Shown: one piece after another, positions 1 to 64,000 of the stretch | Position numbering within the stretch: the first letter of the stretch is position 1 | How the letters are laid out: every line of letters starts with the position of its first letter | Origin: a virus | DNA length: 64,000 nucleotides | Virus record (IMG/VR): IMGVR_UViG_3300020469_000001 | Location: 41,273 to 105,272 of that record | Strand: one strand, 5' to 3' | Translations under genes and position numbers: made by a program | The notes under the pieces: generated by a model | The model's database searches: none | What the model was told of the DNA's origin: nothing | Seen by the model: the letters and a program-made list of their open reading frames with translations, nothing else

Positions 1-106
1 CGGATTTTCTTCCACACGGAGGGTGTCCTCCTCCTTTTCTCTTACGAGAAATATCTACCCAACCTTCTTTGAACCATTTTGTTAGTCCACCTTTAGGTTT
101 TGCCAT
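1..106 (-). CDS. DUF5872-like small protein (partial)
   Basis: Leftward gene cut by the window edge; only the first 35 codons are present. The visible N terminus has GLTKWFKEGWVDISRK, then a glycine-rich stretch and PCGRK. This W-F-K-E-x-W-x-D ... CGR pattern is what I know from small DUF5872 proteins of phages and aquatic viruses; no function is known. Its ATG overlaps the stop codon of the upstream basic-protein gene (TAATG), so the two are probably co-translated. Confidence 0.6.
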   Translation of the reverse strand, partial: MAKPKGGLTKWFKEGWVDISRKRKGGGHPPCGRKS

Positions 107-303
107 TACTTCCTTCTTTTACGTCCAGTACCCATACGATACCTTCCGCCTTTGGCTTTGTAAGTTTTTACTAGCCATCCATTAGCATATGCTGATGGGT
201 ATACCTTAAACTTTCTCTTTGCTTGTGCTTTTACTCTTGCATAAAGAGTAGGGTTTGTAGGTACTGGCCTTTTCTTAGCGGCCTTTCTTCTTTTTCTTGC
301 CAT
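106..303 (-). CDS. Small very basic protein
   Basis: 65 residues, with Lys/Arg clusters at both ends (RKRRKAAKKR near the start, GRKRRK at the end) around a conserved-looking core YPSAYANGWLVK. The composition suggests nucleic-acid binding, possibly DNA condensation in the virion, but this is inference from charge only. The core recalls small conserved proteins of aquatic phages. A GAGGAG ribosome site precedes the ATG. Confidence 0.7.
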   Translation of the reverse strand: MARKRRKAAKKRPVPTNPTLYARVKAQAKRKFKVYPSAYANGWLVKTYKAKGGRYRMGTGRKRRK

Positions 304-319
304 TGAATCTCCTCAATGC

Positions 320-343
320 ATAGTGGGCGTTTCAGCCCACTAT
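320..343. other. Intergenic 9-bp stem-loop
   Basis: ATAGTGGGC and GCCCACTAT flank a 6-base loop between two leftward genes. No T-run follows on either strand, so it is more likely an mRNA processing or stability hairpin than an intrinsic terminator. Confidence 0.5.
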
Positions 344-356
344 ACCCCCGAAATGT

Positions 357-533
357 TTATTTATCTTTCGCTTTGCCAACATTTAAGGCAAACCAGTCAA
401 CTAGTTTATAGACTTTCTTCATCCAACCGTCATCTATAGGGGTTGGAGTTAAAGCTGCTATTAGAGAACAGATCATTACTATTGTTGGTAATACTGCTAT
501 CCATGCTTGGAGCCATTCAAAGAATCCTAACAT
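357..533 (-). CDS. Small membrane protein, one TM segment
   Basis: 58 residues. One hydrophobic segment (about residues 8-28, WIAVLPTIVMICSLIAAL) is followed by a charged tail ending in KAKDK. ATG preceded by GGAGATAAGT. Size and topology fit small phage membrane or holin-like proteins, but the lysis genes lie elsewhere (22.6-24.0 kb), so the role is open. Confidence 0.6.
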   Translation of the reverse strand: MLGFFEWLQAWIAVLPTIVMICSLIAALTPTPIDDGWMKKVYKLVDWFALNVGKAKDK

Positions 534-582
534 ACTTATCTCCTATCGTACTAAAAAGTACTCCTTGCGATGTATACGCGTC

Positions 583-1158
583 CTAGTAGCCTTGGCCACC
601 TGGATTATCCTGCAAAGTGTCTAATTGACCTCTCCACAGACCTTCCTTATTCACTTTGTTTCCATGGCTAAAAAACCAAGGTAACCCAGTAACATAAGTA
701 TTTAAGATCCTCTCGAGTCGAGTTTTATGCTCTATCTTCACTGTGCATCTATACAGCTTTTTACAACTGTAATCGACAACATATAAACCGCCAAACAGGC
801 CGTCATTATTTTCTAATTTTCTTGCTTCGTCTAAATTCTTAACACAAATGGTATTGAAAGTGTCATGTCCAAATTGAAATGACTGTGCGTTGTTATTTGC
901 GTCTCGAGTGATCGTTATTACTTCATTACGAACGCTAATTGTATGTGCATCAGCCCAGATACAGAACGGTTGTAAACCTATAGCTTGTTGGTTAGTTCTG
1001 CTTTGTCCTTCTAATTTTTCCCATGTTTCTTTTTTGAAGAATCTAGTATTTCCTCTTCTAGAGAATAAGTCACCATACAACACTGGCACTTCCCTATCAT
1101 TTGGAACTGCGTTATCGTTGTAAAATGCTCTTGCTATTTGATATGGTGTTTTTTGCAT
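583..1158 (-). CDS. Hypothetical protein, 191 aa
   Basis: No family recognised. A soluble, mixed-composition protein ending in a glycine-rich GGQGY tail, with two cysteines close together in VVDYSCKKLYRC. The 124 bp upstream hold no clear gene; they contain a perfect SD (AGGAGGTGATC, leftward) that could serve only a 16-codon reading frame, and an AT-rich palindrome at about 1211-1227. The position among small basic proteins near virion-type genes makes a minor structural role possible, but nothing in the sequence proves it. Confidence 0.6.
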   Translation of the reverse strand: MQKTPYQIARAFYNDNAVPNDREVPVLYGDLFSRRGNTRFFKKETWEKLEGQSRTNQQAIGLQPFCIWADAHTISVRNEVITITRDANNNAQSFQFGHDTFNTICVKNLDEARKLENNDGLFGGLYVVDYSCKKLYRCTVKIEHKTRLERILNTYVTGLPWFFSHGNKVNKEGLWRGQLDTLQDNPGGQGY

Positions 1159-1282
1159 AATTCTTTGTAGAAGGGCGGATTGGAGACCCCTCGATATTTT
1201 TCCGTGTCATGATATAATATCATGCTTTTGCGTTTAGTATAAGGTCATCCAATCCTAAATTGTTGATCACCTCCTCGGTAAA

Positions 1283-1456
1283 CTACTTGCAGGGTTTGTT
1301 TCTTTTACGAATTCCTGACTGTAAAGCTTTTGGTAATTTTTTCTGCGCTGCAGATAAACAAGGTTTGAGTCCGCTCATACCTTTTTTCTTTTTACCTTTT
1401 CCTTTCTTCTTTGGTCGGCCTCTTTTAGAGCCGTAAGTTCCTTTGCCTCTTGGCAT
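1283..1456 (-). CDS. Small Lys/Arg/Gly-rich basic protein
   Basis: 57 residues, starts MPRGKGTYGSKRGRPKKKGK and ends KRNKPCK. GRPKKK resembles an AT-hook core (G-R-P), so minor-groove DNA binding is possible. It has two cysteines. No close family recognised. Overlooked by length filters but the frame is open, and it sits in line with the neighbouring leftward genes. Confidence 0.6.
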   Translation of the reverse strand: MPRGKGTYGSKRGRPKKKGKGKKKKGMSGLKPCLSAAQKKLPKALQSGIRKRNKPCK

Positions 1457-1467
1457 ACTTCATCTCC

Positions 1468-1656
1468 CTAAGTCCAACGAGGTGGCTCGTCTGGACACTC
1501 AGCCCATCGTAGTTTTGTTTTGAGGGGCATAAAACAGTGACAAATCTTACAAGTTTTCCAAAACTTACTATAGTTTGGACACTGTTCACAAATCTTTAAT
1601 CTTTCTTTATGTGACTTTTTATTCGAAGTCCGCGTACCAATTCGTTCCATATTCAT
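1468..1656 (-). CDS. Small zinc-ribbon-like Cys-rich protein
   Basis: 62 residues with CEQC, CKIC-x-CF and a C-terminal CP, in the order CxxC...CxxCxC...CP, ending PPRW. This spacing resembles small phage Cys-rich proteins of the DUF6171 type. The cysteines could bind one zinc. Overlaps the 3' end of the upstream methyltransferase gene by 38 bp. Function unknown. Confidence 0.65.
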   Translation of the reverse strand: MNMERIGTRTSNKKSHKERLKICEQCPNYSKFWKTCKICHCFMPLKTKLRWAECPDEPPRWT

Positions 1657-2122
1657 TTAATTTATTAGTCCACCATTCTTCGTTATGTAGACTTACATGA
1701 AAATTAGTACCATCACTAAACTTTTTAATTGCTGGTTTAGTATCAATATGAAAATACACAGAGTTTCCTAAAAAGAATATTGAGTGTAGTACACTATCGA
1801 CTTCTTCTGGTAGTATGTGTTCCATCACATCTACACATAGTACTAAATCGAAAAAGTTACATTTATATCCTGCTAGTTTATTATACTTAGCTACGTAAGG
1901 ATCGTATAGTGTTGGCATTGGTATACCCCAATCTTCGTGTACATTCTGTCGAGTGTACTGCCAACCTTTACCACAACCAAAGTCTAAAACATTGACAGGA
2001 TTTACTCTGTCTATAACTTTCTTAATTATATCTTTGTTCTTTACTGTTGTTCTACCACTCATTGTAGTAGTGTTTTCATGAACCCAGACATACTCTTTAG
2101 CAAGTCTTTCCTTATCGATCAT
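1619..2122 (-). CDS. SAM-dependent class I methyltransferase
   Basis: 167 residues. Motif I is NVLDFGCGKGW (about residues 43-53), the SAM-binding loop, followed by DLVLCVDVMEHI, typical of the motif IV region in Methyltransf_23-type enzymes. It is short for the family and has no target-recognition domain, so the substrate (small molecule, glycan or protein) cannot be told. Overlaps the upstream gene by 4 nt. Confidence 0.75.
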   Translation of the reverse strand: MIDKERLAKEYVWVHENTTTMSGRTTVKNKDIIKKVIDRVNPVNVLDFGCGKGWQYTRQNVHEDWGIPMPTLYDPYVAKYNKLAGYKCNFFDLVLCVDVMEHILPEEVDSVLHSIFFLGNSVYFHIDTKPAIKKFSDGTNFHVSLHNEEWWTNKLNEYGTNWYADFE

Positions 2123-2277
2123 CTTGTTCTTTTACGATTAGGGTTGTGTGATCTTCTCTTTAAATTTTTCTTTCTAGCAAGTAATCTTTTCATTCTGCTA
2201 GTAAGTTCTGGAGACTCATTCTTTTCTTCTGAGTGCTCCACTGCCTTTTTCAAGGCTTCTTTTATTTCGTTAGCCAT
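2119..2277 (-). CDS. Small charged protein
   Basis: 52 residues: acidic/amphipathic first half (IKEALKKAVEHSEEKNE), then a very basic C terminus (KRRSHNPNRKRTR). Stop and next start overlap (TGATG). Probably nucleic-acid associated; no family recognised. Confidence 0.6.
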   Translation of the reverse strand: MANEIKEALKKAVEHSEEKNESPELTSRMKRLLARKKNLKRRSHNPNRKRTR

Positions 2278-2444
2278 GTAAGTGCTTCCTGTTTAGTTTT
2301 AAATATTTGGTGGTCTATTCCATCTCCTTTTAGATGCCATAGTCCTCTTTTTTCATAAAGTTCTACACCTTCAGGTACTTCTGTTTTTACCTTTTTCATT
2401 TTAGGTGCTTTTGTTATATCTTTTTTAGAATAATCTAATTCCAT
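2262..2444 (-). CDS. Small hypothetical protein
   Basis: 60 residues. The first third is lysine-rich; the rest (ELYEKRGLWHLKGDGIDHQIF...EALTWLTK) reads like a small beta-beta-alpha domain. Overlaps the next gene by 16 nt. No function assigned. Confidence 0.55.
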   Translation of the reverse strand: MELDYSKKDITKAPKMKKVKTEVPEGVELYEKRGLWHLKGDGIDHQIFKTKQEALTWLTK

Positions 2445-2453
2445 TGTTTTCTC

Positions 2454-2651
2454 CTATGAGTGCATACTCCATATTGTAAATATGACGGTTGCTGCTCCGA
2501 CAATAACCCCACCAGCTGCAGAAATCAGTATTGTTTCTACACGCTTTAAGCTATTATCCATGTCGTCAAAGCGGTTAAATGCAGTTTTCCATCGCTCCGC
2601 GCAGACTGCTTCATGCCTAGCTAGATCGTTTGCCACTTGTTCAGCGTCCAT
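2454..2651 (-). CDS. Coiled-coil plus C-terminal TM protein (XhlA-like topology)
   Basis: 65 residues: an amphipathic helix (about 1-40), then one membrane segment (about 42-62, ILISAAGGVIVGAATVIFTIW). This topology matches small phage membrane-associated proteins such as haemolysin XhlA-type holin accessories. GGGAGT site before ATG; its own promoter lies just upstream at 2694-2722. The role in lysis is only a topology-based guess. Confidence 0.6.
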   Translation of the reverse strand: MDAEQVANDLARHEAVCAERWKTAFNRFDDMDNSLKRVETILISAAGGVIVGAATVIFTIWSMHS

Positions 2652-2693
2652 TTGTTACTCCCTTTTCTTAACTTTTGTATTAAATACATGATA

Positions 2694-2722
2694 ATTATAT
2701 CAAATTACCAACCTGATGTCAA
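2694..2722 (-). promoter_or_regulatory. Sigma70-type promoter, leftward
   Basis: TTGACA and TATAAT separated by 17 bp, read leftward. The upstream part (AAATAGTAC) overlaps the stop codon of the cyclase gene: TAG of its last codon lies in the conserved promoter flank. It starts the 2.65-0.1 kb leftward unit. Confidence 0.8.
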
Positions 2723-2725
2723 GTA

Positions 2726-4510
2726 CTATTTTCGTATGGTATAGATTTTTACAGGTTCTGACTTACCTTTTACAGTTACCTCGTCAAGAAACTCATAATC
2801 ATAACCATCTACTAAACTGTGCTCAGATATAATTAAGTCAGCATCATATTCTTTACAGCTAGATTCTAGTCTAGCAGCCAGATTGACGCTATCACCAAGA
2901 ACGCTGTAATCAAAGCGAGTGCTGCTGCCAAAGTTTCCAACGACACAGTCCCCGGTGTTGATTCCCGCTCCTGTATTAATCTCATCCAAGCCTTCTTCTC
3001 TGAGTTTTTCATTTAACTCCTCCAATGCCACTCTCATTTCGAGAGCTGCCTTTGTTGCATTTTCGACATGATTCTCGTCTGGACACGGCGCTCCCCAAAA
3101 TGCCATGATGCAATCTCCCATATATTTGTCTATTGTTCCCCCATGCTTGAGAATAATCTCAGTCTGATTATCAAGGAAACGATTAATGAGGCTCGTAAGT
3201 CCTTGTGGATTCTTTTGGTATTTTTCCGAAATCGGGGTAAATCCTCGTATATCAGAAAAAAGAAAAGTGAGTCGTGAAGTTAACCCACCCAATCTCAGTA
3301 ATGTTGGGTCGTCCTGTAATTTTTTTACTAAGTCGGGACTAACGTATGTCCCAAATTGTTGTTTGATTCGAAGTTTCTGTTGATACTCCGATAGGAAACT
3401 CAGAAAGGTATGAATACTCCAAAAGAGAACGGATATAATTACGATTCCACTAACGTCAAGCAAGTAAGAAGATTTATATAGATGCCAGGCTCCATATAAA
3501 CTTCCTCCAGTTATCAGTAATAGTGCGGGAACGGAAAGCCAGACTGACCTTGATGCAAAAGCAAGTATTATCAGTGCTAGTAGTGTTGCGATGATTTCTG
3601 CTCCTGTAGCCCAAGTTGGTTGGCTAGGTGCGGTTCCTGTAATTAGATTGTGTAGAATGTTCGCTTGGATTTCGTGTGGGTATTTAGCCCCCGCAGGGGT
3701 CGGCACTGGGTTAGTTATACCCTCTGCAGTCGTGCCGAATATAACGAACGGAGCTTCTATTGGTTTCTTAAGAAACTCCAGTCCGCTTTGTTTGTAAAAC
3801 TTCGTATTCCAATTTAAAAAGATACGACCATTCGCATCTGTATTCATCAGTGGGTAGTTTGGGATTCTTATCCAATCAATACCTTCTGGTGTTGTTTTTA
3901 GCTGGTACGAAGGATCGTTTACGGCGACTCTTAAGAGTTCCAAGGCGAAACTCGGGTAAAGTTTTGACTGCACGTTTACGACTAGGGGAATGCGACGAGT
4001 AACCCCGTCTATTTCCGGCGTAGCGGTTACTACTCCGATTCCCTTTGTTTTTGACTCCAGCGTAGACGCGGTAGGTAAAATTCCTGGTAGTTCGAATAGC
4101 CATGGTAATGGGTCCTCTCCTAACTGAGCAGTACCTACATGAGGGTTTGTCCCAGTTACTTGTGTCGATGCTGCTGAAGCAAGGACTGTTGGTATGTATT
4201 GCATTCGCATAGCAAAGTAATTATCATAATCTTTGCCACGAATGTCGGGGTTTGGCATCAAGATTGTAAAACCTGGTACGGCCTGTGTAGTAGTGATTAA
4301 GTCACCAAACACTGACCTAGGTAATGGCCATCCGCCATAAGTCTGTAGAAAATCTTCATCAAGATCAACTATCAGAATGTTCTCGTTCTGTACTGGTTCG
4401 GTATTCATGATTAAGTAGTCGTAACCAATTAGTTCGACTCTTTGCATGACACCAGGATTCCATATAAGCAATCCCATAAACAGTACTATTGTGATAACTT
4501 TATTTAGCAC
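2726..4510 (-). CDS. CHASE2-domain class III adenylate cyclase, membrane bound
   Basis: 594 residues. N-terminal TM/signal anchor (1-20), then an extracytoplasmic CHASE2 sensor domain with the family's DxDxxFL-like DLDEDFL and RSVFGDL signatures (to about 290), three TM helices (about 300-365), and a C-terminal catalytic domain. The catalytic domain shows FSDIRGFT (first metal Asp), DKYMGDCIMAFWGAP (purine-site Lys, second metal Asp) and GDSVNLAARLE (transition-state Asn and Arg), so it should be active, making cAMP (or less likely cGMP) in the cytoplasm. It is the last gene of the curli-type operon, which suggests envelope sensing linked to the exported proteins. A class III cyclase is unusual in a phage. 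Confidence 0.9.
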   Translation of the reverse strand: MLNKVITIVLFMGLLIWNPGVMQRVELIGYDYLIMNTEPVQNENILIVDLDEDFLQTYGGWPLPRSVFGDLITTTQAVPGFTILMPNPDIRGKDYDNYFAMRMQYIPTVLASAASTQVTGTNPHVGTAQLGEDPLPWLFELPGILPTASTLESKTKGIGVVTATPEIDGVTRRIPLVVNVQSKLYPSFALELLRVAVNDPSYQLKTTPEGIDWIRIPNYPLMNTDANGRIFLNWNTKFYKQSGLEFLKKPIEAPFVIFGTTAEGITNPVPTPAGAKYPHEIQANILHNLITGTAPSQPTWATGAEIIATLLALIILAFASRSVWLSVPALLLITGGSLYGAWHLYKSSYLLDVSGIVIISVLFWSIHTFLSFLSEYQQKLRIKQQFGTYVSPDLVKKLQDDPTLLRLGGLTSRLTFLFSDIRGFTPISEKYQKNPQGLTSLINRFLDNQTEIILKHGGTIDKYMGDCIMAFWGAPCPDENHVENATKAALEMRVALEELNEKLREEGLDEINTGAGINTGDCVVGNFGSSTRFDYSVLGDSVNLAARLESSCKEYDADLIISEHSLVDGYDYEFLDEVTVKGKSEPVKIYTIRK

Positions 4511-5010
4511 GATACATTTACGCCTGTAATATGATGGTAATTAAAATCTCTGCATTCTGAAGCCTCTTCATACAAGTAAAAGTTTCTTATTATTACTGCT
4601 GCAAGAATCCAGTTTGTAAGCACCATTTGCTCCTCTTCTAAGTTAGCTGCTATAATTGGAGTTAATACAGATTTGTGTAGTAAAAATTCTGCAGCAGACG
4701 GCTTTTCCGGCAGTAAAAAGTTGGCTTCCTTTATGTGCGGGTTGTTTCTAGTAAACACATATGAAGTTGTCATGTCAACCGCATTGAGAATATAGTAAGC
4801 TCTTAGTGTTCTCTTAGTGGGTTCATTGTTTATCTTTATAAATCTAAGACGCTTTTTCTCAGCAGCTTCTATTTGAACAGAGTCTTGCTTCATCTGTTCA
4901 TAGTTGAATGGAGTTTCAGGTAGTGTTAAATCTAAGCTATCCGCTTGATTGTTTGACGCTAATAGTAACATCGGCACCATTACCAACGACAACATTGTAA
5001 GCTTTGCCAT
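4504..5010 (-). CDS. Exported or membrane protein of the curli-type operon
   Basis: 168 residues from this ATG, which has GGAACA just upstream and gives a clean signal peptide (MAKLTMLSLVMVPMLLLAS); an in-frame ATG at 5046 would add 12 residues. After the signal come a charged region and two hydrophobic stretches (YYILNAVDMTTSYVF and MVLTNWILAAVIIRNFY). It ends with cysteines in EASECRD and NVSC. No family recognised beyond a loose resemblance to DUF5658-like membrane proteins. It overlaps the FecR gene by 74 bp and the cyclase gene by 7 bp, so it is translationally linked to both. Confidence 0.65.
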   Translation of the reverse strand: MAKLTMLSLVMVPMLLLASNNQADSLDLTLPETPFNYEQMKQDSVQIEAAEKKRLRFIKINNEPTKRTLRAYYILNAVDMTTSYVFTRNNPHIKEANFLLPEKPSAAEFLLHKSVLTPIIAANLEEEQMVLTNWILAAVIIRNFYLYEEASECRDFNYHHITGVNVSC

Positions 5011-6040
5011 CTTGTTCCAATATAATGTTATATCCAGTTTGTCCATTTATATCTAACCTTACACTTTGATTTACTTCTCGAATGAGAGTAAGAAACTCTG
5101 CATCTCCAAAAGTTGTAATCTGTGTGCTTGCATCTTGTCCGAATGTAGTACCTTTTAAATCTACAGGTGCTGCTCCAACGGATGCGAGTTCATTATTATC
5201 TAGTTCATCTACTGATTCTATTATTTCTAGTAGATCTTCCAGGAAGTTAGTTCCTAGGTAGTCTATGTCAAGTTCTCGAAAGTCTTCCTCTACTTCTAAT
5301 AAGTCTACATCGAGCCCGTCGTAAGCGAGGTAGTCGATATCAAGAATATTAGTACCAGAGTCGTCACTTCCAGACGATCCCTCATTTTGTTGTATTTCTT
5401 CATTTTTCTTAGGTGGTGAGACAATCAAAAGATTGTCTATCAGATCTAGTGTTAAGTCGAGGATAACAGGTTTAGTAGGACTCTGTTCCCATACAGTTGT
5501 AACAGTAGATTGATACGGTTTATTTAGTATTACCTGTCCTAAAGCAGTTGCTACTACAATCTCGCCAGAGGGCAGTCCGTTTGCATCTGGTAAGAGTATC
5601 ACCAATGACTTACCGAACTCGTCAACGGTAACAGTAAAGTCTGTTCCTCGAATTGCGATTTGTGCTGTTGGTGTACTGATGTTGATATTCTGTTTGTTTA
5701 TCTGTCCTATCTTACCAGTAATAAATCGAGCAGTGCCACTTGCAAATTGCATACTCATCTTTGACTTGTTTGGATTTGGGTCAAAGATTACTTCGTCTAT
5801 AACAAGTTTGCTATGCTCTGTGAGTCGAACTTGACTATCGTCTATGAATGTGATACCTAGTCGCCCATTAGCTGTACGCACATCATCCATTTGTTGAATG
5901 TCTTGTTCTAAAGTTGCAGGTAAGGTGTCATCTCGAATGACGGCACCTTGCCCGCGTAGTTCCGTGATTGCGCCTATATCAGCAAGAAGTGGATGTACCA
6001 CCATCAGACTGAATAACACAGATGTTACTGTTTGACGCAT
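4937..6040 (-). CDS. FecR-domain exported protein
   Basis: 367 residues with a signal peptide (MRQTVTSVLFSLMVVHPLLA). Residues ~25-170 form a FecR domain: DDVRTANGRLGITFIDDSQV, SGTARFITGK, STPTAQIAIRGTDFTV. This is the usual core of periplasmic FecR-like proteins. The middle (~215-290) is strongly acidic with repeated LDIDYL-type units (DIDYLAYDGLDVDLL, LDIDYLGTNFL), and the C terminus is beta-rich. FecR domains of this stand-alone type often occur beside CHASE2 cyclases, which is the case here. Likely a periplasmic partner or sensor in the export system. Confidence 0.8.
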   Translation of the reverse strand: MRQTVTSVLFSLMVVHPLLADIGAITELRGQGAVIRDDTLPATLEQDIQQMDDVRTANGRLGITFIDDSQVRLTEHSKLVIDEVIFDPNPNKSKMSMQFASGTARFITGKIGQINKQNINISTPTAQIAIRGTDFTVTVDEFGKSLVILLPDANGLPSGEIVVATALGQVILNKPYQSTVTTVWEQSPTKPVILDLTLDLIDNLLIVSPPKKNEEIQQNEGSSGSDDSGTNILDIDYLAYDGLDVDLLEVEEDFRELDIDYLGTNFLEDLLEIIESVDELDNNELASVGAAPVDLKGTTFGQDASTQITTFGDAEFLTLIREVNQSVRLDINGQTGYNIILEQDGKAYNVVVGNGADVTISVKQSSG

Positions 6041-6692
6041 CGCTCTCTATTTTTAACCAATCGAGTGCTAGTGTTGATTTTTGTTGTATTTCAATAGTAT
6101 TTGTACTACCATTTAAATCCAAGTAAAAATAACCTGCATCACTCGATGAGGCTCCTTGACCAGTTTTGGTCAATTCCATTGTATTACTATCTCCTAAGAT
6201 ATCCATATACGCAGTATAGTAGTCAGAGTCTATATCGAATGTTAAATCGTTACTGTCTCCGTCTAGTATTAGATCTAAGTCTAAATAACTTGCTCCTGCA
6301 TTTTCACCGATGTCCCAATCAAAAACGTTTGAGCTACCTGTTACATCTACATTGATGTTTGCAAAGTCAACTGTATTTAGTCCTGTAGTATCCATAGAAA
6401 ACTCGAATGTATTTGAATCTCCATCAAATTCGAAGAAACCAGTAAAGTTTTCGCCTAATACACCGTCAGTTAGAAATTTATTTGAAGAACCAATCTGGTT
6501 AATATCCAATGTCCATGTACCACCGTTTAAGATAGCTTTTGTCATAGAACCGCTTGTTGCATCGTCACCACCAATAAGGTTGTTCGATCCTAGTTGCTCT
6601 AAGTCAATATTGACATTGTTTCCAGTTTGATCTATGTAAATTTCATTGTCTGCATATAAACCAAAGGATAGTAATAAAAGTAATATTCTCAT
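5979..6692 (-). CDS. Curlin-repeat (CsgA/CsgB-like) secreted protein
   Basis: 237 residues, signal peptide MRILLLLLSFGLYA. The mature part is built of repeats with the curlin-like pattern x-x-G-[SD]-x-N-x-[hydrophobic]-x-[hydrophobic]: for example IDQTGNNVNIDLEQLGSNN, INQIGSSNKF, DGDSNTFEF, GSSNVFDW, DGDSNDLTF, LGDSNTMEL and NGSTNTIEI. The repeats are more Asp-rich and less Gln-rich than E. coli CsgA. The C terminus carries two cysteines. As the only repeat protein next to CsgG and CsgF it is the obvious cargo. Start overlaps the CsgG stop (TAATG). It could form fibres, or display a phage-made surface filament on the host. Confidence 0.8.
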   Translation of the reverse strand: MRILLLLLSFGLYADNEIYIDQTGNNVNIDLEQLGSNNLIGGDDATSGSMTKAILNGGTWTLDINQIGSSNKFLTDGVLGENFTGFFEFDGDSNTFEFSMDTTGLNTVDFANINVDVTGSSNVFDWDIGENAGASYLDLDLILDGDSNDLTFDIDSDYYTAYMDILGDSNTMELTKTGQGASSSDAGYFYLDLNGSTNTIEIQQKSTLALDWLKIESDASNSNICVIQSDGGTSTSC

Positions 6693-7558
6693 TACTTCTC
6701 TCCCCAGTACTTCCAGTACCCTTTCTCTTTGCCGTCTTTTATCAATTGAACTACTGCAGTTTCAAGCGCTGCTTGTATTGCAATAGATTTACTTTCATTC
6801 ATTGCAGTTCCGCTTTCAAACTCTACGAGCTTTGTGCCTTCTGCTATAAACCTAAAGAAGTCATTTGATACTCCGACAGAGAGTATTTTCTTTGACGTAA
6901 GGATTTCCATTAAGATCTCTCCTGTACTCACAGAAACTAGTCTTAATGAGACCACTACGGTATCCTCACGATATTGCTTGGAGTTACCAATGCCTAAATA
7001 TCTAGCACCTATACCTCCTGTTAATAGATTAGTGTTATAATCTACTATTCCCCCTTCAATGATTAATCCAGCAAACAGTAGTGGAAGCTGCTCGTCTTCA
7101 TCATTAAAACTTTGTCTAGTCTGTCTTATTAATTGTCTTTCTCTAGTTAAGTGGTCAAGGCCACCTCTTTCGACAACTTTGAAGAATCCAGACTGTTTGA
7201 GTGCTCTTATGAGGTATGTCTCGGGAGCCATAGTAACAGCAGTACTGAAACTAGCTATACCATCGACACTCTTTCTTTGTCCTGTTGAATCTGTAAATTT
7301 GTATACGGCCACCACGGGATATCGTGATGGTTGTGGAATTGTTTTAATTGCATCTGTAACTGGCGTATTGATAATAGCATCTCCAGAAAAGCATTGCGCT
7401 TTTCCGATAATAGTTACAACATCTTTATAGTCTTCGTCTGGATTTGTTAAGCAAGGTGACACATATTTGTAATGTGTAAAGTTTGCACAACTAGCCAGTA
7501 GGAAAACCGAAGTCGCCAATAGGGATTGTAATGACAGTCGTTTCACCAGTAGCCTCAT
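6692..7558 (-). CDS. csgG: CsgG-like curli secretion channel lipoprotein
   Basis: 288 residues. Lipobox LLASC with the lipidated Cys at 24. Body matches CsgG: PVVAVYKFTDSTGQRK, then ALKQSGFFKVVERGGLDHLTRERQLIRQTR, LLFAGLIIEGGIVDYNTNLLTGGIGARYLGIG (beta-barrel/plug region) and VSLRLVSVSTGEILMEI. CsgG is a nonameric outer-membrane pore exporting CsgA. Length equals that of E. coli CsgG (about 277 plus extension). It overlaps csgF by 68 bp; the chosen ATG is the one giving the lipoprotein signal. CsgG-like genes have been noted in some aquatic phages, to my recollection, but the complete operon context here is striking. Confidence 0.92.
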   Translation of the reverse strand: MRLLVKRLSLQSLLATSVFLLASCANFTHYKYVSPCLTNPDEDYKDVVTIIGKAQCFSGDAIINTPVTDAIKTIPQPSRYPVVAVYKFTDSTGQRKSVDGIASFSTAVTMAPETYLIRALKQSGFFKVVERGGLDHLTRERQLIRQTRQSFNDEDEQLPLLFAGLIIEGGIVDYNTNLLTGGIGARYLGIGNSKQYREDTVVVSLRLVSVSTGEILMEILTSKKILSVGVSNDFFRFIAEGTKLVEFESGTAMNESKSIAIQAALETAVVQLIKDGKEKGYWKYWGEK

Positions 7559-7985
7559 TAAATATGGTCATTGTAATTGATATACCATCTGATGTCCATG
7601 TAATCAGATTATCAAACAACATGAATGATCCTTCCGATGCAGGGTTTTCTCCGAACAACTGGTCTACTAGCTGTCGAGATAACTGTGCGTATACTCTACT
7701 CTCAAAGTTCTTTATAAATCTTGCGAGAGTACTATTATTTTCCTCTCGTTCTGCGGCTTCTTTGAGTGCTTTAATTTCTGCGGCGATTGCCTCTTTTCTT
7801 GACATCTCTTGTGAGTCAATTGTAAGATAGTGGCTAGATGTACCTACACCACTGAATGAAGGATTTTTAAATCCAAACTTTATTTCATCCGCGTTTAAGT
7901 CTGCTGCAATTGCTATAAAGCTTAATATAAATAAAGCTCCTATAACACTATTTGCAACTCTGTTATTTAGTTTTCTTTCGTTCAT
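7491..7985 (-). CDS. csgF: CsgF-like curli assembly factor
   Basis: 164 residues with an N-terminal signal anchor (about 13-32, VIGALFILSFIAIAADLNA). The mature N terminus has KFGFKNPSFSGVG, matching the conserved F-x-N-P-x-F-G-G segment by which CsgF plugs into the CsgG pore. The remainder is helical then beta-rich, ending FGFPTG. CsgF couples nucleation to the CsgG channel at the cell surface. Overlaps csgG downstream by 68 bp and the preceding membrane-protein gene by 23 bp. Confidence 0.88.
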   Translation of the reverse strand: MNERKLNNRVANSVIGALFILSFIAIAADLNADEIKFGFKNPSFSGVGTSSHYLTIDSQEMSRKEAIAAEIKALKEAAEREENNSTLARFIKNFESRVYAQLSRQLVDQLFGENPASEGSFMLFDNLITWTSDGISITMTIFNEATGETTVITIPIGDFGFPTG

Positions 7986-8226
7986 TTTCTTTTAACTGTA
8001 AAACTGTGTCCAGTTTCTTTTGCAGTCGTATCATGTCATTATCCAACATTCTTATCTGGTCGATAAGTTGTAGTATGGTAATTTTCATTTCTTCGATTGC
8101 TGGGTCTATCTTCTCGGTCACTGTAGTCCATACGAAGTATACGAAATATCCAAGTCCAACCATTGCAACAACTGGAAATCCAAATTGTTGTATGGCATCA
8201 ATCACGTCTTGCATCGATACTCCCAC
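7963..8226 (-). CDS. Small BhlA-like membrane protein
   Basis: 87 residues: one TM segment (about 14-36, GFPVVAMVGLGYFVYFVWTTV) followed by a long charged coiled coil ending NERKKTK. FGFPVVA resembles BhlA/holin-like phage proteins. The position directly before csgF, separate from the endolysin cassette, means a role in lysis is not certain; it could be part of the export operon. Confidence 0.65.
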   Translation of the reverse strand: MGVSMQDVIDAIQQFGFPVVAMVGLGYFVYFVWTTVTEKIDPAIEEMKITILQLIDQIRMLDNDMIRLQKKLDTVLQLKENERKKTK

Positions 8227-8494
8227 TTTCTACAAAGTTTTCTGCTCTTGCTATTTTTTCTAAGTCTGGTGCAAGTCCCAGCGCGGATGATACACTCATA
8301 TCTATTTTAATCATATCATTGTTCATAACTTTGATACGAGTAATTAACATCTTAGAGATTCCTCGAACTTCTTCTGTATCTCCAACAACGTCATCCATAA
8401 TCTTTCTTATGATGAGAAATATAAAACCACCCATAAACAGTGCTGCAGCGATAGGTGCTCCAACTTGTCCGATTACGTCAAATATCTCACTCAT
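8198..8494 (-). CDS. Small membrane protein with coiled coil
   Basis: 98 residues. TM segment about 10-32 (VGAPIAAALFMGGFIFLIIRKI), then a charged, probably cytoplasmic helical tail. Same layout as the next gene (VGAPIAA here, FGFPVVA there), suggesting a tandem pair of related holin-like proteins. Overlaps its neighbours by 29 and 4 nt. Confidence 0.65.
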   Translation of the reverse strand: MSEIFDVIGQVGAPIAAALFMGGFIFLIIRKIMDDVVGDTEEVRGISKMLITRIKVMNNDMIKIDMSVSSALGLAPDLEKIARAENFVESGSIDARRD

Positions 8495-8730
8495 AAGTAC
8501 TTAATCATTTCTTGATTGATTGCCATACATCCAAACATGCCAAATAGTACAGTAACCTGTATAATACTTGCATAAGTAATTTGTCTCATTGGATGCATAT
8601 CTGTTAACTTCTCTATCATGCTTTCTGATGGCGATAGGTTAACTATTTGTAATGCTTTCCTAGAAGCCGATGCTTTCTCCGCATCCGCATCTATATGTTT
8701 CTTTTGGGTTGTTAAATCTGAATTCTTCAT
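8491..8730 (-). CDS. Small membrane protein
   Basis: 79 residues. Polar N-terminal half, one TM segment near the C terminus (about 52-72, ITYASIIQVTVLFGMFGCMAI). Its first 71 bp overlap the end of the Fe-S carrier gene in another frame. No family recognised. Confidence 0.55.
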   Translation of the reverse strand: MKNSDLTTQKKHIDADAEKASASRKALQIVNLSPSESMIEKLTDMHPMRQITYASIIQVTVLFGMFGCMAINQEMIKYL

Positions 8731-8977
8731 TTAGTCCGTCCGTGTGCCAATCAATAGTCATGCCTTCTAAATAAGGCGCAGAGTTAGGGTCTACCCTAAA
8801 TCTAATCTTGCCCCAATCTATTACCAGATCATCTGAATAATTTTTAGGGTTAAAAGCAAAAAGATACTCCATACCACCGCAGCCACCCCCAGTAATACCA
8901 AGTCTAAAAACAAAGTTGTCTTCTGCGCTCGCTTTCTGTATAAGTTTAGTATACGCCTCATTAGTAATTTCTATCAT
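8660..8977 (-). CDS. iscA: A-type iron-sulfur carrier (IscA/ErpA/SufA family)
   Basis: 105 residues, normal family length. The three ligand cysteines are present: C33 in GITGGGCGGMEY, and C97 and C99 in YRCGCGESI. These proteins receive or insert [2Fe-2S]/[4Fe-4S] clusters into apo-targets in the cytoplasm. It lies 46 bp after iscU, forming a two-gene cluster-assembly unit; possible clients here are the radical-SAM protein and host enzymes. Which subfamily (IscA, ErpA, SufA) cannot be told by eye. Confidence 0.9.
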   Translation of the reverse strand: MIEITNEAYTKLIQKASAEDNFVFRLGITGGGCGGMEYLFAFNPKNYSDDLVIDWGKIRFRVDPNSAPYLEGMTIDWHTDGLNEEFRFNNPKETYRCGCGESIGF

Positions 8978-9023
8978 CTATCTAATTTAAATAGTCTCCA
9001 AACATTTTGTATTCTGCTTGCTT

Positions 9024-9440
9024 TCATAAATTTGTGTATTTTTCTGAACATTTATCCTCCCAGTTCTGAATAGCCTTTCTTATTGCGTCTTCGGCTAGAA
9101 CTGAGCAGTGAATCTTTATTGGCGGCAACTGTAGTGCCTCGGCAATATCTTTGTTCTTAATTTCTTTTGCTTCTTCTATAGTAAGTCCTTTTAACATATC
9201 TACAAACATTGTAGAAGACGCGATAGCTGAACCGCATCCATATGTTTTAAATTTTACATCAATGATTTTTTCTTGTTCGTCAAGTTTAAGTTGTAACTTC
9301 ATGACATCACCACAAGCGGGTGCTCCTGTCATTCCTGTAGCTATATCGGGGTCGTTCGGGTCAAAACGGCCTACGCTAAATTGCTTAGGACTGTTCAGTA
9401 CTCCTTCGAACCTTTCGATAACTTCTTTACTATATGCCAA
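9024..9440 (-). CDS. iscU: IscU iron-sulfur scaffold protein
   Basis: 138 residues, full length. Shows GMTGAPACGDVMKLQ (C43, D45), FKTYGCGSAIASS (C69) and LPPIKIHCSVLAEDAI (C112), including the LPPxK chaperone-recognition motif, so all cluster ligands are kept. IscU is the scaffold on which IscS builds [2Fe-2S]. No cysteine desulfurase is in the window, so it must borrow the host's. Overlaps the upstream small gene by 11 bp. Confidence 0.95.
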   Translation of the reverse strand: MAYSKEVIERFEGVLNSPKQFSVGRFDPNDPDIATGMTGAPACGDVMKLQLKLDEQEKIIDVKFKTYGCGSAIASSTMFVDMLKGLTIEEAKEIKNKDIAEALQLPPIKIHCSVLAEDAIRKAIQNWEDKCSEKYTNL

Positions 9441-9624
9441 TTTTCTTTATACCAAATACATAGTTTTCAGCTGCATCTTCTGCATACGCTTCACTATGTC
9501 CTTTGTAAAATTCGGTAGCTACTAATACACCCTCTGGGTTGTAGAATCTAGCACCAAATACTCCTTTGTCTACGATTGTGTCGGCTCGTAGATTGCCACT
9601 CATGTACGTTGATAGTTCTTGCAT
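9430..9624 (-). CDS. Small conserved-looking phage protein
   Basis: 64 residues from this ATG, chosen because GAGG lies 7 nt upstream; an in-frame ATG at 9636 would add MRKK. Contains FGARFYNPEGVLVATEFYKGHSEAYAEDAAENY, resembling small aquatic-phage proteins with the GHSE.YAEDAAEN pattern. No known function. Confidence 0.6.
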   Translation of the reverse strand: MQELSTYMSGNLRADTIVDKGVFGARFYNPEGVLVATEFYKGHSEAYAEDAAENYVFGIKKIGI

Positions 9625-9639
9625 TTTTTTCCTCATATT

Positions 9640-10092
9640 TTATTTCAACAACTTCTCCATCAGTTTGCCATAGTTGCCTTGCCCGAAAGGGAGTTCGTTG
9701 ATCTGTACATTTGTCTGATTTTTGACATTTGAGGTTTTTGCTTTTTCTAGTTCTGCCATAGCTTTGATTTCATCCATACGCATTTTGTGTGCCATTTGTA
9801 TTAAATCCGCTAGGTCTTTGTTAGTATAAATTTGAGATTCTTCGCTCTCTTCTAGTTTGCGCTCAATAATATCGTCAAGTGTGTTTGCTAATTTAAAACG
9901 ATTTCTGTAACCTGTATCTAGATACACTTGATCGATGTACGCTTTGATTTCCCGTTTTCCTAAAAATTCTTGCACGGTGTTTTCATCTATTTTCATTCTG
10001 GCGCACACGGCTGGTATGCTTCCTAATTCTAGATAGTTGTTCGCTATTTCAAGCCCTTCTGGACTCATCTTGGTTACAATTTCATTTTTCAT
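9640..10092 (-). CDS. Putative terminase small subunit / HTH protein
   Basis: 150 residues from the ATG six bases after a perfect -10 box; a longer frame to 10302 runs through the promoter and is rejected. N-terminal HTH-like region (SPEGLEIANNYLELGSIPAVCARMKIDENTVQEFLGKREI) and YIDQVYLDTGYRNR, followed by helical segments, then a Gln/Asn-rich tail. The layout resembles phage small terminase proteins, which bind pac/cos DNA, but no large subunit is in the window. A general HTH regulator is the alternative. Confidence 0.5.
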   Translation of the reverse strand: MKNEIVTKMSPEGLEIANNYLELGSIPAVCARMKIDENTVQEFLGKREIKAYIDQVYLDTGYRNRFKLANTLDDIIERKLEESEESQIYTNKDLADLIQMAHKMRMDEIKAMAELEKAKTSNVKNQTNVQINELPFGQGNYGKLMEKLLK

Positions 10093-10264
10093 ATTTTGAT
10101 TATACCAAATTTTAATCCTCGTGTCAAGAAGTATTTTCGTATGCATCGTCACGATGCTCTGTGCGCGTCTTTTTACTCTTTTCCAAAAAATCCAAAAGTC
10201 GTACGCGCAGGGGGGTGTGGGCGAGACAGGGGAGCAAGGTCTACTAACCCCCCTATCATATATG
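10093..10264. other. Intergenic GC-richer segment with inverted repeat
   Basis: Beyond the promoter this stretch has no gene. It holds a long-arm inverted repeat read leftward: AGGGGGGT (about 10248-10255) pairs with ACACCCCCCT (about 10206-10215), followed leftward by a T-rich stretch, so it may terminate transcripts of the two small genes to its right. Confidence 0.35.
10099..10127 (-). promoter_or_regulatory. Sigma70-type promoter giving a leaderless mRNA
   Basis: TTGACA-N17-TATAAT read leftward; TATAAT ends exactly six bases before the ATG at 10092, so transcription should begin at or next to the start codon. It probably drives the whole 10.1-2.7 kb operon including Fe-S and curli-type genes. 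Confidence 0.85.
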
Positions 10265-10447
10265 CTAGACTGTGTCAACTGTTCTTTCAAGAAAACTGCC
10301 AAAGGGCGATTCTTGAAGGCTCACTACTTGACATCTATTATCAAATCTTTTCTTTTGCTCATCACAGATTTTTTCTGCTATTGCTTTTGCTTCTTCGTCA
10401 TTCTCACACCAAATATTTAATGAGAATTCTACTCTATATCTTTCCAT
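10265..10447 (-). CDS. Small hypothetical protein
   Basis: 60 residues; YRVEFSLNIWCENDEEAKAIAEKICDE reads as a beta-alpha unit. Preceded by GGAGGGC ribosome site. No family recognised. Follows the 45-residue gene by one base. Confidence 0.6.
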   Translation of the reverse strand: MERYRVEFSLNIWCENDEEAKAIAEKICDEQKKRFDNRCQVVSLQESPFGSFLERTVDTV

Positions 10448-10448
10448 A

Positions 10449-10586
10449 TTATTTGCCCTCCAATTTAATTTTTAGCTTATGGATTCTATTTGAAATATTG
10501 AAATACATTTTTGAGCCAACTCTAACTTGCTTTCTAGCTTTGAGCCAAACTTGAATTTCCCTTTCCATTTCTTTTTTCGTTTTCAT
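10449..10586 (-). CDS. Small basic helical protein (leaderless)
   Basis: 45 residues, rich in Lys/Arg (KTKKEMEREI, KLKIKLEGK). Its ATG lies six bases after TATAAT (10593-10598), itself 17 bp after TTGCAA (10616-10621), so the mRNA is predicted leaderless; the AGGAG that is visible sits inside the promoter spacer and is not transcribed. Confidence 0.55.
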   Translation of the reverse strand: MKTKKEMEREIQVWLKARKQVRVGSKMYFNISNRIHKLKIKLEGK

Positions 10587-10592
10587 AATATA

Positions 10593-10621
10593 ATTATACA
10601 CTCCTTATTTTAAATTTGCAA
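10593..10621 (-). promoter_or_regulatory. Promoter TTGCAA-N17-TATAAT, leaderless type
   Basis: Leftward promoter whose -10 box ends six bases before the ATG at 10586. It lies just outside the left palindrome of the adjacent cassette. Confidence 0.7.
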
Positions 10622-10647
10622 ATCTTTTTTTCTTAAAAACTTGAACA

Positions 10648-10712
10648 TGGTTTAAAATTTGTTTACCCTTCGGGTTAATCTAAACTTGTTTAGATAAACA
10701 AATTTTAAACCA
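10648..10712. repeat. Left three-way-junction palindrome of the cassette
   Basis: Perfect 17-bp outer stem (10649-10665 with 10695-10711, extended by T10648:A10712) enclosing two smaller palindromes: CCC-TTC-GGG (10666-10674) and CTAAAC-TT-GTTTAG (10680-10693). As single strand it would fold into a T or three-way junction. An inverted copy lies at 13370-13428, so the pair bounds the 2.7-kb cassette. Confidence 0.85.
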
Positions 10713-10724
10713 CGAACGCCTTTT

Positions 10725-10741
10725 TGTCAACTTTTGTGACA
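10725..10741. promoter_or_regulatory. TGTCA-N7-TGACA operator-like site 1
   Basis: Inverted repeat TGTCA/TGACA around ACTTTTG. A second identical-pattern site is at 10782-10798 and a 9/10-match copy near the right palindrome (13341-13357). A dimeric DNA-binding protein is the natural reader. Confidence 0.55.
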
Positions 10742-10781
10742 GATTATTTTTCGGGTTTCTCATACACGATTTTAGCAAAAA

Positions 10782-10798
10782 TGTCAAATTTTGTGACA
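10782..10798. promoter_or_regulatory. TGTCA-N7-TGACA operator-like site 2
   Basis: Same inverted repeat with AATTTTG in the middle, 57 bp from site 1 and 30 bp upstream of the -35 box of the cassette promoter, so it could control it. Confidence 0.55.
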
Positions 10799-10827
10799 GA
10801 ATTTTTTGCGAACTTTTGAGAAATGTT

Positions 10828-10856
10828 TTGCAAACTTTAGAGAAAAGATTTATAAT
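10828..10856 (+). promoter_or_regulatory. Cassette promoter TTGCAA-N17-TATAAT
   Basis: -35 TTGCAA, -10 TATAAT, 17-bp spacer. First promoter for the rightward seven-gene cassette; the first ORF begins 39 bp downstream of the -10. Confidence 0.7.
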
Positions 10857-10894
10857 TTATATATTGTTAATAATTAAATGGAGACAATATAAGA

Positions 10895-10966
10895 ATGGAA
10901 ATATTTTTAATACCTATGGGACTGCTAATACTAGCAATCGGATTTATGATTAATGGGGGAAGATAA
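10895..10966 (+). CDS. 23-residue membrane microprotein
   Basis: Nearly all hydrophobic (IFLIPMGLLILAIGFMING) with a basic end, one TM helix. ATG preceded by GGAGACAATATAAG. Its stop overlaps the next start (TAATG), with GGGGG ahead of that start. Function unknown; short TM peptides of this kind occur in plasmid and phage modules. Confidence 0.5.
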   Translation: MEIFLIPMGLLILAIGFMINGGR

Positions 10967-11181
10967 TGCACGATAAATTATACATGCACTTACTGAAAGC
11001 CAAACATCAAGCCGAGAAAGAAAGGCTAGAAGTTAAGCAAAAACTAGACCTATTCAGAAAAGCGAATAGACATGCTAAACTTACTAAAGCGATAGGCTCA
11101 GAATATAAACAATTCGAGAAACAAATCAATTCATATAATGGGTTGATTCGTGGACTGAAAGAAAGACTAAAACAAGGTTAA
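10966..11181 (+). CDS. Basic coiled-coil protein
   Basis: 71 residues, almost continuous amphipathic helix with Lys/Arg/Glu heptads (KHQAEKERLEVKQKLDLFRKANRHAKL...). The ribosome site is a GGGGG tract, the style shared by four genes of this cassette and not seen as the rule outside it. No family recognised. Confidence 0.6.
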   Translation: MHDKLYMHLLKAKHQAEKERLEVKQKLDLFRKANRHAKLTKAIGSEYKQFEKQINSYNGLIRGLKERLKQG

Positions 11182-11225
11182 AGATGTTGACCTTTAGCAA
11201 CAACATCACAAATGGAGAAAATATT

Positions 11226-11396
11226 ATGGTAGATAAACCAAAATATTATGAAGATATGACTAAATCAGAAATGGTAAAAATCATATCTGAATCAACAGGG
11301 ATTAAACTCCCAGCACTCGAAAGAGCAACGAAGATTGATATTTCTAATATAGCGAAAGCGTTAAAAGTATCGGCAAATTATAAGGGGGCGAATTAA
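11226..11396 (+). CDS. Small SAP/HTH-like domain protein
   Basis: 56 residues from the ATG that follows GGAGAAAATATT; an upstream in-frame ATG at 11184 has no site. KSEMVKIISESTGIKLPALERATKIDISNIAKAL aligns in pattern with the C-terminal module of the Myb/SANT-like proteins elsewhere in the window (KSELVAQLEAHFGIELPTLVKAGKQDLQRLVDTI at 15.1 kb). Suggests a DNA- or protein-binding helix-extended-loop-helix module of common origin. Confidence 0.6.
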   Translation: MVDKPKYYEDMTKSEMVKIISESTGIKLPALERATKIDISNIAKALKVSANYKGAN

Positions 11397-12277
11397 TGTC
11401 ACCTCATAGCACGAGGGCAACGCATACTATTGTATGCGTTGTCGATACTGAAACAACTTTTATCAATGAAACGCCTAGAATGGTTTATCATTTTGGGGCG
11501 ACCTTTGGAGACATTGAGCAAGAGAATTCTTTTAATGTTGTTAAAATGGATTATTATGTTAAGGAAGTTATCGAAGATTTATCTTTATTCTTACATCAGA
11601 ATAAAGAGGGGCATAACTTTGGATATAATAAATCTATGGCTAGAGCATTAAAAGACGCTATTAACAATCCTCATAAGGTTAAGAAATGGAAAGATATAAT
11701 AAAAGAATGGCAAGACTATTTACACGCTATGAATGTTCAATATCTTACATCTTATAATTTCAATTTTGATATTGGCACAGATTCAAGCGAAATTGCCACC
11801 ATTAGAAAAACACATCAACAGCTAACAGATAAGACTTTTTTCTTACCTCGTAATGTTGATTATTGTTGCTTAATGGATATAGGGGCAACTTTGTTTATGA
11901 ATAGAAATTATCTTAATTGGGTTAATTCCTTAGATGAGAATGAAAAGAATCAGATGACTACAGAAAAAGGAAATTTATCTTATTCGGCTCAATCTTGTAT
12001 GCGATACATAAACCGAGATTTATGGTATCAAGAACAACATACAGCATTAAGGGATTCATTACTTGAATTTCAATTATTCGCACATTTTTGGGGTAAATGG
12101 AAATCAATAATAAAAAAAGAGTTTGTTAATAATGTAAATACTCCCTCGTGGCAACATCTTAAAAAGGGTTATTCGGCAACGAAAAAACGCCAATTAAGAA
12201 AAGGGATTAAATCGAAAAAGGTTGCTAAAAAGAAAATGCAAATACAAACCGAGCTAAACTTACAAGGGGGTAAATAA
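11396..12277 (+). CDS. DEDD-type 3'-5' exonuclease-like protein
   Basis: 293 residues. Exo I is CVVDTETTFI (metal-binding D and E), Exo II is LTSYNFNFDI (N...D) and Exo III is EQHTALRDSLLEFQLF (H-x4-D type, as in DnaQ/RNase T exonucleases). The spacing between Exo I and II is longer than in DnaQ. C terminus (~250-293) is a very basic tail (KKRQLRKGIKSKKVAKKKMQ). Probably a cytoplasmic nuclease acting on DNA or RNA. It is the largest gene of the palindrome-bounded cassette and starts by TAATG overlap. Confidence 0.7.
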   Translation: MSPHSTRATHTIVCVVDTETTFINETPRMVYHFGATFGDIEQENSFNVVKMDYYVKEVIEDLSLFLHQNKEGHNFGYNKSMARALKDAINNPHKVKKWKDIIKEWQDYLHAMNVQYLTSYNFNFDIGTDSSEIATIRKTHQQLTDKTFFLPRNVDYCCLMDIGATLFMNRNYLNWVNSLDENEKNQMTTEKGNLSYSAQSCMRYINRDLWYQEQHTALRDSLLEFQLFAHFWGKWKSIIKKEFVNNVNTPSWQHLKKGYSATKKRQLRKGIKSKKVAKKKMQIQTELNLQGGK

Positions 12278-12453
12278 TGGCTAAACAATTAGAATTAAAT
12301 TTTGATCCAAAATCGGCAATGGTTAAGGAAATAGAAAAAGATGTTCCAGACTTTAAAAAGAATGGATTTAAAACAAGGGACGAATATTTGGTTGCTTGTG
12401 AATTTGATAGATGTGCAAGGCACATGGAACAAATGAAAGGGGGTAAAAAATGA
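12277..12453 (+). CDS. Small hypothetical protein
   Basis: 58 residues (starts MAKQLELNFDPK, ends MEQMKGGKK), with two cysteines in VACEFDRCARH. Preceded by a GGGGG ribosome tract and joined to both neighbours by overlaps. No family recognised. Confidence 0.55.
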   Translation: MAKQLELNFDPKSAMVKEIEKDVPDFKKNGFKTRDEYLVACEFDRCARHMEQMKGGKK

Positions 12454-12704
12454 GATATATGTCAGAATTTGAAAGGCACGATAGAAAACTTCGTAAAATA
12501 AAAAATTGGTTAACTGTATTAGCTATGCTTTTAATTTTTATAGGATTGCAAGGGTTTTTACCCTTGCCACGCCTTGAATCTACATTTTTCATATTTACAG
12601 GTAATGCCTGTATTTTTTGGGTTGCTATGGTAGATGAAGATAAAAGATTATTTCTTTTTACTTTGTTGATGATAATTGCACAAATTTCTAGGGTGGCATT
12701 ATGA
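12450..12704 (+). CDS. Small membrane protein, 2-3 TM segments
   Basis: 84 residues. Charged N terminus, then hydrophobic segments around 19-42 (WLTVLAMLLIFIGLQGFLPL), 46-62 and 66-82. Also preceded by GGGGG. No family recognised; membrane partner of the cassette. Confidence 0.6.
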   Translation: MRYMSEFERHDRKLRKIKNWLTVLAMLLIFIGLQGFLPLPRLESTFFIFTGNACIFWVAMVDEDKRLFLFTLLMIIAQISRVAL

Positions 12705-13243
12705 CTTTTAGAGGAATGAAAGCGTATCTATATCTTAAACTTATAACTCGATTTTGTGATAGACTTTTTAATATAAATCAGAAAATCAGAATTTATGATT
12801 TAGATGGAACTATAATAGATTCGAGCCACCGAGCAAAGCATAATGAATATGGAAAATTAGATTTAGACCATTGGAAAGAAAACAATACTAAAGAAAATAT
12901 TTTTAAAGATGATTTGCTTCCTATGTATTGGCAACTCGTAGCCGATTATAAGAATGGCGATTATATTATTTTATGCACAGCTAGAGAAATGGGAAAATGG
13001 GATTTAGAATATTTGCATACAATGGGTATTTATTACGATAAAATTTTATGTAGAAATGAAAATGAAAATACTGCCGATTGGAAATTAAAAAGGCGTTTAC
13101 TAAATCCATATTTTAATTTGAAGCCATTTAGAAATATACAAAAATATTTCTATGATGATAACGATTCTAACCTTTTAGCCATTGGCGATATGGGGGCGAC
13201 TTGTTGCAACGCTAAAGAATGGAATAACAAATTTAGCAAATAG
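12701..13243 (+). CDS. HAD-like phosphatase (polynucleotide-kinase 3'-phosphatase type)
   Basis: 180 residues. HAD motif I is IYDLDGTIIDSS (nucleophile Asp), motif II is IILCTARE (the T/S with TAR as in Pnkp-type and 5'-nucleotidase-type phage phosphatases), and motif IV is FYDDNDSNLLAI (DDxxx(N)D). Known relatives dephosphorylate nucleic-acid 3' ends or nucleotides. With the DEDD nuclease in the same cassette, a nucleic-acid end-processing job is plausible but inferred. Confidence 0.7.
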   Translation: MTFRGMKAYLYLKLITRFCDRLFNINQKIRIYDLDGTIIDSSHRAKHNEYGKLDLDHWKENNTKENIFKDDLLPMYWQLVADYKNGDYIILCTAREMGKWDLEYLHTMGIYYDKILCRNENENTADWKLKRRLLNPYFNLKPFRNIQKYFYDDNDSNLLAIGDMGATCCNAKEWNNKFSK

Positions 13244-13255
13244 AAAGGGGGAACA

Positions 13256-13284
13256 GGGGCGAGAAATCGCCCCACTTTTTTTTT
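13256..13284 (+). terminator. Intrinsic terminator of the cassette
   Basis: GGGGCGA-GAAA-TCGCCCC stem with a GAAA loop followed by a 9-T run. Confidence 0.9.
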
Positions 13285-13340
13285 CAAAAAAAGACTTGAC
13301 TTTTACCCCAAAATCCTGTAAAAAAATCCACAAAAAAACT

Positions 13341-13357
13341 TGTCACAAAACTTGACT
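13341..13357. promoter_or_regulatory. Operator-like site 3, near the right palindrome
   Basis: TGTCA-N7-TGACT: inverted copy of the sites at 10725 and 10782 (one mismatch), also on the cassette-facing side of the palindrome, so the whole end structure is mirrored. Confidence 0.45.
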
Positions 13358-13369
13358 TTTTCTCGTGCG

Positions 13370-13428
13370 TGGTTTAAAATTTGTTTATCTAAACAGATAA
13401 ACCCGAAGGGCTAGCAAATTTTAAACCA
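13370..13428. repeat. Right three-way-junction palindrome of the cassette
   Basis: 13-bp outer stem GGTTTAAAATTTG/CAAATTTTAAACC plus T13370:A13428, enclosing TTTATCT-AAAC-AGATAAA (13384-13401) and CCC-GAA-GGG (13402-13410). It is the reverse complement of the left copy in order and shape; the inner hairpins differ in sequence but keep their pairing. Confidence 0.85.
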
Positions 13429-13549
13429 AGAACGATTTATCAACCTTCACAAATCCATAACACGAAACGCCAAAAATGTCAAGGGTTAATTTTCAAAAAT
13501 TTTGTGATATAATCACTAGGTGAATTTACTTTATAAATATAGAATCGTC

Positions 13550-13627
13550 ATGGAATTAATCAGAACTGTAATTCCTGTTATTATGGTCATATTACAGGGC
13601 ATAATTATTTTTAAATTATTTTCATAA
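13550..13627 (+). CDS. 25-residue membrane microprotein
   Basis: MELIRTVIPVIMVILQGIII then FKLFS: one TM helix. Upstream is an extended -10 (TGATATAAT, 13505-13513) without a good -35. No obvious SD before ATG. Similar in kind to the microprotein at 10895. Could be a toxin-like peptide or a chance frame. Confidence 0.35.
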   Translation: MELIRTVIPVIMVILQGIIIFKLFS

Positions 13628-13632
13628 ATCGC

Positions 13633-13661
13633 TTGACAATAGGGGCGAAATCGCCGATAAT
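13633..13661 (+). promoter_or_regulatory. Promoter TTGACA-N17-GATAAT
   Basis: Spacer contains the palindrome GGCGA-AA-TCGCC, which could act as an operator. Drives the noncoding transcript at 13668-13940. Confidence 0.75.
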
Positions 13662-13667
13662 ATTTAT

Positions 13668-13940
13668 ATTGATTGAGAGGGAAACAACCGAAAGGGAAAC
13701 GAACTCGACAGACTAGGAAAGACAACAGAAACATAGACACAGAAACCCACTCTCTAAGAATCGAACTCGCAGAACTTCAACCACCTCCGAGACTGAGTCG
13801 CTGACAAGGTCAACAGGGAATGAACTCAAAATCAAGACAGGCTAGGAAGTCTCGACCAACTAGCCGACCGAGAGGGAAAGGACTCATACTCCGAGATTAT
13901 ATCAAAAGAGATTGTTGGACTTCCCCTCTCACTTTTTTTT
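13668..13940 (+). ncRNA. Candidate closed-stem small RNA (~270 nt)
   Basis: No credible ORF follows the promoter at 13633. The 5' end GAGAGGG-AA (13675-13683) pairs with TT-CCCCTCTC (13921-13930), extended by AAC/GTT, and the 3' strand runs straight into eight T's, so the terminator stem is formed with the RNA's own 5' end. Inside are GGCTAG/CTAGCC and CGAGACT/AGTCTCG pairings and two related purine-rich units (GGGAA..GAACTC...GACAG..TAGGAA). Confidence 0.55.
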
Positions 13941-14007
13941 CACCGATTTTTTCGGAGGACTGCCCCTGCCCGAGATTTGAGAAATCCTGACGCGCCCTGC
14001 GCCAACG

Positions 14008-14069
14008 CAGTGCAGTGTCGAAACGAAACGTGGTGCGGGTGCGCCAAAGGCAGTGCAGTAACGAAACGA
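14008..14069. repeat. Two iteron-like repeats (third copy at 14537-14555)
   Basis: CAGTGCAGT-NN-CGAAACGA occurs at 14008-14026, 14051-14069 and 14537-14555 (rightward reading). Direct orientation and proximity to the DnaA-box pair suggest either initiator/replication iterons or a repeated module of the two leftward small RNAs. Confidence 0.6.
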
Positions 14070-14093
14070 GAGGTCTGCGCAGAGCGATCCGAC

Positions 14094-14113
14094 TTATCCA
14101 CAGGTTATCCCCA
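14094..14113 (+). other. Tandem DnaA-box-like pair
   Basis: TTATCCACA (perfect E. coli-type DnaA box) at 14094-14102 and TTATCCCCA at 14105-14113, spaced 11 bp in the same direction, inside a gene-free GC-shifted block between oppositely transcribed regions. Suggests a replication origin that may recruit host DnaA; not proven by sequence alone. Confidence 0.55.
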
Positions 14114-14146
14114 AGTCTCTGTGGGTATCCCGCCCCCCACCCTATT

Positions 14147-14175
14147 ATTGTATCACACTTTGTCGCTCTTGTCAA
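14147..14175 (-). promoter_or_regulatory. Promoter TTGACA-N17-TACAAT, leftward
   Basis: Consensus -35, good -10, 17-bp spacer. Directs transcription away from the small gene at 14218-14370 into the DnaA-box/iteron block. Confidence 0.75.
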
Positions 14176-14189
14176 GTCTTTTTGAAAAT

Positions 14190-14212
14190 AAAAAACCCGC
14201 TTTCGCGGGTTC
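14190..14212 (-). terminator. Intrinsic terminator of the 50-residue gene
   Basis: Leftward ACCCGC-GAAA-GCGGGT stem followed by a T-run; ends the transcript begun at 14396-14423. Confidence 0.85.
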
Positions 14213-14217
14213 TGTGA

Positions 14218-14370
14218 TTAGGAACAGATGTCGATTAATCTTTTGATTGTTTCTGCATTCGCTCTCTCAAGACTGTTTAAGAAACCTTTGTCGGCTCTGA
14301 TTACCACCTCTAATTCTGCAACTAATGTTGCTTTAGTTTTTACAACTTTTTTCGCTTTTTCGTTTTTCAT
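14218..14370 (-). CDS. Stand-alone SAP/helix module protein
   Basis: 50 residues from the ATG preceded by AAGGAGAACGAA; an upstream frame to 14406 lies in the promoter. KATLVAELEVVIRADKGFLNSLERANAETIKRLIDI matches the C-terminal module of the SANT-like proteins at 14.9 and 19.8 kb (K-x-E/T-L-V-x-x-L-E ... L-x-K/R-A ... L). The basic N terminus (KNEKAKKVVKTK) fits nucleic-acid binding. It could act as a trimmed, dominant-negative-like relative of the full-length family. Confidence 0.65.
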   Translation of the reverse strand: MKNEKAKKVVKTKATLVAELEVVIRADKGFLNSLERANAETIKRLIDICS

Positions 14371-14395
14371 TTCGTTCTCCTTATTTATAGATATA

Positions 14396-14423
14396 ATTAT
14401 ACGCACATTTTCTAGGATATCAA
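14396..14423 (-). promoter_or_regulatory. Promoter TTGATA-N16-TATAAT, leftward
   Basis: Carries the AATAGTTC upstream flank found at most promoters of the window; drives the 50-residue gene at 14218. Confidence 0.7.
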
Positions 14424-14464
14424 GAACTATTTTACATTATTTTCAGAAATTACCACAAAACACC

Positions 14465-14509
14465 AAAAAACCCGCCCCAACTGCCTGAAAGCCCCTGTTT
14501 ATGCGGGTT
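14465..14509 (-). terminator. Intrinsic terminator of the repeat sRNA
   Basis: AACCCGC (14469-14475) pairs with GCGGGTT (14503-14509); six T's follow leftward. Confidence 0.85.
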
Positions 14510-14613
14510 TCACGGGCACGCTCCGCGCCAAACGCCCAGTGCAGTATCGAAACGAAGTGCGAAAGTGAAGTGCCAAAGCGAAGTGCTAAAACGAACTAGT
14601 CTATAATTAGGTT
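14465..14613 (-). ncRNA. Small RNA with tandem repeats (~150 nt)
   Basis: Leftward unit with a consensus promoter (14620-14648) and an intrinsic terminator (AACCCGC...GCGGGTT plus six T's, 14465-14509). No ORF with an SD. It contains three tandem ~13-nt units (GCACTTCGNTTT-like, 14553-14598) and one CGTTTCG-ACTGCACTG-TTTGGCGC module shared with the RNA to its left. Looks like a repeat-based regulatory or decoy RNA. Confidence 0.6.
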
Positions 14614-14619
14614 ATTTAT

Positions 14620-14648
14620 AGTATATCATACATTTGGGCGGGTGTCAA
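14620..14648 (-). promoter_or_regulatory. Promoter TTGACA-N17-TATACT, leftward
   Basis: Perfect -35, five of six -10 bases, 17-bp spacer; drives the repeat-containing small RNA. Confidence 0.8.
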
Positions 14649-14762
14649 GGGAATTTTGCACAAATTTGCGTTTTTTGCGACAAATCGCAACGAAGGTTGG
14701 TGGTTTCGCGTCCCGCCCCCCGAATCAAATGCTGATAAATTATAAATAAATCACATTTATTG

Positions 14763-14791
14763 TTGACACAAGTGATAAAAGCGAATATAAT
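14763..14791 (+). promoter_or_regulatory. Promoter TTGACA-N17-TATAAT
   Basis: Perfect consensus. Followed by AAGGAGG (14806-14812) and a GTG at 14818 that opens a 35-codon in-frame extension of the SANT-like gene; a second perfect promoter inside that extension (14864) suggests two transcripts. Confidence 0.8.
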
Positions 14792-14863
14792 ATATACATA
14801 TTAAAAAGGAGGCAAAAGTGAAATACAAGAAAACAATCAAATCAAAGTTTTTTCATAAAATCC

Positions 14864-14892
14864 TTGACAATAGAAACAAAAGTGGTTATAAT
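14864..14892 (+). promoter_or_regulatory. Second promoter TTGACA-N17-TATAAT
   Basis: Lies within the upstream extension and serves the ATG at 14923. Confidence 0.8.
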
Positions 14893-14922
14893 ATACTATA
14901 TAAAATATTTGGGAGAATACTA

Positions 14923-15234
14923 ATGGCAAACGCTAAAAATTATACAGAAGAAATGGTCAGTCAAATGACCGAAGCATACTCTGCTAACCCTAGTAGAGAA
15001 ACAGTAGACGAACTTGCTCAAACTTTCGGCAAAACAACTAGAAGTATCATTGCTAAGTTGTCAAGAGAAGGAGTATACATCGCTCAACCTAGAACTACAA
15101 AATCTGGTGAACCAGTTGTAGCAAAGTCTGAGTTAGTTGCTCAACTCGAAGCACACTTTGGAATTGAACTACCTACACTTGTCAAAGCAGGTAAGCAAGA
15201 CCTACAAAGATTGGTCGACACAATCGCATCTTAA
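14923..15234 (+). CDS. Myb/SANT-like HTH protein, family member 1
   Basis: 103 residues from the ATG preceded by GGGAGAATACTA; a GTG at 14818 with a perfect SD would give a 138-residue form. N-terminal YTEEMVSQMTEAYSANPSRETVDELAQTFGKTTRSIIAKLSREGVY is a tri-helical Myb/SANT or HTH domain (T-R-S-I-I-A-K-L-S-R recognition helix). C-terminal module KSELVAQLEAHFGIELPTLVKAGKQDLQRLVDTI recurs in other small proteins of the window. Two strong promoters suggest high early expression. Likely a DNA-binding regulator. Confidence 0.75.
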   Translation: MANAKNYTEEMVSQMTEAYSANPSRETVDELAQTFGKTTRSIIAKLSREGVYIAQPRTTKSGEPVVAKSELVAQLEAHFGIELPTLVKAGKQDLQRLVDTIAS

Positions 15235-15284
15235 TTGTTGAGGAGTGATTACCCTAAGTAATCAATTTTGAAGAGAGTATCTAT

Positions 15285-15350
15285 CTGAGGTAAGTGTCTA
15301 CGGAAGCACACCTAAAGAGGAAGTAGCAAGTTCGACTCTTGCACCTCAGA
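15285..15350 (+). ncRNA. tRNA-like element lacking an anticodon arm
   Basis: Acceptor-like stem CTGAGGT/ACCTCAG (15285-15291 with 15343-15349), discriminator-like A, a D-arm-like hairpin GTGT...ACAC with GG in the loop (15294-15311), and a perfect T arm GCAAG-TTCGACT-CTTGC (15326-15342). Only 14 nt separate D- and T-like arms, too few for an anticodon arm. The acceptor stem continues outward (AT, then AGAGA/TCTCT with a bulge). No CCA. Lies in the 3' region of the SANT-like gene. Not a functional tRNA; a tRNA mimic or a degenerate tRNA. Confidence 0.5.
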
Positions 15351-15399
15351 TATCTCTGCTCTGCTCAAAGTTTAGTCAGTAAAAAAATCGCTTTTTCTA

Positions 15400-15428
15400 T
15401 TGACAAATCCTTAAAAAGCGAGTATAAT
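15400..15428 (+). promoter_or_regulatory. Promoter TTGACA-N17-TATAAT
   Basis: Perfect consensus; no ORF follows before the next promoter at 15552. Confidence 0.85.
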
Positions 15429-15434
15429 ATATTT

Positions 15435-15540
15435 ATATTCAAAAAAAGGAAAACCCACTGGGACTGGGCATCTGGAAGTGATGACATAGTTAACACTTAG
15501 AATTAAACTGTTTGCCCTACCCACCTTTCAAGAAATAAAT
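15435..15540 (+). ncRNA. Short structured RNA candidate (~100 nt)
   Basis: Transcribed from 15400-15428. Contains GGGCA...TGCCC closing an imperfect inner stem (AGTTAA / TTAAACT). No SD-led ORF. No T-run terminator before the next promoter, so it may read into the large RNA or be processed. Confidence 0.45.
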
Positions 15541-15551
15541 CAAAATTTTTC

Positions 15552-15580
15552 TTGACAAATGGTTAAAAAGTGGATATAAT
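15552..15580 (+). promoter_or_regulatory. Promoter of the large RNA, TTGACA-N17-TATAAT
   Basis: Perfect consensus with 17-bp spacer; predicted start about 15587. Confidence 0.88.
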
Positions 15581-15586
15581 ATACTT

Positions 15587-16525
15587 ATATTCAAAAACAA
15601 AAAAGAATAGCAAAACACGGAGTGAAGTACGCCATTAAAGATACTTCTAGTGTGGCGACACGATAAAATGACTGCCGAACGCTCGTTAGATATTGAGAGA
15701 AAGCGTTAGATGAGTTCAATATCCGCTTTTGAGAGTCAGATACAGACATATCCTCCGCAGCAGGAAGCGAGTGTATCTTCGATTGACTTGTCGGTAAAGG
15801 GAGTATAAAAGCACGATAACTGCCAGTAATTCCTACACTAAGTCCCTTTTTCGGGCAGTAGGTAGTAAGCGATTTCGTTGACTGCTCTCCAAGTAGTGTA
15901 TTGGCACTATAAAGTCCTGAGGATTAGTATGAATTACACAGGTAAAACAGTAAATCATACCGTGATTGACGCGTAGATACATCGAGAATATCACGCAGAG
16001 TGAGGAAACCACGCTGATTCTATACCACACCCTCAACCGTTTCGGTAGTAGGAAGTAGAGCATAGAACGAGTAGTAAACCAGTTTGACATTTCAGTGTGC
16101 AAGGTATGAGATAATTTCAAAACCCACCAAGTAATGAGAGCATAAATGCAAACTTCAAGGGCAAGGAAGTTAGAGGAACATATGATGTACTTTAGTTGAG
16201 ACTTCCACGCTACCTGCGAGTGAGAACCCACGCGGCGATTCAGGTTTACCTGTCAAAGTAGTAGGGACATTGGGGGCAGTTAGCAACTTAGAGGAAATAG
16301 ACACCGATTGATGAGTGAGGAAAACAATCGAGTGAGCAAGTGAAAGGTCGATACAACCTCTATTCCAAGTATCGCACTTGCAGTTAGGCATACACTATCG
16401 TTGAGGTTTCGAGTAAAGCAATCCGAGATAGAGAGTAATGCCAAGTTGTAGACCGATATCAGTCTGACAGCGATAGTAAAAAACAAATAGTTTTTTCGAG
16501 GGAACAGCGCGTTCCCTCTTTTTTT
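15587..16525 (+). ncRNA. Large ORF-less structured RNA, ~940 nt
   Basis: Bounded by a consensus promoter and an intrinsic terminator, with no plausible rightward ORF. Many local stems are visible: GAAGTA/TACTTC (15624-15629/15642-15647), GATATTGA/TCAATATC (15689-15696/15716-15723), AAAGGGA/TCCCTTT (15796/15843), CGTGAT/ATCACG (15961/15990), ATACC+ACAC/GTGT+GGTAT (16022/16095), AACTTC/GAAGTT (16151/16166), CGATTG/CAATCG (16305/16325), a 13-bp stem GCAAGTG + CGATAC (16336/16369) and ACTATCG/CGATAGT (16394/16471). Loop CGCC (15630) can kiss loop GGCG (15654). Size, phage setting and a nearby tRNA-like element recall GOLLD and ROOL RNAs, but I cannot assign it to a family. Confidence 0.8.
16498..16525 (+). 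terminator. Intrinsic terminator of the large RNA
   Basis: GAGGGAAC-AGCGC-GTTCCCTC stem followed by seven T's. Confidence 0.92.
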
Positions 16526-16575
16526 GTCTCAAATAAGTTAACATCAAAATTTCTTATGTTAATTTAAAATAGTTC

Positions 16576-16604
16576 TTGACAAACAAGATAAAAGTGAGTA
16601 TAAT
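16576..16604 (+). promoter_or_regulatory. Promoter of the 16.7-20.3 kb operon
   Basis: AGTTCTTGACA-N17-TATAAT. Followed by a ~120-nt leader with CCACA/TGTGG pairing and GGGGAG-GAGTGAAATGA-CTCCCC hairpin before an AAGGAGGG site at the first gene; the leader could be regulatory. Confidence 0.85.
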
Positions 16605-16732
16605 ATATGTATCAAAAGAAAAAGGAAACCACATTTTCCGACATAATGAGTGTGGGGGTCGTAACCGAAAGCGCAGGGGAGGAGTGAAATGACTCCCCAC
16701 CTAGATTAACTATTATTTATAAGGAGGGCATC

Positions 16733-16951
16733 ATGCCAGCAAAATTTAAACCAAGTGAAAAGATTTACAAGAGAGGAGTTCCAGCAAGAAACTTGCCAGA
16801 AAGACACTTCTATCTAAAGAACACTCCTAAAGAGGAACTGTTCTCAGAAATTAACAAGCACAATGTCAAACCAAAACAAAGACAAAAGTGCCTAAACGAA
16901 CTCGCTAGACGAGGCGTGGAAGTAGTGTGGACTACTAAGGAGAGTGTGTAA
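16733..16951 (+). CDS. Small basic phage protein
   Basis: 72 residues; KFKPSEKIYKRGVPARNLPERHFYLKNTPKEELFSEINKHNVKPKQRQKCLNELARRGVEVVW. The C-terminal half looks like a small helical domain. Preceded by AAGGAGGG. Similar short proteins occur in aquatic phages; function unknown. Confidence 0.65.
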   Translation: MPAKFKPSEKIYKRGVPARNLPERHFYLKNTPKEELFSEINKHNVKPKQRQKCLNELARRGVEVVWTTKESV

Positions 16952-17085
16952 TGAGAGCATGGGGAACAAATCATGTGTCGCACAAGAAGAAAACTTCACA
17001 GGGCAACGGCAGAGGCACATTCAGTATAAATATGAACAAGAACAAAAAGCGTTCTTACAAGAAATACAGGGGGCAAGGCAAGTGA
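16951..17085 (+). CDS. Small basic protein (MRAWGT type)
   Basis: 44 residues, beginning MRAWGTNHVSHKKKTSQGNG and ending KKRSYKKYRGQGK. The W-G-T start and Y-R-G-Q-G-K end are a pattern I associate with a small conserved phage protein. ATG overlaps the previous stop (TAATG). A longer frame from 16944 to 17258 crosses this region but merges two genes and is rejected. Confidence 0.65.
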   Translation: MRAWGTNHVSHKKKTSQGNGRGTFSINMNKNKKRSYKKYRGQGK

Positions 17086-17258
17086 AGACAGCAATGCTAA
17101 CACAACAGGACTTTCAAGAGTTCAAAAAGAAAGTGGCAATTCTAGGTAGAGCAGGTATTACATTGGATTATACAGTAGCAAAACCAAACCACAAAAAAGT
17201 AAAGATAACAATGCGTACACCAGTGGACGCACAAAAGTGGGACGAGGTGTGTGGATGA
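17082..17258 (+). CDS. Small hypothetical protein
   Basis: 58 residues from GTG at 17082 (ATG at 17094 is the alternative, giving 54). TQQDFQEFKKKVAILGRAGITLDYTVAKPNHKKVKITMRTP is an alpha-beta unit. Start overlaps the previous stop by 4 nt (GTGA). Confidence 0.55.
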   Translation: MKTAMLTQQDFQEFKKKVAILGRAGITLDYTVAKPNHKKVKITMRTPVDAQKWDEVCG

Positions 17259-17383
17259 AAAAATTACTAGACGCAATGTGGGAACCGTTTGACAGCGAAG
17301 ATGCAACAGAGTGGTTCCTCATACTGTTCGGTTATACAGTATTATTCTTTATCCTATTGGGTGGAGTGATAGAATGGATTTAA
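17255..17383 (+). CDS. Single-TM small protein
   Basis: 42 residues; acidic N-terminal part (WEPFDSEDATEW), then TM helix FLILFGYTVLFFILLGGVIEW. Overlaps the previous stop (ATGA). Confidence 0.5.
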   Translation: MKKLLDAMWEPFDSEDATEWFLILFGYTVLFFILLGGVIEWI

Positions 17384-17454
17384 CAGTATTATTATTAGTA
17401 GCAATGTTCTTAGTGTATATGTATTTCAATGACAGGGATGACTGGCGTGGGTAA
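17374..17454 (+). CDS. 26-residue membrane microprotein
   Basis: DLTVLLLVAMFLVYMYF followed by NDRDDWRG. Overlaps the 3' end of the preceding gene by 10 nt. Frame could also be incidental. Confidence 0.4.
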   Translation: MDLTVLLLVAMFLVYMYFNDRDDWRG

Positions 17455-17665
17455 TATAATACGCTTTCCTATTGAAAGGACTGAGATACAACGCTTAGTG
17501 AGAGATTTGAGGCATCAGGAAGAAGAAATCAAACTGTGCCTCGATGACCTTGAAGCATTAAATGAACATATAGTCGAGTTAACAGCAGAGTATGAATCCC
17601 TGTTAAATCGAGTATGTGAACTAAATCAAATTAATTTAAAAGGAGAAAGTGATGAAGAAAGGTAG
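17429..17665 (+). CDS. Coiled-coil protein
   Basis: 78 residues; start uncertain (ATG 17429, ATG 17438 or GTG 17447). After IIRFPIERTEIQ comes a long amphipathic helix (LVRDLRHQEEEIKLCLDDLEALNEHIVELTAEYESLLNRV). No family recognised. Confidence 0.55.
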   Translation: MTGMTGVGNIIRFPIERTEIQRLVRDLRHQEEEIKLCLDDLEALNEHIVELTAEYESLLNRVCELNQINLKGESDEER

Positions 17666-17933
17666 TATGCAATACGACCAGTTTGGTCGCAAGAGAAAAG
17701 TATCGCATCTTTACAAGAGTAAGAAAGCGACGCCTCAGTTTGCGAAACAAGCAAAGAAACAATTTAAAAAGGAAGAAGATATCTACGCCAGTGCACCTAT
17801 TGGGGAATATGCTGTGCCTGTAGATAATTCATATAAACAAGACATCAGTAAGCAATATACGGTATCGATTGCTTACAACAAAGGTGCTTATCAAGTGATA
17901 CCAAAAGGAGAAGTGAAAGACATTGGCAAGTAA
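17652..17933 (+). CDS. Small basic phage protein (YDQFGRKRK type)
   Basis: 93 residues from the ATG placed six bases after AGGAG (a GTG one codon earlier is less well placed). MQYDQFGRKRKVSHLYKSKK at the start, then a basic linker and a beta-like tail. Similar short proteins exist in marine phages. Function unknown. Confidence 0.6.
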   Translation: MKKGSMQYDQFGRKRKVSHLYKSKKATPQFAKQAKKQFKKEEDIYASAPIGEYAVPVDNSYKQDISKQYTVSIAYNKGAYQVIPKGEVKDIGK

Positions 17934-18180
17934 ACATTATAAAGTGGGAATGAAAGCAAATGGTAGCACAATAGTAGCAATTCGATACCCCGAAGGCACT
18001 TCTAAGAAGTATGAACATTGGGAATGTCCTGCACGAAACAGTGTAGAACACATGGATGTCGAATTAGCAGATGGTAGAGTGTTATCCAGTAAGGATTTGA
18101 TACTTGGAAACAAGTTCAAAGTCGAAGATGTAGAGAAAATAGACAAATTTATATCTAAAATTAGTGGAGGTGTAGCATAA
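17923..18180 (+). CDS. Small hypothetical protein (TTG start)
   Basis: 85 residues from TTG, 11 bp before the previous stop. SKHYKVGMKANGSTIVAIRYPEGTSKKYEHW is beta-rich, followed by a charged helix. No earlier ATG/GTG keeps the frame. No family recognised. Confidence 0.55.
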   Translation: MASKHYKVGMKANGSTIVAIRYPEGTSKKYEHWECPARNSVEHMDVELADGRVLSSKDLILGNKFKVEDVEKIDKFISKISGGVA

Positions 18181-18614
18181 TGAGTAAAATTAATGACTAT
18201 GCTAGGTTTGTTGATAGTTGTACATCGGCAACAAGTAAAGATACTAGCAAAATGTGTGATAGAATGGACTATCTACGAGGAAACTACACAATGCAAGGTG
18301 GTGAAGTGCTAGAACAAGAAGTAGATATGGCAAGATTGATGACTGCCCTGATAGGAATGATGGCAGAGAGTGGAGAATTTGCAGAAGTAGTGAAGAAAAA
18401 GGTATTTCAGTCAGATAGCAAGTTCAAAAGCGATGAGATTTTCCATATGAAACGAGAACTCGGTGATGTATTATGGTATTGGGTTCAAGGATGCAAAGCA
18501 TTAGGTTTTACACCTGATGAAGTAATGGATGAAAACATTAGGAAACTAGAGAGTAGATATCCGAATGGTTTTGAAGTAATTAGAAGTGAAGTCAGAGAAA
18601 AGGGGGACATATAA
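18180..18614 (+). CDS. mazG: MazG-like NTP pyrophosphohydrolase
   Basis: 144 residues. Core helices carry MMAESGEFAEVVKK (ExxE metal site) and MKRELGDVLWYWVQ (ExxD), the four acidic residues of the all-alpha NTP-PPase fold. MazG-type enzymes hydrolyse (d)NTPs to monophosphates; phage versions are common in marine phages and are thought to alter nucleotide pools, with a role in (p)ppGpp control debated. Starts by TAATG overlap. Confidence 0.88.
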   Translation: MSKINDYARFVDSCTSATSKDTSKMCDRMDYLRGNYTMQGGEVLEQEVDMARLMTALIGMMAESGEFAEVVKKKVFQSDSKFKSDEIFHMKRELGDVLWYWVQGCKALGFTPDEVMDENIRKLESRYPNGFEVIRSEVREKGDI

Positions 18615-19258
18615 TGGCAAATCATGTATATTTTAATATCTCTATAGAGGGGATAACAGAGGAACAGCACTCATGCTTGTTCAAAAGCGAAGAAACAGAA
18701 AGACCTCATTGGGACGAAAACGAACCACCAATTAAAATGGTTGAGTTAGTAGAAGTCCATGAGCAACCTTTCATGTCTAATCTCGATAAAGAGTATGATG
18801 ATGAAGGTTGGATTAAAAATTCATGGGATTGGTATGTAAACAACTGTGGGGCAAAGTGGGTTTGTATTGAAGAGTGGGAACATAACATGATTACTGGACA
18901 CAGTGCTTGGTCACAGCCTGTTGCAATGGTAGAGAACATGCTAGAGTATGCCAGTAATAGATTTGGTATAGAACTTAGTGCAAAAATGACATATGAAGAT
19001 GAGTTCAGAAACTTTGTAGGAGTAGATGACTTTGAAACATACAGTGAAGAAGGAGAATGGTATTGTATGCACAGTGAGAACTATTTAGATGGTGGTGAGT
19101 TAACCGAACTACTAGAAGAAAAGTTAAAATGTGATGTATCTGATGATGACTTTGACTGGTGGGAAGAATACAAAGCAACAGGATTAGTTCCTAGTGAGTG
19201 TGTAGACGAAATGGTTTATAACTTCTTTGATACAGGAGAGTTAAATTGGGTAAACTAA
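18614..19258 (+). CDS. DUF1281/Api92-like protein
   Basis: 214 residues, acidic. WYVNNCGAKWVCIEEW followed by TGHSAWSQPVAMVENM matches the 'NWGTKW ... F.TAWSPP' pattern of DUF1281/Api92 phage ferredoxin-like-fold proteins; C-terminal acidic helices ending LNWVN. Function unknown. Overlaps mazG by 1 nt. Confidence 0.65.
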   Translation: MANHVYFNISIEGITEEQHSCLFKSEETERPHWDENEPPIKMVELVEVHEQPFMSNLDKEYDDEGWIKNSWDWYVNNCGAKWVCIEEWEHNMITGHSAWSQPVAMVENMLEYASNRFGIELSAKMTYEDEFRNFVGVDDFETYSEEGEWYCMHSENYLDGGELTELLEEKLKCDVSDDDFDWWEEYKATGLVPSECVDEMVYNFFDTGELNWVN

Positions 19259-19371
19259 GAAAAATTCTAAGAGATTGGATTGACGGAGTGATTGAGAGGT
19301 CATTTCAAAGACAAGCAAACAAAATATTTGCTAAGCATGATGTGGTTTACAGAGATGGAGATAACACATAA
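19246..19371 (+). CDS. Small basic helical protein (TTG start)
   Basis: 41 residues (GKLRKILRDWIDGVIERSFQ...), TTG start overlapping the previous gene's end by 13 nt and TAATG overlap with the next. Inferred from the open frame and operon spacing only. Confidence 0.4.
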   Translation: MGKLRKILRDWIDGVIERSFQRQANKIFAKHDVVYRDGDNT

Positions 19372-19655
19372 TGGGACAGTATGACGAACTAGTAGAAAGA
19401 CAACGCATATTGCTAGAAGCAGAAAAGTGGGCAAAAGGAGTGAAAGAAATCCATGCCCATAGTTTCAGTTCGATGTGGTATGATAATAGACCTCAGGACA
19501 CTGAGGGTGGTAAAAGTGTATTAGATGTATCTTACAATAGTGGACTAATTCAGAGAAAACTAGAGGATGGCAGTATAGTATACTTTGGTAAAGAAATGAC
19601 ACCAAATGAACTAATTGATGAGTATGGGAGAGCTAAAGCGTATGAAAGAAGATAG
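19371..19655 (+). CDS. Hypothetical protein, 94 aa
   Basis: N-terminal helix (YDELVERQRILLEAEKWAKGVKEI) then a beta-rich part (SVLDVSYNSGLIQRKLEDGSIVYFGKEM). No family recognised. Confidence 0.6.
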   Translation: MGQYDELVERQRILLEAEKWAKGVKEIHAHSFSSMWYDNRPQDTEGGKSVLDVSYNSGLIQRKLEDGSIVYFGKEMTPNELIDEYGRAKAYERR

Positions 19656-19791
19656 AGAGTACCAATTCTATGCTTGGGAAAAGCAGTACGGAAACGATGA
19701 GGCAATCAGAGTAGCAGCAGATGAATGGGGTGTAAGTGAAATGCAGGTCAGACTGCTAATACAAAAGTGGGAGGATAACTTATGGCTATAA
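19642..19791 (+). CDS. Small HTH-like protein
   Basis: 49 residues; EAIRVAADEWGVSEMQVRLLIQKWEDN has the spacing of a helix-turn-helix (AADEWGVSEMQVRLLI). Overlaps both neighbours (14 and 10 nt). Probably DNA-binding. Confidence 0.55.
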   Translation: MKEDREYQFYAWEKQYGNDEAIRVAADEWGVSEMQVRLLIQKWEDNLWL

Positions 19792-20090
19792 ATTACACAC
19801 AAGACCAAGTAGAATATATTGTAAACCAATACAGACTTAACCCTGATAGAGAAACAGTAGAGAATCTAGCAAATGAACTAGACAAGAGTGTAAAATCTAT
19901 AATAGGTAAATTGAGTAGGGAAGGAGTGTATAGGAAAACAGAGTATACTACCAAAACTGGAGAGAAACCAATAACAAAACTAGAATTAGTGCAAGACTTA
20001 GAAACATTGTTAGAGTTACAAAACGAAGCCCTAGCGGGGTTAGAGAAAGCACCAAAATCAGTATTAAAAATTTTAAAGGAGTCGATATGA
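19782..20090 (+). CDS. Myb/SANT-like HTH protein, family member 2
   Basis: 102 residues. YTQDQVEYIVNQYRLNPDRETVENLANELDKSVKSIIGKLSREGVY aligns end to end with the protein at 14923 (shared R-E-T-V-x-x-L-A ... K-S-I-I-x-K-L-S-R-E-G-V-Y), followed by the same C-terminal module (KLELVQDLETLLELQNEALAGLEKAPKSVLKIL). A clear paralogue. Confidence 0.75.
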   Translation: MAINYTQDQVEYIVNQYRLNPDRETVENLANELDKSVKSIIGKLSREGVYRKTEYTTKTGEKPITKLELVQDLETLLELQNEALAGLEKAPKSVLKILKESI

Positions 20091-20287
20091 GAGTAGCAAA
20101 AATACTAGAAACAGCATTAGCTGATAAGCATGGCAAGTATGCAGAAGTGTTAGGACTTGTTGACAGTCCCAGCGGGGTCAAAGCAAGACTAAAGTTTGGA
20201 GATGGTCATAGAGAAACCATAACAGTAAGAAAACTAAGAATGGTTCAAGATAAGAATGTACCAAGGTCTAAAGATGGTTGGTTCTAA
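20087..20287 (+). CDS. Small beta-rich protein
   Basis: 66 residues; LGLVDSPSGVKARLKFGDGHRETITVRKLRMVQDK suggests a small SH3/KOW-like barrel. Last gene of the operon, before a terminator. No family recognised. Confidence 0.6.
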   Translation: MRVAKILETALADKHGKYAEVLGLVDSPSGVKARLKFGDGHRETITVRKLRMVQDKNVPRSKDGWF

Positions 20288-20310
20288 CTAGGAAAAACTT
20301 GTGTAAGAGA

Positions 20311-20333
20311 GGGACAACTTAGTCCCTTTTTTA
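20311..20333 (+). terminator. Intrinsic terminator of the 16.7-20.3 kb operon
   Basis: GGGAC-AACTTA-GTCCC followed by six T's. Confidence 0.88.
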
Positions 20334-20439
20334 TTGTCTTAAAAATTTTGGATTGGTGGAAGTTGGTGTAGTTTGGAAAGGTTTTGTAGTAATTGCGTTT
20401 TTATGTTGGATTGTTAAACCCCAGAATTGAGGTATTTGA

Positions 20440-20597
20440 CTTTTCAATAGTTGATGTAGTTTACACAATTAACAGTCTACATTTACCTATTTAGTATGCT
20501 CGCTTTCACTCTCGCTTCGCTTCGTTCAAGCTCTTAGCATAAGATTAGGTAAGCGACTGTAATCGGTGGTTTGTAATGATTAACTATCAAAATTTAT
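20440..20597 (-). ncRNA. Leftward structured RNA candidate
   Basis: Starts from the promoter at 20604-20632. Nested pairings read leftward: ACAGTC/GACTGT, TTACCTA/TAGGTAA and TATGCT/AGCATA (outer limits 20472-20560) enclose a purine-rich loop with GAAGC repeats. No ORF. The 3' end is undefined. The rest of 20334-20750 shows nothing else recognisable. Confidence 0.5.
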
Positions 20598-20603
20598 GAT
20601 AAT

Positions 20604-20632
20604 ATTATACCATGATTTTCAACAGAATGCAA
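20604..20632 (-). promoter_or_regulatory. Promoter TTGCAT-N17-TATAAT, leftward
   Basis: Carries the AGTTC flank upstream of the -35. Directs the structured RNA. Confidence 0.7.
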
Positions 20633-20750
20633 GAACTGTTTTTCTCGGGTAATTGAAATATGGTGTTCGGGTAGGTTTTGATTGCAATAAAATATTTTCA
20701 CTGATGTTATCTAGTTGTGTTGTCAAAGGATATTCGACAGATGTTTTTCG

Positions 20751-20984
20751 TTAAGGACGAACTCTCATTGACAATTTCTTTTTCATAGCGAGTTGTAGTT
20801 CCTTTCGTTTGTCCAACTCTCGTGAACGCTTCCTGTAATTGTTCATTTGATTTCTTTTAGCATTGGGTTTTTCGTAGTATTCTTTCTCTCTGCAACGCTC
20901 TTTGATTTCTGCTCGTTGACATTTTTTACGGAATATACGAAGTCCTTTCTCGAAGGACATGCCTTTTAGATTAACGCTGGGCAT
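20751..20984 (-). CDS. rpsU: Ribosomal protein bS21 homologue
   Basis: 77 residues. FEKGLRIFRKKCQRAEIKERCREKEYYEKPNAKRNQ matches the bS21 core (F-x-x-A/G-L-R-x-F-K/R-x-x-C ... R-R/E-x-E/Y-Y-E-K-P-x-x-x-R), then a basic tail. bS21 sits near the anti-SD end of 16S rRNA and affects initiation; phage copies are thought to exchange with the host protein to favour phage mRNAs. Second gene after the leaderless DNA-binding protein, overlapping it by 14 nt. Confidence 0.88.
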   Translation of the reverse strand: MPSVNLKGMSFEKGLRIFRKKCQRAEIKERCREKEYYEKPNAKRNQMNNYRKRSRELDKRKELQLAMKKKLSMRVRP

Positions 20985-21144
20985 CTGTCCTCCGATTGAA
21001 TGTCCAACCTCTCTTTCTTAAGTAGTAAACTTTAGATATGATGGAATCTTCACTTCTATCTAGTTTGCGAGTGAGTTCCTCTATCGGCATTACATTATAG
21101 TGCCGTTTCAGAAAGTCTACTTCCTCTGTTGTCCATTTATTCAT
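20971..21144 (-). CDS. Small Myb/SANT-like protein (leaderless)
   Basis: 57 residues. WTTEEVDFLKRHYNVMPIEELTRKLDRSEDSIISKVYYLRKRGW is a single Myb/SANT-like HTH with the W-T-x-E-E-x-x-x-L start and a basic recognition helix. ATG is six bases after the -10 box. It shares an operon with bS21 and may regulate it. Confidence 0.7.
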   Translation of the reverse strand: MNKWTTEEVDFLKRHYNVMPIEELTRKLDRSEDSIISKVYYLRKRGWTFNRRTDAQR

Positions 21145-21150
21145 AGGTAT

Positions 21151-21179
21151 ATTATACTCGCTTTTGAAGTAAAAGTCAA
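21151..21179 (-). promoter_or_regulatory. Promoter TTGACT-N17-TATAAT, leaderless type
   Basis: The AATAGTTC flank overlaps the end of the next gene upstream, where it encodes the last residues N-S-S and the stop. Confidence 0.8.
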
Positions 21180-21628
21180 GAACTATTTTCTCCGAGTTCC
21201 TTAAATGCTTTCATTCTAAAGTTCTTGTTCAGCTGCGCTCCAGTAGTGTTTGCAAAATGGTTCAGCAAATATTTTTTGAGAACCTGAGCATCACAGTAAG
21301 CAACTTCGACTATGTCGATACCTTCATGCAGTGCAACATACGCACCTTCTAGTTTGTTCATATAGTTTTCTATTCTATCTTCCCACTTGGAAGAGTTCGT
21401 GTATCTGTTCTGAAAGTTAAAATTAAATTGATTCGTAGCTGATACTTTGTATTCGTATAATTTGCCATCATCATCCTCAGCGTCTGCACCTTTATCTCCA
21501 TCAACTAGTGTGTGTCCTAGATGATGAGCAAGTGCAAGTTCTCCAATGCCACCTTTTGTTAGGTTAACGCCCTCGGGGAGTGTTTCATATACTTTTCTTA
21601 ATAATTCGATTGTTTCTTTATATTTCAT
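21176..21628 (-). CDS. PD-(D/E)xK nuclease-like protein (leaderless)
   Basis: 150 residues from the ATG six bases after the -10 box; the frame continues upstream through the promoter and that part is rejected. IGELALAHHLGHTLVDGDKGADAEDDDGKLYEYKVSA contains D...E-Y-K, the layout of PD-(D/E)xK restriction-type nucleases (acidic D then ExK), after a conserved-looking helix with GE. Could be a DNA endonuclease or a resolvase-like enzyme. Ends in GENSS, encoded by the next promoter's flank. Confidence 0.65.
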   Translation of the reverse strand: MKYKETIELLRKVYETLPEGVNLTKGGIGELALAHHLGHTLVDGDKGADAEDDDGKLYEYKVSATNQFNFNFQNRYTNSSKWEDRIENYMNKLEGAYVALHEGIDIVEVAYCDAQVLKKYLLNHFANTTGAQLNKNFRMKAFKELGENSS

Positions 21629-21634
21629 ACAACT

Positions 21635-21663
21635 ATTATAACAAAAATAACAGGTAGTGTCAA
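21635..21663 (-). promoter_or_regulatory. Promoter TTGACA-N17-TATAAT, leaderless type
   Basis: Perfect consensus, -10 ends six bases before the ATG at 21628. Confidence 0.85.
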
Positions 21664-21694
21664 GAAATATATTAACCATTGGTATAGATTTACC

Positions 21695-21723
21695 TTGACT
21701 TCAGGTTATAAAGTTGCTATAAT
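21695..21723 (+). promoter_or_regulatory. Promoter TTGACT-N17-TATAAT, leaderless type
   Basis: -10 ends six bases before ATG 21730. Only ~30 bp from the divergent promoter at 21635-21663, so the two may compete or be co-regulated. Confidence 0.8.
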
Positions 21724-21729
21724 ATGTAT

Positions 21730-21876
21730 ATGAATGAAAATGACATAAGCTATATAATCTTTTTAATCATGAGCATTGGAATGGCATACATGATTGGGAA
21801 GCAAATCGGAATACGAGGGACGATAGACTATTTAGAAGAAGAAGGATTACTTACTTTCGATGACTCTGAAAAATAG
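21730..21876 (+). CDS. Small single-TM protein (leaderless)
   Basis: 48 residues: NDISYIIFLIMSIGMAYMIGKQIGI is one TM helix, then an acidic tail (DYLEEEGLLTFDDSEK). Its stop codon TAG lies within the AAATAGTTC flank of the next promoter. Confidence 0.6.
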   Translation: MNENDISYIIFLIMSIGMAYMIGKQIGIRGTIDYLEEEGLLTFDDSEK

Positions 21877-21879
21877 TTC

Positions 21880-21908
21880 TTGACACCGAGTTAAAAATTT
21901 GATATAAT
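21880..21908 (+). promoter_or_regulatory. Promoter of the hsp20 unit
   Basis: AGTTCTTGACA-N17-TATAAT. The ~90-nt leader holds the hairpin AAGTGA...TTCACTT and a 9-codon ORF (21968-21997) with a GGAGATGT site, just before the hsp20 SD; this could be a temperature- or translation-sensing leader. Confidence 0.8.
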
Positions 21909-22000
21909 TATTTTGTAAGTGATAGGTTTCACTTGCGTATTGGTGCATCTACCGAAAGGAGATGTGAATGTTTACTGAAAAGGAATTATGGAGATAAAAA

Positions 22001-22381
22001 ATGAGTATAGATTTAAGTAAATTTTGGCTTGGATTGGATATGCCTACGCTTCCCACATATACGGAAACGAGCTATCCTAGATATAACTTAATAGCAGGGG
22101 ACAACGATTATCGAATAGAAATCGCAGTGCCTGGTTGGAAGAAAGAAGAATTGGAGATTGTCTTTGATAACAAAGAACTTCAAATCAAGGGTAAAAAGGA
22201 ACACAAACTAGGTGATGATGAGCAGTTCGTTCATCAAGGTCTTAGTCTAAAATCTTTTGAGAGGAGATTTATTCTAAACGCCGACCTATTGGTAGATAAG
22301 GTAAGTCTACAAGACGGGTTACTGACAATCAACTTATCACGAACTCCAGATTCTAAGAGGAAAGTCTTGGAGATAAATTGA
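22001..22381 (+). CDS. Small heat shock protein Hsp20 (alpha-crystallin domain)
   Basis: 126 residues. RYNLIAGDNDYRIEIAVPGWKKEELEIVFDNKELQIKGKKE and the closing GLLTINLSR are the alpha-crystallin beta-sandwich with the V-P-G-W/F hallmark; the C-terminal I-x-I-like motif is weak (RKVLEIN). ATP-independent holdase chaperone, common in T4-like and marine phages, possibly aiding virion protein folding. Confidence 0.9.
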   Translation: MSIDLSKFWLGLDMPTLPTYTETSYPRYNLIAGDNDYRIEIAVPGWKKEELEIVFDNKELQIKGKKEHKLGDDEQFVHQGLSLKSFERRFILNADLLVDKVSLQDGLLTINLSRTPDSKRKVLEIN

Positions 22382-22382
22382 A

Positions 22383-22514
22383 ATGAAAGCAATCGCTTTA
22401 AAAGTTCGTGATACAATATGTGAGAATGGGGAGTTCTGTGAAGCTGTAAGCCAAATCTGTTTAATGAGTTTTGGTGCCAGTATCATAGGTTTAAACTTAT
22501 CCTATCTTATATAG
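22383..22514 (+). CDS. Small protein with C-terminal TM
   Basis: 43 residues: a polar, cysteine-containing N-terminal half (DTICENGEFCEAVSQICL), then hydrophobic MSFGASIIGLNLSYLI. Starts 2 nt after hsp20 stop. Located immediately before the endolysin, so a small holin is possible. Confidence 0.45.
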   Translation: MKAIALKVRDTICENGEFCEAVSQICLMSFGASIIGLNLSYLI

Positions 22515-22584
22515 ACTGTCAACGATTAAGGGAGTGGCATGAGTGTACATAGTACGATTGTTACTCCCTTGCTTAGGAGAAAGC

Positions 22585-23022
22585 ATGAAAATATCACAAA
22601 ATGGATTAGAACTAATAAAACACTTTGAAGGGTGTGAACTAGAAGCATATAAATGTGCTGCTGGCGTATGGACTATAGGATATGGTCATATTAAAACAGC
22701 AGTAGAAGGTATGACTATAAGTCAGTCGTATGCTGACGAACTCCTTGATGGAGAGATAGTAGAGTATGAAGACTATGTAAATGCAGCTGTCACAGCTCCA
22801 CTATCACAAGACCAATTTGACGCACTCGTTAGCTGGACATTCAATCTAGGAAATGGAAACCTCAACGCCTCAACTATGTTGAAAGTGTTAAATCGAGGTG
22901 AGTATGAAGAAGTACCAGCTCAAATGAAGAGATGGAATAAAGCAGGTGGTAAGGTTCTTGAAGGACTTATTCGCCGTAGAGAAGCAGAGGCAAACCTGTT
23001 CGAGGGAAAGGAATGGACTTAA
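22585..23022 (+). CDS. Endolysin, GH24 lysozyme (T4/P21 type)
   Basis: 145 residues from the ATG after GGAGAAAGC (an upstream frame from 22543 is rejected). LIKHFEGCELEAYKCAAGVW then TIGYGHI holds the E-x8-C/D-x5-T catalytic triad of phage muramidases with Cys in the second position, followed by the usual helical lobe (FDALVSWTFNLGNGNLNASTML, RRREAEANLF). Cleaves peptidoglycan. No signal or SAR segment is visible, so it should be holin-dependent. Confidence 0.93.
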   Translation: MKISQNGLELIKHFEGCELEAYKCAAGVWTIGYGHIKTAVEGMTISQSYADELLDGEIVEYEDYVNAAVTAPLSQDQFDALVSWTFNLGNGNLNASTMLKVLNRGEYEEVPAQMKRWNKAGGKVLEGLIRRREAEANLFEGKEWT

Positions 23023-23237
23023 AAGAAATTTGGTTACAAATAAAGTACTATTTCTCGCCAAGATATAAGTTAAGTGTTAGTTATAATCACACATGGGGAG
23101 ACGCTGACGATTCAACTTATATAGTTCGCAAATTTTACAAAAAACAAGATAAATACCTTAGTTTCCTCACCGAGGACAAGGAAGTAGTTGAAATCCGAGG
23201 AGCAGAAGGATTAAACTATAGGATAGAGCAGTTATGA
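23013..23237 (+). CDS. Hypothetical beta-rich protein
   Basis: 74 residues; RYKLSVSYNHTWGDADDSTYIVRKFYKKQDKYLSFL is a beta hairpin-rich stretch. Overlaps the endolysin by 10 nt. Similar short proteins occur in phages near lysis genes; function unknown. Confidence 0.6.
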   Translation: MDLKEIWLQIKYYFSPRYKLSVSYNHTWGDADDSTYIVRKFYKKQDKYLSFLTEDKEVVEIRGAEGLNYRIEQL

Positions 23238-23377
23238 TAGAAAAACTTAAACTCAAACACATGAAGTTCATAAACAATATAAAAGTAAAGTATGAACTTA
23301 GTTTATATCAAATGTATTGGATATGCTTTGGTAAAGGACTAATCATTGGAGGACTATTATGTATCAGTTTCTCCTAG
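23234..23377 (+). CDS. Small membrane protein
   Basis: 47 residues; basic helix (IEKLKLKHMKFINNIKVKYEL) then hydrophobic MYWICFGKGLIIGGLLCISF. Lies between endolysin and spanin genes, overlapping both neighbours; candidate holin or antiholin. Confidence 0.5.
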   Translation: MIEKLKLKHMKFINNIKVKYELSLYQMYWICFGKGLIIGGLLCISFS

Positions 23378-23769
23378 CAATCATACTAGCCTTAGGTTTA
23401 AGCACCTATTGGTTATGGAATGAGAACACAACCTTAGTAGCAAACAATGCAAAGTTGGAAGGAGCTGTCCAACTACAAGAAGAAGCAATAAGCTCACTAC
23501 AAAATGATTTTGCAAAACAAACAAAAGCATTAACAGGATTACAAAGTAAGAATAACGAAATCGAGTTAGAAATGAATCGTTATTTAGATATATTTAAAAG
23601 GCACAACTTAACGAAGTTAGCCGCAGCAAAGCCTGGTCTAATCGAGACTAGAGCTAACAAAGCAACGAAAGAGGTATTTGATGGAATTGAACAAGATAGC
23701 CGTGACATCGATGCTGCTGATGATAGTATCATCGTGCAGCCTGTTACCAACGAAGACATTAGAGGTTAG
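23359..23769 (+). CDS. i-spanin (Rz-like)
   Basis: 136 residues. N-terminal TM anchor (1-17, FLLAIILALGLSTYWLW) followed by a long periplasmic coiled coil (NAKLEGAVQLQEEAISSLQNDFAKQ...) as in Rz proteins. The o-spanin gene begins inside it in the +1 frame, the usual Rz/Rz1 overlap. Confidence 0.85.
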   Translation: MYQFLLAIILALGLSTYWLWNENTTLVANNAKLEGAVQLQEEAISSLQNDFAKQTKALTGLQSKNNEIELEMNRYLDIFKRHNLTKLAAAKPGLIETRANKATKEVFDGIEQDSRDIDAADDSIIVQPVTNEDIRG

Positions 23770-24046
23770 TGCCAAGCCTATAGAAAGGCAGATAGCACAA
23801 CCCGTTCTCCCAAGAGAGATAGATTTAAAAGACCCATACTGGTATGTGGTTAGTGATAAGAACTTGGAAGAGTTTTTAGCAAGAGTAGAGAAAGACCAAG
23901 GACAAGTGGTGTTTTTCGCTATGTCAGTTCCTGATTATGAACTCATGGCATACAACACACAAGAGTTAAAACGATACATTCGTGAACTCAAAGAGGTAGT
24001 AATATACTATCGTGAAGTAACAACCAATGAAGCAAGTACAGATTAG
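23681..24046 (+). CDS. o-spanin (Rz1-like lipoprotein)
   Basis: 121 residues from the ATG after AAAGAGG. Lipobox IVSSC with Cys at 19; the mature protein has a proline-containing linker and ends with a helical domain (LMAYNTQELKRYIRELKEVVIYYREV) that matches phage proteins often annotated with Rz1. Together with the i-spanin it would fuse inner and outer membranes at lysis, showing a Gram-negative host. Confidence 0.75.
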   Translation: MELNKIAVTSMLLMIVSSCSLLPTKTLEVSAKPIERQIAQPVLPREIDLKDPYWYVVSDKNLEEFLARVEKDQGQVVFFAMSVPDYELMAYNTQELKRYIRELKEVVIYYREVTTNEASTD

Positions 24047-24644
24047 AGAACATCAGATAATACAAAGACTAGATTTAATAGCAGAGGACTTTTTAAGATT
24101 GCCCCATCAGTGGCAACATACTCCACTACCAAAGACAACAGCAGCAGACCTTAAAGAGTGCATGGATGATGAAAACAATAGTGGTTATCCTAAGAAAAGT
24201 AATAATTTAGATTATGCTGGCAGAGCAGTTAGTAGGAATTATAAAGATAGAACCAATGCTTTTATAGGCTCAGTAAAACAATTAACTGATAATAAGTCAT
24301 GGTATTGGGATAGTATGGTATTCCAAGTTCCAGAAACAGGCTGGACAGCATGGCATAATGGAGGCAATAAGCCTAGATACTTTGTTAGATTCATACACAA
24401 TAGTGGAGTTGGATTTACAAATTACATTAAAGATGGTAAAAGAACAAAAATAGAGGATAACCATAACCCAGAAACTACTAAAAACTGGACTTGTATTACT
24501 GGTTATTTAGACGGCAACACTACATGGATGAGTGATAGAAACTTAGGTAGCCACCCTAGAGTAATATTTGACCTATCAATAGACGGAAAATATCATGAAT
24601 CTGTAAAGCAATTTATAGAGTTCATAGAAACAATCCATGTTTAA
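24027..24644 (+). CDS. Hypothetical, possibly oxygenase-like (beta-hydroxylase fold)
   Basis: 205 residues. GWTAWHNGGNKPRYFVRFIHNSG and a later SHPRVIFDLSI resemble the strand pattern of aspartyl beta-hydroxylase-like cupins, with a lone W-H and an H-P-R; the full HxD triad is not clear. It begins a cluster with other 2OG-type enzymes (24.9, 26.9 and 29.5 kb). The function is uncertain. Confidence 0.5.
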   Translation: MKQVQIREHQIIQRLDLIAEDFLRLPHQWQHTPLPKTTAADLKECMDDENNSGYPKKSNNLDYAGRAVSRNYKDRTNAFIGSVKQLTDNKSWYWDSMVFQVPETGWTAWHNGGNKPRYFVRFIHNSGVGFTNYIKDGKRTKIEDNHNPETTKNWTCITGYLDGNTTWMSDRNLGSHPRVIFDLSIDGKYHESVKQFIEFIETIHV

Positions 24645-24900
24645 AAATTTATTTACAATGCTCATGTGGAAGAGAGACATGGAGCAACACTCAAAATGGT
24701 TTGACAAGAACGAACCAGCACAGGCACGATTTGAAGAAAACGAAGAGTGGCTAGAAGAATTAGAGGATAGGATAATCTCATTAGAAAAAGATTGCCACCC
24801 ACCAAAAGAATTGTGTGAATTTGATTCATACGAAGAACATATGAATAACATCAAAAAAATGATAAAAGATGAACTTAATACTCAGTCAAGACAAAAATAA
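24637..24900 (+). CDS. Acidic helical protein
   Basis: 87 residues; short hydrophobic N terminus (FKNLFTMLMW), then highly charged helix (EENEEWLEELEDRIISLEKD). No family recognised. Confidence 0.55.
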   Translation: MFKNLFTMLMWKRDMEQHSKWFDKNEPAQARFEENEEWLEELEDRIISLEKDCHPPKELCEFDSYEEHMNNIKKMIKDELNTQSRQK

Positions 24901-25516
24901 CTTATCAGACCTATGTGGACACATAGAAAACTTCCTGTCTGACACAGAGATTAACGACTTTTATTCCCACCAAACAAAAGAATTTAAACCAGCAATAACC
25001 AGATACAGAGGATTAGACAAGTCTATAAGAGATTGTGATAAACTTAGTGGAGCAACTATACCTAAGTGGTTAGGAGAAAAGCTCAATCAAGCAATCAGTA
25101 TGTACAATGACAAAACATACCAGTTTGACCTATACCCTATTGATTCAGAACATCATGAGTTTAACATAGTAAGATACAAAAAGAAAGGACAATTTTTTAC
25201 TGCACACAGAGACTGTAGACCAATGTTAAATCACATTCATCTCAGAAGGTCAATGAGAAAAATAAGTATTAGTGTGCAATTGACTGATGGATATACAGGT
25301 GGAGATTTAGAGATTGCAGAATCATTTAGACAAAAAGATATACTCGGAGGAGAGCTAACACCCCCTAACGAGTTTAGACACAAATTTAAAAGTATGAAGA
25401 ATAAAGGAAGTTTAACAATATTTACATCATTTCATATGCACGAAAGCAAACCACTAGAATCAGGATTGAGAGATGTATTAGTATGTTTTATACGAGGAGA
25501 AACTAAAGTATGGTAG
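24869..25516 (+). CDS. 2OG-Fe(II) oxygenase, prolyl-4-hydroxylase type
   Basis: 215 residues. GQFFTAHRDCRPM has the HxD pair, MRKISISVQLTDGYTGGDLEI the central strands, and the distal HMHESKPLESGLRDVLV the second His and 2OG-binding Arg. The complete triad implies an active iron/2-oxoglutarate hydroxylase; the substrate is unknown (protein or modified base). Overlaps the upstream gene by 32 nt. Confidence 0.82.
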   Translation: MNLILSQDKNNLSDLCGHIENFLSDTEINDFYSHQTKEFKPAITRYRGLDKSIRDCDKLSGATIPKWLGEKLNQAISMYNDKTYQFDLYPIDSEHHEFNIVRYKKKGQFFTAHRDCRPMLNHIHLRRSMRKISISVQLTDGYTGGDLEIAESFRQKDILGGELTPPNEFRHKFKSMKNKGSLTIFTSFHMHESKPLESGLRDVLVCFIRGETKVW

Positions 25517-26037
25517 CACAGAGTATCATTGATTTAGCAAATGAAGTAATAGAGTGGATGGACGGACAAAGAGATAGTCAGTTTCCTTTCTGTGATTCCT
25601 ATTTAATGTGGCATGATTTTTCAGGAACTAAGTTTAACGATATAGAAACATACAACTGTACTTTTCCATACTGGAGAGAGCATGGTAACACTGTAATGGA
25701 AGACATCATGATTACAGGAACTTTCAAAGAACAAATAGCAAAAATAATGATAGTCAAAGGAACAGAAAAGGGTATTATGATACCTAATCACCCAGCTTGT
25801 AGACAACAGACCTTCGTAATTAAGGGAGATATTGATTTTATCTTAGGTAAAGACCCAGTAAGATTGCTCAATACACTAGAAGTAAATGATTACAAACTAT
25901 TTCCTTGGGCAAGTAGAAAACTCGACCATAAAATAGTAAGAAAAGGTGGTCATATATCAGTTGGAAATCTATGGAACTACAACGCACATTTAAAAGAGGG
26001 GGATATAATAGTTCATGTCACACACTATGATAAGTGA
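25510..26037 (+). CDS. Cupin-like hypothetical protein
   Basis: 175 residues. NHPACRQQTFVIKGDIDFILG and later KGGHISVGNLWNYNAHLKEGDIIVHVTHY show the beta-barrel pattern of a cupin with several His. Between a P4H-type oxygenase and a glycosyltransferase; function unknown. Confidence 0.5.
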   Translation: MVAQSIIDLANEVIEWMDGQRDSQFPFCDSYLMWHDFSGTKFNDIETYNCTFPYWREHGNTVMEDIMITGTFKEQIAKIMIVKGTEKGIMIPNHPACRQQTFVIKGDIDFILGKDPVRLLNTLEVNDYKLFPWASRKLDHKIVRKGGHISVGNLWNYNAHLKEGDIIVHVTHYDK

Positions 26038-26860
26038 AGAAGATTGGGAGATAACTCCACAATTTAAAAGAGATAACTGGGATAACGAACCAATTCGTTT
26101 ATTTGTTGGAACAAGTGAAACTTTTGATAGACACCCAGAGCAAATATATCTATACAGTATACTAAGAAATACTGACCACCCTGTAGAAGTCACTTGGCTT
26201 AGACCAAGTATGTTCCCTGATTGGACAAGACAAGGATGGGGAACACCATTTACTTGTTTTAGATATGCAATACCAGAGATGTGTAATTTTAAAGGAAGAG
26301 CCTTGTATACTGACTGCGATATGATAAACTTTAGAGATATACAACATCTTTGGAGAACAGACTTAAAAGGTAAACCTTTTGGAATGGTCTGGGATGCACT
26401 ACAAATGAATTCAGATAAATTTAAAGGCACTGACCACGAAAGAGGTTGGTGGTGTGATAGTGTCATGTTGATAGATTGTGAAAAAGCAAAAGAATACATA
26501 CACCCTATAAAAGAACAAGCAAAGTGGCCTACAACATATAAATGGGATTTCATGGCAGGTATAGGTTCTCCCTTCAAAGAGAAATCAAAAGAGATAGTGC
26601 AGGAACTAGATGCAAGATGGAACTCATTTGATGGTGCTGATACAGCATTTCCATACAAAAAACCATACCCAATGGATGATAAAGAACAGTTAGCCTTAGA
26701 AGAAATATGGCAAGTGCATTTGACAGCGTTAAGCTATCAACCTTGGCATCCGAAGTACTCTCCTCATGCAAAAGCTAGTCATAAACGACAAGACATAATG
26801 GAGGTGTATTGGAAGTATAGTAGGGAGTTGAAAACATTGGAGAAGTTAAGTGAGATTTGA
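26015..26860 (+). CDS. GT8-like glycosyltransferase
   Basis: 281 residues. RLFVGTSETFDRHPEQIYLYSILRN at the start, then CFRYAIPEMCNFKGRALYTDCDMINFRDI with a DxD (DCD) metal/nucleotide-sugar site, as in GT8 and related retaining transferases. Could modify host glycans, phage DNA or proteins. Overlaps neighbours by 23 and 11 nt. Confidence 0.75.
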   Translation: MSHTMISEEDWEITPQFKRDNWDNEPIRLFVGTSETFDRHPEQIYLYSILRNTDHPVEVTWLRPSMFPDWTRQGWGTPFTCFRYAIPEMCNFKGRALYTDCDMINFRDIQHLWRTDLKGKPFGMVWDALQMNSDKFKGTDHERGWWCDSVMLIDCEKAKEYIHPIKEQAKWPTTYKWDFMAGIGSPFKEKSKEIVQELDARWNSFDGADTAFPYKKPYPMDDKEQLALEEIWQVHLTALSYQPWHPKYSPHAKASHKRQDIMEVYWKYSRELKTLEKLSEI

Positions 26861-27536
26861 AGAACTAATTCATCCCATCGGGGTTGATGAGTTTCACTTA
26901 AAATACAAGGGGAAGAAACATTTTTACATCAAACGGAAAGATAATCCGTTTGTAAAACATTTTAGTTGGGAAGAACTAGATAACTATCTCAATCAGATAA
27001 GTATAGGAACTTGGGATAGAACACCACAGCTACAGGTAGTGTTGCCTGACGGAAAGAAGTGGTGTAAGAAAAAAGACAAGACTAAAAAGACACGCACAGA
27101 ACTTTGGAATCTGTGGAATAATGGAAGTAGTTTCATACTCACACTTAGTGAGTTCTTAAGTGAAACTATGTGGAAGCAATGTCAAGAGTTTGAAAAACAT
27201 TACGGTGTTGGTCAAGCAAACATTTACTGCAGTAAGCAGGAAGATGCTAAGTGCTTTCCCATTCATGCAGATTCTACTGACAACTTTTTATTTCATGTAT
27301 CTGGTAAAATACGCTGGTACATTTATGAGGAGTTTGCAGAAAAGGGAGGTCGCTGGGAAGATGCTACTTTGGAAGAAGTAGTAGATTTAGATGATGGCGA
27401 CTTACTTTACATACCGAAAGGTAAGTATCATAGAGTGGATACTCTAAGCCCACGAATATCAATTAGCTTTCACTTTCAGGACCGAAGTGAAGGTAACCCA
27501 TATTATAGGAAGAATTGGTATAACTGGAAACCATAG
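26850..27536 (+). CDS. JmjC/cupin_4-type 2OG oxygenase-like protein
   Basis: 228 residues, GTG start. Contains KCFPIHADSTDNFLFHVSGKIRWYIYE (HxD plus the FHVSG-K-W core of JmjC/ROX-type hydroxylases) and LYIPKGKYHRVDT with the distal His. These enzymes hydroxylate residues in ribosomal and other proteins. Substrate here unknown. Confidence 0.78.
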   Translation: MRFEELIHPIGVDEFHLKYKGKKHFYIKRKDNPFVKHFSWEELDNYLNQISIGTWDRTPQLQVVLPDGKKWCKKKDKTKKTRTELWNLWNNGSSFILTLSEFLSETMWKQCQEFEKHYGVGQANIYCSKQEDAKCFPIHADSTDNFLFHVSGKIRWYIYEEFAEKGGRWEDATLEEVVDLDDGDLLYIPKGKYHRVDTLSPRISISFHFQDRSEGNPYYRKNWYNWKP

Positions 27537-27545
27537 GAGATTACT

Positions 27546-27920
27546 ATGGCAGAAGGAAGTGATAATTCACGAAATGAAGTCGAAATAGATTTAGACAAGT
27601 ATATGGCTCTCATAGAGAAGTTAGACAAGTCTGAAGATATGATAAAAGAAATGCAACTTGAGGCTGCAGCAGCCAAGAAAAGACTTGCACCTCCTAAACG
27701 AAAGTTTATGGACTTATTTCTTGACGACAATGATGTTAATGAGAAGGCTATAATTGGCTTTATCGCATTCTTTATGCTTATTGTTTTCGCTGGGTGTGAC
27801 TTAGTAACGGCGTTCTGGGGACAGGACTTAGTAATTAGTGACACCATATTCACAAGCCTCGTAGTGATTACACTAGGAAGTTTTGGAATCAGTGAAGCAG
27901 GAAGAGCATTTGGAAAGTGA
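27546..27920 (+). CDS. Membrane protein with two C-terminal TM helices
   Basis: 124 residues: charged helical first 70, then AIIGFIAFFMLIVFAGCDLVTAFW and IFTSLVVITLGSFGIS. The shape fits a class II-like holin or membrane adaptor. No direct evidence for lysis. Confidence 0.55.
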   Translation: MAEGSDNSRNEVEIDLDKYMALIEKLDKSEDMIKEMQLEAAAAKKRLAPPKRKFMDLFLDDNDVNEKAIIGFIAFFMLIVFAGCDLVTAFWGQDLVISDTIFTSLVVITLGSFGISEAGRAFGK

Positions 27921-28303
27921 TAACAGCAAAATTATTTATAGACTTTGAATTAATTGAAAAACAGTATGAACCAGCAATGATTCATACTACGGATATATTC
28001 TGTCCTGTTTCTCATAGAAAGGAACAGGATGGGTATGCCCAACTCCGACAGGATGTACTCAGCAATGGGATGAAGCATCCTGTCATCTTAATTCCTAATA
28101 CAGAAAACAACTATCAGTTAGCAATAAGACAAGTAAATGCTGAGTATATTGTTGACAGAGTAAAGACTAAATATTTATGTATGTATGGAAATCAAAGATT
28201 AGACATATACAAGGACGCTTCCTTCAGTTATATATGGAGTGTGGTAACTGAAAATGTGGAGTGGTCACATGCTGTATTCCTAGAACTAAAAAATAGTTCT
28301 TGA
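27917..28303 (+). CDS. ParB/Srx-like nuclease-fold protein 1
   Basis: 128 residues, GTG start overlapping the previous stop. YAQLRQDVLSNGMKHPVILIP then KYLCMYGNQRLDIYKDASF is the ParB-N/sulfiredoxin pattern (GMxxPVxV ... GxQRLxxY, cf. GNHRxxA). A second member is at 43745. Single-domain proteins of this fold can be nucleases, ATPases or DNA-binding. Ends KNSS, encoded by the next promoter flank. Confidence 0.65.
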   Translation: MITAKLFIDFELIEKQYEPAMIHTTDIFCPVSHRKEQDGYAQLRQDVLSNGMKHPVILIPNTENNYQLAIRQVNAEYIVDRVKTKYLCMYGNQRLDIYKDASFSYIWSVVTENVEWSHAVFLELKNSS

Positions 28304-28328
28304 CACGAACAAAAAATTTCTGTATAAT
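28300..28328 (+). promoter_or_regulatory. Promoter TTGACA-N17-TATAAT, leaderless type
   Basis: Perfect consensus; -10 ends six bases before ATG 28335; overlaps the last codons of the upstream gene. Confidence 0.87.
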
Positions 28329-28334
28329 ATACAT

Positions 28335-28487
28335 ATGAATGAAAATACAACAAACAAAAAAACTTGTCAGATGTGGAACTCAGAAACACAGTCCTTTGAG
28401 ACTTGGTACTGGGATAACTGCGAACATTGTGATACATTAGTAGACCACAAAACAGGCGAGTGTAAACAATATAAGTGCTGGATATAA
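28335..28487 (+). CDS. Small Cys/Trp-rich protein (leaderless)
   Basis: 50 residues with CxxC-like cysteines: TCQMWNSETQ, DNCEHCDTLV, GECKQYKC. Probably a small zinc-binding domain. No family recognised. Confidence 0.6.
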   Translation: MNENTTNKKTCQMWNSETQSFETWYWDNCEHCDTLVDHKTGECKQYKCWI

Positions 28488-28488
28488 T

Positions 28489-29085
28489 ATGAATTTATTT
28501 TACTTAGACGAAGATTTAGACAAGTGTGCTGAATACCATGTGGATAAACACATAGTAAAGATGCCACTTGAAGCTGCACAGCTTTTGTGTACTGCTGTCT
28601 GGGTAGACCATGTACTTGGCTTTGTTCCCCGTGCTTTGAACAAAGAAGAAAGTAAAATCCTCAACGAGGAGAAAGCAAAAATCAAAGACTTACCAATGGA
28701 AGAGAGACCATTGACACCTTACTTACCAATGATGTACAACCATCCTTGCACAATATGGACTAGGTCATCTCTTGACAACTTTGAATGGACTCATTGTTAT
28801 GCAAATGCACTAAATGACGAGTATCATTATCGTTATGGTAAGCAACACAAGTCGATAGTAGAAGTAGTAAACAAACTGCCTGAGCCAAAGAATATGGAGC
28901 GTCTAGGACAGACTCCATTCGGAATGGCTATGCCAGATGAGTTGAAAGACGAAGCGGATGTTGTAGGCAGTTATCGACTCTATTATCACACAGACAAGGC
29001 GACATTCGCCAAGTGGTCACACCGAGACAAACCCCATTGGTGGGATGAAGGTCTCGCATGGTATGACCAACGGATAACAAGATGA
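28489..29085 (+). CDS. Pyrimidine-dimer-glycosylase-like phage protein
   Basis: 198 residues. LFYLDEDLDKCAEYHVDKHIVKMPLEAAQLLCT followed by NHPCTIWTRSSLDNFEW matches phage proteins with the 'D.....Y.CDKHVVKM..EtaQlL' motif, sometimes annotated as pyrimidine dimer DNA glycosylases (endonuclease V-like). True DenV homology is remote; DNA-repair function is only suggested. Confidence 0.65.
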   Translation: MNLFYLDEDLDKCAEYHVDKHIVKMPLEAAQLLCTAVWVDHVLGFVPRALNKEESKILNEEKAKIKDLPMEERPLTPYLPMMYNHPCTIWTRSSLDNFEWTHCYANALNDEYHYRYGKQHKSIVEVVNKLPEPKNMERLGQTPFGMAMPDELKDEADVVGSYRLYYHTDKATFAKWSHRDKPHWWDEGLAWYDQRITR

Positions 29086-29276
29086 TTAAAGTAGAAAGCG
29101 AAGGCTATACCTTTACATTTAATGACGGAACAACAGAAGAACAACAGCAAGAAGCAATCAAAAGACATCTAGCAAAGAGCAGATGGTTTAGACCGATTGT
29201 TATGCACAAGAAAGATGGCAATATTGTACATCTAGGAAATGGAGTAAGAAAACATGGCAAAAGACATACCTCTTGA
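29082..29276 (+). CDS. Small hypothetical protein
   Basis: 64 residues; beta start (IKVESEGYTFTFNDGTTEEQQQ) and basic end (HGKRHTS). Overlaps neighbours by 4 and 23 nt. Confidence 0.55.
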   Translation: MIKVESEGYTFTFNDGTTEEQQQEAIKRHLAKSRWFRPIVMHKKDGNIVHLGNGVRKHGKRHTS

Positions 29277-29469
29277 TGTATTATTGGGAGTCAAAAAAGA
29301 ACCTATAAATACTATGGAACATAGAGATATGATTCGTGTAAATCTAAACAAACAAAGAGAAGTCACCGAGCAAGAAATTTCTTTGCTTCAGGGTCAATTA
29401 GACTCTAAGAAAGAATACCTTGCAAAGATAGAGGGCGGACTTGATGTACTTGATGAATTAAGCAAGTGA
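29254..29469 (+). CDS. Small coiled-coil protein
   Basis: 71 residues; VNLNKQREVTEQEISLLQGQLDSKKEYLAKIEGGLDVLDEL is a long amphipathic helix resembling generic phage coiled-coil accessory proteins. Confidence 0.6.
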   Translation: MAKDIPLDVLLGVKKEPINTMEHRDMIRVNLNKQREVTEQEISLLQGQLDSKKEYLAKIEGGLDVLDELSK

Positions 29470-30092
29470 TAGTAATAAAGGACGATTTTTACGCTTACCC
29501 AGACGAGGTCAGAAAAGAAGCCTTGTCTATGTTTTTTAGACCAGGGCGCAGGGAACGAAGAACTATGTTTCCAGGGCGTCGCACTAAGTCATCCTTCAGT
29601 AATGAGAACTTCATTTATTGTAGGAATAGGTGGGAGAATATGCTTAACGCAAAAATGCAATATTTTCCTAGAAGAAATAGTAATACAGCTTTTACATTGT
29701 CAGAGCATGATGATGCAAACTGGAACTGGGTACACCATGACTGTTCAGGATTCTTAGAGAATACTAGCAAAGACATGAGAGGTCAAGCGTACGCAGCAGT
29801 TATATATCTAAGCCCTAACGCAGATGTTAGAAAAGGTACAGGATTATTCCAGTCTATAAAGACAGGAAAAGTACATAAGAATGACGAACTAAGTAAAGGC
29901 AAAGGTATGTTCAAACAAATGTGGAAAGAGGACGGAGAGTTCTTAATGCACACTTATGTTGGGAACATCTATAACAGATGTGTTTTGTACCCTGCACACT
30001 ATTGGCACGCTCCATTCTGTGCGGGATATGGACACGACAAAGCTACTGGACGATTAGTTCAGGTTGGCTTTTTTACGATAAACAAAAAATGA
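29466..30092 (+). CDS. DUF6445-like 2OG-Fe(II) oxygenase
   Basis: 208 residues, GTG start. Begins VIKDDFYAYPDEVRKEALSM; core WNWVHHDCSG (HxD), AAVIYLSPNADVRKGTGLF, then YNRCVLYPAHYWHAPFCAGYG with the distal His and ATGRLVQVGFF with the 2OG Arg. Matches the DUF6445 layout. Function unknown; part of the oxygenase-rich stretch. Confidence 0.75.
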   Translation: MIVIKDDFYAYPDEVRKEALSMFFRPGRRERRTMFPGRRTKSSFSNENFIYCRNRWENMLNAKMQYFPRRNSNTAFTLSEHDDANWNWVHHDCSGFLENTSKDMRGQAYAAVIYLSPNADVRKGTGLFQSIKTGKVHKNDELSKGKGMFKQMWKEDGEFLMHTYVGNIYNRCVLYPAHYWHAPFCAGYGHDKATGRLVQVGFFTINKK

Positions 30093-30406
30093 GTGAGTAC
30101 AACAGCGATAAATTTAACGAACATCAAGTATTAGAAATGCTTGAAGAATACATAATGTCTACCTATGGTAAGCATTACAGTATGAATAAGATACAATCTA
30201 CTGAGTTCGTATTCGATGCAGGACATGGCGAAGGTTTCTGTTTAGGAAACATCATCAAGTATGCACAGAGATATGGCAAGAAAGATGGTAAGAATGTTGA
30301 TGACTTACTCAAAATTTTACATTATGGAATAATTTTATTAGGGGTAGAAATTGAGAACGAAGAAACACGAAAATCTTTCACAAGCAAATATAAGCAAGGT
30401 AATTGA
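30089..30406 (+). CDS. DUF3310-like protein
   Basis: 105 residues from the ATG overlapping the previous stop (ATGA); a frame extending to 29978 is a shadow. GEGFCLGNIIKYAQRYGKKDGKNVDDLLKILHYGIILL is the DUF3310 signature (N-x-x-K-Y-x-x-R-x-x-x-K-x-G ... D-L-x-K-x-x-H-Y). Widespread in phages, function uncertain (a nucleotide-kinase label is sometimes used). Confidence 0.8.
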   Translation: MSEYNSDKFNEHQVLEMLEEYIMSTYGKHYSMNKIQSTEFVFDAGHGEGFCLGNIIKYAQRYGKKDGKNVDDLLKILHYGIILLGVEIENEETRKSFTSKYKQGN

Positions 30407-31010
30407 ATACTTAAACCCTACAGATGGTAGTAAGCCTATCACTAAAAAAGAAGCATGTAGTATACTTAACATAGCTTACAACACAACAAGATTAGGCAAC
30501 ATCATTGCAGAGTTTGAAGAAATGATGGAATTCCGTGCAAGAAGAAAAGCACAGAACAGAGGCAAGGCTGCAACACCAGCAGAGATAAAAGATACAGTAA
30601 AGATGTATCTTGAAGGAGATAATGTAAGTGATATAGCAAAATCGCTATATAGGTCTCCAGCATTTATCAAATCAATAATTGATAAGATAGGTGTGCCACA
30701 AAAGATAGCACACACAGATTACGAAGGCAGACGAAATGCCATGCTACCAGAACAATGTGTAGCAGAAAGTTTCGAACCAAAAGAAAAAATATGGGCAATC
30801 AGACAGAACTATCCTGCAATAGTGCAAAGAGAGTTATCACCTGAAGTTGCCGAACAGCGAGGATTCAAAGTATATCTAGTATATACTATTGAAGCAACAC
30901 AAGACGACCTCGCAAATACATTCTTCCCATACTTAGAGTATGCAGGTAAATATCATTGCCTCGCAGCTTTTGATATGGGTAGTTTAAGACATTTACAAGA
31001 GTACATGTAA
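30351..31010 (+). CDS. HTH DNA-binding protein
   Basis: 219 residues from TTG, overlapping the previous gene by 56 nt. Two HTH-like units: ITKKEACSILNIAYNTTRLGNII and TVKMYLEGDNVSDIAKSLYRSPAFIKSIIDKIG, the second like a homeodomain/SANT-type recognition helix. The C-terminal half is alpha/beta of unknown fold. Likely regulator. Confidence 0.6.
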   Translation: MRTKKHENLSQANISKVIEYLNPTDGSKPITKKEACSILNIAYNTTRLGNIIAEFEEMMEFRARRKAQNRGKAATPAEIKDTVKMYLEGDNVSDIAKSLYRSPAFIKSIIDKIGVPQKIAHTDYEGRRNAMLPEQCVAESFEPKEKIWAIRQNYPAIVQRELSPEVAEQRGFKVYLVYTIEATQDDLANTFFPYLEYAGKYHCLAAFDMGSLRHLQEYM

Positions 31011-31022
31011 AAAGGAATAAAA

Positions 31023-31283
31023 ATGGACGCACTAATGTTAGTGTCGGCATTTTGGATAGCTGGAGTGGGAATGGCAATTTATACACTCTACATTCCAGCA
31101 GTGCAGATAATTGGAAGAATAGATAAGAACAATTTAGGATATAGATATGCTTGGTTAGGCGGGATTGTTTTCGCCTTCTTTTCAGCAGTATCTTTACCTT
31201 TTCTTATACACATAATACTAATAGACAAACATCAGGAAAGATTCCTGAGAGCATTTATACCAGCATATATGGGAGAAAAATAA
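31023..31283 (+). CDS. Membrane protein, two TM helices
   Basis: 86 residues: LMLVSAFWIAGVGMAIYTLYIPAV and WLGGIVFAFFSAVSLPFLIHIILI. Starts after AAGGAATAAAA. No family recognised. Confidence 0.6.
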   Translation: MDALMLVSAFWIAGVGMAIYTLYIPAVQIIGRIDKNNLGYRYAWLGGIVFAFFSAVSLPFLIHIILIDKHQERFLRAFIPAYMGEK

Positions 31284-31486
31284 TGTATAGAGGAAACGCA
31301 TACTACGAAGCATTAAAATTAAAATACTTAGCCGAAATTGCAGAAGCAGAGGCAGTACTAGGAACATACTTTACGAACTCAGTAGGTATTGGGGAACACT
31401 CCGAACTATTACCAGAGTTTGATAAATGGGTAGGTGTACTAGCAGAATCAAAAGATAAGCTAAAAGCATTAGAAGGGTTGCTGTAA
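31283..31486 (+). CDS. Small helical protein
   Basis: 67 residues from the ATG overlapping the upstream stop (TAATG); YYEALKLKYLAEIAEAEAVLGTYFTNSVGIGEHSEL resembles small phage proteins with the 'LK..Ae..eA..tL..Yl...vGIGEHp' pattern, unknown function. Confidence 0.6.
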   Translation: MYRGNAYYEALKLKYLAEIAEAEAVLGTYFTNSVGIGEHSELLPEFDKWVGVLAESKDKLKALEGLL

Positions 31487-31650
31487 TGCACGATATACAA
31501 AAGTGTACTCAAAAACTTATTGCATTAATTGATGCAGTAGAAAGAATAGACAAGGATAACCAAACGACCTTACCTTGGAAACTACAAAACGCAAAAGAGT
31601 TAGCAAGAGAACTAAAGAATGAATCAGAGTTTATTACTTCACTACGATAA
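31486..31650 (+). CDS. Small helical protein
   Basis: 54 residues (IQKCTQKLIALIDAVERIDKDNQ...), TAATG overlap with the preceding gene and 32-nt overlap with the following one. No family recognised. Confidence 0.5.
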   Translation: MHDIQKCTQKLIALIDAVERIDKDNQTTLPWKLQNAKELARELKNESEFITSLR

Positions 31651-31975
31651 CAAAACTATCGGAGTTGTACGAAACCCCTATGAACGAGTAGTTAATCTGT
31701 ATATGGAGAGCTTGGATTATATTGGATTGGATAATTGGATAGCCAAATACCCTCCTGAAAAACAAGTAGTTCTGTATAAGAATTGTGACCACTTAGTTCG
31801 TTTCGAGGCATGGGAAGATGAACTTAAATTTGCAAAACTACATCCAAAAGATACATCAATTTTGAAGGATGAGGAGATAGTACCTATGTGGAATAGGTGG
31901 TATACAATGAAGACTAAAACTTTAGTTTACTCAATATATCGGGAAGATATTTTAACCTACGGTTATAGCTTCTAA
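31619..31975 (+). CDS. Sulfotransferase-like fragment
   Basis: 118 residues. TIGVVRNPYERVVNLYMESLDY matches the 3'-phosphate (PAPS) binding motif of the sulfotransferase_2 family (R-N-P-x-x-R-x-x-S/N-x-Y). The N-terminal 5'-phosphosulfate loop (H-x-P-K-x-G) seen in the 43.1 kb gene is absent, so it is a trimmed, perhaps non-catalytic relative. Confidence 0.6.
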   Translation: MNQSLLLHYDNKTIGVVRNPYERVVNLYMESLDYIGLDNWIAKYPPEKQVVLYKNCDHLVRFEAWEDELKFAKLHPKDTSILKDEEIVPMWNRWYTMKTKTLVYSIYREDILTYGYSF

Positions 31976-31985
31976 AATATAGTTC

Positions 31986-32014
31986 TTGACACAAGGTCAA
32001 AATTCCGTTATAAT
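31986..32014 (+). promoter_or_regulatory. Promoter TTGACA-N17-TATAAT
   Basis: AGTTCTTGACA core. Followed by a 4-codon ORF (32026) whose stop overlaps the start at 32041. Confidence 0.87.
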
Positions 32015-32040
32015 ATATCTATATTATGGAAATAAGCTAA

Positions 32041-32510
32041 TGAGTGACAGATTTTATACGCAACAGCTAGAAGCCACAGGTTGGTGTCCTGGCTACCGCA
32101 ATACTCTAACTCTTAGTGAATTTGAATCAAAATTTGGTAAAACAAAAAGGAGAAAAAGAATGGCTTGGACAGATGAAGCTAAAGCTCAAGCAGTAGAGAT
32201 GTATACTGCGGAAGAACCAACTCCAGACAACAGTATGGAAGTTGTAAAGATGATTGCTGAAGAATTAGGCGAGAGCCCAAATGGTGTCAGAATGATTCTA
32301 ACAAAAGCTGGTGTATATGTAAAGAAAACTCCAGCTGCAAAAAGCAGTGGTGGAACTGGCGGTGGCAGAGTAAATGTCGCAGCTGCTCAAGACGAGTTAG
32401 CAAAAGCTATCTCAGATATGGGTAAAGAAGCCGATACTGCAATCATAAGTAAGCTAACAGGTAAAGCTGCTATGTATTTTGCAACACTAATTAACGAACT
32501 TAACGATTAA
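32041..32510 (+). CDS. Myb/SANT-like HTH protein, family member 3
   Basis: 156 residues from this ATG; an internal ATG at 32161 preceded by AAAAGGAGAAAAAGA could give a 116-residue form. N-terminal RFYTQQLEATGWCPGYRN precedes the HTH WTDEAKAQAVEMYTAEEPTPDNSMEVVKMIAEELGESPNGVRMILTKAGVYVK. A Gly/Ser linker follows, then a C-terminal helix module (AAAQDELAKAISDMGKEADTAIISKLTGKAAMYFATLI). Similar proteins exist in marine phages. Probably an abundant DNA-binding regulator. Confidence 0.72.
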
Positions 32511-32526
32511 TTACCCCTGAATCTTG

Positions 32527-32554
32527 GGGAGGGCAACCTCCCTGAGTATTTTTG
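32527..32554 (+). terminator. Intrinsic terminator
   Basis: GGGAGG-GCAA-CCTCCC (GNRA-type loop) followed by TGAGTATTTTTG; interrupted T-run, so moderate strength. Confidence 0.7.
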
Positions 32555-32630
32555 TATCTAACAGAAATAGCTCGTAAGAACCTTACCATTGATAGGACGC
32601 TAATAGATATTAACCACCTACAAGGAAAGA

Positions 32631-32903
32631 ATGAAAAAGGACGATTTTGTTAGAAAACTAGACGATGCAGGTGATGCAATCGTCACCTACAGAAGTCAAA
32701 ACAGTCGTAGACTAAAGTATAATGTCTGCACTAGTGACTTCGACAATAAATATATACAATCAAAAAAGAATCGAGCTAAGCCGAATCCAAGACAAGTTCT
32801 CTTGTTTTGTTGGGATACTGATTCTTACAGATTATTACAACCTGACAATGTAACTTCTATCGTGCCTTTAGCAGCTATACTAAAAAATGATAGAACTACA
32901 TAA
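32631..32903 (+). CDS. Hypothetical protein, 90 aa
   Basis: FVRKLDDAGDAIVTYRSQNSRRLKYNVCTSDF...PNPRQVLLFCWDTDSYRLLQPDNVTSIVPL: beta-rich, with a WYL-like ending. Similar small proteins occur in marine phages. AAGGAAAGA site. Confidence 0.6.
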   Translation: MKKDDFVRKLDDAGDAIVTYRSQNSRRLKYNVCTSDFDNKYIQSKKNRAKPNPRQVLLFCWDTDSYRLLQPDNVTSIVPLAAILKNDRTT

Positions 32904-33189
32904 CGAAACACCTGTCTACGAAAAGGTTATTCATTATAACGAAGAAAAGAATGAAAAAGTTTATGTTATGATAAACAATTTTCGTGGCACAGAGTATCTA
33001 CACATAAGGAAGTATTATCAAGACTTTGATGAAGAATGGAAACCTACAAGGGAGGGCATTGCCTTACCTATTGATTTGGATAACACTAGAGAACTTTTTG
33101 ACGCATTAGTTGAGATTCTTTCCATATCAGAAGTCAAAGGAGTATTAGAAACACATTTCAAAGAAATACTCGATAAGATTTATTTATAG
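32887..33189 (+). CDS. Hypothetical protein, 100 aa
   Basis: ETPVYEKVIHYNEEKNEKVYVMINNFRGTEYLHIRKYYQDFDEEWKPTREGIALPID: beta-sheet with C-terminal helix. The pattern (YLHIRKYY.D...EW.PT..GI.L) is reminiscent of PC4-like transcriptional coactivator folds, but no firm call. Confidence 0.5.
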   Translation: MIELHNETPVYEKVIHYNEEKNEKVYVMINNFRGTEYLHIRKYYQDFDEEWKPTREGIALPIDLDNTRELFDALVEILSISEVKGVLETHFKEILDKIYL

Positions 33190-33205
33190 TATCAAAAAAT
33201 AATAC

Positions 33206-33234
33206 TTGACACGAACCCAAAAATTCTGTATAAT
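33206..33234 (+). promoter_or_regulatory. Promoter TTGACA-N17-TATAAT, leaderless type
   Basis: -10 ends exactly six bases before the ligase ATG at 33241. Confidence 0.87.
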
Positions 33235-33240
33235 ATACTT

Positions 33241-34182
33241 ATGAATAAAACAGAATACCTAGAATATTGTAATCAGATGTATGCAGAAGGTAATCCTATA
33301 TTGCCTGACGAAGTATACGATAGACTAGTAGAAAATACCGAACTTGAAAGTAAGGTCGGATATGATTCCACAGAAGAACGATTTCAACATCCCTACCCAA
33401 TGTATTCATTACAGAAAGTCTTTGTCGGAGAAGATAAAGAACCAGATTGGGAAATCAAACAACCACATATAATGACTGCCAAGTTGGACGGTGCAGCCGT
33501 GTCTATAACTTATATAGATGGCGTACTGACACAGGCGTTGACTCGTGGTGATGGTAAAGCAGGGCTAGATATTACTGATAAAATGAGATGTATAGTACCA
33601 GAACGATTGGATAATCTTTATGGGGTAAGACAAATTACTGGAGAAGTAGTTGCTCCCAAAAGTATTCCTAACGCTAGAAATTATGCGAGTGGTGCTTTGA
33701 ATCTCAAAGATATAGAAGAATTTAAATCCAGAGATGTAACTTTCATAGCGTATGGTGTTCAGCCATATCCAACCGATAGTTGGGTAGAAGATATGAGAGA
33801 ACTTGTACATAATGGATTTTCAACTGTCACACAAAGTGATTACAGCATGTTCCCTCAGGACGGTAAAGTGGTACGAGTCGACTCTAATAAATATTTTGAA
33901 AAATTAGGCTACACCTCACACCACCCTAGAGGCAGCTTCGCTCTAAAAACTAGACAGGCAGGAGTAGTTACTCGACTCTTAGATGTTGAATGGAATGTCG
34001 GGAAGTCAGGTGCTGTTTCACCAGTAGCAATACTGGAGCCCTGTGTAATCGGTGAGGCGACAGTTAGTAGGGCAACCCTACATAACATGGCGTATATTGA
34101 TGCATTGGAACTAGAGATTGGTTGTGATGTAGAAGTAATACGAAGTGGAGAAATAATACCTAGAATAGTAAAAAGAATATGA
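33241..34182 (+). CDS. ligA: NAD-dependent DNA ligase, N-terminal part (adenylation + OB)
   Basis: 313 residues. Short Ia-like region (YLEYCNQMYAEGNPILPDEVYDRL), nucleophile motif TAKLDGAAVSI with K81, ALTRGDGKAGLDIT, TGEVVAPKSI, and the OB region (VEWNVGKSGAVSPVAILEP, SRATLHN, IIPRIVKRI). It stops right after the OB fold, where bacterial LigA continues into Zn-HhH-BRCT; those domains are a separate gene at 40037. T5-type phages have the same two-subunit ligase. mRNA predicted leaderless. Confidence 0.93.
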   Translation: MNKTEYLEYCNQMYAEGNPILPDEVYDRLVENTELESKVGYDSTEERFQHPYPMYSLQKVFVGEDKEPDWEIKQPHIMTAKLDGAAVSITYIDGVLTQALTRGDGKAGLDITDKMRCIVPERLDNLYGVRQITGEVVAPKSIPNARNYASGALNLKDIEEFKSRDVTFIAYGVQPYPTDSWVEDMRELVHNGFSTVTQSDYSMFPQDGKVVRVDSNKYFEKLGYTSHHPRGSFALKTRQAGVVTRLLDVEWNVGKSGAVSPVAILEPCVIGEATVSRATLHNMAYIDALELEIGCDVEVIRSGEIIPRIVKRI

Positions 34183-34718
34183 CAGTGGATGATTACAGAA
34201 AACTTGGCAATCCTAGAAGGAACGGCTTAGGTTTCATATGGATTATGGATGGAGAGGAAAGATATAATTTCTATCATCCAGAGCTACTGCCTATTGGAGT
34301 ACAACAGTATCACAATCATAGATACAGTTTTATTTCTAAGATTCTTAAAGGTAAGTTCTGCAACAGAAAAGCAGAGTTAGTTGAGGGCAATAAAGAGCTT
34401 TGGGCTATTGACTGCGTTGGAGACAAGAGTAAACTAAAAGGTGGAGAGTCTAAAAAACTGGACAACGGCATTGATATATTTGAAGGAGAAGTAGAGTATC
34501 TAAATGAGGGCGACAGTTACTATATGCACCAAAATGAATATCACATAGCATGGGCAGAGACCCCTGCTATTACGCATCTAGAACAAATGGGCGAACCTAT
34601 ACAAGGTCTAGGAGTGTATCATAGATATGACTATCATCATTGTCCTATCGCAGATTTTAAATTACCACACCATTTATGTTGGGAGATTATTGAGGAGATT
34701 ATAAACCATGGCAAATAA
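34179..34718 (+). CDS. Cupin-like metalloprotein 1
   Basis: 179 residues. QQYHNHRYSFISKILKGKF (HxH on a strand) and GDSYYMHQNEYHIAW give a cupin-type metal site. It is a paralogue in layout of the gene at 36871 (G-L-G-F-I ... YNFYHPEL/WNFYCPDL ... HxH ... CWEII at the end). Function unknown; member of the inter-ligase cluster. ATGA overlap with ligA. Confidence 0.65.
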   Translation: MTVDDYRKLGNPRRNGLGFIWIMDGEERYNFYHPELLPIGVQQYHNHRYSFISKILKGKFCNRKAELVEGNKELWAIDCVGDKSKLKGGESKKLDNGIDIFEGEVEYLNEGDSYYMHQNEYHIAWAETPAITHLEQMGEPIQGLGVYHRYDYHHCPIADFKLPHHLCWEIIEEIINHGK

Positions 34719-35016
34719 AAAAGAAATAATCTTTAGTAAAGAAGAACAAAAAAATAGTAATAGAATTTATAAGAGTGCCACACCAAAACAGACAACTGAT
34801 TGGTATATCAAGTGGGCAGCCTCTGGAGTACTACTTACAGCTATGGTTATTAGGTCGGCAGGAGTATCAAATCTTGCTGATACAATATTATCTTTTATTG
34901 GGTGTTTAGGTTGGTTATTTGTAGCGTTTATCTGGAAGGATAGAGCATTAATACTTTTAAACGGCATAGCTTGTTTCATATTATTAACAGGAATATTCAC
35001 TAAAGTATTGTCATGA
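34708..35016 (+). CDS. Membrane protein, 3 TM segments
   Basis: 102 residues; polar N terminus, then hydrophobic segments from residue 30 (WYIKWAASGVLLTAMVI, LADTILSFIGCLGWLFVAFIW, LILLNGIACFILLTGIF). Resembles small inner-membrane phage proteins; no function known. Confidence 0.6.
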   Translation: MANKKEIIFSKEEQKNSNRIYKSATPKQTTDWYIKWAASGVLLTAMVIRSAGVSNLADTILSFIGCLGWLFVAFIWKDRALILLNGIACFILLTGIFTKVLS

Positions 35017-35780
35017 ACCCCATACTAATCAATATAGATGTATGTGGTATCTGTAACGAATCGTGTAATTATTGCCCGAGGTCATCTTCATATCCAAACA
35101 AAAAAGAATATATGAGTGTAGAACTTTTTACTAAGTTCATAAATGATTGTAAGGATTATACTGGGTTCATCTGTTTTACAGGCAGAGGAGAAAACAGTTT
35201 AAACCCAAAATTCAAGAAACTTGTGGAAATTTTACATTCGAGTGATAGGAAGTATAAGACTAGAATTTTGACAAATGGATATAAACTAAAAGAAAAGTAT
35301 GAATGGTTTAACATGTTTGATTCGCTAATCATCAACTCTTACGAGAGTAAACATCAGATGGAAGCAAGAAAAAAACTTATGCCTCGTGCTACCCACAGGT
35401 ATTGGGATCAAAGTATAGAGCCAGAAGAATGGGGTGAAACACCTATTCAAGTTCAAAATAGAACTGAACTATACGAAAGAATCGCAACAGATAGAAGTGA
35501 AATTAACACACCTTGCATATTACCAGCAAGTAAAGGGTGGATACATCATGACGGAACTATACAGTTATGTTGTAATGATTGGACAGACACAAATGTATAT
35601 GGCAACATTGCACATGATAACTTCTTTGATGTATGGAATAATAATGAAGAACTTATAAAGATAAGAACACAGCTGTTATATGGCAATAGAAGTGCTAATC
35701 CTATATGCACAAATTGTAATAGGAAAGTAACAGATAGAGAGGAGAAAAGAATTGGAAGGCTTAGACAAGTCTATAAATAG
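35013..35780 (+). CDS. Radical SAM protein (SPASM-like)
   Basis: 255 residues. CNESCNYC (C14, C18, C21) is the canonical CX3CX2C [4Fe-4S]-SAM motif; FICFTGRGENSLNPKF and TRILTNGYKL follow the radical SAM barrel. C-terminal cysteines (TPCILPAS, LCCNDW, NPICTNCNR) suggest a SPASM-type auxiliary cluster. The chemistry cannot be predicted. The phage's own IscU/IscA could supply its clusters. Overlaps neighbours by 4 and 29 nt. Confidence 0.88.
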   Translation: MNPILINIDVCGICNESCNYCPRSSSYPNKKEYMSVELFTKFINDCKDYTGFICFTGRGENSLNPKFKKLVEILHSSDRKYKTRILTNGYKLKEKYEWFNMFDSLIINSYESKHQMEARKKLMPRATHRYWDQSIEPEEWGETPIQVQNRTELYERIATDRSEINTPCILPASKGWIHHDGTIQLCCNDWTDTNVYGNIAHDNFFDVWNNNEELIKIRTQLLYGNRSANPICTNCNRKVTDREEKRIGRLRQVYK

Positions 35781-36498
35781 TATAGTAAATGTAAGTGGTG
35801 GGGCTGAGTGCTTTGCTGCTTTGTGGTGGGCAAAAGAAAATGGATTGAAACCAGTAGGATTACATCTATATAATAATCCACACAACCACCCAGCAAAAGA
35901 TGCACAATTACACTATGCTCAGAAACAATGTGATTTTTTCAAGATTCCGTTAGTAGTAGATAGAAATGAGTTACCACAACAAGTAACTCTAGCATTAGCT
36001 GTCAATCAACATATGTCAGCAGCTGCAACTTTATTACTTGGAAACCCAGACAATGATTGGAGATACTTAGTATGGGGAGCAAATGCAGAAGATTCTTTTG
36101 CACAAAGGCTACAATTAAGGTTTCCTATAAGAGCTTACTTGGCTCAAAGGTCATATCAATTAGACCTACATGGAGTATCAGCACAAGAAGTAATGTATGC
36201 TCCTATAAATATATTCCCATTTGAAACACTATATAAATCAGAAGTAGTTTCAATGATAGCAAAGAACTTATGGGACTTTGCAAAACACAACATCTGGTAC
36301 TGTTACCCTCCTGATAGAAAAACAGACCTAGTTAAAAAGATAAAGAAGAAAGATGATGGAGGTTACATTCCATGTGGAGAATGTATAAAATGTATTGAGT
36401 GGAAACACGCAGTACAAGTAGCAAATAAATCAGTTTACAAACAACAAGAAGGAACATTTAAAAAGAAAAAACCAAACCAACAATGGATAGACGAATAG
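35752..36498 (+). CDS. PP-loop ATPase-like protein (QueC-like), altered motif
   Basis: 248 residues, TTG start. SIVNVSGGAECFAALWWAKE is a PP-loop with SGGxDS changed to SGGAEC. A C-terminal IPCGECIKCIEWKHA zinc-like cluster (CxxCxxC, plus an upstream Cys) resembles QueC. QueC makes preQ0; no FolE, QueD or QueE is in the window, so this is a divergent adenylating/ATP-pyrophosphatase enzyme, possibly acting with the adjacent radical SAM and cytidylyltransferase. Confidence 0.65.
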   Translation: MEGLDKSINSIVNVSGGAECFAALWWAKENGLKPVGLHLYNNPHNHPAKDAQLHYAQKQCDFFKIPLVVDRNELPQQVTLALAVNQHMSAAATLLLGNPDNDWRYLVWGANAEDSFAQRLQLRFPIRAYLAQRSYQLDLHGVSAQEVMYAPINIFPFETLYKSEVVSMIAKNLWDFAKHNIWYCYPPDRKTDLVKKIKKKDDGGYIPCGECIKCIEWKHAVQVANKSVYKQQEGTFKKKKPNQQWIDE

Positions 36499-36881
36499 GA
36501 TTTACATGTGGAGCATTTGATTTGCTTCATGCAGGACATATCGTTATGCTAAAAGAGGCAAAAGCACATTGTGACCACTTAATAGTAGGATTACAAACAG
36601 ACCCTAGCATAGACAGACAAGACAAAAATCAACCTATTCAGTCAGTATTTGAAAGATATGTCCAACTAAACGCAGTAAAGTATGTAGATGAAATCATACC
36701 TTACGATACAGAACAAAGCCTTCTAGATTTACTAGAGGCAACTCCAATACATATAAGATTTGTTGGAGAAGATTGGAGTGAAAAACATTTCACAGGCAAA
36801 GGATTACACGAAATATTCTATACGAGTAGAGCGCACTCCTTTTCAACAACACAACTAAGGAACAGAATAAGTGATAGATGA
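36483..36881 (+). CDS. Cytidylyltransferase (TagD/GCT type)
   Basis: 132 residues, full family length. GFTCGAFDLLHAGHIVML has the H-x-G-H motif; FERYVQLNAVKYVDEII and the closing FSTTQLRNRI (RTxGISTT-like) are present. Members make CDP-glycerol or related CDP-alcohols from CTP. Suggests supply of an activated group to the neighbouring transferases. Confidence 0.87.
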   Translation: MDRRIGFTCGAFDLLHAGHIVMLKEAKAHCDHLIVGLQTDPSIDRQDKNQPIQSVFERYVQLNAVKYVDEIIPYDTEQSLLDLLEATPIHIRFVGEDWSEKHFTGKGLHEIFYTSRAHSFSTTQLRNRISDR

Positions 36882-37401
36882 GTTAAAATCTTGGGGAGTT
36901 AAACCTGAGTATAGTGGATTAGGATTTATATTCCTGCACGAATCTAACAAGCAAGTTAGATGGAACTTCTATTGCCCTGACCTTACACCTGTTGAAGTAA
37001 ATGATTTTCATACCCATAGAATTAGATTTGAGTCCCAAGTAATAAGAGGGCGACTAGTCAACGAAGTATGTAAGTGGGAGAGGTCAAAAGATAGCCTACT
37101 ACAGATAGTAGAAACCAACTGCATACATCCACATTTCAGAAGAAATGTAATAGAAGAAAGTATTCATATACGACCAGACGGTACATACTCACTCCCAGCG
37201 GGTGCATGGTATATCAGCGAAGCAGATACCTTTCACAGAGTGAAGTGTCCCGAACAAACCATAACAAGATTACACATATTTGACAAGGAAACTAGAAACA
37301 ACTTGACAATAAGAAGAAAAGATAAAACGTTTCGTTGTCCTTTACAGGACTTCAAAAAGTCTGAGAAAGAATGTTGGGAAATAATTAGGACATTCTTTTA
37401 A
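36871..37401 (+). CDS. Cupin-like metalloprotein 2
   Basis: 176 residues, GTG start. NDFHTHRIRFESQVIRGRL (HxH) and ISEADTFHRVKC with TRLHIFD complete a cupin His set. Same architecture as the gene at 34179. Possibly a dioxygenase or isomerase; substrate unknown. Confidence 0.65.
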   Translation: MIDELKSWGVKPEYSGLGFIFLHESNKQVRWNFYCPDLTPVEVNDFHTHRIRFESQVIRGRLVNEVCKWERSKDSLLQIVETNCIHPHFRRNVIEESIHIRPDGTYSLPAGAWYISEADTFHRVKCPEQTITRLHIFDKETRNNLTIRRKDKTFRCPLQDFKKSEKECWEIIRTFF

Positions 37402-37781
37402 TGGCTGGGGGAATATATAACGAAACATATTTTAAGAACTACCCTGAAGAAAAAGAAAGGGAAGGAATACTGTATGGTATTGTATTGGTAAATATGAAAA
37501 CATGGGAACGAGAAACTATAAAAGTAGGCATCGCAAAAGGAAGAACCTTCAAAGACGCAGTACGAAGAGGGCGTGGATTTACAAACTACGACATTCGGAT
37601 TCAGAGACTGTGGCAGGGGAATCTATACGATTGTTGGAGATTCGAGCAAAAACTACACAACCAGTTTCAGAAAGATAGACATAAAACGGAGCATAAATTT
37701 GGCGGACATACGGAGTGTTTCTCAATGGACAGCAAAATCTTGGAGGTATTTCCGAAGAAGAATGAGATATTTAGGGATTAG
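37401..37781 (+). CDS. T5orf172/GIY-YIG-like protein
   Basis: 126 residues. EGILYGIVLVNMKTWERETIKVGIAKGR is the GIY-YIG-type fold as in T5orf172 domains (I-Y-x-x-x ... K-V/I-G), then WRFEQKLHNQFQKDRH with the helix E. Possible endonuclease or DNA-binding. Overlaps the next gene by 20 nt. Confidence 0.7.
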   Translation: MAGGIYNETYFKNYPEEKEREGILYGIVLVNMKTWERETIKVGIAKGRTFKDAVRRGRGFTNYDIRIQRLWQGNLYDCWRFEQKLHNQFQKDRHKTEHKFGGHTECFSMDSKILEVFPKKNEIFRD

Positions 37782-39108
37782 CGAGGGCTTTCACAATGCA
37801 GCATACGCTGTAGTGGAAGGAGATAAGGTTATCTACGCAACAGAAGTAGAGAGAATAACTCGTGTAAAAAATGATAAAACAATACCAGATTTTCATTTCA
37901 ACACATTACAGAGTAAATTTAATTATGATGAAACAATTTTTTATGAACATACTGATATCAAGAATGCGAGACGAGACATGTACAGAATGGCAAAAACAAC
38001 GCCGTGCAGACCGTATACTCACAGAAATATATTTCACCATGAAAGCCATTACGCCGCTGCTTATTTTTCTGCTCCTTTCACTCCTGACAGCACGGTTGTA
38101 ATCGATGCTATTGGAGAGTTTGATACAGCAACAATATGGGTAGAGGGTAAGAAAGTATGGTCAAAGCAATACCCATGGTCACTAGGATTATTCTATAGTG
38201 CAATCACGAAACGAATAGGACTAAAACCAAACGAAGATGAGTATATTACTATGGGCATGGCTGCCTTTGGGGATATATCTATAGATATGCAGGAAGAAAT
38301 ACACCAAAATAATCACAAAGGTTTTAAGAGACGTAAGTGGTTTTGGCACACTCCTGAAGATATAGCTGCGTCAGCACAAGCTCATCTAGAAACAGAGCTA
38401 CTAGACATCTTTGCAAAAGCAAGGAAGTATGGACCAAATGTAGCGTATGCTGGTGGGGTTGCGTTAAACTGTGTGGCAAACAGTAAGATAAGACCTATGT
38501 TTGACAATATGTGGATATTTCCAAACCCAGGCGATGCAGGTAGTGCGTTAGGTTGCGTACTTGCAAAAACTAAACAGAAAATAAAATTCGAAGACACTTT
38601 CCTAGGACATGATATAACAAGAAGTATCAATCCTAAGTTAGTAGTCGATACACTACTTAAAAGAAAAGTAGTAGGAGTAGCAAATGGAAAAGCAGAATTT
38701 GGGCCTCGTGCCCTCGGGAATCGCAGTTTGCTTGGTGATGTTCGTTATGATATTAAAGACACAGTCAATAATATTAAGCGAAGACAAAAGTTTCGTCCTT
38801 TTGCTCCCGCAATCCTCGAGGAGTATTATGAAAAATATTTTGAAGGATACGGAAACGAATACATGCAATTCGTTGCAAAAGCGAAACACGACTACAGTTC
38901 TGTCACACACATTGATGGAACCTCAAGAGTCCAGGTGGTCAAGCCTAGCTCTAAGTCAGCACTGCGACCTATACTAGAAGAATATTACGAGAGAACAGGA
39001 GTACCTATGTTGCTCAATACAAGTTTGAATATTAAAGGCGAACCTATGGTTAATACTGTGGAAGACGCTGATAGATTTCAAAGCAACTACGGAGTGAGAG
39101 TATTTTGA
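37762..39108 (+). CDS. Carbamoyltransferase (NodU/CmcH family)
   Basis: 448 residues from the ATG at 37762 (MRYLGISEGFHNAA aligns with the family start; an open frame to 37573 is rejected). Shows HHESHYAAAYFSAPF (metal-binding His), YITMGMAAFGD, VAYAGGVALNCVANSKI, PNPGDAGSALGC, EFGPRALGNRS and PMLLNTSLNIKGEP. Transfers carbamoyl from carbamoyl phosphate via carbamoyl-AMP to a hydroxyl. In phages these may modify sugars or bases. The acceptor here is unknown. Confidence 0.93.
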   Translation: MRYLGISEGFHNAAYAVVEGDKVIYATEVERITRVKNDKTIPDFHFNTLQSKFNYDETIFYEHTDIKNARRDMYRMAKTTPCRPYTHRNIFHHESHYAAAYFSAPFTPDSTVVIDAIGEFDTATIWVEGKKVWSKQYPWSLGLFYSAITKRIGLKPNEDEYITMGMAAFGDISIDMQEEIHQNNHKGFKRRKWFWHTPEDIAASAQAHLETELLDIFAKARKYGPNVAYAGGVALNCVANSKIRPMFDNMWIFPNPGDAGSALGCVLAKTKQKIKFEDTFLGHDITRSINPKLVVDTLLKRKVVGVANGKAEFGPRALGNRSLLGDVRYDIKDTVNNIKRRQKFRPFAPAILEEYYEKYFEGYGNEYMQFVAKAKHDYSSVTHIDGTSRVQVVKPSSKSALRPILEEYYERTGVPMLLNTSLNIKGEPMVNTVEDADRFQSNYGVRVF

Positions 39109-39854
39109 TTTACTGGAACGGATGTAGTTTTGTTAGAGGCATGGAGATACGCAACCGTCCTCGTGATATCTTTGCTAACATTGTTAGTGAAGAATTTGGT
39201 CAACCTTGGTGGGATAATGCTAAAGTTGGTGGAAGTAATGACAGAATATGGAGAACAACCATGGATGACATGATACGGAAACCAGCAAAGCTAGCCATCA
39301 TCTGTTGGTCAGGAATAAATAGATTTGAGTATCTTGACGACCACAACACATGGAGAAGTGCAGTTTGGGTAAAGTATAAGTTTGATAAGAAAAATTTAAA
39401 AATTAGTGAACAATCAGAAACACACTTTCACCCACGCATGACATTGAAACAGTGGAAAGCTATACAGGGTTGGGCTATACACGTTCGTTCTATGAGATAC
39501 AATATTATAAATACATTTAATCATATGATAAGTATAAAGTATTTTTTAGAATCAAAGAACATACCATATCTATTTTACAATTTGTCTGATGGACAAATAC
39601 AACCCACACTAAAAATATTAGACGAGCAAAGAATGGAAGGCGCTAATAACTTGTGGGAGGTAGGACACATGAAGTTAAATGACTATCTAGATGAACTACC
39701 TCACTTGCAAGAAGAAGCTTTCTATGACATGTGTAAAAGAGAACAAGTGCCATTCGGACCGAAAGACCATCCATTAGAGGAAGGTCACAAGTTGATGGCA
39801 GAGAGAATTATTGGAGATATATATGATAAAAAACTGGATAAAGTCTTTAGTTAA
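39105..39854 (+). CDS. SGNH/GDSL hydrolase-like protein (DUF6071-like)
   Basis: 249 residues. YWNGCSFVRG (block I, with S), NAKVGGSNDRIW (block II G and block III N), and a distal FGPKDHPLEEGHKLMAE (D-x-H-P). The complete Ser-Asp-His set suggests an esterase/acetylhydrolase acting on glycans. Follows the carbamoyltransferase by 4-nt overlap. Confidence 0.72.
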   Translation: MIYWNGCSFVRGMEIRNRPRDIFANIVSEEFGQPWWDNAKVGGSNDRIWRTTMDDMIRKPAKLAIICWSGINRFEYLDDHNTWRSAVWVKYKFDKKNLKISEQSETHFHPRMTLKQWKAIQGWAIHVRSMRYNIINTFNHMISIKYFLESKNIPYLFYNLSDGQIQPTLKILDEQRMEGANNLWEVGHMKLNDYLDELPHLQEEAFYDMCKREQVPFGPKDHPLEEGHKLMAERIIGDIYDKKLDKVFS

Positions 39855-39936
39855 GAAATGGAAAGCTTTGTGCTGGCAGTGGGAGAACCGCAACATGGTT
39901 GAGGACACTCACATTTATGAAGGCGAGGACAATTAA
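39823..39936 (+). CDS. Small basic protein
   Basis: 37 residues (IKNWIKSLVKKWKALCWQWENRNM...), GGAGATAT site, overlapping the previous gene by 32 nt. Layout (short amphipathic W/K-rich helix, acidic end) is like the 39-residue protein at 59248. Confidence 0.45.
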   Translation: MIKNWIKSLVKKWKALCWQWENRNMVEDTHIYEGEDN

Positions 39937-39979
39937 ATTTTGTCCCAAAAAATCGTATCTAGCACTCAAAAAATAGTTC

Positions 39980-40008
39980 TTGACAGCAGCTCAAAAATCG
40001 TCTATAAT
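39980..40008 (+). promoter_or_regulatory. Promoter TTGACA-N17-TATAAT
   Basis: AGTTCTTGACA core; followed by a normal leader with GGAGAGAGAAGC before GTG 40037. Confidence 0.88.
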
Positions 40009-40036
40009 ATATCTATATTTTGGAGAGAGAAGCTAA

Positions 40037-40810
40037 GTGAAACAGATTATACCACCGACTAACTGTCCTTGTTGCGCTAGTATATTAGTATACCGCAATG
40101 ACCAGTTATTTTGTGAGGACATTACTTGTCCAGCACAGTGGGATAAAAAAGTAGAACACTTTGCTTCGACTCTTAAGATAAAAGGACTCGGACCTGCAAC
40201 TCTTAACAAGTTGCAAATCGAAGACTATGCAGAACTTTACGAACTAACAGTATCTGAAATAAGAGAAAGATTAGGAAGTACAAAGTTAGCTGAGAAACTC
40301 TTTGTCGAGATTGAGAAATCAAAACAAAGTAAGTTGGTTGATATTATACCAGCTTTCAGCATACCCCTTATTGGTCGGTCGGCTTCTCAAAAATTATGCG
40401 ATAGAATATCACACATCGAAGATATTAGCGAGAAAAGTTGTACTGAAGCAGGTATCGGACCAAAAGCATCGGCTAACTTAATTCAGTGGTTAGAAACTGA
40501 ATTCTACCCTAATCAATACTTGACAACACTACCTTTCAAATGGAATAATAAAGTAATTAGAAAAAAAGAGGTCATAGGAGTTGTTTGCATATCAGGTAAG
40601 TTAAAGTCATATTCGACTAAGGCACACGCCACTAAAGTTCTAAATGAATATGGTTTTACAGTAAAGAGTTCGTTGACAAAGGACTGCACTCATCTTATAA
40701 ATGAGAGTGGAATCGAGTCAGCAAAAACAACGACAGCTCGTGACCGAGGTGTTATAATAATAAGTAATATTAAACATTTGATAGAGGAAAATAAAAATGG
40801 CATTACCTAA
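40037..40810 (+). CDS. NAD-dependent DNA ligase, C-terminal part (Zn-HhH-BRCT)
   Basis: 257 residues, GTG start. Zinc finger C10/C13/C26/C31 with CPAQ, helix-hairpin-helix repeats (TLKIKGLGPATLNKL, AFSIPLIGRSASQKL, GIGPKASANLIQWL), then a BRCT domain (VCISGKLKSYSTKAHATKVLNEYGFTVKSSLTKDCTHLI). Complements the N-terminal ligase gene 5.9 kb upstream; together they equal one LigA. Each half has its own strong promoter. Confidence 0.92.
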   Translation: MKQIIPPTNCPCCASILVYRNDQLFCEDITCPAQWDKKVEHFASTLKIKGLGPATLNKLQIEDYAELYELTVSEIRERLGSTKLAEKLFVEIEKSKQSKLVDIIPAFSIPLIGRSASQKLCDRISHIEDISEKSCTEAGIGPKASANLIQWLETEFYPNQYLTTLPFKWNNKVIRKKEVIGVVCISGKLKSYSTKAHATKVLNEYGFTVKSSLTKDCTHLINESGIESAKTTTARDRGVIIISNIKHLIEENKNGIT

Positions 40811-41513
40811 ATGGACAGACGAAAGAACTCAACAATTAGTTGATTTCGTTGGAAGTGAGTCACCTATCTCACAAAACACAGTTGCTAACGCAGCTGATGA
40901 GTTAGAAACATCTGTAAGAAGTGTTTCTTCTAAACTCAGAAAAATGGGTTTCGAGGTTGAACTAGCTTCAGCTTCAGCTTCTAAATCATTCTCAGATGAG
41001 CAAGAAGCTACATTAAGCACATTCGTGCAAGACAATTCTGGCGTATACACATATGCTGAAATTGCTGGAAACTTTGAAGGCGGACACTTTAGTGCGAAGT
41101 CAATTCAAGGAAAAATCCTTTCTATGCAGTTAACAGAACATGTTAAACCTGCACCTAAAGTTGAGACTGTTAAGTCTTACAACGAGGAAGAAGAAGGGCA
41201 ATTTGTATCATTAGTAAATGATGGTGCATTTATTGAGGACATCGCTGAAGCCCTAGGCAGAAGTGTAAACTCAATCAGAGGTAAAGCATTATCTCTTCTC
41301 AGAGCAGGAGAAATCAATGCTATTCCTAAGCAGAAAGAAACCAAAGGTTCAAGCAAAGCTGATCCTTTAGCAGGTGTCGACATTGACGGCATGACTGTTG
41401 AAGAAATTGCTGATGAAATCGGCAAAACAGTAAGAGGCGTGAAAACAATGCTTACTAGAAGAGGCTTACAGTGTGCGGACTATAACGGCGCTGCTAAAAA
41501 AGAAATAGGCTAA
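40797..41513 (+). CDS. Multi-HTH Myb/SANT-like DNA-binding protein
   Basis: 238 residues with four successive HTH-like units: WTDERTQQLVDFVGSESPISQNTVANAADELETSVRSVSSKLRKMGFEV; SDEQEATLSTFVQ...AEIAG...SAKSIQGKILSM; EEEGQFVSLVNDGAFIEDIAEALGRSVNSIRGKALSLL; and MTVEEIADEIGKTVRGVKTMLTRRGL. Each ends in a recognition helix V/S-I/V-x-x-K/M-L. An expanded relative of the small SANT-like proteins. The position between ligase and helicase matches that of D5, the T5 DNA-binding regulator, but equivalence is inference. Confidence 0.75.
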   Translation: MALPKWTDERTQQLVDFVGSESPISQNTVANAADELETSVRSVSSKLRKMGFEVELASASASKSFSDEQEATLSTFVQDNSGVYTYAEIAGNFEGGHFSAKSIQGKILSMQLTEHVKPAPKVETVKSYNEEEEGQFVSLVNDGAFIEDIAEALGRSVNSIRGKALSLLRAGEINAIPKQKETKGSSKADPLAGVDIDGMTVEEIADEIGKTVRGVKTMLTRRGLQCADYNGAAKKEIG

Positions 41514-41525
41514 ACTATTTCTATC

Positions 41526-41566
41526 CGAGGCGAGCAGTTCATCTATGGATTGCCTCGCCTTTTTTG
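41526..41566 (+). terminator. Intrinsic terminator
   Basis: CGAGGC (41526-41531) pairs with GCCTCG (41552-41557), then CC and six T's. Confidence 0.8.
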
Positions 41567-41597
41567 TATATATTAACTTTGTTTTGGGAGAGACAGA

Positions 41598-42959
41598 TTG
41601 ACTTTAGAGAGTGCATTACTCAAACAAATACTTGCGAATGGCGACTTTGAGACTTGGAATGGTCTGAAAGAACACTATTTCCCAGAAGGTGAGTACCGAA
41701 AACTGTGGCGAATAGTAGACAAACATGTTCACAAGTATAACGATTTACCTAGCTTTGAAGATTTAAAGCTAGAAGTCCGTTCGCGTGATTTACAAGAAAA
41801 AATATATGCAATCGAAACAGTTGAAACAGATGTCGAGTCTATAATTCTATTAGACTATCTGAAAAATCAATTTACTCAATCCGAGATATTATCGAAAATC
41901 GAAAACTATGTTGACACACAAGTAGCTATATCAGATGCTAGAGAAAACATAGACCTACTACAAGAAATTGTTGTGCAAGTGGAAGATAGCGTTGACACCA
42001 ACGACGAAGCTGACAACATGGAAACTGTAGAGCTTTTCGATAGTGATGAGGACTTAGCAAAGTTTTTACCGCTCGGGCTCAATCAAGAATACGACCTGGA
42101 CTATACATTCTCTCCCAAAGACTTGGTAGTTATCGGTGGACAGCGTGGTGGAGGTAAGTCCTTTACCTGTTGTAACGTGGCAGCTGCTGCCCAAGATAAG
42201 GGCAAATCAGCACTATACTTTACTATTGAAATGGACACTAGACAAATGTTGCAGAGAATCTGTGGTATTCAGACAGGTGTTCCTAGTAAGCGAATCAAAG
42301 CAAAGAATCTTTCTCCAATGGAGTGGGATAAAGTTGCTCAATGGTGGGCTGCTAGATTCAATTCAGGAGAAGAAGTCTACAGTAAGTGGCAAGACCACCA
42401 AGATTTCGACAAGTTCCATTATGAACTTAGTAGAAACAGACTGAAAGAAGGACAACCTCTCATAGATATTCATTACGACCCATCACTTACTTTAGCGAAA
42501 ATTATTAGCGTAGTAAGACAAAAGCAAGTCCAGTTACCAAACTTGGGCGTGGTCATAGTGGACTATCTAAACCAAGTGAAACGCCATAACGCACCAAATC
42601 GTTCAGGTCAGTATGATTGGACCGAGCAAATCGAGATCTCAAAAGGTCTCAAATCTCTCGCACAAGAGAGCAAAGTTCTAGTTCTCTCCGCTTTTCAGAC
42701 TAATGAGAAAGGAGAGGCAAGATTCTCAAAAGGAATCTTGGATGCTGTTGATGCTGCTTACAGCATACAGCATTGGGGAGACGAAGAACCTTGTATTAAG
42801 TTTAAGTGTGATAAGATGAGAAGTGGAGCAGCAGAAAACTTCACCTCAGAAATGAACTGGGAAACCTTAAAGATTGGGCCTCACACTGCCCTTGACCCAG
42901 ATGAAAAGTCAGAAATGAAAGAAGCAATGACAACAGGGGAAGATACATACGATCTATGA
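41598..42959 (+). CDS. Replicative DNA helicase, DnaB type
   Basis: 453 residues, TTG start after GGGAGAGACAGA. N-terminal helical domain, then a RecA-fold motor: LVVIGGQRGGGKSFTCCNVAA (Walker A), YFTIEMDTRQMLQRI, VVIVDYLNQVKR (Walker B), VLVLSAFQTNEKG and the C-terminal arginine region. A hexameric 5'-3' helicase for the phage fork, working with the primase at 44.7 kb and PolA at 45.6 kb. Confidence 0.92.
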   Translation: MTLESALLKQILANGDFETWNGLKEHYFPEGEYRKLWRIVDKHVHKYNDLPSFEDLKLEVRSRDLQEKIYAIETVETDVESIILLDYLKNQFTQSEILSKIENYVDTQVAISDARENIDLLQEIVVQVEDSVDTNDEADNMETVELFDSDEDLAKFLPLGLNQEYDLDYTFSPKDLVVIGGQRGGGKSFTCCNVAAAAQDKGKSALYFTIEMDTRQMLQRICGIQTGVPSKRIKAKNLSPMEWDKVAQWWAARFNSGEEVYSKWQDHQDFDKFHYELSRNRLKEGQPLIDIHYDPSLTLAKIISVVRQKQVQLPNLGVVIVDYLNQVKRHNAPNRSGQYDWTEQIEISKGLKSLAQESKVLVLSAFQTNEKGEARFSKGILDAVDAAYSIQHWGDEEPCIKFKCDKMRSGAAENFTSEMNWETLKIGPHTALDPDEKSEMKEAMTTGEDTYDL

Positions 42960-43123
42960 TATTATACACAGAAAAACAACTTGAAGACGCATGGCACATT
43001 CATTGTGCAGAAATAGTATATAGCAACCAAGAAAGCACAGTATATTTAGCATATCCAACACTAGAGGAGTTCAGACCTATCTATGAAGAAATGATGGAGG
43101 ATATATTAAGTGGTCGCACATGA
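42956..43123 (+). CDS. Small hypothetical protein
   Basis: 55 residues (ILYTEKQLEDAWHIHCAEI...YEEMMEDILSGRT), ATGA overlap with the helicase and 14-nt overlap with the next gene. No family recognised. Confidence 0.55.
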   Translation: MILYTEKQLEDAWHIHCAEIVYSNQESTVYLAYPTLEEFRPIYEEMMEDILSGRT

Positions 43124-43763
43124 TAAGAAATGGTGTTATGTACATATACCTAAATGCGGAGGTATATCAATAACAAGAGCATGGTTAGCTCAACAAGACA
43201 AAAAATTTTTATTCCAACATAGAAATTGGCAAGTAGGATTAAATGCCGATTTTATTAGAGAGGGAATAGACAACAGAACAAAAGGAACAGTATTTAACAA
43301 TATACACGCAACCTACGACCAGTTAGCAATACAGTACCCAAACTATAAGTATTATACTGTAATAAGAAACCCTCTCACAAGATGGGAAAGTCTTTATAAA
43401 CACGCTTGTGATGAAGGCTTTATAGTAGACTGGGATATTATAACTTGGACAAAGAAAGCAATACAGTCCCTAGAGAATGGGGCATACTTCGGTACTATAC
43501 AGAACTTAGATGTATTTGAAAAAAGTTTAGTTCGTATGGGCAGTTACCATGTGATGTATTTACCAGCATGGACATACTACAGAGAACCAGAAGTAGAAGT
43601 GCATAGACTAGAAGACCACACTATTTGGAAAGCTCTAGGAATAATAAGAAACAATCATCATGCCTCTATAACACAACTAGCAGGGTATGATAAAGAGTAT
43701 GTAATGAAATTAATTTACGAATACTACAGGAAGGATTTTGAAAGATGGCAGATGACAGAGTAA
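43110..43763 (+). CDS. Sulfotransferase family protein
   Basis: 217 residues, GTG start. YVHIPKCGGISITRAW is the 5'-phosphosulfate loop (H-I-P-K-C/T-G-G) and YTVIRNPLTRWESLYKHAC the 3'-phosphate site of PAPS-dependent sulfotransferases; so a complete PAPS-binding fold. A kinase resembling APS kinase is encoded at 48.6 kb. Acceptor unknown, possibly a surface glycan. Confidence 0.8.
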   Translation: MVAHDKKWCYVHIPKCGGISITRAWLAQQDKKFLFQHRNWQVGLNADFIREGIDNRTKGTVFNNIHATYDQLAIQYPNYKYYTVIRNPLTRWESLYKHACDEGFIVDWDIITWTKKAIQSLENGAYFGTIQNLDVFEKSLVRMGSYHVMYLPAWTYYREPEVEVHRLEDHTIWKALGIIRNNHHASITQLAGYDKEYVMKLIYEYYRKDFERWQMTE

Positions 43764-44224
43764 GTAGAGAAACTGCAGAACTAGTACCTCTAGCACCACA
43801 TACTTGGTATGTAAGAAAGATAGGGTGGCTACTAGAGCAACCTAAAGTAAAAGAGAATATAGTAAATGTTCCGCCCAATGAACCACTGAGAGAAGCACTA
43901 AAGAAAGAAGGAGTGCGTTCTCCATTTTTATGTATGCCAAACTGGTACCCGATTGCAGGAAGTCAAAGACTGAGAGTGCTTAGTGAGATACCTGAACTAT
44001 GGGAACAAGAAGTAAGAGTATGCAGATTTGATAAAGAGTGGTGGCTACATTATTATTTATGGGGCGACACAGAATTTAGAGACAAAGCGGTTGCTGTTTG
44101 GTTTCAAATGGCAGAATTAGTATGGAAAAGTATGTACTATGAGAATGATGAAAAATTTAGGGAGTACGAAAGATTAGGAGATGAATTGGAATGGAAACAC
44201 AAGTCAAAGTTAACGGACAAGTAA
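43745..44224 (+). CDS. ParB/Srx-like nuclease-fold protein 2
   Basis: 159 residues. PLREALKKEGVRSPFLCMPNWYPIAGSQRLRVLSEI carries the ParB-N-like G-V-x-x-P ... G-S-Q-R-L; helical charged C terminus. Related in motif to the gene at 27917. Function unknown. Confidence 0.65.
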   Translation: MADDRVSRETAELVPLAPHTWYVRKIGWLLEQPKVKENIVNVPPNEPLREALKKEGVRSPFLCMPNWYPIAGSQRLRVLSEIPELWEQEVRVCRFDKEWWLHYYLWGDTEFRDKAVAVWFQMAELVWKSMYYENDEKFREYERLGDELEWKHKSKLTDK

Positions 44225-44685
44225 TAATTCTAGCAGACACAAATCCTTTACATCATGAAGGGTATTGTCAATGGAAAAATATAAATACAAAACAAATATG
44301 GAATGTTGATGGCAGCGAAGCACAAGTATGTTTCAATGCAGAGTTAGCAGAGCAGAAAGAGATTACTTTTCTAGCCCCAGTAATAACACGACCAAATACT
44401 ATAGAAATATGTAGAAACAATAAAATAATAGAGCATACATGGGTAGAGACAATAGACACAGAATTAGACCAGAATCAAATTATGGTACATGATTTATATG
44501 ATGGCAACATATTTGTAGATGTATGGGAAAAAGGTGTAGGTTATGTACCTAGTTGCGGAACAGGAGCTGCATCTGCAGCACTATTCGGTAATAATACATT
44601 TATGGATGTATATTGCAGAGGCGGTAAGTATACAATCAAAAAGGATTATTACAGTTGGACTATGGAGGCGGAAAATATTTCTTGA
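44191..44685 (+). CDS. Diaminopimelate-epimerase-like protein, single domain
   Basis: 164 residues. WEKGVGYVPSCGTGAASAALFG matches the C-terminal half of DapF (E-R-G-V-G-E-T-x-x-C-G-T-G-A), including the proton-donating Cys. DapF has two ~130-residue lobes each giving one Cys; only one lobe's motif is seen, although N-terminal NPLHHEGYCQW could be a remnant. Epimerase activity is therefore doubtful; a homodimer or another isomerase role is possible. Confidence 0.65.
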   Translation: METQVKVNGQVIILADTNPLHHEGYCQWKNINTKQIWNVDGSEAQVCFNAELAEQKEITFLAPVITRPNTIEICRNNKIIEHTWVETIDTELDQNQIMVHDLYDGNIFVDVWEKGVGYVPSCGTGAASAALFGNNTFMDVYCRGGKYTIKKDYYSWTMEAENIS

Positions 44686-44710
44686 CAAATCCTTAAAAAT
44701 TTGTTATAAT
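44682..44710 (+). promoter_or_regulatory. Promoter TTGACA-N17-TATAAT
   Basis: -10 ends ten bases before the primase ATG, leaving a leader of only a few nucleotides. Confidence 0.87.
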
Positions 44711-44720
44711 ATATGTAATT

Positions 44721-45560
44721 ATGATAGCTGAAGAACTTCTTAGAGAAAAAGGAATTGATTATCGTCTTTCGGGTAAAGACGCAATAATCTCATGTCTGAA
44801 CCCAGAGCATGACGACACTAATCCATCAATGAGGGTGGACAAAATTACAGGCATATTCCATTGTTTCTCTTGCGGTTACAAAGGTAATCTATTTAGTTAT
44901 TTTGGTGCACCAGCATCACCGTTAGAAGTGAAGATGCACCGCATAAAAGAAAAGGTCAATAAAGTTAAAAGCGAAACTGTCGGTATCCAACTCCCAAAGG
45001 ATCGAGTGATGTGGAAAGGTGGCGGACTCAGAAATATATCTGAGGAAACTCTCGCAATATGGGATGCATTCACATGGAGTGCTCCCCAGTTCGAGAACCG
45101 TATCATCTTTCCTATTCGTGACATTCGAGGCAAGACAGTCGCACTGATAGGTAGGAGTTTAGATGACTTCTCACAAATGAAGTATTACATCTATCCGAAT
45201 GGCGTAGAAATGCCATTCTGTCCAGCAAAAGTAAAACCTATGCAGAATAGAGTTATATTGGTGGAGGGCATATTTGATGCTCTTAACCTTTGGGATAAAG
45301 GTCTCAAAAATACAGTGTGTACATTTGGCACACAACAAGTGAATTGGGTCAAACTAAGTCTGCTGAAACTACAAGGTGTTCAAGGCTTAGACATTATGTT
45401 TGACGGGGATGAGGCGGGTATAAAAGCTGCTGAGCAAGCCAAAGGCTTGGCTGAGAAACTGGAGCTCTCAGCAAGAGTAGTAAAACTAAGGGATAATGTA
45501 GACCCTGGTAATTTAACAAAACCAGAAATAGAAAGATTAAAGGAAAAATTATATGGCTAA
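44721..45560 (+). CDS. DNA primase (DnaG-like, Zn finger + Toprim)
   Basis: 279 residues. CHC2 zinc finger CLNPEHDDTNPSM...FHCFSCGYKGN, catalytic core with PIRDIRGKTVALIGRSL, and Toprim acids in VILVEGIFDALNLW and DIMFDGDEAGIKAA. Shorter than cellular DnaG, as in other phages. Makes RNA primers at the fork. Confidence 0.9.
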   Translation: MIAEELLREKGIDYRLSGKDAIISCLNPEHDDTNPSMRVDKITGIFHCFSCGYKGNLFSYFGAPASPLEVKMHRIKEKVNKVKSETVGIQLPKDRVMWKGGGLRNISEETLAIWDAFTWSAPQFENRIIFPIRDIRGKTVALIGRSLDDFSQMKYYIYPNGVEMPFCPAKVKPMQNRVILVEGIFDALNLWDKGLKNTVCTFGTQQVNWVKLSLLKLQGVQGLDIMFDGDEAGIKAAEQAKGLAEKLELSARVVKLRDNVDPGNLTKPEIERLKEKLYG

Positions 45561-47814
45561 TGTAGCAATAATAGAAAAGACAATGTCAAGTACTAACTAT
45601 GATAAGTACTTTGACTTTGAGCATGACAGATTTGCGTTATGTTCAGATAGTTCAAAACAGAAAATTTTGAAAAGAGATGTTGATATTGAAATCGATATCG
45701 ATTCGTACGAATGGCTCATTCTTGTAGGTTCAGAGCCTTTCAAACATTTCACTAAAAAGACATCAATAACAGAGTACAATGGAAAAATAATTGATGATAG
45801 ATTTTTGGCTTTGATAAACCCTGCAATGATTAAGTTCAGACCAGAGGCAAAGAAGTCATTCGAGGAAGCCGTTGAGAGTATATCGGGATATGTAAGCGGA
45901 GAGCTTACACAGAAATCCTTAGGCGAAGATAGATGCTTTGGTATACAAGATTCAGAACAGCTTCATGCGTACCTACAAGATGCGCTAGACCATCCAAATG
46001 ATTTCGTTGCACTTGACTCCGAGACATCAGCACTATATTGCCGTGATGGCTATATGCTTGGTTTCTCTATGTCATACAAAAAAGAACATGGTGTATATGT
46101 AGATACAGAGTGTATAGATGAAAAAGCAGAACAAATGATGCAAACACTATTCAGCAAGAAACGAGTTGTATTTCACAACAGTAAGTTTGACTTGCAGTGG
46201 TTTGAGTATCATTTCAACTTTGAGTTTCCACACTTTGAAGATACTATGCTTATGCACTATATGTTTGACGAGAATCCTGGTACGCATGGTTTGAAACAAC
46301 TTGCTATTAAGCATACAGACTATGGAGATTACGAGGCAGAACTCGACAACTATATCAAAGATTATTTGAAACGCACAGGAATACTTAAAGCTAGTTTCAG
46401 TTATGATTTGATACCCTTTGAGGTAATGAAGAACTATGCTGCAATGGATGCTGTAGTTACTTTCTTATTGTTTGAAAAATTTGAGAGTGCTATATTGAAG
46501 AATGAAAAACTATATTGGGTTTACAAGAATATTCTTATAGAGGGTGTTCGATTCTTAAAAGATGTAGAATCCAATGGCGTACCTTTTGATAAGACTCGAC
46601 TAGAGTTTGGGCAAAAGAGAATGGGAGAAGATATACAAGCTGCAGTTGATGCACTTCAAGCTTTCCCAGAGGTCAAAGCATTTATAGCTGCAAAGGGTGG
46701 GTTCAATCCTAACTCTACAGTTCAATTACGAAGTCTATTGTTTGACTACATAGGCTTAGCCCCAACGGGTAAGAAAACGGGTACTGGTGCTGATAGTACT
46801 GATGCGGAAGTATTGGGTATACTAGCAGAACAACACGAAGTACCAAAACACATTCTTGAAATTCGTCAAAAGGTTAAAATTAAGAATACATATCTTGATA
46901 AAATTATACCTAACTTGGACAAGGACAGGCGACTTAGGACGAATTTCAACCTTCATGGTACAACTTCGGGCAGACTTTCATCAAGTGGTAAACTAAACAT
47001 GCAACAGCTTCCAAGAGACAATCCTACAGTAAAGGGTTGTATCAAGGCAAAGGCGGGTCATAAGATAGTTGCCATGGACTTGACAACCGCAGAAGTATAT
47101 TGTGCGGCTGTACTTGCAAATGATAAAGGTCTAATGAATGTGTTTAAGTCTGGAGGAAACTTCCATAGTACGATTGCAAAGCAAGTGTTCAGACTTCCTT
47201 GTGAAGTAGAACAAGTTGCAGAGTTATATGGAGACAAAAGACAACAAGCGAAGGCAGTTACCTTTGGTATCATGTACGGAGCTGGCCCGAAGAAAATTAG
47301 TGAGCAGGTAACTAAGGATAGTGGAAGTGTATTTAGTATGCAAGAAGCTCAATATGTTATCAAAGATTACTTTGAGGCTTTCCCTAAACTGCGAGAATGG
47401 TTGAACAACATGCAGAAGTTCATTCAAGCAAATGGTTTCATTTATTCTCATTTCGGAAGAAAGAGAAGATTACCAAATGTATTCTCGCAAGACAAGGGAA
47501 TCGCTGCTCACGAAGTAAGGTCTGGAGTAAATGCACTTGTGCAGTCTGTATCATCTGACATCAACTTGCTTGGTGCGATAGATACACAGAAGTATATTCG
47601 TAAGACTGGCATGAAAGCAAAAATATTTGCGCTAGTGCATGACTCCATACTTGCTGAAGTTCCAGAAGATGAGATAGAACTATATAGTGCTAAACTAAAA
47701 GAGTTTATTCAGAAAGATAGAGGACTGTCAATACCTGACGCCCCTGTTGGATGTGACTTTGATGTTGCTGATGATTACTCACTAGGTAAGTTTGAGAAAT
47801 TATACGGACTATGA
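45553..47814 (+). CDS. DNA polymerase, family A (with 3'-5' exonuclease)
   Basis: 753 residues. N-terminal extension (~1-150) of unknown role, 3'-5' exonuclease with FVALDSETSALY (DxE) and FHNSKFDLQW (ExoII), then the polymerase: TSGRLSSSGKLNMQQLPRD, motif A VAMDLTTAEVYCAA, motif B RQQAKAVTFGIMYGAG, motif C LVHDSILAEV. No 5' nuclease domain; that is a separate gene at 60.4 kb, as in T5. Replicative polymerase of the phage. Confidence 0.95.
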   Translation: MANVAIIEKTMSSTNYDKYFDFEHDRFALCSDSSKQKILKRDVDIEIDIDSYEWLILVGSEPFKHFTKKTSITEYNGKIIDDRFLALINPAMIKFRPEAKKSFEEAVESISGYVSGELTQKSLGEDRCFGIQDSEQLHAYLQDALDHPNDFVALDSETSALYCRDGYMLGFSMSYKKEHGVYVDTECIDEKAEQMMQTLFSKKRVVFHNSKFDLQWFEYHFNFEFPHFEDTMLMHYMFDENPGTHGLKQLAIKHTDYGDYEAELDNYIKDYLKRTGILKASFSYDLIPFEVMKNYAAMDAVVTFLLFEKFESAILKNEKLYWVYKNILIEGVRFLKDVESNGVPFDKTRLEFGQKRMGEDIQAAVDALQAFPEVKAFIAAKGGFNPNSTVQLRSLLFDYIGLAPTGKKTGTGADSTDAEVLGILAEQHEVPKHILEIRQKVKIKNTYLDKIIPNLDKDRRLRTNFNLHGTTSGRLSSSGKLNMQQLPRDNPTVKGCIKAKAGHKIVAMDLTTAEVYCAAVLANDKGLMNVFKSGGNFHSTIAKQVFRLPCEVEQVAELYGDKRQQAKAVTFGIMYGAGPKKISEQVTKDSGSVFSMQEAQYVIKDYFEAFPKLREWLNNMQKFIQANGFIYSHFGRKRRLPNVFSQDKGIAAHEVRSGVNALVQSVSSDINLLGAIDTQKYIRKTGMKAKIFALVHDSILAEVPEDEIELYSAKLKEFIQKDRGLSIPDAPVGCDFDVADDYSLGKFEKLYGL

Positions 47815-48302
47815 GTTTAGTTACAGTAATAAAGCACTATGATGAATTAACAACTGATGAACTTTATAGAGTTATTCAGTTGAGAATACAAGGTTTTATT
47901 GTAAGAAATGGAACTTGTTATCAAGATCTTGAAGCGCATTATGATAAAGAGCAGTGGTATATGATGACATATGACACAGTTCTTGGTATGCAACCGCAAG
48001 TTATGGTGGGCGTAAATGCATTGTGTACTAATAAAGTATTTACAGGGGATGATGGTACAGAGTATCGCTACCCTGCGTTTCGTAGACAATCGTGGGTTGA
48101 TGCCTACAAGGGTGGAGCATCAACCTATGACCTTACTATCGGTAAAGAGTTTTGTGAAAAACAATTCGATAGTCCTAACATGATGTGTGAAATAACATAT
48201 GAAAAAGGTAGAGATGTATTTTTAGATTTTGGTATGATAGAAGTAGGAACAAATGTAGACCCAGCAGGTAGAAGAAACTGGGTTTTTATCTATGAGGAAT
48301 AG
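47811..48302 (+). CDS. GNAT-like acetyltransferase (ElaA-type N terminus)
   Basis: 163 residues. ELTTDELYRVIQLRIQGFIVRNGTCYQDLEAHYDKEQWYMM matches the start of ElaA-like GNATs (L-Y-x-I-L-x-L-R ... C-x-Y-x-D-x-D). The acetyl-CoA loop (Q/R-x-x-G-x-G/A) is not clear, so the fold is divergent. ATGA overlap with polymerase. Confidence 0.55.
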   Translation: MSLVTVIKHYDELTTDELYRVIQLRIQGFIVRNGTCYQDLEAHYDKEQWYMMTYDTVLGMQPQVMVGVNALCTNKVFTGDDGTEYRYPAFRRQSWVDAYKGGASTYDLTIGKEFCEKQFDSPNMMCEITYEKGRDVFLDFGMIEVGTNVDPAGRRNWVFIYEE

Positions 48303-48303
48303 T

Positions 48304-48609
48304 ATGAAAAAATTTATTTTATGGGTAGTGGATTGTTGGAGATTAGTAATGGATAATAGATATAATCCATTGAAACATATTCCAGACCCTAGTTTACAAA
48401 TGTACTTCACATTAGTATTGTTTACAATGTGGTCAGTATATTTTGGAGCAGTCGCAACTTATTATATGGGTTGGTATGGATATAATACAGTAACAAGTAT
48501 AGTAGTTCATCTAGCCGTTTTGATTCCATTAGGATTTACAAATGCAATATTTTTAGATGCAGAAAGAGATGGCGCACAATGGTTGAAGGACTGGAGAAAC
48601 GACAAGTAA
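48304..48609 (+). CDS. Membrane protein, two TM helices
   Basis: 101 residues from the ATG after GAGGAATAGT. LQMYFTLVLFTMWSVYFGAVATYYMGW and VTSIVVHLAVLIPLGFTNAIFL span the membrane. Similar small membrane proteins occur in marine phages; function unknown. Confidence 0.62.
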   Translation: MKKFILWVVDCWRLVMDNRYNPLKHIPDPSLQMYFTLVLFTMWSVYFGAVATYYMGWYGYNTVTSIVVHLAVLIPLGFTNAIFLDAERDGAQWLKDWRNDK

Positions 48610-49374
48610 GTGAAAGTATTGATATTTGGTCAGTCTGGTTCAGGCAAGACTACTCTATGTAAAAACATAGTCGATATAATGGGCGATAGAGTCGTTCATA
48701 TCAATGCGGATGAAGTTCGTAAAGAAGCAGATGATTGGGACTTTTCAGAACAAGGTCGTTGGAGACAGTTTAGAAGAATGTTGAACAAGGCAAATGCTGT
48801 ATCAGAAAGTGGTAAAGTTGCCTTAGTAGATTTTATATGCCCATACAAGTCAGGTCGAGAGCAGTTTGATGCCGACCTGATTATTTTTATGTCAACAGTA
48901 GTGAATGGTAAGTATGAAGATACTAACAAGATATTTGAATGGCCGCACTGGAGTGAGTATGACTTCGATATACATGAGTGGGATGATGACGATCCTGTTG
49001 ATGTATGTTGGACTATAGGTAAAAGATTATGGCAAGATGATATGCCAACAGTACAAATGCTTGGTAGGTGGCAACCATGGCATGAGGGACACCAAGCCCT
49101 GCTAGATAGATGTCTAGAGAAAGCGCCACAAGTAGATATACAAATAAGAACAATGCCTTGGGGTGACAATAACCCCTTTAGTGTACATGAAGTACAAACA
49201 AATTTAAGAAACAAACTAGCACATCTAGCTGGTATAGTATCAATATCCATAGTGCCAAATATAGTAAATATTACATATGGCAGAAAAGTAGGGTATACTA
49301 TAGAACAAGAACATTTTGAGAAAGAAATTGAAAACATTAGCGCAACAAAAATACGAAATAATACAACCGATTAG
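48610..49374 (+). CDS. APS-kinase-like plus nucleotidylyltransferase fusion
   Basis: 254 residues, GTG start. N-terminal P-loop LIFGQSGSGKTTLCKNIV with VVHINADEVRKEADDWDFS, as in adenylylsulfate kinases; C-terminal HIGH-type domain MLGRWQPWHEGHQALLDRC ending with ISATKIRNN (the IS-x-T-x-x-R motif). It resembles two-domain phage and bacterial kinase/transferase fusions of the NadR or CysC class. May activate sulfate or make a nucleotide cofactor; the two sulfotransferase-like genes favour the former. Confidence 0.75.
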   Translation: MKVLIFGQSGSGKTTLCKNIVDIMGDRVVHINADEVRKEADDWDFSEQGRWRQFRRMLNKANAVSESGKVALVDFICPYKSGREQFDADLIIFMSTVVNGKYEDTNKIFEWPHWSEYDFDIHEWDDDDPVDVCWTIGKRLWQDDMPTVQMLGRWQPWHEGHQALLDRCLEKAPQVDIQIRTMPWGDNNPFSVHEVQTNLRNKLAHLAGIVSISIVPNIVNITYGRKVGYTIEQEHFEKEIENISATKIRNNTTD

Positions 49375-49876
49375 TTTCAGAGCTGATGTTGAATATTTAT
49401 TGGATAAAGCAAATAAACTAAAAAAGAAAGACTATACACATAAAGATGGGACAAAAGTTCCCAACTATAAGTTTGCACATTACCATGATGATGAAATAGA
49501 AGGCTTCCTAGAAACTATGCCTTTTCTCTCAAAGTGTAAATACAGAACAAGTTTTGTCTGGCTTACTAAGAATAGTGTATTGCCATGGCATACAGACAAG
49601 AATAATAAGTGTACTATAATATGGTCACTTGCAGGTGGGTGGGATAACTCAACTACATACTTTAGACATCCAAGTCAGACTGGTGGCAACAGAGGAGACC
49701 ATGATAGAAAGTGGGTATACAAAGATGCTTTAATAGATACACAGATAGAACATAAAGTAAAAGTTAGAAAAGAAGATAAAATTATGTTTAAAATATCTAT
49801 AATTGATAAGGACTTCCAATGGTTAGTCAAAGAGTGGGAAACTTGCTATAAAGGATTTAAGATAAGTCGTGATTAA
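49316..49876 (+). CDS. Aspartyl/asparaginyl beta-hydroxylase-like protein
   Basis: 186 residues (TTG start, 59-nt overlap). VLPWHTDKNNKCTIIWSLAGGW holds HxD and the strand pattern of the Asp/Asn hydroxylase cupin family; IEHKVKVRKEDKIMFKISI supplies the distal His and basic residues. Probably 2OG/Fe-dependent; substrate unknown. Confidence 0.68.
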   Translation: MRKKLKTLAQQKYEIIQPISFRADVEYLLDKANKLKKKDYTHKDGTKVPNYKFAHYHDDEIEGFLETMPFLSKCKYRTSFVWLTKNSVLPWHTDKNNKCTIIWSLAGGWDNSTTYFRHPSQTGGNRGDHDRKWVYKDALIDTQIEHKVKVRKEDKIMFKISIIDKDFQWLVKEWETCYKGFKISRD

Positions 49877-50333
49877 ATTTCCAGCATACATACTTTCAGA
49901 CGAGCCAGAAGAGATAGATGGATTAGTATTGATTGGCGACCAGATAGTAGACGATAGAAATATGACTGGTAAAACACTAGGAATGAGAAGATTACAAAGC
50001 CCTATGAAAAGTATCTATCCGCTTCGTTATCAGATTGATGATGAAATAGGAATGATGAAACATAGAGGCAAACATTTCATAGATACAAATGGAGTGTATT
50101 GGTACAATGAGAAAACAGGAACTGCCCAACTCAAATATCATAAAATAAGAAAAGTAGAAAAGAAAGATATTGCCACAGTTGTGTGGTTAAAGGATGTTCC
50201 TTTCCCTTTTGTAGAGGCACGACCTCCGCAAGAAGGTAACTCATGGGCAGGAGTTTTGTACAAGAAAGGAATACCATGGAAGATATGGGAATACTGTGAG
50301 GAGCAGAAGAAAGATACATGGCGGAAAATTTAG
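49869..50333 (+). CDS. Hypothetical protein, 154 aa
   Basis: GTG start. Contains PMKSIYPLRYQIDDEIGMMKHRGKHFIDTNGVYWYNEKTGTAQLKYHKI and a C-terminal basic/aromatic part (WKIWEYCEEQKKDTW). Resembles hypothetical proteins of T4-like and other marine phages; no function. Confidence 0.6.
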   Translation: MIKFPAYILSDEPEEIDGLVLIGDQIVDDRNMTGKTLGMRRLQSPMKSIYPLRYQIDDEIGMMKHRGKHFIDTNGVYWYNEKTGTAQLKYHKIRKVEKKDIATVVWLKDVPFPFVEARPPQEGNSWAGVLYKKGIPWKIWEYCEEQKKDTWRKI

Positions 50334-50524
50334 TTATATTCTACAAGGCAATAACTTGGAGAATAATAGCAACAACAATAACATTTTTAATCGCTTGGGC
50401 AATACTCGGCAAAATCGAGTATGCGGCAGGCATAGCCTGGCTTGATATGTTAGTCAAGCTAGTAGCATATATGGGGCATGAAAAGATATGGTTATCAATA
50501 TCGAAAAACTCAAAAGTAAGTTAG
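50318..50524 (+). CDS. DUF2061 membrane protein
   Basis: 68 residues. FYKAITWRIIATTITFLIAWAILG ... AAGIAWLDMLVKLVAYMGHEKIW matches DUF2061 (K-x-x-T-W-R-x-x-A-T-x-x-T-F ... E/D-x-x-x-K-x-x-x-Y-x-x-H-E-x-x-W). Two TM helices, function unknown, found in bacteria and phages. Confidence 0.8.
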   Translation: MAENLVIFYKAITWRIIATTITFLIAWAILGKIEYAAGIAWLDMLVKLVAYMGHEKIWLSISKNSKVS

Positions 50525-50730
50525 AAACAAATATAGTATTAATCACATTTGAAAGTTTAAAGTCTGGCAAAGTATATTCCAGAGAGTACACTTTAAATGA
50601 GAAATACATGGAAGTTCCTAATCATATAAAAAATCAAAGTGGAGATACTTTGATATGTTATGATGTAGAATTTAAAAAGTGGGAAGACTTACAACTTTAC
50701 ACTATACAACAATTTAAAGTAGTACAATGA
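50488..50730 (+). CDS. DUF2693-like small protein
   Basis: 80 residues. VLITFESLKSGKVYSREYTLNEKYM then DTLICYDVEFKKWEDLQLYTIQQFK is the DUF2693/WYL-like beta domain of phage proteins. Probably nucleic-acid interacting, unproven. Confidence 0.6.
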   Translation: MVINIEKLKSKLETNIVLITFESLKSGKVYSREYTLNEKYMEVPNHIKNQSGDTLICYDVEFKKWEDLQLYTIQQFKVVQ

Positions 50731-51233
50731 TAATGGTTATTAATAATTTCTTTACGGATGAACAGTGTGCCTTTTGGCGCTCTTACTGTTCTTTTGCTAG
50801 TAATAATGATAGTTTAGAAGTAGCATTAAAAGTACAAGAAGTGCCACAAAAAGTAGATAGAAATTATTACACCTTACTAAGTAAATATAACTTTATGGAT
50901 GAAGTAAAGTATCTTGCAGAGAAAAATTTTAAGAAAAAGTTATATTTTCAAAAAAGAAACTATGGACATATAATGCATTATCACACTCCTGGACAAGGAT
51001 TGAGGTGGCATGCAGAACCTAATATTAGTACTGTATCAGTATCTATCAACATATCAGAAGAATATGAAGGTGCTGAATTACAGTTTAGACAAGAAGATTT
51101 ACAACTGCCATATAAAAGCGCAGTATTTTACGATAGTAACTTGGCACACAGAGTCAGTCCTCTTACGAGTGGTGAAAAGATGAGTATAGTTATGTGGCTA
51201 CCAAATAAGGAACAATTATGTGTGGATTCGTAG
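50727..51233 (+). CDS. 2OG-Fe(II) oxygenase-like protein
   Basis: 168 residues. GLRWHAEPNISTVSVSINISEEYEGAELQF (H-x-E in place of HxD) and SNLAHRVSPLTSGEKMSIVMW (distal H, with K where Arg usually binds 2OG). The substitutions at two positions leave activity uncertain. Sixth oxygenase-type gene of the window. Confidence 0.7.
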   Translation: MIMVINNFFTDEQCAFWRSYCSFASNNDSLEVALKVQEVPQKVDRNYYTLLSKYNFMDEVKYLAEKNFKKKLYFQKRNYGHIMHYHTPGQGLRWHAEPNISTVSVSINISEEYEGAELQFRQEDLQLPYKSAVFYDSNLAHRVSPLTSGEKMSIVMWLPNKEQLCVDS

Positions 51234-52726
51234 TAACAACTAGAAGGCATGATATAGAATACATGACCATGAGACAGAAACATCGTGGTCCAACAGATAC
51301 AGGTTACTATAAAGATGGTAGGTTTGCTTACGGGCATGTTTTACTTGATGTAAATGGAGAGCATCAAGTACAACCTTACAAAACAAAGAAAGGAAATATT
51401 CTAGTATTCAATGGAGAAATGTATGATTCTAATGTTAGTAATGATACAGCTTTTCTAGGAAATGGGCTAGATTTATTCGGATATAGATTTATTGGAAGCA
51501 CTGACTTTCATGGCTCGTTTGTATATCACAATAAACAAACAAATAAATTAATCATAGTACGAGATCACTTTGGGGCAAAACCTTTGTGGATTTATAAGAA
51601 AGGTAATGATATTACTGTTAGTACTAGTTTGAGAAGTATATATTGGAAAGAAACTAATAAAGATGAATATAATATGTACATGCACAACCCTTTATGGTTA
51701 GGAACAAAGTCTCCATATAAAGATATAATTAAAGTTGCTCCTGGTCAAATGTGGATTTATGATTTAAAGACAAACAAAATGGAACAAAAGAATCTATGGG
51801 CAAATATGAGAATTGGGTCAAAGGAAATAGACTTGGCAGAGTTCAAAGAAAACTGTATCAATGGAATAAAAAAGGTTGCAAAGAATAAACAAAAAACAGC
51901 ATTATTCCTTAGTGGAGGATTAGATAGTACTTGTGCACTAGGTGTGCTCAAAGAAGAAGATTTGAACTTGACTGCGTACATCTGTAATTATGGTAAGGGT
52001 GGAGAGCTTTTTCACGATCATGATGGATTTAGAAATGAGGCAAGAATGGCAGTACAAACTTGTCAAGAGTGGGGAGTTCCTTATAAAGTTGTAAATCTAA
52101 ACTATGAATCTTTACATCACTATCATAGAATGTGGTTAGCACATACACACTATCCTTGGGTAGATAGAAATAGAACAGCTCCTAGATTTGCACTGTGTAA
52201 AGCGGCAAGTCGTGACGGGTGTAAAGTAGTTCTAACTGGAGATAGTGCCGATGAATTATTTACAGGATATCAACATCATGATAGATACTATGATGATGAA
52301 TATAATAAAGAAACAATAGAACAATATTCTACAAGACAACAGTGGATTCCAAGACAGATATTTAGTGAAACAGACCACAAGAATAATGCTTTATGGTATG
52401 ATTTAGTGAGTACATCAGAACAAAATATACTGACAACTGACCAAACCTGCGGTATGTGGGGATTAGAAAGCAGACCAGTATTTTTATCACAAAGTTTTGT
52501 AAGATACATGATAGGTATAGAAAGCGGAGTAAAATTCACTAAGCATCGTAAGTATCAGTTAGGGACATATAAGTATCTATTAAGAGAAGTTATGGCGGAC
52601 TATTTACCAAATCATGTCCGTAACAGAATGAACAAAACAGGGTGGTCATCCCCTTGGGATAATAACCATCCAGAGTTGACTAAGCTATGGAAGCTACAAG
52701 ATTTGGAATTTATTGCAAACTTATGA
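51218..52726 (+). CDS. asnB: Asparagine synthetase B-like amidotransferase
   Basis: 502 residues. Cys2 after the initiator Met is the N-terminal nucleophile glutaminase (MCGFVVTTRR, KHRGPTDTG, LVFNGEMYDS), and TALFLSGGLDSTCALGVL is the synthetase PP-loop, with VVLTGDSADELFTGY downstream. Uses glutamine and ATP to amidate aspartate or an analogous acid; in phages it could serve amino-acid supply or modify a glycan/peptide. Confidence 0.92.
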   Translation: MCGFVVTTRRHDIEYMTMRQKHRGPTDTGYYKDGRFAYGHVLLDVNGEHQVQPYKTKKGNILVFNGEMYDSNVSNDTAFLGNGLDLFGYRFIGSTDFHGSFVYHNKQTNKLIIVRDHFGAKPLWIYKKGNDITVSTSLRSIYWKETNKDEYNMYMHNPLWLGTKSPYKDIIKVAPGQMWIYDLKTNKMEQKNLWANMRIGSKEIDLAEFKENCINGIKKVAKNKQKTALFLSGGLDSTCALGVLKEEDLNLTAYICNYGKGGELFHDHDGFRNEARMAVQTCQEWGVPYKVVNLNYESLHHYHRMWLAHTHYPWVDRNRTAPRFALCKAASRDGCKVVLTGDSADELFTGYQHHDRYYDDEYNKETIEQYSTRQQWIPRQIFSETDHKNNALWYDLVSTSEQNILTTDQTCGMWGLESRPVFLSQSFVRYMIGIESGVKFTKHRKYQLGTYKYLLREVMADYLPNHVRNRMNKTGWSSPWDNNHPELTKLWKLQDLEFIANL

Positions 52727-54003
52727 AGGCAGTATACTCTAACAGAATCTATCTTTCTGTAGATACAAAAACAAGTTCGGATATCGAAAAGGAGCTTACA
52801 TATACAATAGCACCGCGTATTCCGACTGACCCACCTATCGTGTTCAAAACAATACGATGGATAAAAGAGGGATTGATTTCCATACCAATGGGTAGAGAGG
52901 ATTTAGTCCCATCAGATTACGAGATTATCGACAAGCGAGTAACATCGCCAGTCGAACTACCTGACTTTGCGTACACTTTACGACCTTCCCAGCAGAAGGT
53001 ACATGACGAGGTACAAGACAATGCGATAGTTAACGCATGGGTAAGTTGGGGAAAGACAATAACGGCTTTGGCTATAGCTAAGAAGTTAGGTCAGAAAACA
53101 TTAGTTGTTACCCACACAACTAACTTAAGAAATCAGTGGGAAAAAGACGTACAAAATTGTTTTGGAATACAAGCAGGGAGAATCGGGTCAGGTAGCTTTG
53201 ATACTTCGTCCCCAATCGTTGTCGGGAATATCCAAAGTTTGTACCGAAAAATGGACGACATCAAACAAGTTTTCGGAACTGTGATTTTAGACGAGATGCA
53301 CCATGTTAGTAGTCCGACTTTTACTCGGATTGTTGATGAAATGCCTTGTCGTTATAAGATAGGTTTGACAGGAACACTAGAAAGAAAGGATGGACGCCAT
53401 GTGGTTTTTAGAGATTACTTTGGTCACAATGTAATGAAACCACCAAAAGAAAATTACATGACTCCTAGGATTGATGTAATTAAGTCCGAGATACGCTTCC
53501 TTGATGGTGCGTATACGCCTTGGGCAGAAAGAATAAATCATCTTGCATTTAATGAGGAATATGTTCATAGTGTAAGTATGATTGCTGCAAAATATGCCGC
53601 ACAAGGACACAAAGTTTTAGTAGTGTCTGACAGAGTAGCTTTTCTAAAGGCATGCTCTGAATTGTGTGGCGATAAAGCAGTTTCCATAACAGGAGATATG
53701 GAGTTTGCTGAAAGAGATAAAGTAATGAATCAAATAAAGAAAGATAAAAATATTTTGTTTGGTACACAGTCTATATTCTCAGAAGGCATATCATTGAACG
53801 ATTTAAGTTGTTTAGTGTTGGGTACACCAATAAATAATGACCCTCTGCTAACACAGCTAATCGGTAGAGTAATAAGAGAGAAGGAAGGAAAACAACAACC
53901 TGTGGTTGTAGACATTCATCTCAAAGGAAAAACGGCAGCCCGTCAAGCAAATGCAAGACTGGGCTACTACATGAAACAAGATTACGAGGTAAATATACTA
54001 TGA
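52723..54003 (+). CDS. SF2 DNA helicase (T5 D10-like)
   Basis: 426 residues from the ATG overlapping the asnB stop (ATGA). Motif I VNAWVSWGKTITALAIA, motif II TVILDEMHHVS, motif III IGLTGTLERKDG, and C-terminal motifs VVSDRVAFL, GTQSIFSEGISL and QLIGRVIREK. Resembles UvsW/D10 branch-migrating helicases. The N-terminal RPSQQKVHDE is the Q-like motif. Recombination and late replication. Confidence 0.9.
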   Translation: MKAVYSNRIYLSVDTKTSSDIEKELTYTIAPRIPTDPPIVFKTIRWIKEGLISIPMGREDLVPSDYEIIDKRVTSPVELPDFAYTLRPSQQKVHDEVQDNAIVNAWVSWGKTITALAIAKKLGQKTLVVTHTTNLRNQWEKDVQNCFGIQAGRIGSGSFDTSSPIVVGNIQSLYRKMDDIKQVFGTVILDEMHHVSSPTFTRIVDEMPCRYKIGLTGTLERKDGRHVVFRDYFGHNVMKPPKENYMTPRIDVIKSEIRFLDGAYTPWAERINHLAFNEEYVHSVSMIAAKYAAQGHKVLVVSDRVAFLKACSELCGDKAVSITGDMEFAERDKVMNQIKKDKNILFGTQSIFSEGISLNDLSCLVLGTPINNDPLLTQLIGRVIREKEGKQQPVVVDIHLKGKTAARQANARLGYYMKQDYEVNIL

Positions 54004-54950
54004 GTAATGAAAAAACAATACAGTTAAATATTGAGGAAATGCGCAAGAATAAAGTATTTCTTGCTACACCTATGTATGGTGGTATGTGCAATGGACTTTA
54101 TACTAAGTCTTTAATGGACACTACTGCAGTATGTATGAATCACGGATTGCAGTTGCAAATTTACTATATGTTTAACGAATCACTTATTACTAGAGCTAGA
54201 AACTATTGTGTTGCTAACTTTCTTAAAAGTGATGCAGAGTACCTACTTTTTGTAGATAGCGATATAGCTTGGAATGCAATGGACTTACTTTATATGTGGC
54301 ATTTACTTGCTACAAGAAAGGAAGAATTAAAAGTTTTCTGTGCATTATATCCTAAGAAAACTATTGCATGGGAGAAAGTACTTAGAGCAGCAAAAACAGG
54401 GTTATATGACGAAGACCCTATGGCACTAGAAAAAGTTGCAGGAGATATGGTGTTTAATCCTTTACCAGATGAGCATCCAGATGGGCAAGCCCCTATCTAC
54501 GAACCTGTAAAAATAAAAGAAGGTGCAACAGGATTTATGTTTATACATAGGTCTGTCTTTGAAGAATATGACCAGCATCACCCTGAAAGACTATACACTC
54601 CTGACCATATAAGAGAAGGAGAGTTTGAGACTGGTGAGCAAATAATGGCATACTTTGATTGCATAATCAATGAACAGAACAGATATCTTAGTGAAGATTA
54701 TATGTTCTCTGAAACTGTAAGAAATTTTGGAGTAGACATATGGTGTTTACCTATGATAGAATTAATGCACTGCGGCAGTCACATATTTCAAGGTAAATTG
54801 ATTGATATGGCTCAGGCAGGAGTACACGCAACTTTAGATCCTGACGATGTTGGTAAGGTACATAAGCGGAAGTTAGGCACGTTGCCACAAACACCTGCTC
54901 CTGACCAAGCAACAGCAGATAGTAATAAAGCTGAGAAAAATAGTTCTTGA
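54000..54950 (+). CDS. GT-A-type glycosyltransferase-like protein
   Basis: 316 residues. FLATPMYGGMCNGLYTKSL at the start and EYLLFVDSDIAWNAMDLLYM with a DxD-type DSD site, then GATGFMFIHRSVFEEY, typical of phage and bacterial GT-A fold proteins of unknown donor. Ends EKNSS, encoded by the next promoter's flank. Confidence 0.78.
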   Translation: MSNEKTIQLNIEEMRKNKVFLATPMYGGMCNGLYTKSLMDTTAVCMNHGLQLQIYYMFNESLITRARNYCVANFLKSDAEYLLFVDSDIAWNAMDLLYMWHLLATRKEELKVFCALYPKKTIAWEKVLRAAKTGLYDEDPMALEKVAGDMVFNPLPDEHPDGQAPIYEPVKIKEGATGFMFIHRSVFEEYDQHHPERLYTPDHIREGEFETGEQIMAYFDCIINEQNRYLSEDYMFSETVRNFGVDIWCLPMIELMHCGSHIFQGKLIDMAQAGVHATLDPDDVGKVHKRKLGTLPQTPAPDQATADSNKAEKNSS

Positions 54951-54975
54951 CACGAGTTTGAAAATTTGTTATAAT
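54947..54975 (+). promoter_or_regulatory. Promoter TTGACA-N17-TATAAT overlapping a start codon
   Basis: Perfect consensus. -10 is directly followed by ATG (54976), so transcripts from here would start inside the gene; that ATG can only serve read-through mRNA, or a TTG at 54979 is used. Confidence 0.85.
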
Positions 54976-55368
54976 ATGTTGTTATTTGATTGGAATAAGA
55001 TTGTAAAAGTAAGCAAAGGGAATGTTGGTGACATCATTCAGATCCTTCGTATTATAACTTACAAGATTCAACCAAAAAACTACTATGATAAAACATTTAA
55101 GTTTTACAAGTACAAGTTCGGAGGCAAGTCTTATCTTCTTAACCCAAAAGATTTACTTGAACGAGGACGAGCATACAGTGATAAAGAGGTAGCAGAATAT
55201 GCAGGTGTCGCATCATTCCGCAACTATCACAACTATGTTAATACAAAAGACACCACACTAGATCATTTGATGTGTCCAATATCAGATGATATAATTAATA
55301 ATAACAGACTGCTTGAAGTGAAAGATGGACGGGTACACTTTCTTTTCGAGGAGACATTAGGAGAATAA
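54976..55368 (+). CDS. Hypothetical protein, 130 aa
   Basis: LFDWNKIVKVSKGNVGDIIQILRIITYK, a central YKFGGKSYLLNPKDLLERGRAYSDKEVAEYAGVASFRNY and acidic end. The start is unsure because the promoter's -10 abuts the ATG. It lies between the GT and the SSB genes; resembles hypothetical proteins of large siphoviruses. Confidence 0.6.
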   Translation: MLLFDWNKIVKVSKGNVGDIIQILRIITYKIQPKNYYDKTFKFYKYKFGGKSYLLNPKDLLERGRAYSDKEVAEYAGVASFRNYHNYVNTKDTTLDHLMCPISDDIINNNRLLEVKDGRVHFLFEETLGE

Positions 55369-55370
55369 AA

Positions 55371-56003
55371 ATGGCAATTGGATTCAACCAAACCAAGGGC
55401 TCAGCCCAAAAAAATAAAATCGAAACCTATAACTATGCAGGTAAAGAAGATCATCATCTAAGAATGGTTGGTGACTTACTACCTAGATATGTCTATTGGA
55501 TTAAAGGAGAAAATGGCAAAAACATTCCTATGGAGTGCTTATCTTTTGACAGAAACTCTGAAACCTTTAACAACAAAGAACATGACCATGTTCGTGACTT
55601 TTACCCAGACTTAAAATGTGGATGGTCTTACGCTGTCCAGTGCATTGATTACGCTGATAAAACTGTTAAAGTTCTTAATCTAAAAAGAAAATTATTCGAC
55701 CAAGTTATAGTCGCCATGGAAGAGTTGGGAGACCCAACAGACCCAGTCACAGGATATGATATCCATTTCAAAAGAAAGAAGACTGGTCCACAGGTGTTCA
55801 ATGTCGAATATCAATTACAGGTTCTTAAGTGCAAACCAAGAGAACTAGATGACTGGGAGAAAGATCTAATGGCTGAATTAAAGTCAATGGATGATGTTTT
55901 ACCAAGACCAACTGCAGATGCACAGTTAGAGCTTCTTAGAAGAGTCAACGACTCAGGTAGTGAAACTCCTGAAGATGTATCAAGCGAATTTGACATATCA
56001 TGA
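55371..56003 (+). CDS. Single-stranded DNA-binding protein-like
   Basis: 210 residues. An OB-like region with many aromatics (VGDLLPRYVYWIKGENGKNIPMECLSFD, GWSYAVQCIDYADKTVKVLNLKRKLFDQVIVAMEELGDPTDPVTGYDIHFKRKKTG) and an acidic C-terminal tail (SGSETPEDVSSEFDIS), the arrangement of phage SSBs of the gp32 type. Coats ssDNA and recruits partners by its tail. Strong GGAGAATAAAA site. Confidence 0.75.
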   Translation: MAIGFNQTKGSAQKNKIETYNYAGKEDHHLRMVGDLLPRYVYWIKGENGKNIPMECLSFDRNSETFNNKEHDHVRDFYPDLKCGWSYAVQCIDYADKTVKVLNLKRKLFDQVIVAMEELGDPTDPVTGYDIHFKRKKTGPQVFNVEYQLQVLKCKPRELDDWEKDLMAELKSMDDVLPRPTADAQLELLRRVNDSGSETPEDVSSEFDIS

Positions 56004-56521
56004 TAGGCGTTGGAGAGAAGTTCCCTGCCTTTACACTGCAGGGTGTAGACAAAGATAATAACTTTGTAACAGTATCTGTCACAGAACAGTACGAACCTTT
56101 GAAAAAAGATTACACAGTTATATACTTCTATCCAAAAGACTTTACTTTCATATGCCCAACAGAAATTGCGGGAATGGATATGTTAGTAGAGGAAGCTAAT
56201 GTTATTGGTATTAGTGGAGATAATGAGTTTTGTAAATTAGCTTGGAAACAAGATAATACACTCATAGGAAACATACAACACTCCTTGGCAGCAGACTGTG
56301 GCCTAGGACTATCTTCTAAACTAGGAATAGTACACGAAGAAGCAGGAGTATGTTTTAGAGCTACTTTTATCATTGACAAAAATGATATAATACAACATGT
56401 AAGTGTTAACGCACTTGACACAGGCAGAAATGCTCATGAAGTTCTTAGAACTTTGCAAGGCATTAAAGCAGGTGGATTAACAGGTTGTGAATGGCAACCA
56501 GGAGAAGATTTCGTAGGATGA
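56000..56521 (+). CDS. Peroxiredoxin (AhpC/2-Cys type)
   Basis: 173 residues. FYPKDFTFICPTE has the peroxidatic Cys; a second Cys in GGLTGCEWQPG near the end is the resolving Cys of the AhpC/Prx family. Reduces peroxides. The phage glutaredoxin at 59.8 kb could recycle it. Unusual in phages and in line with an aerobic host. Confidence 0.9.
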   Translation: MIGVGEKFPAFTLQGVDKDNNFVTVSVTEQYEPLKKDYTVIYFYPKDFTFICPTEIAGMDMLVEEANVIGISGDNEFCKLAWKQDNTLIGNIQHSLAADCGLGLSSKLGIVHEEAGVCFRATFIIDKNDIIQHVSVNALDTGRNAHEVLRTLQGIKAGGLTGCEWQPGEDFVG

Positions 56522-57477
56522 TTTTATTTACAGCAGACTGGCATATAAAGCTAGGACAGAAGAATGTACCTGTCTCATGGGCATGTACTAGATATCAATT
56601 GTTTTTTCAGCAAGTGCAAGACGCTGTAGATAAACACGAAGTTGACCTTCACATCATAGGTGGGGACTTGTTTGATCGAGTCCCTTCCATGGATGAACTT
56701 ACTTTATATTTTGATTTTGTAAAGAGACAAAAAGTAAGAACGATTATCTATGACGGCAACCATGAAGCCACTAGAAAAAATAATACTTTCTTTGATAACT
56801 TAAAGAGAGTAACAAATGAATTAAATCCTCTAGTAACAGTAATAACTGAAACTTATTATGAGGATGATTGGTGTATTCTACCATATGCAGATTTGCATAA
56901 AAAGAAAAGTATAGAGATGATAGATGCAGACTATCTATTTACTCATGTGAGGGGTGAAATACCACCTCATGTTATACCTGAAGTAGATTTAGAAAGATTT
57001 GACTCGTTCAAAATCGTATTTGCTGGAGACTTACATGCTCACGAGAATACTCAACGAAATATTGTGTACCCAGGCAGTCCGATGACTACATCTTTTCATA
57101 GAAATGAAGTAACAACAGGTTACTTAGTAATTGATACCAATACCGATTGGGTTTGGACATGGCATGAATTTGATTTACCACAATTAATCAGAAAGACTGT
57201 TACCAACCCCGATGATATGGTGCAAACAGACTTTCATCATACAATCTATGAATTAGAAGGAGATGTACAAGATTTGGCACAAGTTAAAAACTCCGATCTA
57301 CTTGATAAAAAAGTCGTTAAGCGAGAGACAGAGGCAACTCTATCGTTAACAAACGAGATGTCTATTGCTGACGAACTAAGTGTGTATCTAAAAGAGATTC
57401 TATCTCTTGATGATATGAAAACAAGAAAATTAATGGGAGTGTTTAATGATTATTCTACAAAAACTGAAATGGGATAA
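56518..57477 (+). CDS. SbcD/gp47-like nuclease (T5 D12/D13 pair)
   Basis: 319 residues from the ATG overlapping the stop of the peroxiredoxin gene; an upstream in-frame ATG is rejected. Calcineurin-type metallophosphoesterase motifs ILFTADWHI, IGGDLFDRVP, IYDGNHEATRKN, LFTHVRGE and FAGDLHAHENT. Mre11-type partner of the next gene. Confidence 0.92.
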   Translation: MILFTADWHIKLGQKNVPVSWACTRYQLFFQQVQDAVDKHEVDLHIIGGDLFDRVPSMDELTLYFDFVKRQKVRTIIYDGNHEATRKNNTFFDNLKRVTNELNPLVTVITETYYEDDWCILPYADLHKKKSIEMIDADYLFTHVRGEIPPHVIPEVDLERFDSFKIVFAGDLHAHENTQRNIVYPGSPMTTSFHRNEVTTGYLVIDTNTDWVWTWHEFDLPQLIRKTVTNPDDMVQTDFHHTIYELEGDVQDLAQVKNSDLLDKKVVKRETEATLSLTNEMSIADELSVYLKEILSLDDMKTRKLMGVFNDYSTKTEMG

Positions 57478-59263
57478 TTGCTTCTCTTATGGGGCAAATA
57501 ATGAGATGGATCTATCATCAGATACACTCACACAATTAGTTGGTACAAACGGTGTAGGTAAATCATCTATACCATTAATACTAGAAGAAATACTATTCAA
57601 CAAAAATAGTAAGAATGTTAAGAAAGCGGATATTGCAAATAGATATGTTAACAAAGGATATGATATTAGTCTTGACTTTACTGTGGACACTGACGTATAC
57701 AACATTACTGTTATACGGCGTGGTACACTCAAATGTAAGCTAACAAAGAATGGTGAGGATATATCTTCACACACAGCTTCTAATACTTACAAAACCTTGG
57801 GCGATGTCTTAGGTATTGACTTTAAAACTTTTTCACAGCTAGTGTATCAAAACACTAATGCATCATTGCAGTTTTTAACTGCTACAGATACAAACCGTAA
57901 AAAGTTCTTAATTGACCTATTGAAACTAGACCAATATGTTTCTTTCTTTGAGACATTCAAAGAAGCGGTAAGGGTAAATTCCACAGAAGTTACAACTATC
58001 AATGCGAAAATATCAACTATTGCAAAATGGTTAGAAGACAATTTTCTCGAAGATAGTTCCATACTTTCAAAAATGGATTTACCATTTTACTCGGAAGAAG
58101 ATGAGATATCTTTACGTTCACTATTAGTAGAACTGGAAAATATCACTGAAAAGAATAAAAAAATAAATACTAATAATCAACTCAAACATCAATTAAATGA
58201 TATAGATTTGCATGAGTACAAAAGAAGGTTAGCAAAATACCCAGAAGAAGTCGATACTAAAATACAAATCTCTTCTGTAGCAACCTGGAAGTCTGAAATG
58301 ATACATGAGGAAAGAATGCTTAAGAAGTATAATGACCTTATGCAACTAGAAGATATGCAGTGTCCAACTTGCGAACAAGAAGTTGACAAGATGTTTGTAG
58401 AGAGTATGATAAAAGACCATACTCAAAGAATAGAGCAGTGTGAAAAGTTTACACAAGATGCTGCAAAAAAGCTCACAAGATTGGAGGAAAACAATGCGAT
58501 CCATAGGACAGCGCAAAGAGAAATCTCAAGTTGGGAAGACCTCTACAGGTCTGTTGACCACGACCTTACAACGACAGTCCTTGATGAAGCAGACTTACAA
58601 GACCAAGTTACTGAACTTCGCAAAACGATTACCAGTACTAAATCTGCTCTTCAAGAAGTAATAGAAGAAAATGAGAAAAGAGAACGACATAACACAAGAA
58701 TTGGAATTATACTCGAACAGACTGGCGAATTTCAAAGTCAACTTGATAAACTTGAATCTGAACTATCAGATAAAGAAGAACACTTGGCGGCACTTGAAAC
58801 GCTTAAGAAGGCATTTTCTACAAACGGACTCCTCGCGTATAAGATAGAGAGTCTAGTAAAAGAGCTAGAAGTTATGACAAATGATTATCTAGCAGAGTTT
58901 AGTGATGGTAGATTTAGTATCAATTTTGTTGTTACTAACGACAAACTAAATGTAGAAGTATCAGATAATGGAAACATTATTGACATACTAGCTCTATCTA
59001 GTGGAGAACTAGCAAGAGTGAATATTGCGACATTAGTTGCAATACGAAAACTTATGACATCTATTAGTAGAAGTCAAATTAATGTTCTGTTTCTCGATGA
59101 AGTCAATCAGGCTCTCGATGAACAAGGTAAAGAAAAAGTAGTAGAAGTCCTACTCAAAGAAGAAAGACTAAATACATATTTAGTATCTCATGGTTGGACA
59201 CATCCGCTACTAGAAAAAATAGAAATAATTAAAGAGGATAATATATCATGTTTAGATTCATAA
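57446..59263 (+). CDS. SbcC/gp46-like recombination ATPase
   Basis: 605 residues. Walker A LVGTNGVGKSSIPLIL, long coiled coils with a zinc hook CPTCEQE (about 310), signature LSSGELARVNIATL and Walker B NVLFLDEVNQ. Rad50-type partner of the SbcD-like nuclease for end processing and recombination. Confidence 0.93.
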   Translation: MIILQKLKWDNCFSYGANNEMDLSSDTLTQLVGTNGVGKSSIPLILEEILFNKNSKNVKKADIANRYVNKGYDISLDFTVDTDVYNITVIRRGTLKCKLTKNGEDISSHTASNTYKTLGDVLGIDFKTFSQLVYQNTNASLQFLTATDTNRKKFLIDLLKLDQYVSFFETFKEAVRVNSTEVTTINAKISTIAKWLEDNFLEDSSILSKMDLPFYSEEDEISLRSLLVELENITEKNKKINTNNQLKHQLNDIDLHEYKRRLAKYPEEVDTKIQISSVATWKSEMIHEERMLKKYNDLMQLEDMQCPTCEQEVDKMFVESMIKDHTQRIEQCEKFTQDAAKKLTRLEENNAIHRTAQREISSWEDLYRSVDHDLTTTVLDEADLQDQVTELRKTITSTKSALQEVIEENEKRERHNTRIGIILEQTGEFQSQLDKLESELSDKEEHLAALETLKKAFSTNGLLAYKIESLVKELEVMTNDYLAEFSDGRFSINFVVTNDKLNVEVSDNGNIIDILALSSGELARVNIATLVAIRKLMTSISRSQINVLFLDEVNQALDEQGKEKVVEVLLKEERLNTYLVSHGWTHPLLEKIEIIKEDNISCLDS

Positions 59264-59367
59264 CTAAATGGTGGAATATACTTATCGGAAATGATAAGAA
59301 CTGGGATGGCGAAGTAGATATCAAAGATAAAATGCTTGACGCCAAACAAAAAAGTATGGAAAAGTAA
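59248..59367 (+). CDS. Small protein
   Basis: 39 residues (FRFITKWWNILIGNDKNWDGEVDIKDKMLDAKQ), amphipathic start and charged tail, 16-nt overlap with the SbcC-like gene and 0-nt gap to the cytochrome gene. Comparable to the 37-residue protein at 39823. Confidence 0.5.
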   Translation: MFRFITKWWNILIGNDKNWDGEVDIKDKMLDAKQKSMEK

Positions 59368-59802
59368 ATGAAAGGGTACATATTAACAATTTGTTTCTTT
59401 ATGACAGCAACAATAGCATACACATACCAAAACTTAGAGTACAGAGGTGTTCCTCGTACTACTTCTTGTTCTGGTGAGTGTTATGCAGAGTATGTTCGCA
59501 TAAATGGTACACCTGCAGAAATTGAAAGAAAAAAACAAGCATTAGCACAAGCTGACGAGTTCAGTAATATCAGAAGCCTATGGGCTGGATGTGCTGCCTG
59601 CCATGGTGCAGACGGTGGTGGTGGTATAGGACCAATGCTTGCTGGTCAAAATGCAGAAGATATTATTAGTAAGTTGACTATCTACAAAAACAGAGGACAG
59701 ATTGGTGCACAGTCTGCTCTTATGTGGGGTCAAGCAGGTATGCTGACTGAAGATGAGATATCAACTATTGGCAAATTCATACAAGGAGGTATGCCAAAAT
59801 GA
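59368..59802 (+). CDS. Class I cytochrome c
   Basis: 144 residues. N-terminal signal anchor (KGYILTICFFMTATIAYTY) and a heme-binding CAACH (C75, C78, H79) in LWAGCAACHGADGGGGIGPMLAGQNAEDI, with Met residues in LMWGQAGMLTEDEI as axial-ligand candidates and EISTIGKFIQGGMPK as the closing helix. The layout is that of small c-type cytochromes, so periplasmic and heme-loaded by host Ccm. A periplasmic electron carrier in a phage is highly unusual. Confidence 0.88.
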   Translation: MKGYILTICFFMTATIAYTYQNLEYRGVPRTTSCSGECYAEYVRINGTPAEIERKKQALAQADEFSNIRSLWAGCAACHGADGGGGIGPMLAGQNAEDIISKLTIYKNRGQIGAQSALMWGQAGMLTEDEISTIGKFIQGGMPK

Positions 59803-60020
59803 AAATAGAAATTTACAGTATTCCTAACTGTCCATATTGTGTAAGAGCAAAAAATCTTGCAGAACAAAAAGGACATGAAGTAGTTTACAATATGATGGGC
59901 GAAGAGTTTCAAGCAGGGGATGTAAGAACATTATTCCCAACTGCTAGAACATTCCCACAAATTATTGTAGATGGCGAAAAGATTGGAGGTTATACAGAAC
60001 TGGAGAAGTTGATTGGTTAA
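59799..60020 (+). CDS. Glutaredoxin
   Basis: 73 residues. IYSIPNCPYCVRAKNLAEQKG with the CPYC active site, then RTFPQIIVDGEKIGGYTEL (cis-Pro T-x-P and GG). Reduces disulfides, here likely electron donor for the phage ribonucleotide reductase (C-terminal CLSC) and perhaps peroxiredoxin. Confidence 0.93.
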   Translation: MKIEIYSIPNCPYCVRAKNLAEQKGHEVVYNMMGEEFQAGDVRTLFPTARTFPQIIVDGEKIGGYTELEKLIG

Positions 60021-60501
60021 TTCTAGACGGAAAGGACATGACGCAGAACTAAAAGCGGCAGCTATGATGAAAAGAATAACTGGAGAAAACTTCGTACAGA
60101 CTCCAGGCAGTGGCTCAGGTAAAATTAAAGGCGATCTACATGTAGAACATAAACATAATTTGTTTTGCATAGAGATAAAACATTACAAAGATATGGGATT
60201 CAATCACAAAATCTTTACTCAAAAGAGTAATGTATTTGTTAAGTGGTGGTCTAAACTTTGTAGACAGTCTGAAGAAATGAAACAAGAGCCATTGTTAATC
60301 TTCAAAGAAAACCACTCGCAGTGGTATGTGGCAACGACAAGAAAGCCACAGTACAAAAAACATATGTATATAAACTGGCTTGGGTGCTATGTCACCTTTG
60401 CTGAACAATTTTTAGAAACACAAGAGGTAAAATTTACAAATGGCAATACAATTTACGAGCCATGGAAAGCCGATTCCCAATGGGAACTTATTGATTGTTG
60501 A
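60013..60501 (+). CDS. PD-(D/E)xK nuclease / resolvase-like
   Basis: 162 residues (TTG start). SRRKGHDAELKAAAMM, then TPGSGSGKIKGDLHVEHKHNLFCIEIKHYKD: E ... G-D ... E-x-K of Holliday-junction resolvase-type nucleases. Sits between the SbcC-like and 5'-nuclease genes, the place of D14 in T5. Probably recombination or branch resolution. Confidence 0.75.
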   Translation: MVNSRRKGHDAELKAAAMMKRITGENFVQTPGSGSGKIKGDLHVEHKHNLFCIEIKHYKDMGFNHKIFTQKSNVFVKWWSKLCRQSEEMKQEPLLIFKENHSQWYVATTRKPQYKKHMYINWLGCYVTFAEQFLETQEVKFTNGNTIYEPWKADSQWELIDC

Positions 60502-61297
60502 TGGACTCAATCTGGCTTTTAGATGGAAACATCAAGGACGCAACGACTTCGAACATGATTATATTCGTACAGTCGAGTCTTTAGCAAAGTCCTATAACTG
60601 TGGAGAGATAGTCGTTTTAGGCGATGGCGGTAGTAATTACCGTAAAACTATCGACCCAGAGTACAAAGCAAATCGTAAGGAACGATATGCAGAACAAACT
60701 CCCGAAGAAGCAAAAGAATTTGAAATGTTTCTTGCGGAGTTTCAAACTACTATGTCTAGTTTAAAACGTAAGGGTTACCTTACACTAAAATATGCTGGAG
60801 TAGAAGCTGATGATATAGCCGCACTTATATGCCAAAACCGAGAAAACATAGGTGTAGATGAGATATGGATGATATCATCAGATAAAGACTGGGATTTACT
60901 AGTTGACCCAAAAATAAGTCGTTTTTCGACTGTAACTAGAAAAGAAACAACAGTACATAACTGGGATGAACATTATGATTTTGACCCTGTTTATTTTTTG
61001 ACTTACAAATGTTTGACAGGAGATAAGGGAGATAATGTTCCAGGAGTTGACGGAGTTGGACCAAAGCGTGCTACTCAGTTAATCGAGCAATACGGAGATG
61101 TATTTGATATTATGGCGAGTTTGCCACTTGACGGAAAGTACAAGTATATTCAAAACTTAAATGAGTTTGGAAGTAAAGGACTAGAAGTAGGAGTGCAACT
61201 CATGGATTTAACTTATGATGTCGAAGGCGCAGTACTTGGACACGGACAAGAAATTATAGGATTGGTGGAAAATTATGTCAGTGAAGATAGATTATAG
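60440..61297 (+). CDS. 5'-3' exonuclease / flap endonuclease (T5 D15-like)
   Basis: 285 residues, 62-nt overlap with the upstream gene. NLLIVDGLNLAFRW, VLGDGGSNYRKTIDPEYKANR, YAGVEADDIAALI, WMISSDKDWDLLV, and the helix-hairpin-helix LTGDKGDNVPGVDGVGPKRATQLI. All acidic residues of the FEN active site are present. Removes primers and flaps in place of the domain missing from the polymerase. Confidence 0.94.
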   Translation: MAIQFTSHGKPIPNGNLLIVDGLNLAFRWKHQGRNDFEHDYIRTVESLAKSYNCGEIVVLGDGGSNYRKTIDPEYKANRKERYAEQTPEEAKEFEMFLAEFQTTMSSLKRKGYLTLKYAGVEADDIAALICQNRENIGVDEIWMISSDKDWDLLVDPKISRFSTVTRKETTVHNWDEHYDFDPVYFLTYKCLTGDKGDNVPGVDGVGPKRATQLIEQYGDVFDIMASLPLDGKYKYIQNLNEFGSKGLEVGVQLMDLTYDVEGAVLGHGQEIIGLVENYVSEDRL

Positions 61298-63050
61298 TAG
61301 AGATTCTCTCTTGGATGAGTTCGCACATGCAACTCTAAAAGATAGATATATGATACCCGGTGAAAATTCACCACAGGAAGCTTTTGCTCGTGCAGCCGAG
61401 ACATTCGCAGATGATGATGACCATGCTCAACGGTTATATGACTATGTCAGTAACTTATGGTTTATGTTTGCAACTCCTGTATTATCAAATGGAGGTACTC
61501 GTAGAGGACTACCCATTAGCTGTTTCTTAAATTATGTTGATGATAGCAGGGAAGGTATTACAGACCATTTTACCGAGAATGCTTTTTTATCATCATTTGG
61601 CGGAGGTATCGGAGGCTCATGGAGTGATGTTCGTTCTATAGGAACTAAAACATCTAAAGGTTCAGAGTCAACTGGTGTTATGCCATTTATGAAAGTTGTG
61701 GATGCAGAAATGTTGGCATTTAGCCAGGGAGTAACTAGACGGGGTAGTTACGCTTCTTATCTACACATATCACACCCCGAGATAGAGGAGTTTTTAGATG
61801 TCAGAAAGCCTACAGGCGGCGATACTAATCGCAAGTGTACTAATCTCCATCATGGTGTTGTTATTTCTGATTCCTTTATGGAGCGAATACACAATGCTGG
61901 AAAAATTGATAATTTCGACGATAGCTGGGACCTTGTGGATCCTCACACGAAACGAGTAGTAAAGACAGTAAGTGCGAGAGCCTTATGGGTAAAACTACTT
62001 CTTAATAGAATGGAAACAGGCGAACCTTACATTATGTTCGAGAATGCGGTACAAAATGAGTTACCTGACTTCCAGAAAAGAAAAGGATTGAAAGTTCATC
62101 ATAGTAATTTATGTAGTGAGATTACTCTTGCTACTGATGAAGAAAGAACAGCAGTATGTTGTTTATCTTCTGTAAACTTAGAGTACTATGACGACTGGAA
62201 AGACCACCCAGCTTTTATACCAGATTTAATTCGTATGCTTGATAATGTATTATCGGACTTTATCGATAATGCGCCACCCCAATTAGAAAGAGCTAGATTC
62301 AGTGCTATGAGGGAGAGAAGTATTGGACTAGGCGCTATGGGATTTCATGCGTACTTACAGAAAAATGGTATACCATTTGAAAGTGCAATGGCAGGTGGTA
62401 CTAATCTAGAAATGTTTAATTACATCAAAAATAAAGCAGACCAAACTACTAGAGAACTAGCAATAGAAAGAGGAGCATGTCCAGATGATGACACAGCTTC
62501 AGTGAGAAATGCTCACCTATTAGCTATAGCTCCTAATGCAAGTTCTAGTATTTTATGCGGTAACACTTCTCCAAGTATTGAACCTTTTAGAGCAAATGCT
62601 TATACTCAAAAGACTAAGACTGGAAGTAATCTAGTTAAAAATAAATATCTTGATTTAATTGTCAGAGAAAAGTCAAATAACGAAGATGAGTATGCAGAAT
62701 ACTGGAGAAGTATAGTTGCAAACAAAGGAAGTGTCCAACATCTAGATATACTAGAAGAGTGGGACAAAGATGTATTCAAGACTGCTGTAGAAATTAATCA
62801 GTCTTGGGTTATCGAACACGCAGCTGTGAGACAACAATTTATTTGTCAATCACAGTCTGTAAACTTATTCTTTCCTCCAGATGTGAACAAAGCAGATTTG
62901 CATAATGTTCATATGTTGGCATGGGCAAAGAATTTAAAAACATTATACTACCTTAGGAGTGAAGCTATCAGTAGAGCTGATAATGTTACTTCTCAGGCTA
63001 AAAGAGAGATAATCTTTGAACAACAAGATTGTCTAAGTTGCGAGGGATAA
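61275..63050 (+). CDS. nrdA: Ribonucleotide reductase class I, alpha subunit
   Basis: 591 residues, shorter than E. coli NrdA because the N-terminal ATP-cone is absent, so dATP feedback through the cone is not expected. Catalytic cysteines in LPISCFLNY and SNLCSEI (N-C-E) and redox C-terminal CLSC. Makes dNDPs for phage DNA synthesis. Overlaps the exonuclease gene by 23 nt. Confidence 0.95.
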   Translation: MSVKIDYSRDSLLDEFAHATLKDRYMIPGENSPQEAFARAAETFADDDDHAQRLYDYVSNLWFMFATPVLSNGGTRRGLPISCFLNYVDDSREGITDHFTENAFLSSFGGGIGGSWSDVRSIGTKTSKGSESTGVMPFMKVVDAEMLAFSQGVTRRGSYASYLHISHPEIEEFLDVRKPTGGDTNRKCTNLHHGVVISDSFMERIHNAGKIDNFDDSWDLVDPHTKRVVKTVSARALWVKLLLNRMETGEPYIMFENAVQNELPDFQKRKGLKVHHSNLCSEITLATDEERTAVCCLSSVNLEYYDDWKDHPAFIPDLIRMLDNVLSDFIDNAPPQLERARFSAMRERSIGLGAMGFHAYLQKNGIPFESAMAGGTNLEMFNYIKNKADQTTRELAIERGACPDDDTASVRNAHLLAIAPNASSSILCGNTSPSIEPFRANAYTQKTKTGSNLVKNKYLDLIVREKSNNEDEYAEYWRSIVANKGSVQHLDILEEWDKDVFKTAVEINQSWVIEHAAVRQQFICQSQSVNLFFPPDVNKADLHNVHMLAWAKNLKTLYYLRSEAISRADNVTSQAKREIIFEQQDCLSCEG

Positions 63051-64000
63051 ATGAGTAAACTATTAGAAGAACGAGATTATTATAAACCTTTTGACTATCC
63101 TTGGGCATTTGAGTTTTACAAAAAACAACAACAAATGCATTGGCTTCCTGATGAAGTACCACTCCAAGATGATATAAAGGATTATAACCAAAAGCTATCA
63201 GACGGTGAAAGAATACTTATAGACAATATATTTAAGTTTTTTACACAAGCTGATGTAGATGTATGTTGTGGGTATGCCAAGCATTACCTTCCAACATTCA
63301 AGCAACCAGAAGTAAGAATGATGCTAGTAAGCTATGCTGCTATGGAAGCAGTACACCAAGAAGCATACTCATTACTTTTAGAAACATTGGGTAAGTCAGA
63401 AGATATGTACCAAGAGTTTTTTGATATACAAGCTATGTCAGAAAAACACGACTATCTAACTGACTTCAATATGGAAACTCCACACGAGATGGCTAAGACC
63501 ATGGCCGTATATAGTGGATTTACAGAAGGAGTACAACTATTTAGTAGTTTTGCTATACTTCTAAACTATCCAAGACATAACTTGATGAAAGGTATGGGGC
63601 AGATAGTTACATGGTCGATAAGAGATGAGTCCCTTCATGTTGAAGGACTATCAAAACTCTTTAGAACTTTTATTGCAGAAAATCCTGATATATGGACAGA
63701 TAAGCTAAAATATGAGATATATTGTGCGGCAGAACGGGTTGTTGAATTAGAAGATAAATTTATTGATGTTTGTTTCGAGAAAGCAGATATTAAAGATTTA
63801 ACAGCAAAAGAAGTCAAAGAATATATTCGTTATATTGCGGATAGAAGATTACTAGGACTAGGAATGAAAGGAATATTCCATAGTACTGAAAATCCATTAC
63901 CATGGATTGATATGCAAGTAAATGCAGTTGAGCATACCAACTTTTTTGAAAACCGTGCTACCGAGTATGCTAAGGCGAGTACACAAGGCAATTGGCAGGA
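63051..64000 (+). CDS. nrdB: Ribonucleotide reductase class I, beta subunit (partial)
   Basis: Runs off the window end. ADVDVCCGY (Asp ligand), MEAVHQEAYSLLLETL (E, H and the radical Tyr), EKHDYL and RDESLHVEG (E-x-x-H) are all present, so a tyrosyl-radical di-iron enzyme is expected. Starts directly after the nrdA stop. Confidence 0.93.
   Translation, partial: MSKLLEERDYYKPFDYPWAFEFYKKQQQMHWLPDEVPLQDDIKDYNQKLSDGERILIDNIFKFFTQADVDVCCGYAKHYLPTFKQPEVRMMLVSYAAMEAVHQEAYSLLLETLGKSEDMYQEFFDIQAMSEKHDYLTDFNMETPHEMAKTMAVYSGFTEGVQLFSSFAILLNYPRHNLMKGMGQIVTWSIRDESLHVEGLSKLFRTFIAENPDIWTDKLKYEIYCAAERVVELEDKFIDVCFEKADIKDLTAKEVKEYIRYIADRRLLGLGMKGIFHSTENPLPWIDMQVNAVEHTNFFENRATEYAKASTQGNWQ

Follow-up and report, generated by a model that had tools for sequence, protein, structure and literature searches.

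The window (the whole stretch of DNA analysed here, 64,000 nucleotides corresponding to bases 41273–105272 of a 105,272-base virus record) carries on its plus strand, between two small genes designated A and B, a transcription unit predicted to specify a large noncoding RNA. The features of this locus are as follows:

14923–15231, plus strand: gene A, the upstream syntenic flank, 103 amino acids, no Pfam match.
15284–15350, plus strand: predicted tRNA-like element with a 7-bp acceptor, D-arm AAGUGUCUACGGAAGCAC, a vestigial anticodon arm and a T-arm with a UUCGACU loop.
15400–15535, plus strand: promoter P1 (15400–15428, perfect) and a short promoter-led RNA-like stretch before P2.
15552–15580, plus strand: promoter P2 of the large RNA, an exact TTGACA-N17-TATAAT.
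15587–16525, plus strand: large noncoding RNA of about 939 nt, with predicted start and end.
16498–16525, plus strand: intrinsic terminator of the large RNA, a stem (16498–16518) followed by a T-run.
16576–16604, plus strand: promoter P3, the start of the next unit (gene B leader).
16733–16951, plus strand: gene B, the downstream syntenic flank, 72 amino acids, no Pfam match.

The stretch between P3 and gene B (16576–16732) is promoter-led and possibly structured, forming a long leader of gene B. Gene A appears to be part of a small repeated family in the window (14923, 19782, 31986 and 40797); the related locus L085 has a second gene A copy, 44% identical, at the place of 19782, and the likenesses of 31986 and 40797 were judged by eye. 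Elsewhere in the window, the minus strand of 2726–7985 encodes, by Pfam, the curli secretion genes csgG and csgF, a FecR-domain protein and a CHASE2-guanylate cyclase; the protein at 5979–6692 is curlin-like by eye with no Pfam match. Within 13633–13960 a strong promoter (11 of 12 matches) precedes a stretch with only short forward ORFs (43 and 56 amino acids), possibly another noncoding RNA. Metabolic-looking genes lie at 35013–35780, 37573–39108, 43110–43763 and 51218–52726; they comprise a carbamoyltransferase and, by eye only, radical-SAM-like, sulfotransferase-like and asparagine-synthase-like ORFs.

The original prediction that the unit has a promoter and a terminator of its own was borne out by the exact P2 sequence and by the terminator stem with its T-run. 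No perfect promoter lies on the plus strand from 15587 to 16490, which holds only single 9-of-12 matches at 15901 and 16464, and no terminator-like site was found in that interval. Perfect TTGACA-N17-TATAAT promoters number 15 in the whole window against 0.07 expected; as a correction to the original reading, such a promoter is not rare here. The statement that the unit lacks any plausible ORF held for the forward strand, where the longest ORF is 32 amino acids against a shuffled mean of 52, but not for the reverse strand, which has an ORF of 132 amino acids (15833–16231; p about 0.01 in shuffles). This antisense ORF was rejected: in L088, which is 82% identical to the window over the RNA, gaps that shift the frame interrupt the aligned stretch, and its three frames hold 4, 2 and 9 stops. 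Among 57 non-redundant members (below), the longest forward ORF averaged 55.4 amino acids against 55.3 in shuffles (p < 0.05 in 3 of 57) and the longest reverse ORF 85 against 68 (p < 0.05 in 12 of 57). No conserved coding frame was thus found, with forward ORFs at the shuffle level and reverse-strand preservation checked on one pair, the window and L088. The minimum free energy of the unit was −239.5 compared with −223.5 (sd 5.7) in shuffles (z −2.81; 0 of 20 shuffles as low); taken alone this is modest evidence, and it is covariation that settles the structure.

The phage DNA polymerase is approximately 45–46% identical to those of Pantoea, Erwinia and Salmonella phages, which we take to be T5-like, and the carriers of the locus are uncultured phages distantly related to phage T5. 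Searches of viral contigs returned homologues of gene A (the best 80 of 91 loci) and of gene B (71 loci); two gene A proteins had no match among deposited phages (the window's gene A at E ≤ 1e-5). Both genes were present at 113 loci, some from the same contig, giving 75 distinct A–B intervals including that of the window. These span 1,351–3,339 nt, with extra ORFs in some of the longest. At least two sigma-70-type promoters were found in 74 of these 75 regions, which were selected for the presence of both genes, with 204 matches in total against 0.85 in mononucleotide shuffles. The RNAs of 74 regions were excised between promoters (L209, with a single promoter match, was dropped), and 57 remained below 95% identity; near-identical sequences were removed at 95%, 97% or 98% identity depending on the analysis. 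Judged by a loose criterion, all 57 members have a terminator-like site before P3. With a second gene A query the search extended to more distant relatives (31 loci, L314–L344). Nineteen of these have at least two promoters after gene A and no forward ORF of at least 70 amino acids between the first and last, a count made by reading the listing and including three contigs already counted; L341–L344 and others among the 31 have a different arrangement. BLASTN of the RNA regions of four members against 50,697 phage records gave no homologue and one 60-nt match to a Streptococcus phage around promoter P1, which we treated as chance or promoter similarity.

Identity among the 57 members was too low for a whole-length alignment to be used for structure. 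Covariation was sought in an alignment of 40 non-redundant sequences, taken from groups I and II and their near neighbours, in which all 473,851 column pairs were scored with an APC-corrected G statistic against 100 simulated alignments. The procedure is home-made and R-scape-like, and is phylogeny-aware in that the simulations retain the tree and shift substitutions to random columns. Thirteen pairs reached E ≤ 0.01; 12 of them were canonical in at least 94% of sequences with letters there and one was not (60%). With group II plus new sequences (n = 24) all seven pairs at E = 0 were canonical. A scan of the same type over these 24 sequences, at E < 0.2 and a distance of at least 4, gave 28 pairs, 11 canonical and 17 not; ten of the 17 sit in one block (columns 304–330), which appears to be a peripheral hairpin exchanged between lineages. 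Analysed by themselves, neither group III (7 sequences) nor group IV (10) yielded a canonical covarying pair; a single non-canonical one came from group IV. The 5' domain has the following elements:

15650–15917, plus strand: conserved 5' domain of 13 helices, four of which cross others (one a single pair); its nested pairs make up covariance model R1.
15650–15661, plus strand: hairpin with an invariant GGC at the loop start; the stem GUGU/ACAC covaries.
15676–15723, plus strand: pseudoknot in which 15676–15678:15703–15705 and 15682–15684:15697–15699 are crossed by 15689–15693:15719–15723.
15735–15778, plus strand: 7-bp helix 15738–15744:15772–15778, crossed by GUC:GAC (15735–15737:15745–15747).
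15779–15893, plus strand: hairpin 15779–15783:15790–15794, whose loop bases 15787–15789 pair with 15891–15893.
15895–15915, plus strand: hairpin 15895–15899:15904–15908, with a pair between the first base of its loop, 15900, and 15915.

Alignment A1 of this domain holds 35 sequences; L172, L177, L185, L215 and L244 were excluded from the 40 on the grounds of poor alignment or because part of the domain was absent. An all-pairs test confined to the 5' domain gave 13 pairs at E ≤ 0.025, of which 11 were canonical in every sequence with letters and two were not. The drawn structure has 47 pairs, with 97.8% of 1,614 cells paired and both sides changing in 34 of the 47; its covariation score was 0.607, which shuffling lowered to 0.201 (sd 0.010) and sliding by 1–3 columns to 0.119 or less. 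The structure was drawn on this same alignment with five of 40 sequences omitted, which makes the pairing count partly circular, unlike the all-pairs tests. The first stem also occurs as GUGA/UCAC, GACU/AGUC, GAGU/ACUC, GUGC/GCAC and GUCA/UGAC, and in the 7-bp helix both sides change in all seven pairs. Pairing in the crossing helices was 92.9% for 15689–15693:15719–15723 and 100% for both 15735–15737:15745–15747 and 15787–15789:15891–15893. The single pair 15900:15915, which is A-U in 15 sequences, C-G in 10 and G-C in 10 of 35, had the top score among all 473,851 pairs. Across the 5' structure G.U cells numbered 108 and A.C cells 9, a ratio that would reverse on the other strand, indicating that selection acts on the plus-strand RNA. 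A kissing pair (CGCC/GGCG) that had been proposed proved not to be conserved, the complement of the loop lying within 60 nt upstream in only 4 of 35 sequences. The GGC at the loop start (15654–15656) can instead pair with GCC at 15674–15676, and a GCC lies within 24 nt downstream of the loop in 34 of 35, a pairing too constant for a covariation test.

Downstream of this domain lies the most widely shared part found:

15958–16001, plus strand: core element of 44 nt (covariance model R2); its hairpin loop bases 15982–15984 pair with upstream 15961–15963.

Core alignment A2 comprised the 33 pattern matches among the 57 members minus L135, which was mis-anchored and was later found by R2. Column pair 4–30 is G-C in 15, C-G in 12 and A-U in 5 of 32 sequences and was unequalled in 300 simulated alignments; the nested stem has approximately 79% of cells paired. 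Two of five measures on this alignment were not clearly above shuffles (pair types 344 of 500, double-changed pairs 23 of 500); the same held for these measures in newly found matches (50 and 19 of 500). R2 was built without crossing pairs. At E < 0.01 it matched 26 of 70 sources, a figure that includes the window (in training) and some sequences near-identical to training members, and it matched 14 of 40 mostly more distant sources. In 17 new R2 matches (16 distinct, three weak) the core crossing helix was 97.7% paired, its leading pair being C-G in nine, A-U in four, G-C in one and U-G in one. The four crossing helices or pairs of the 5' domain and the one in the core are, as read from these alignments, predicted pseudoknots.

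R1 also found members outside its training set: L180 (E 3.6e-32), L105 (1.9e-25) and L336 (4.2e-9; its gene A and that of L200 share 58% identity), together with L106, L177, L172 and L185; all five A1 omissions, including L215 and L244, were recovered. Among 20 virus records R1 had a single copy in eight and was absent from 12. R1 found none of group III (7) or group IV (10), and R2 found one of the ten in group IV (L193); some syntenic RNAs are unrecognised by these models. A hairpin pattern search of genome_contigs gave 18 matches where about 30 were expected by chance (17 fixed bases, 257 Gb, both strands), and none of the 18 matched R1 or R2 at E ≤ 1; we rejected them as homologues.

Beyond the core the RNA is poorly resolved in its 3' half, where two features were delimited:

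16000–16012, plus strand: hairpin with a GAAA tetraloop (GUGAGGAAACCAC), a pattern found in 19 of 57 non-redundant members.
16013–16211, plus strand: length-variable stretch with a covarying stem at its end (approximately 16165–16206).

From 15998 onward, 34 sequences gave three canonical pairs at E ≤ 0.02, and the other four pairs at E < 0.3 were non-canonical. In 17 members with both anchors the distance before the GAAA hairpin was steady (408–531 nt), and both the stretch just after it (117–483 nt) and the remainder (327–679 nt) varied. A likeness to GOLLD and ROOL through a single variable linker was dropped, since two downstream stretches vary. Neither outcome originally named as refuting the RNA was seen: homologues covary strongly in the all-pairs tests, the 5' domain and the core crossing helix, and no conserved ORF turned up; statistical support for covariation is weak from 15998 on.

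A search of the window with 4,227 Rfam models gave none at the gathering score and chance-level matches only at E ≤ 10. At gathering, 12 relatives holding the RNA gave two ordinary tRNAs only; at E ≤ 0.5, 12 loci, some without the whole RNA, gave one tRNA and two below-threshold matches. The search with the GOLLD, ROOL, OLE, HEARO and raiA models that had been recommended gave no match over the RNA, nor did the group II intron or other Rfam families; families known from Weinberg 2009 and from Harris and Breaker 2018 were compared through Rfam models only. GOLLD (RF02032, cut-off 150 bits) was found in 0 of 50 records in a search without a positive control, two scores of 6.0 and 5.8 bits lying outside the RNA. 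ROOL (RF03087, cut-off 99.1 bits) was likewise found in 0 of 50, with nothing at E ≤ 10, and here the positive control, a known carrier, was detected (E 1.1e-29). The earlier failure to match the RNA to either family was therefore upheld, with a control for ROOL only, and membership of both was rejected. None of the titles and abstracts listed by searches of open-licence PMC papers describes this RNA, which is not proof that it is unpublished.

The functions of the large RNAs GOLLD, ROOL and OLE are described as poorly understood (PMC12286853). According to the same source, GOLLD RNAs are phage-borne, often near tRNAs or tRNA islands, with many members over 800 nt, pseudoknots and a conserved GAAA loop, and form a 14-mer cage; ROOL RNAs are large and phage-associated, with several pseudoknots, often near tRNA islands, and form an 8-mer, the solved example being 659 nt. 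The RNA described here, at about 940 nt, resembles GOLLD in size, phage location, tRNA neighbourhood, pseudoknots and GAAA loop (PMC12286853), and resembles ROOL in being large, phage-associated, rich in pseudoknots and close to tRNA features (PMC12286853). It differs from ROOL in the absence of a model match and in being longer than the solved molecule. As described, GOLLD has a conserved 3' region and a less conserved 5' region (PMC12286853), whereas here the universally conserved 3' region was not found, the conserved parts are the 5' domain and core, and it is the later parts that vary. In phage ICP1 an ORF-less space yields a noncoding transcript of about 800 nt, the most abundant of that phage, which its authors liken to GOLLD and ROOL (PMC7567579). 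The present RNA is likewise the predicted transcript of an ORF-less phage stretch; a difference is that ICP1 is described as having no tRNAs (PMC7567579). BLASTN of the phage collection gave no match to the ICP1 transcript, the presence of ICP1 in that collection being unchecked. Phage K lnc001 and lnc002 are also long noncoding RNAs beside tRNA genes, and lnc001 has its own early promoter (PMC9241854), the RNA here likewise having a promoter of its own; they differ in that BLASTN of the phage collection gave no match, a comparison by sequence and not structure.

The tRNA-like element noted beside the large RNA, which lies outside the RNA's own unit, does recur: its D-arm signature is present in 47 of 75 regions, with the T-arm as GTTCGA in 39 and GTTCAA in eight. 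It was called by neither ARAGORN nor Rfam, and its stems gave no significant covariation (20 sequences, best E 0.175), the cloverleaf being predicted. By eye, the tRNA-like RNA was seen in L091, L122, L125 and others, with a longer anticodon arm in L122 and L125. True tRNA-Glu(UUC) genes occur in six of the 75 regions; five precede the RNA and one, in L098, follows it.

The alignments show 15587–16525 to encode a predicted pseudoknot-rich RNA under plus-strand selection, conserved at a single locus in a group of uncultured phages. We consider it very probable that this is a new family of large, ornate structured phage noncoding RNA, in agreement with the original suggestion of a new or divergent giant phage RNA, given a covarying pseudoknotted RNA with no conserved ORF and no Rfam match. 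It is GOLLD/ROOL-like in character and, as judged by homology tests, a member of neither. Host sigma-70 RNA polymerase would transcribe it early from its own promoter, transcription would stop at its own terminator, and the RNA would accumulate as a stable species working through its three-dimensional fold rather than by translation or antisense pairing. By analogy with GOLLD and ROOL it may be a rigid scaffold that self-assembles and/or captures a translation component during infection, the candidates being the ribosome, a tRNA or the neighbouring tRNA-like RNA. Such a scaffold or assembly role is the likeliest mechanism, although we hold it tentatively. That the RNA is a third, independently evolved phage family self-assembling into an RNA-only complex, possibly with the adjacent anticodon-less tRNA mimic, is possible but doubtful. 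A search for self-pairing loops gave no signal at column distances 1–3 in group II plus new sequences or in groups III and IV, the one canonical pair at that distance having both its bases in a single strand of a stem; oligomers thus have no positive support.

The RNA could instead work as a monomer that binds a host or defence protein or serves as its decoy, the target being for example RNA polymerase, a nuclease or a factor that binds tRNA. Host-type promoters, which suggest early expression, and the adjoining promoter-led short RNA stretch and tRNA-like element are consistent with this, but the elaborate pseudoknotted domain exceeds the apparent needs of a simple decoy, and we regard this role as unlikely while still a serious contender. 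The probability left by the scaffold and the monomeric binder is divided among a composite transcript, a cis leader and further roles in trans. If one transcript joined several small RNAs or regulatory elements with no relation to one another, this might account for peripheral pieces that appear swapped between relatives and for the differing distributions of R1 and R2; crossing pairs that join distant pieces of the 5' domain, for example 15787–15789 with 15891–15893, and an interior without a perfect promoter or terminator-like site on its plus strand (15587–16490) make this improbable.

A strongly diverged GOLLD or ROOL RNA would explain the shared size, phage location and tRNA neighbourhood (PMC12286853), but is very improbable given that none of 50 records exceeded either cut-off, with a working control for ROOL and none for GOLLD, and that the conservation pattern described for GOLLD is reversed. 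About as improbable is that the RNA serves gene B as a long leader or riboregulator: it does lie upstream of gene B in 75 regions, though these were chosen for having both genes, and we rejected this reading because the RNA has its own terminator, gene B has the perfect promoter P3 downstream of it, and L180 has the 5' domain with no gene B detected in its 9.7-kb locus. A DNA-level element (an origin, packaging or recombination site), to which a long stretch free of forward ORFs beside repeated promoters might point, was rejected as having next to no likelihood, in view of the one-strand RNA selection evident from the G.U excess, the pseudoknots and the promoter–terminator framing.

The large RNA of this locus would thus represent a further, apparently unrelated phage RNA family, with many natural variants, a pseudoknotted domain supported by covariation and a compact shared core. 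It would open to direct test whether phages in general resort to assemblies made of RNA only, and why large RNAs of this sort accompany tRNAs.
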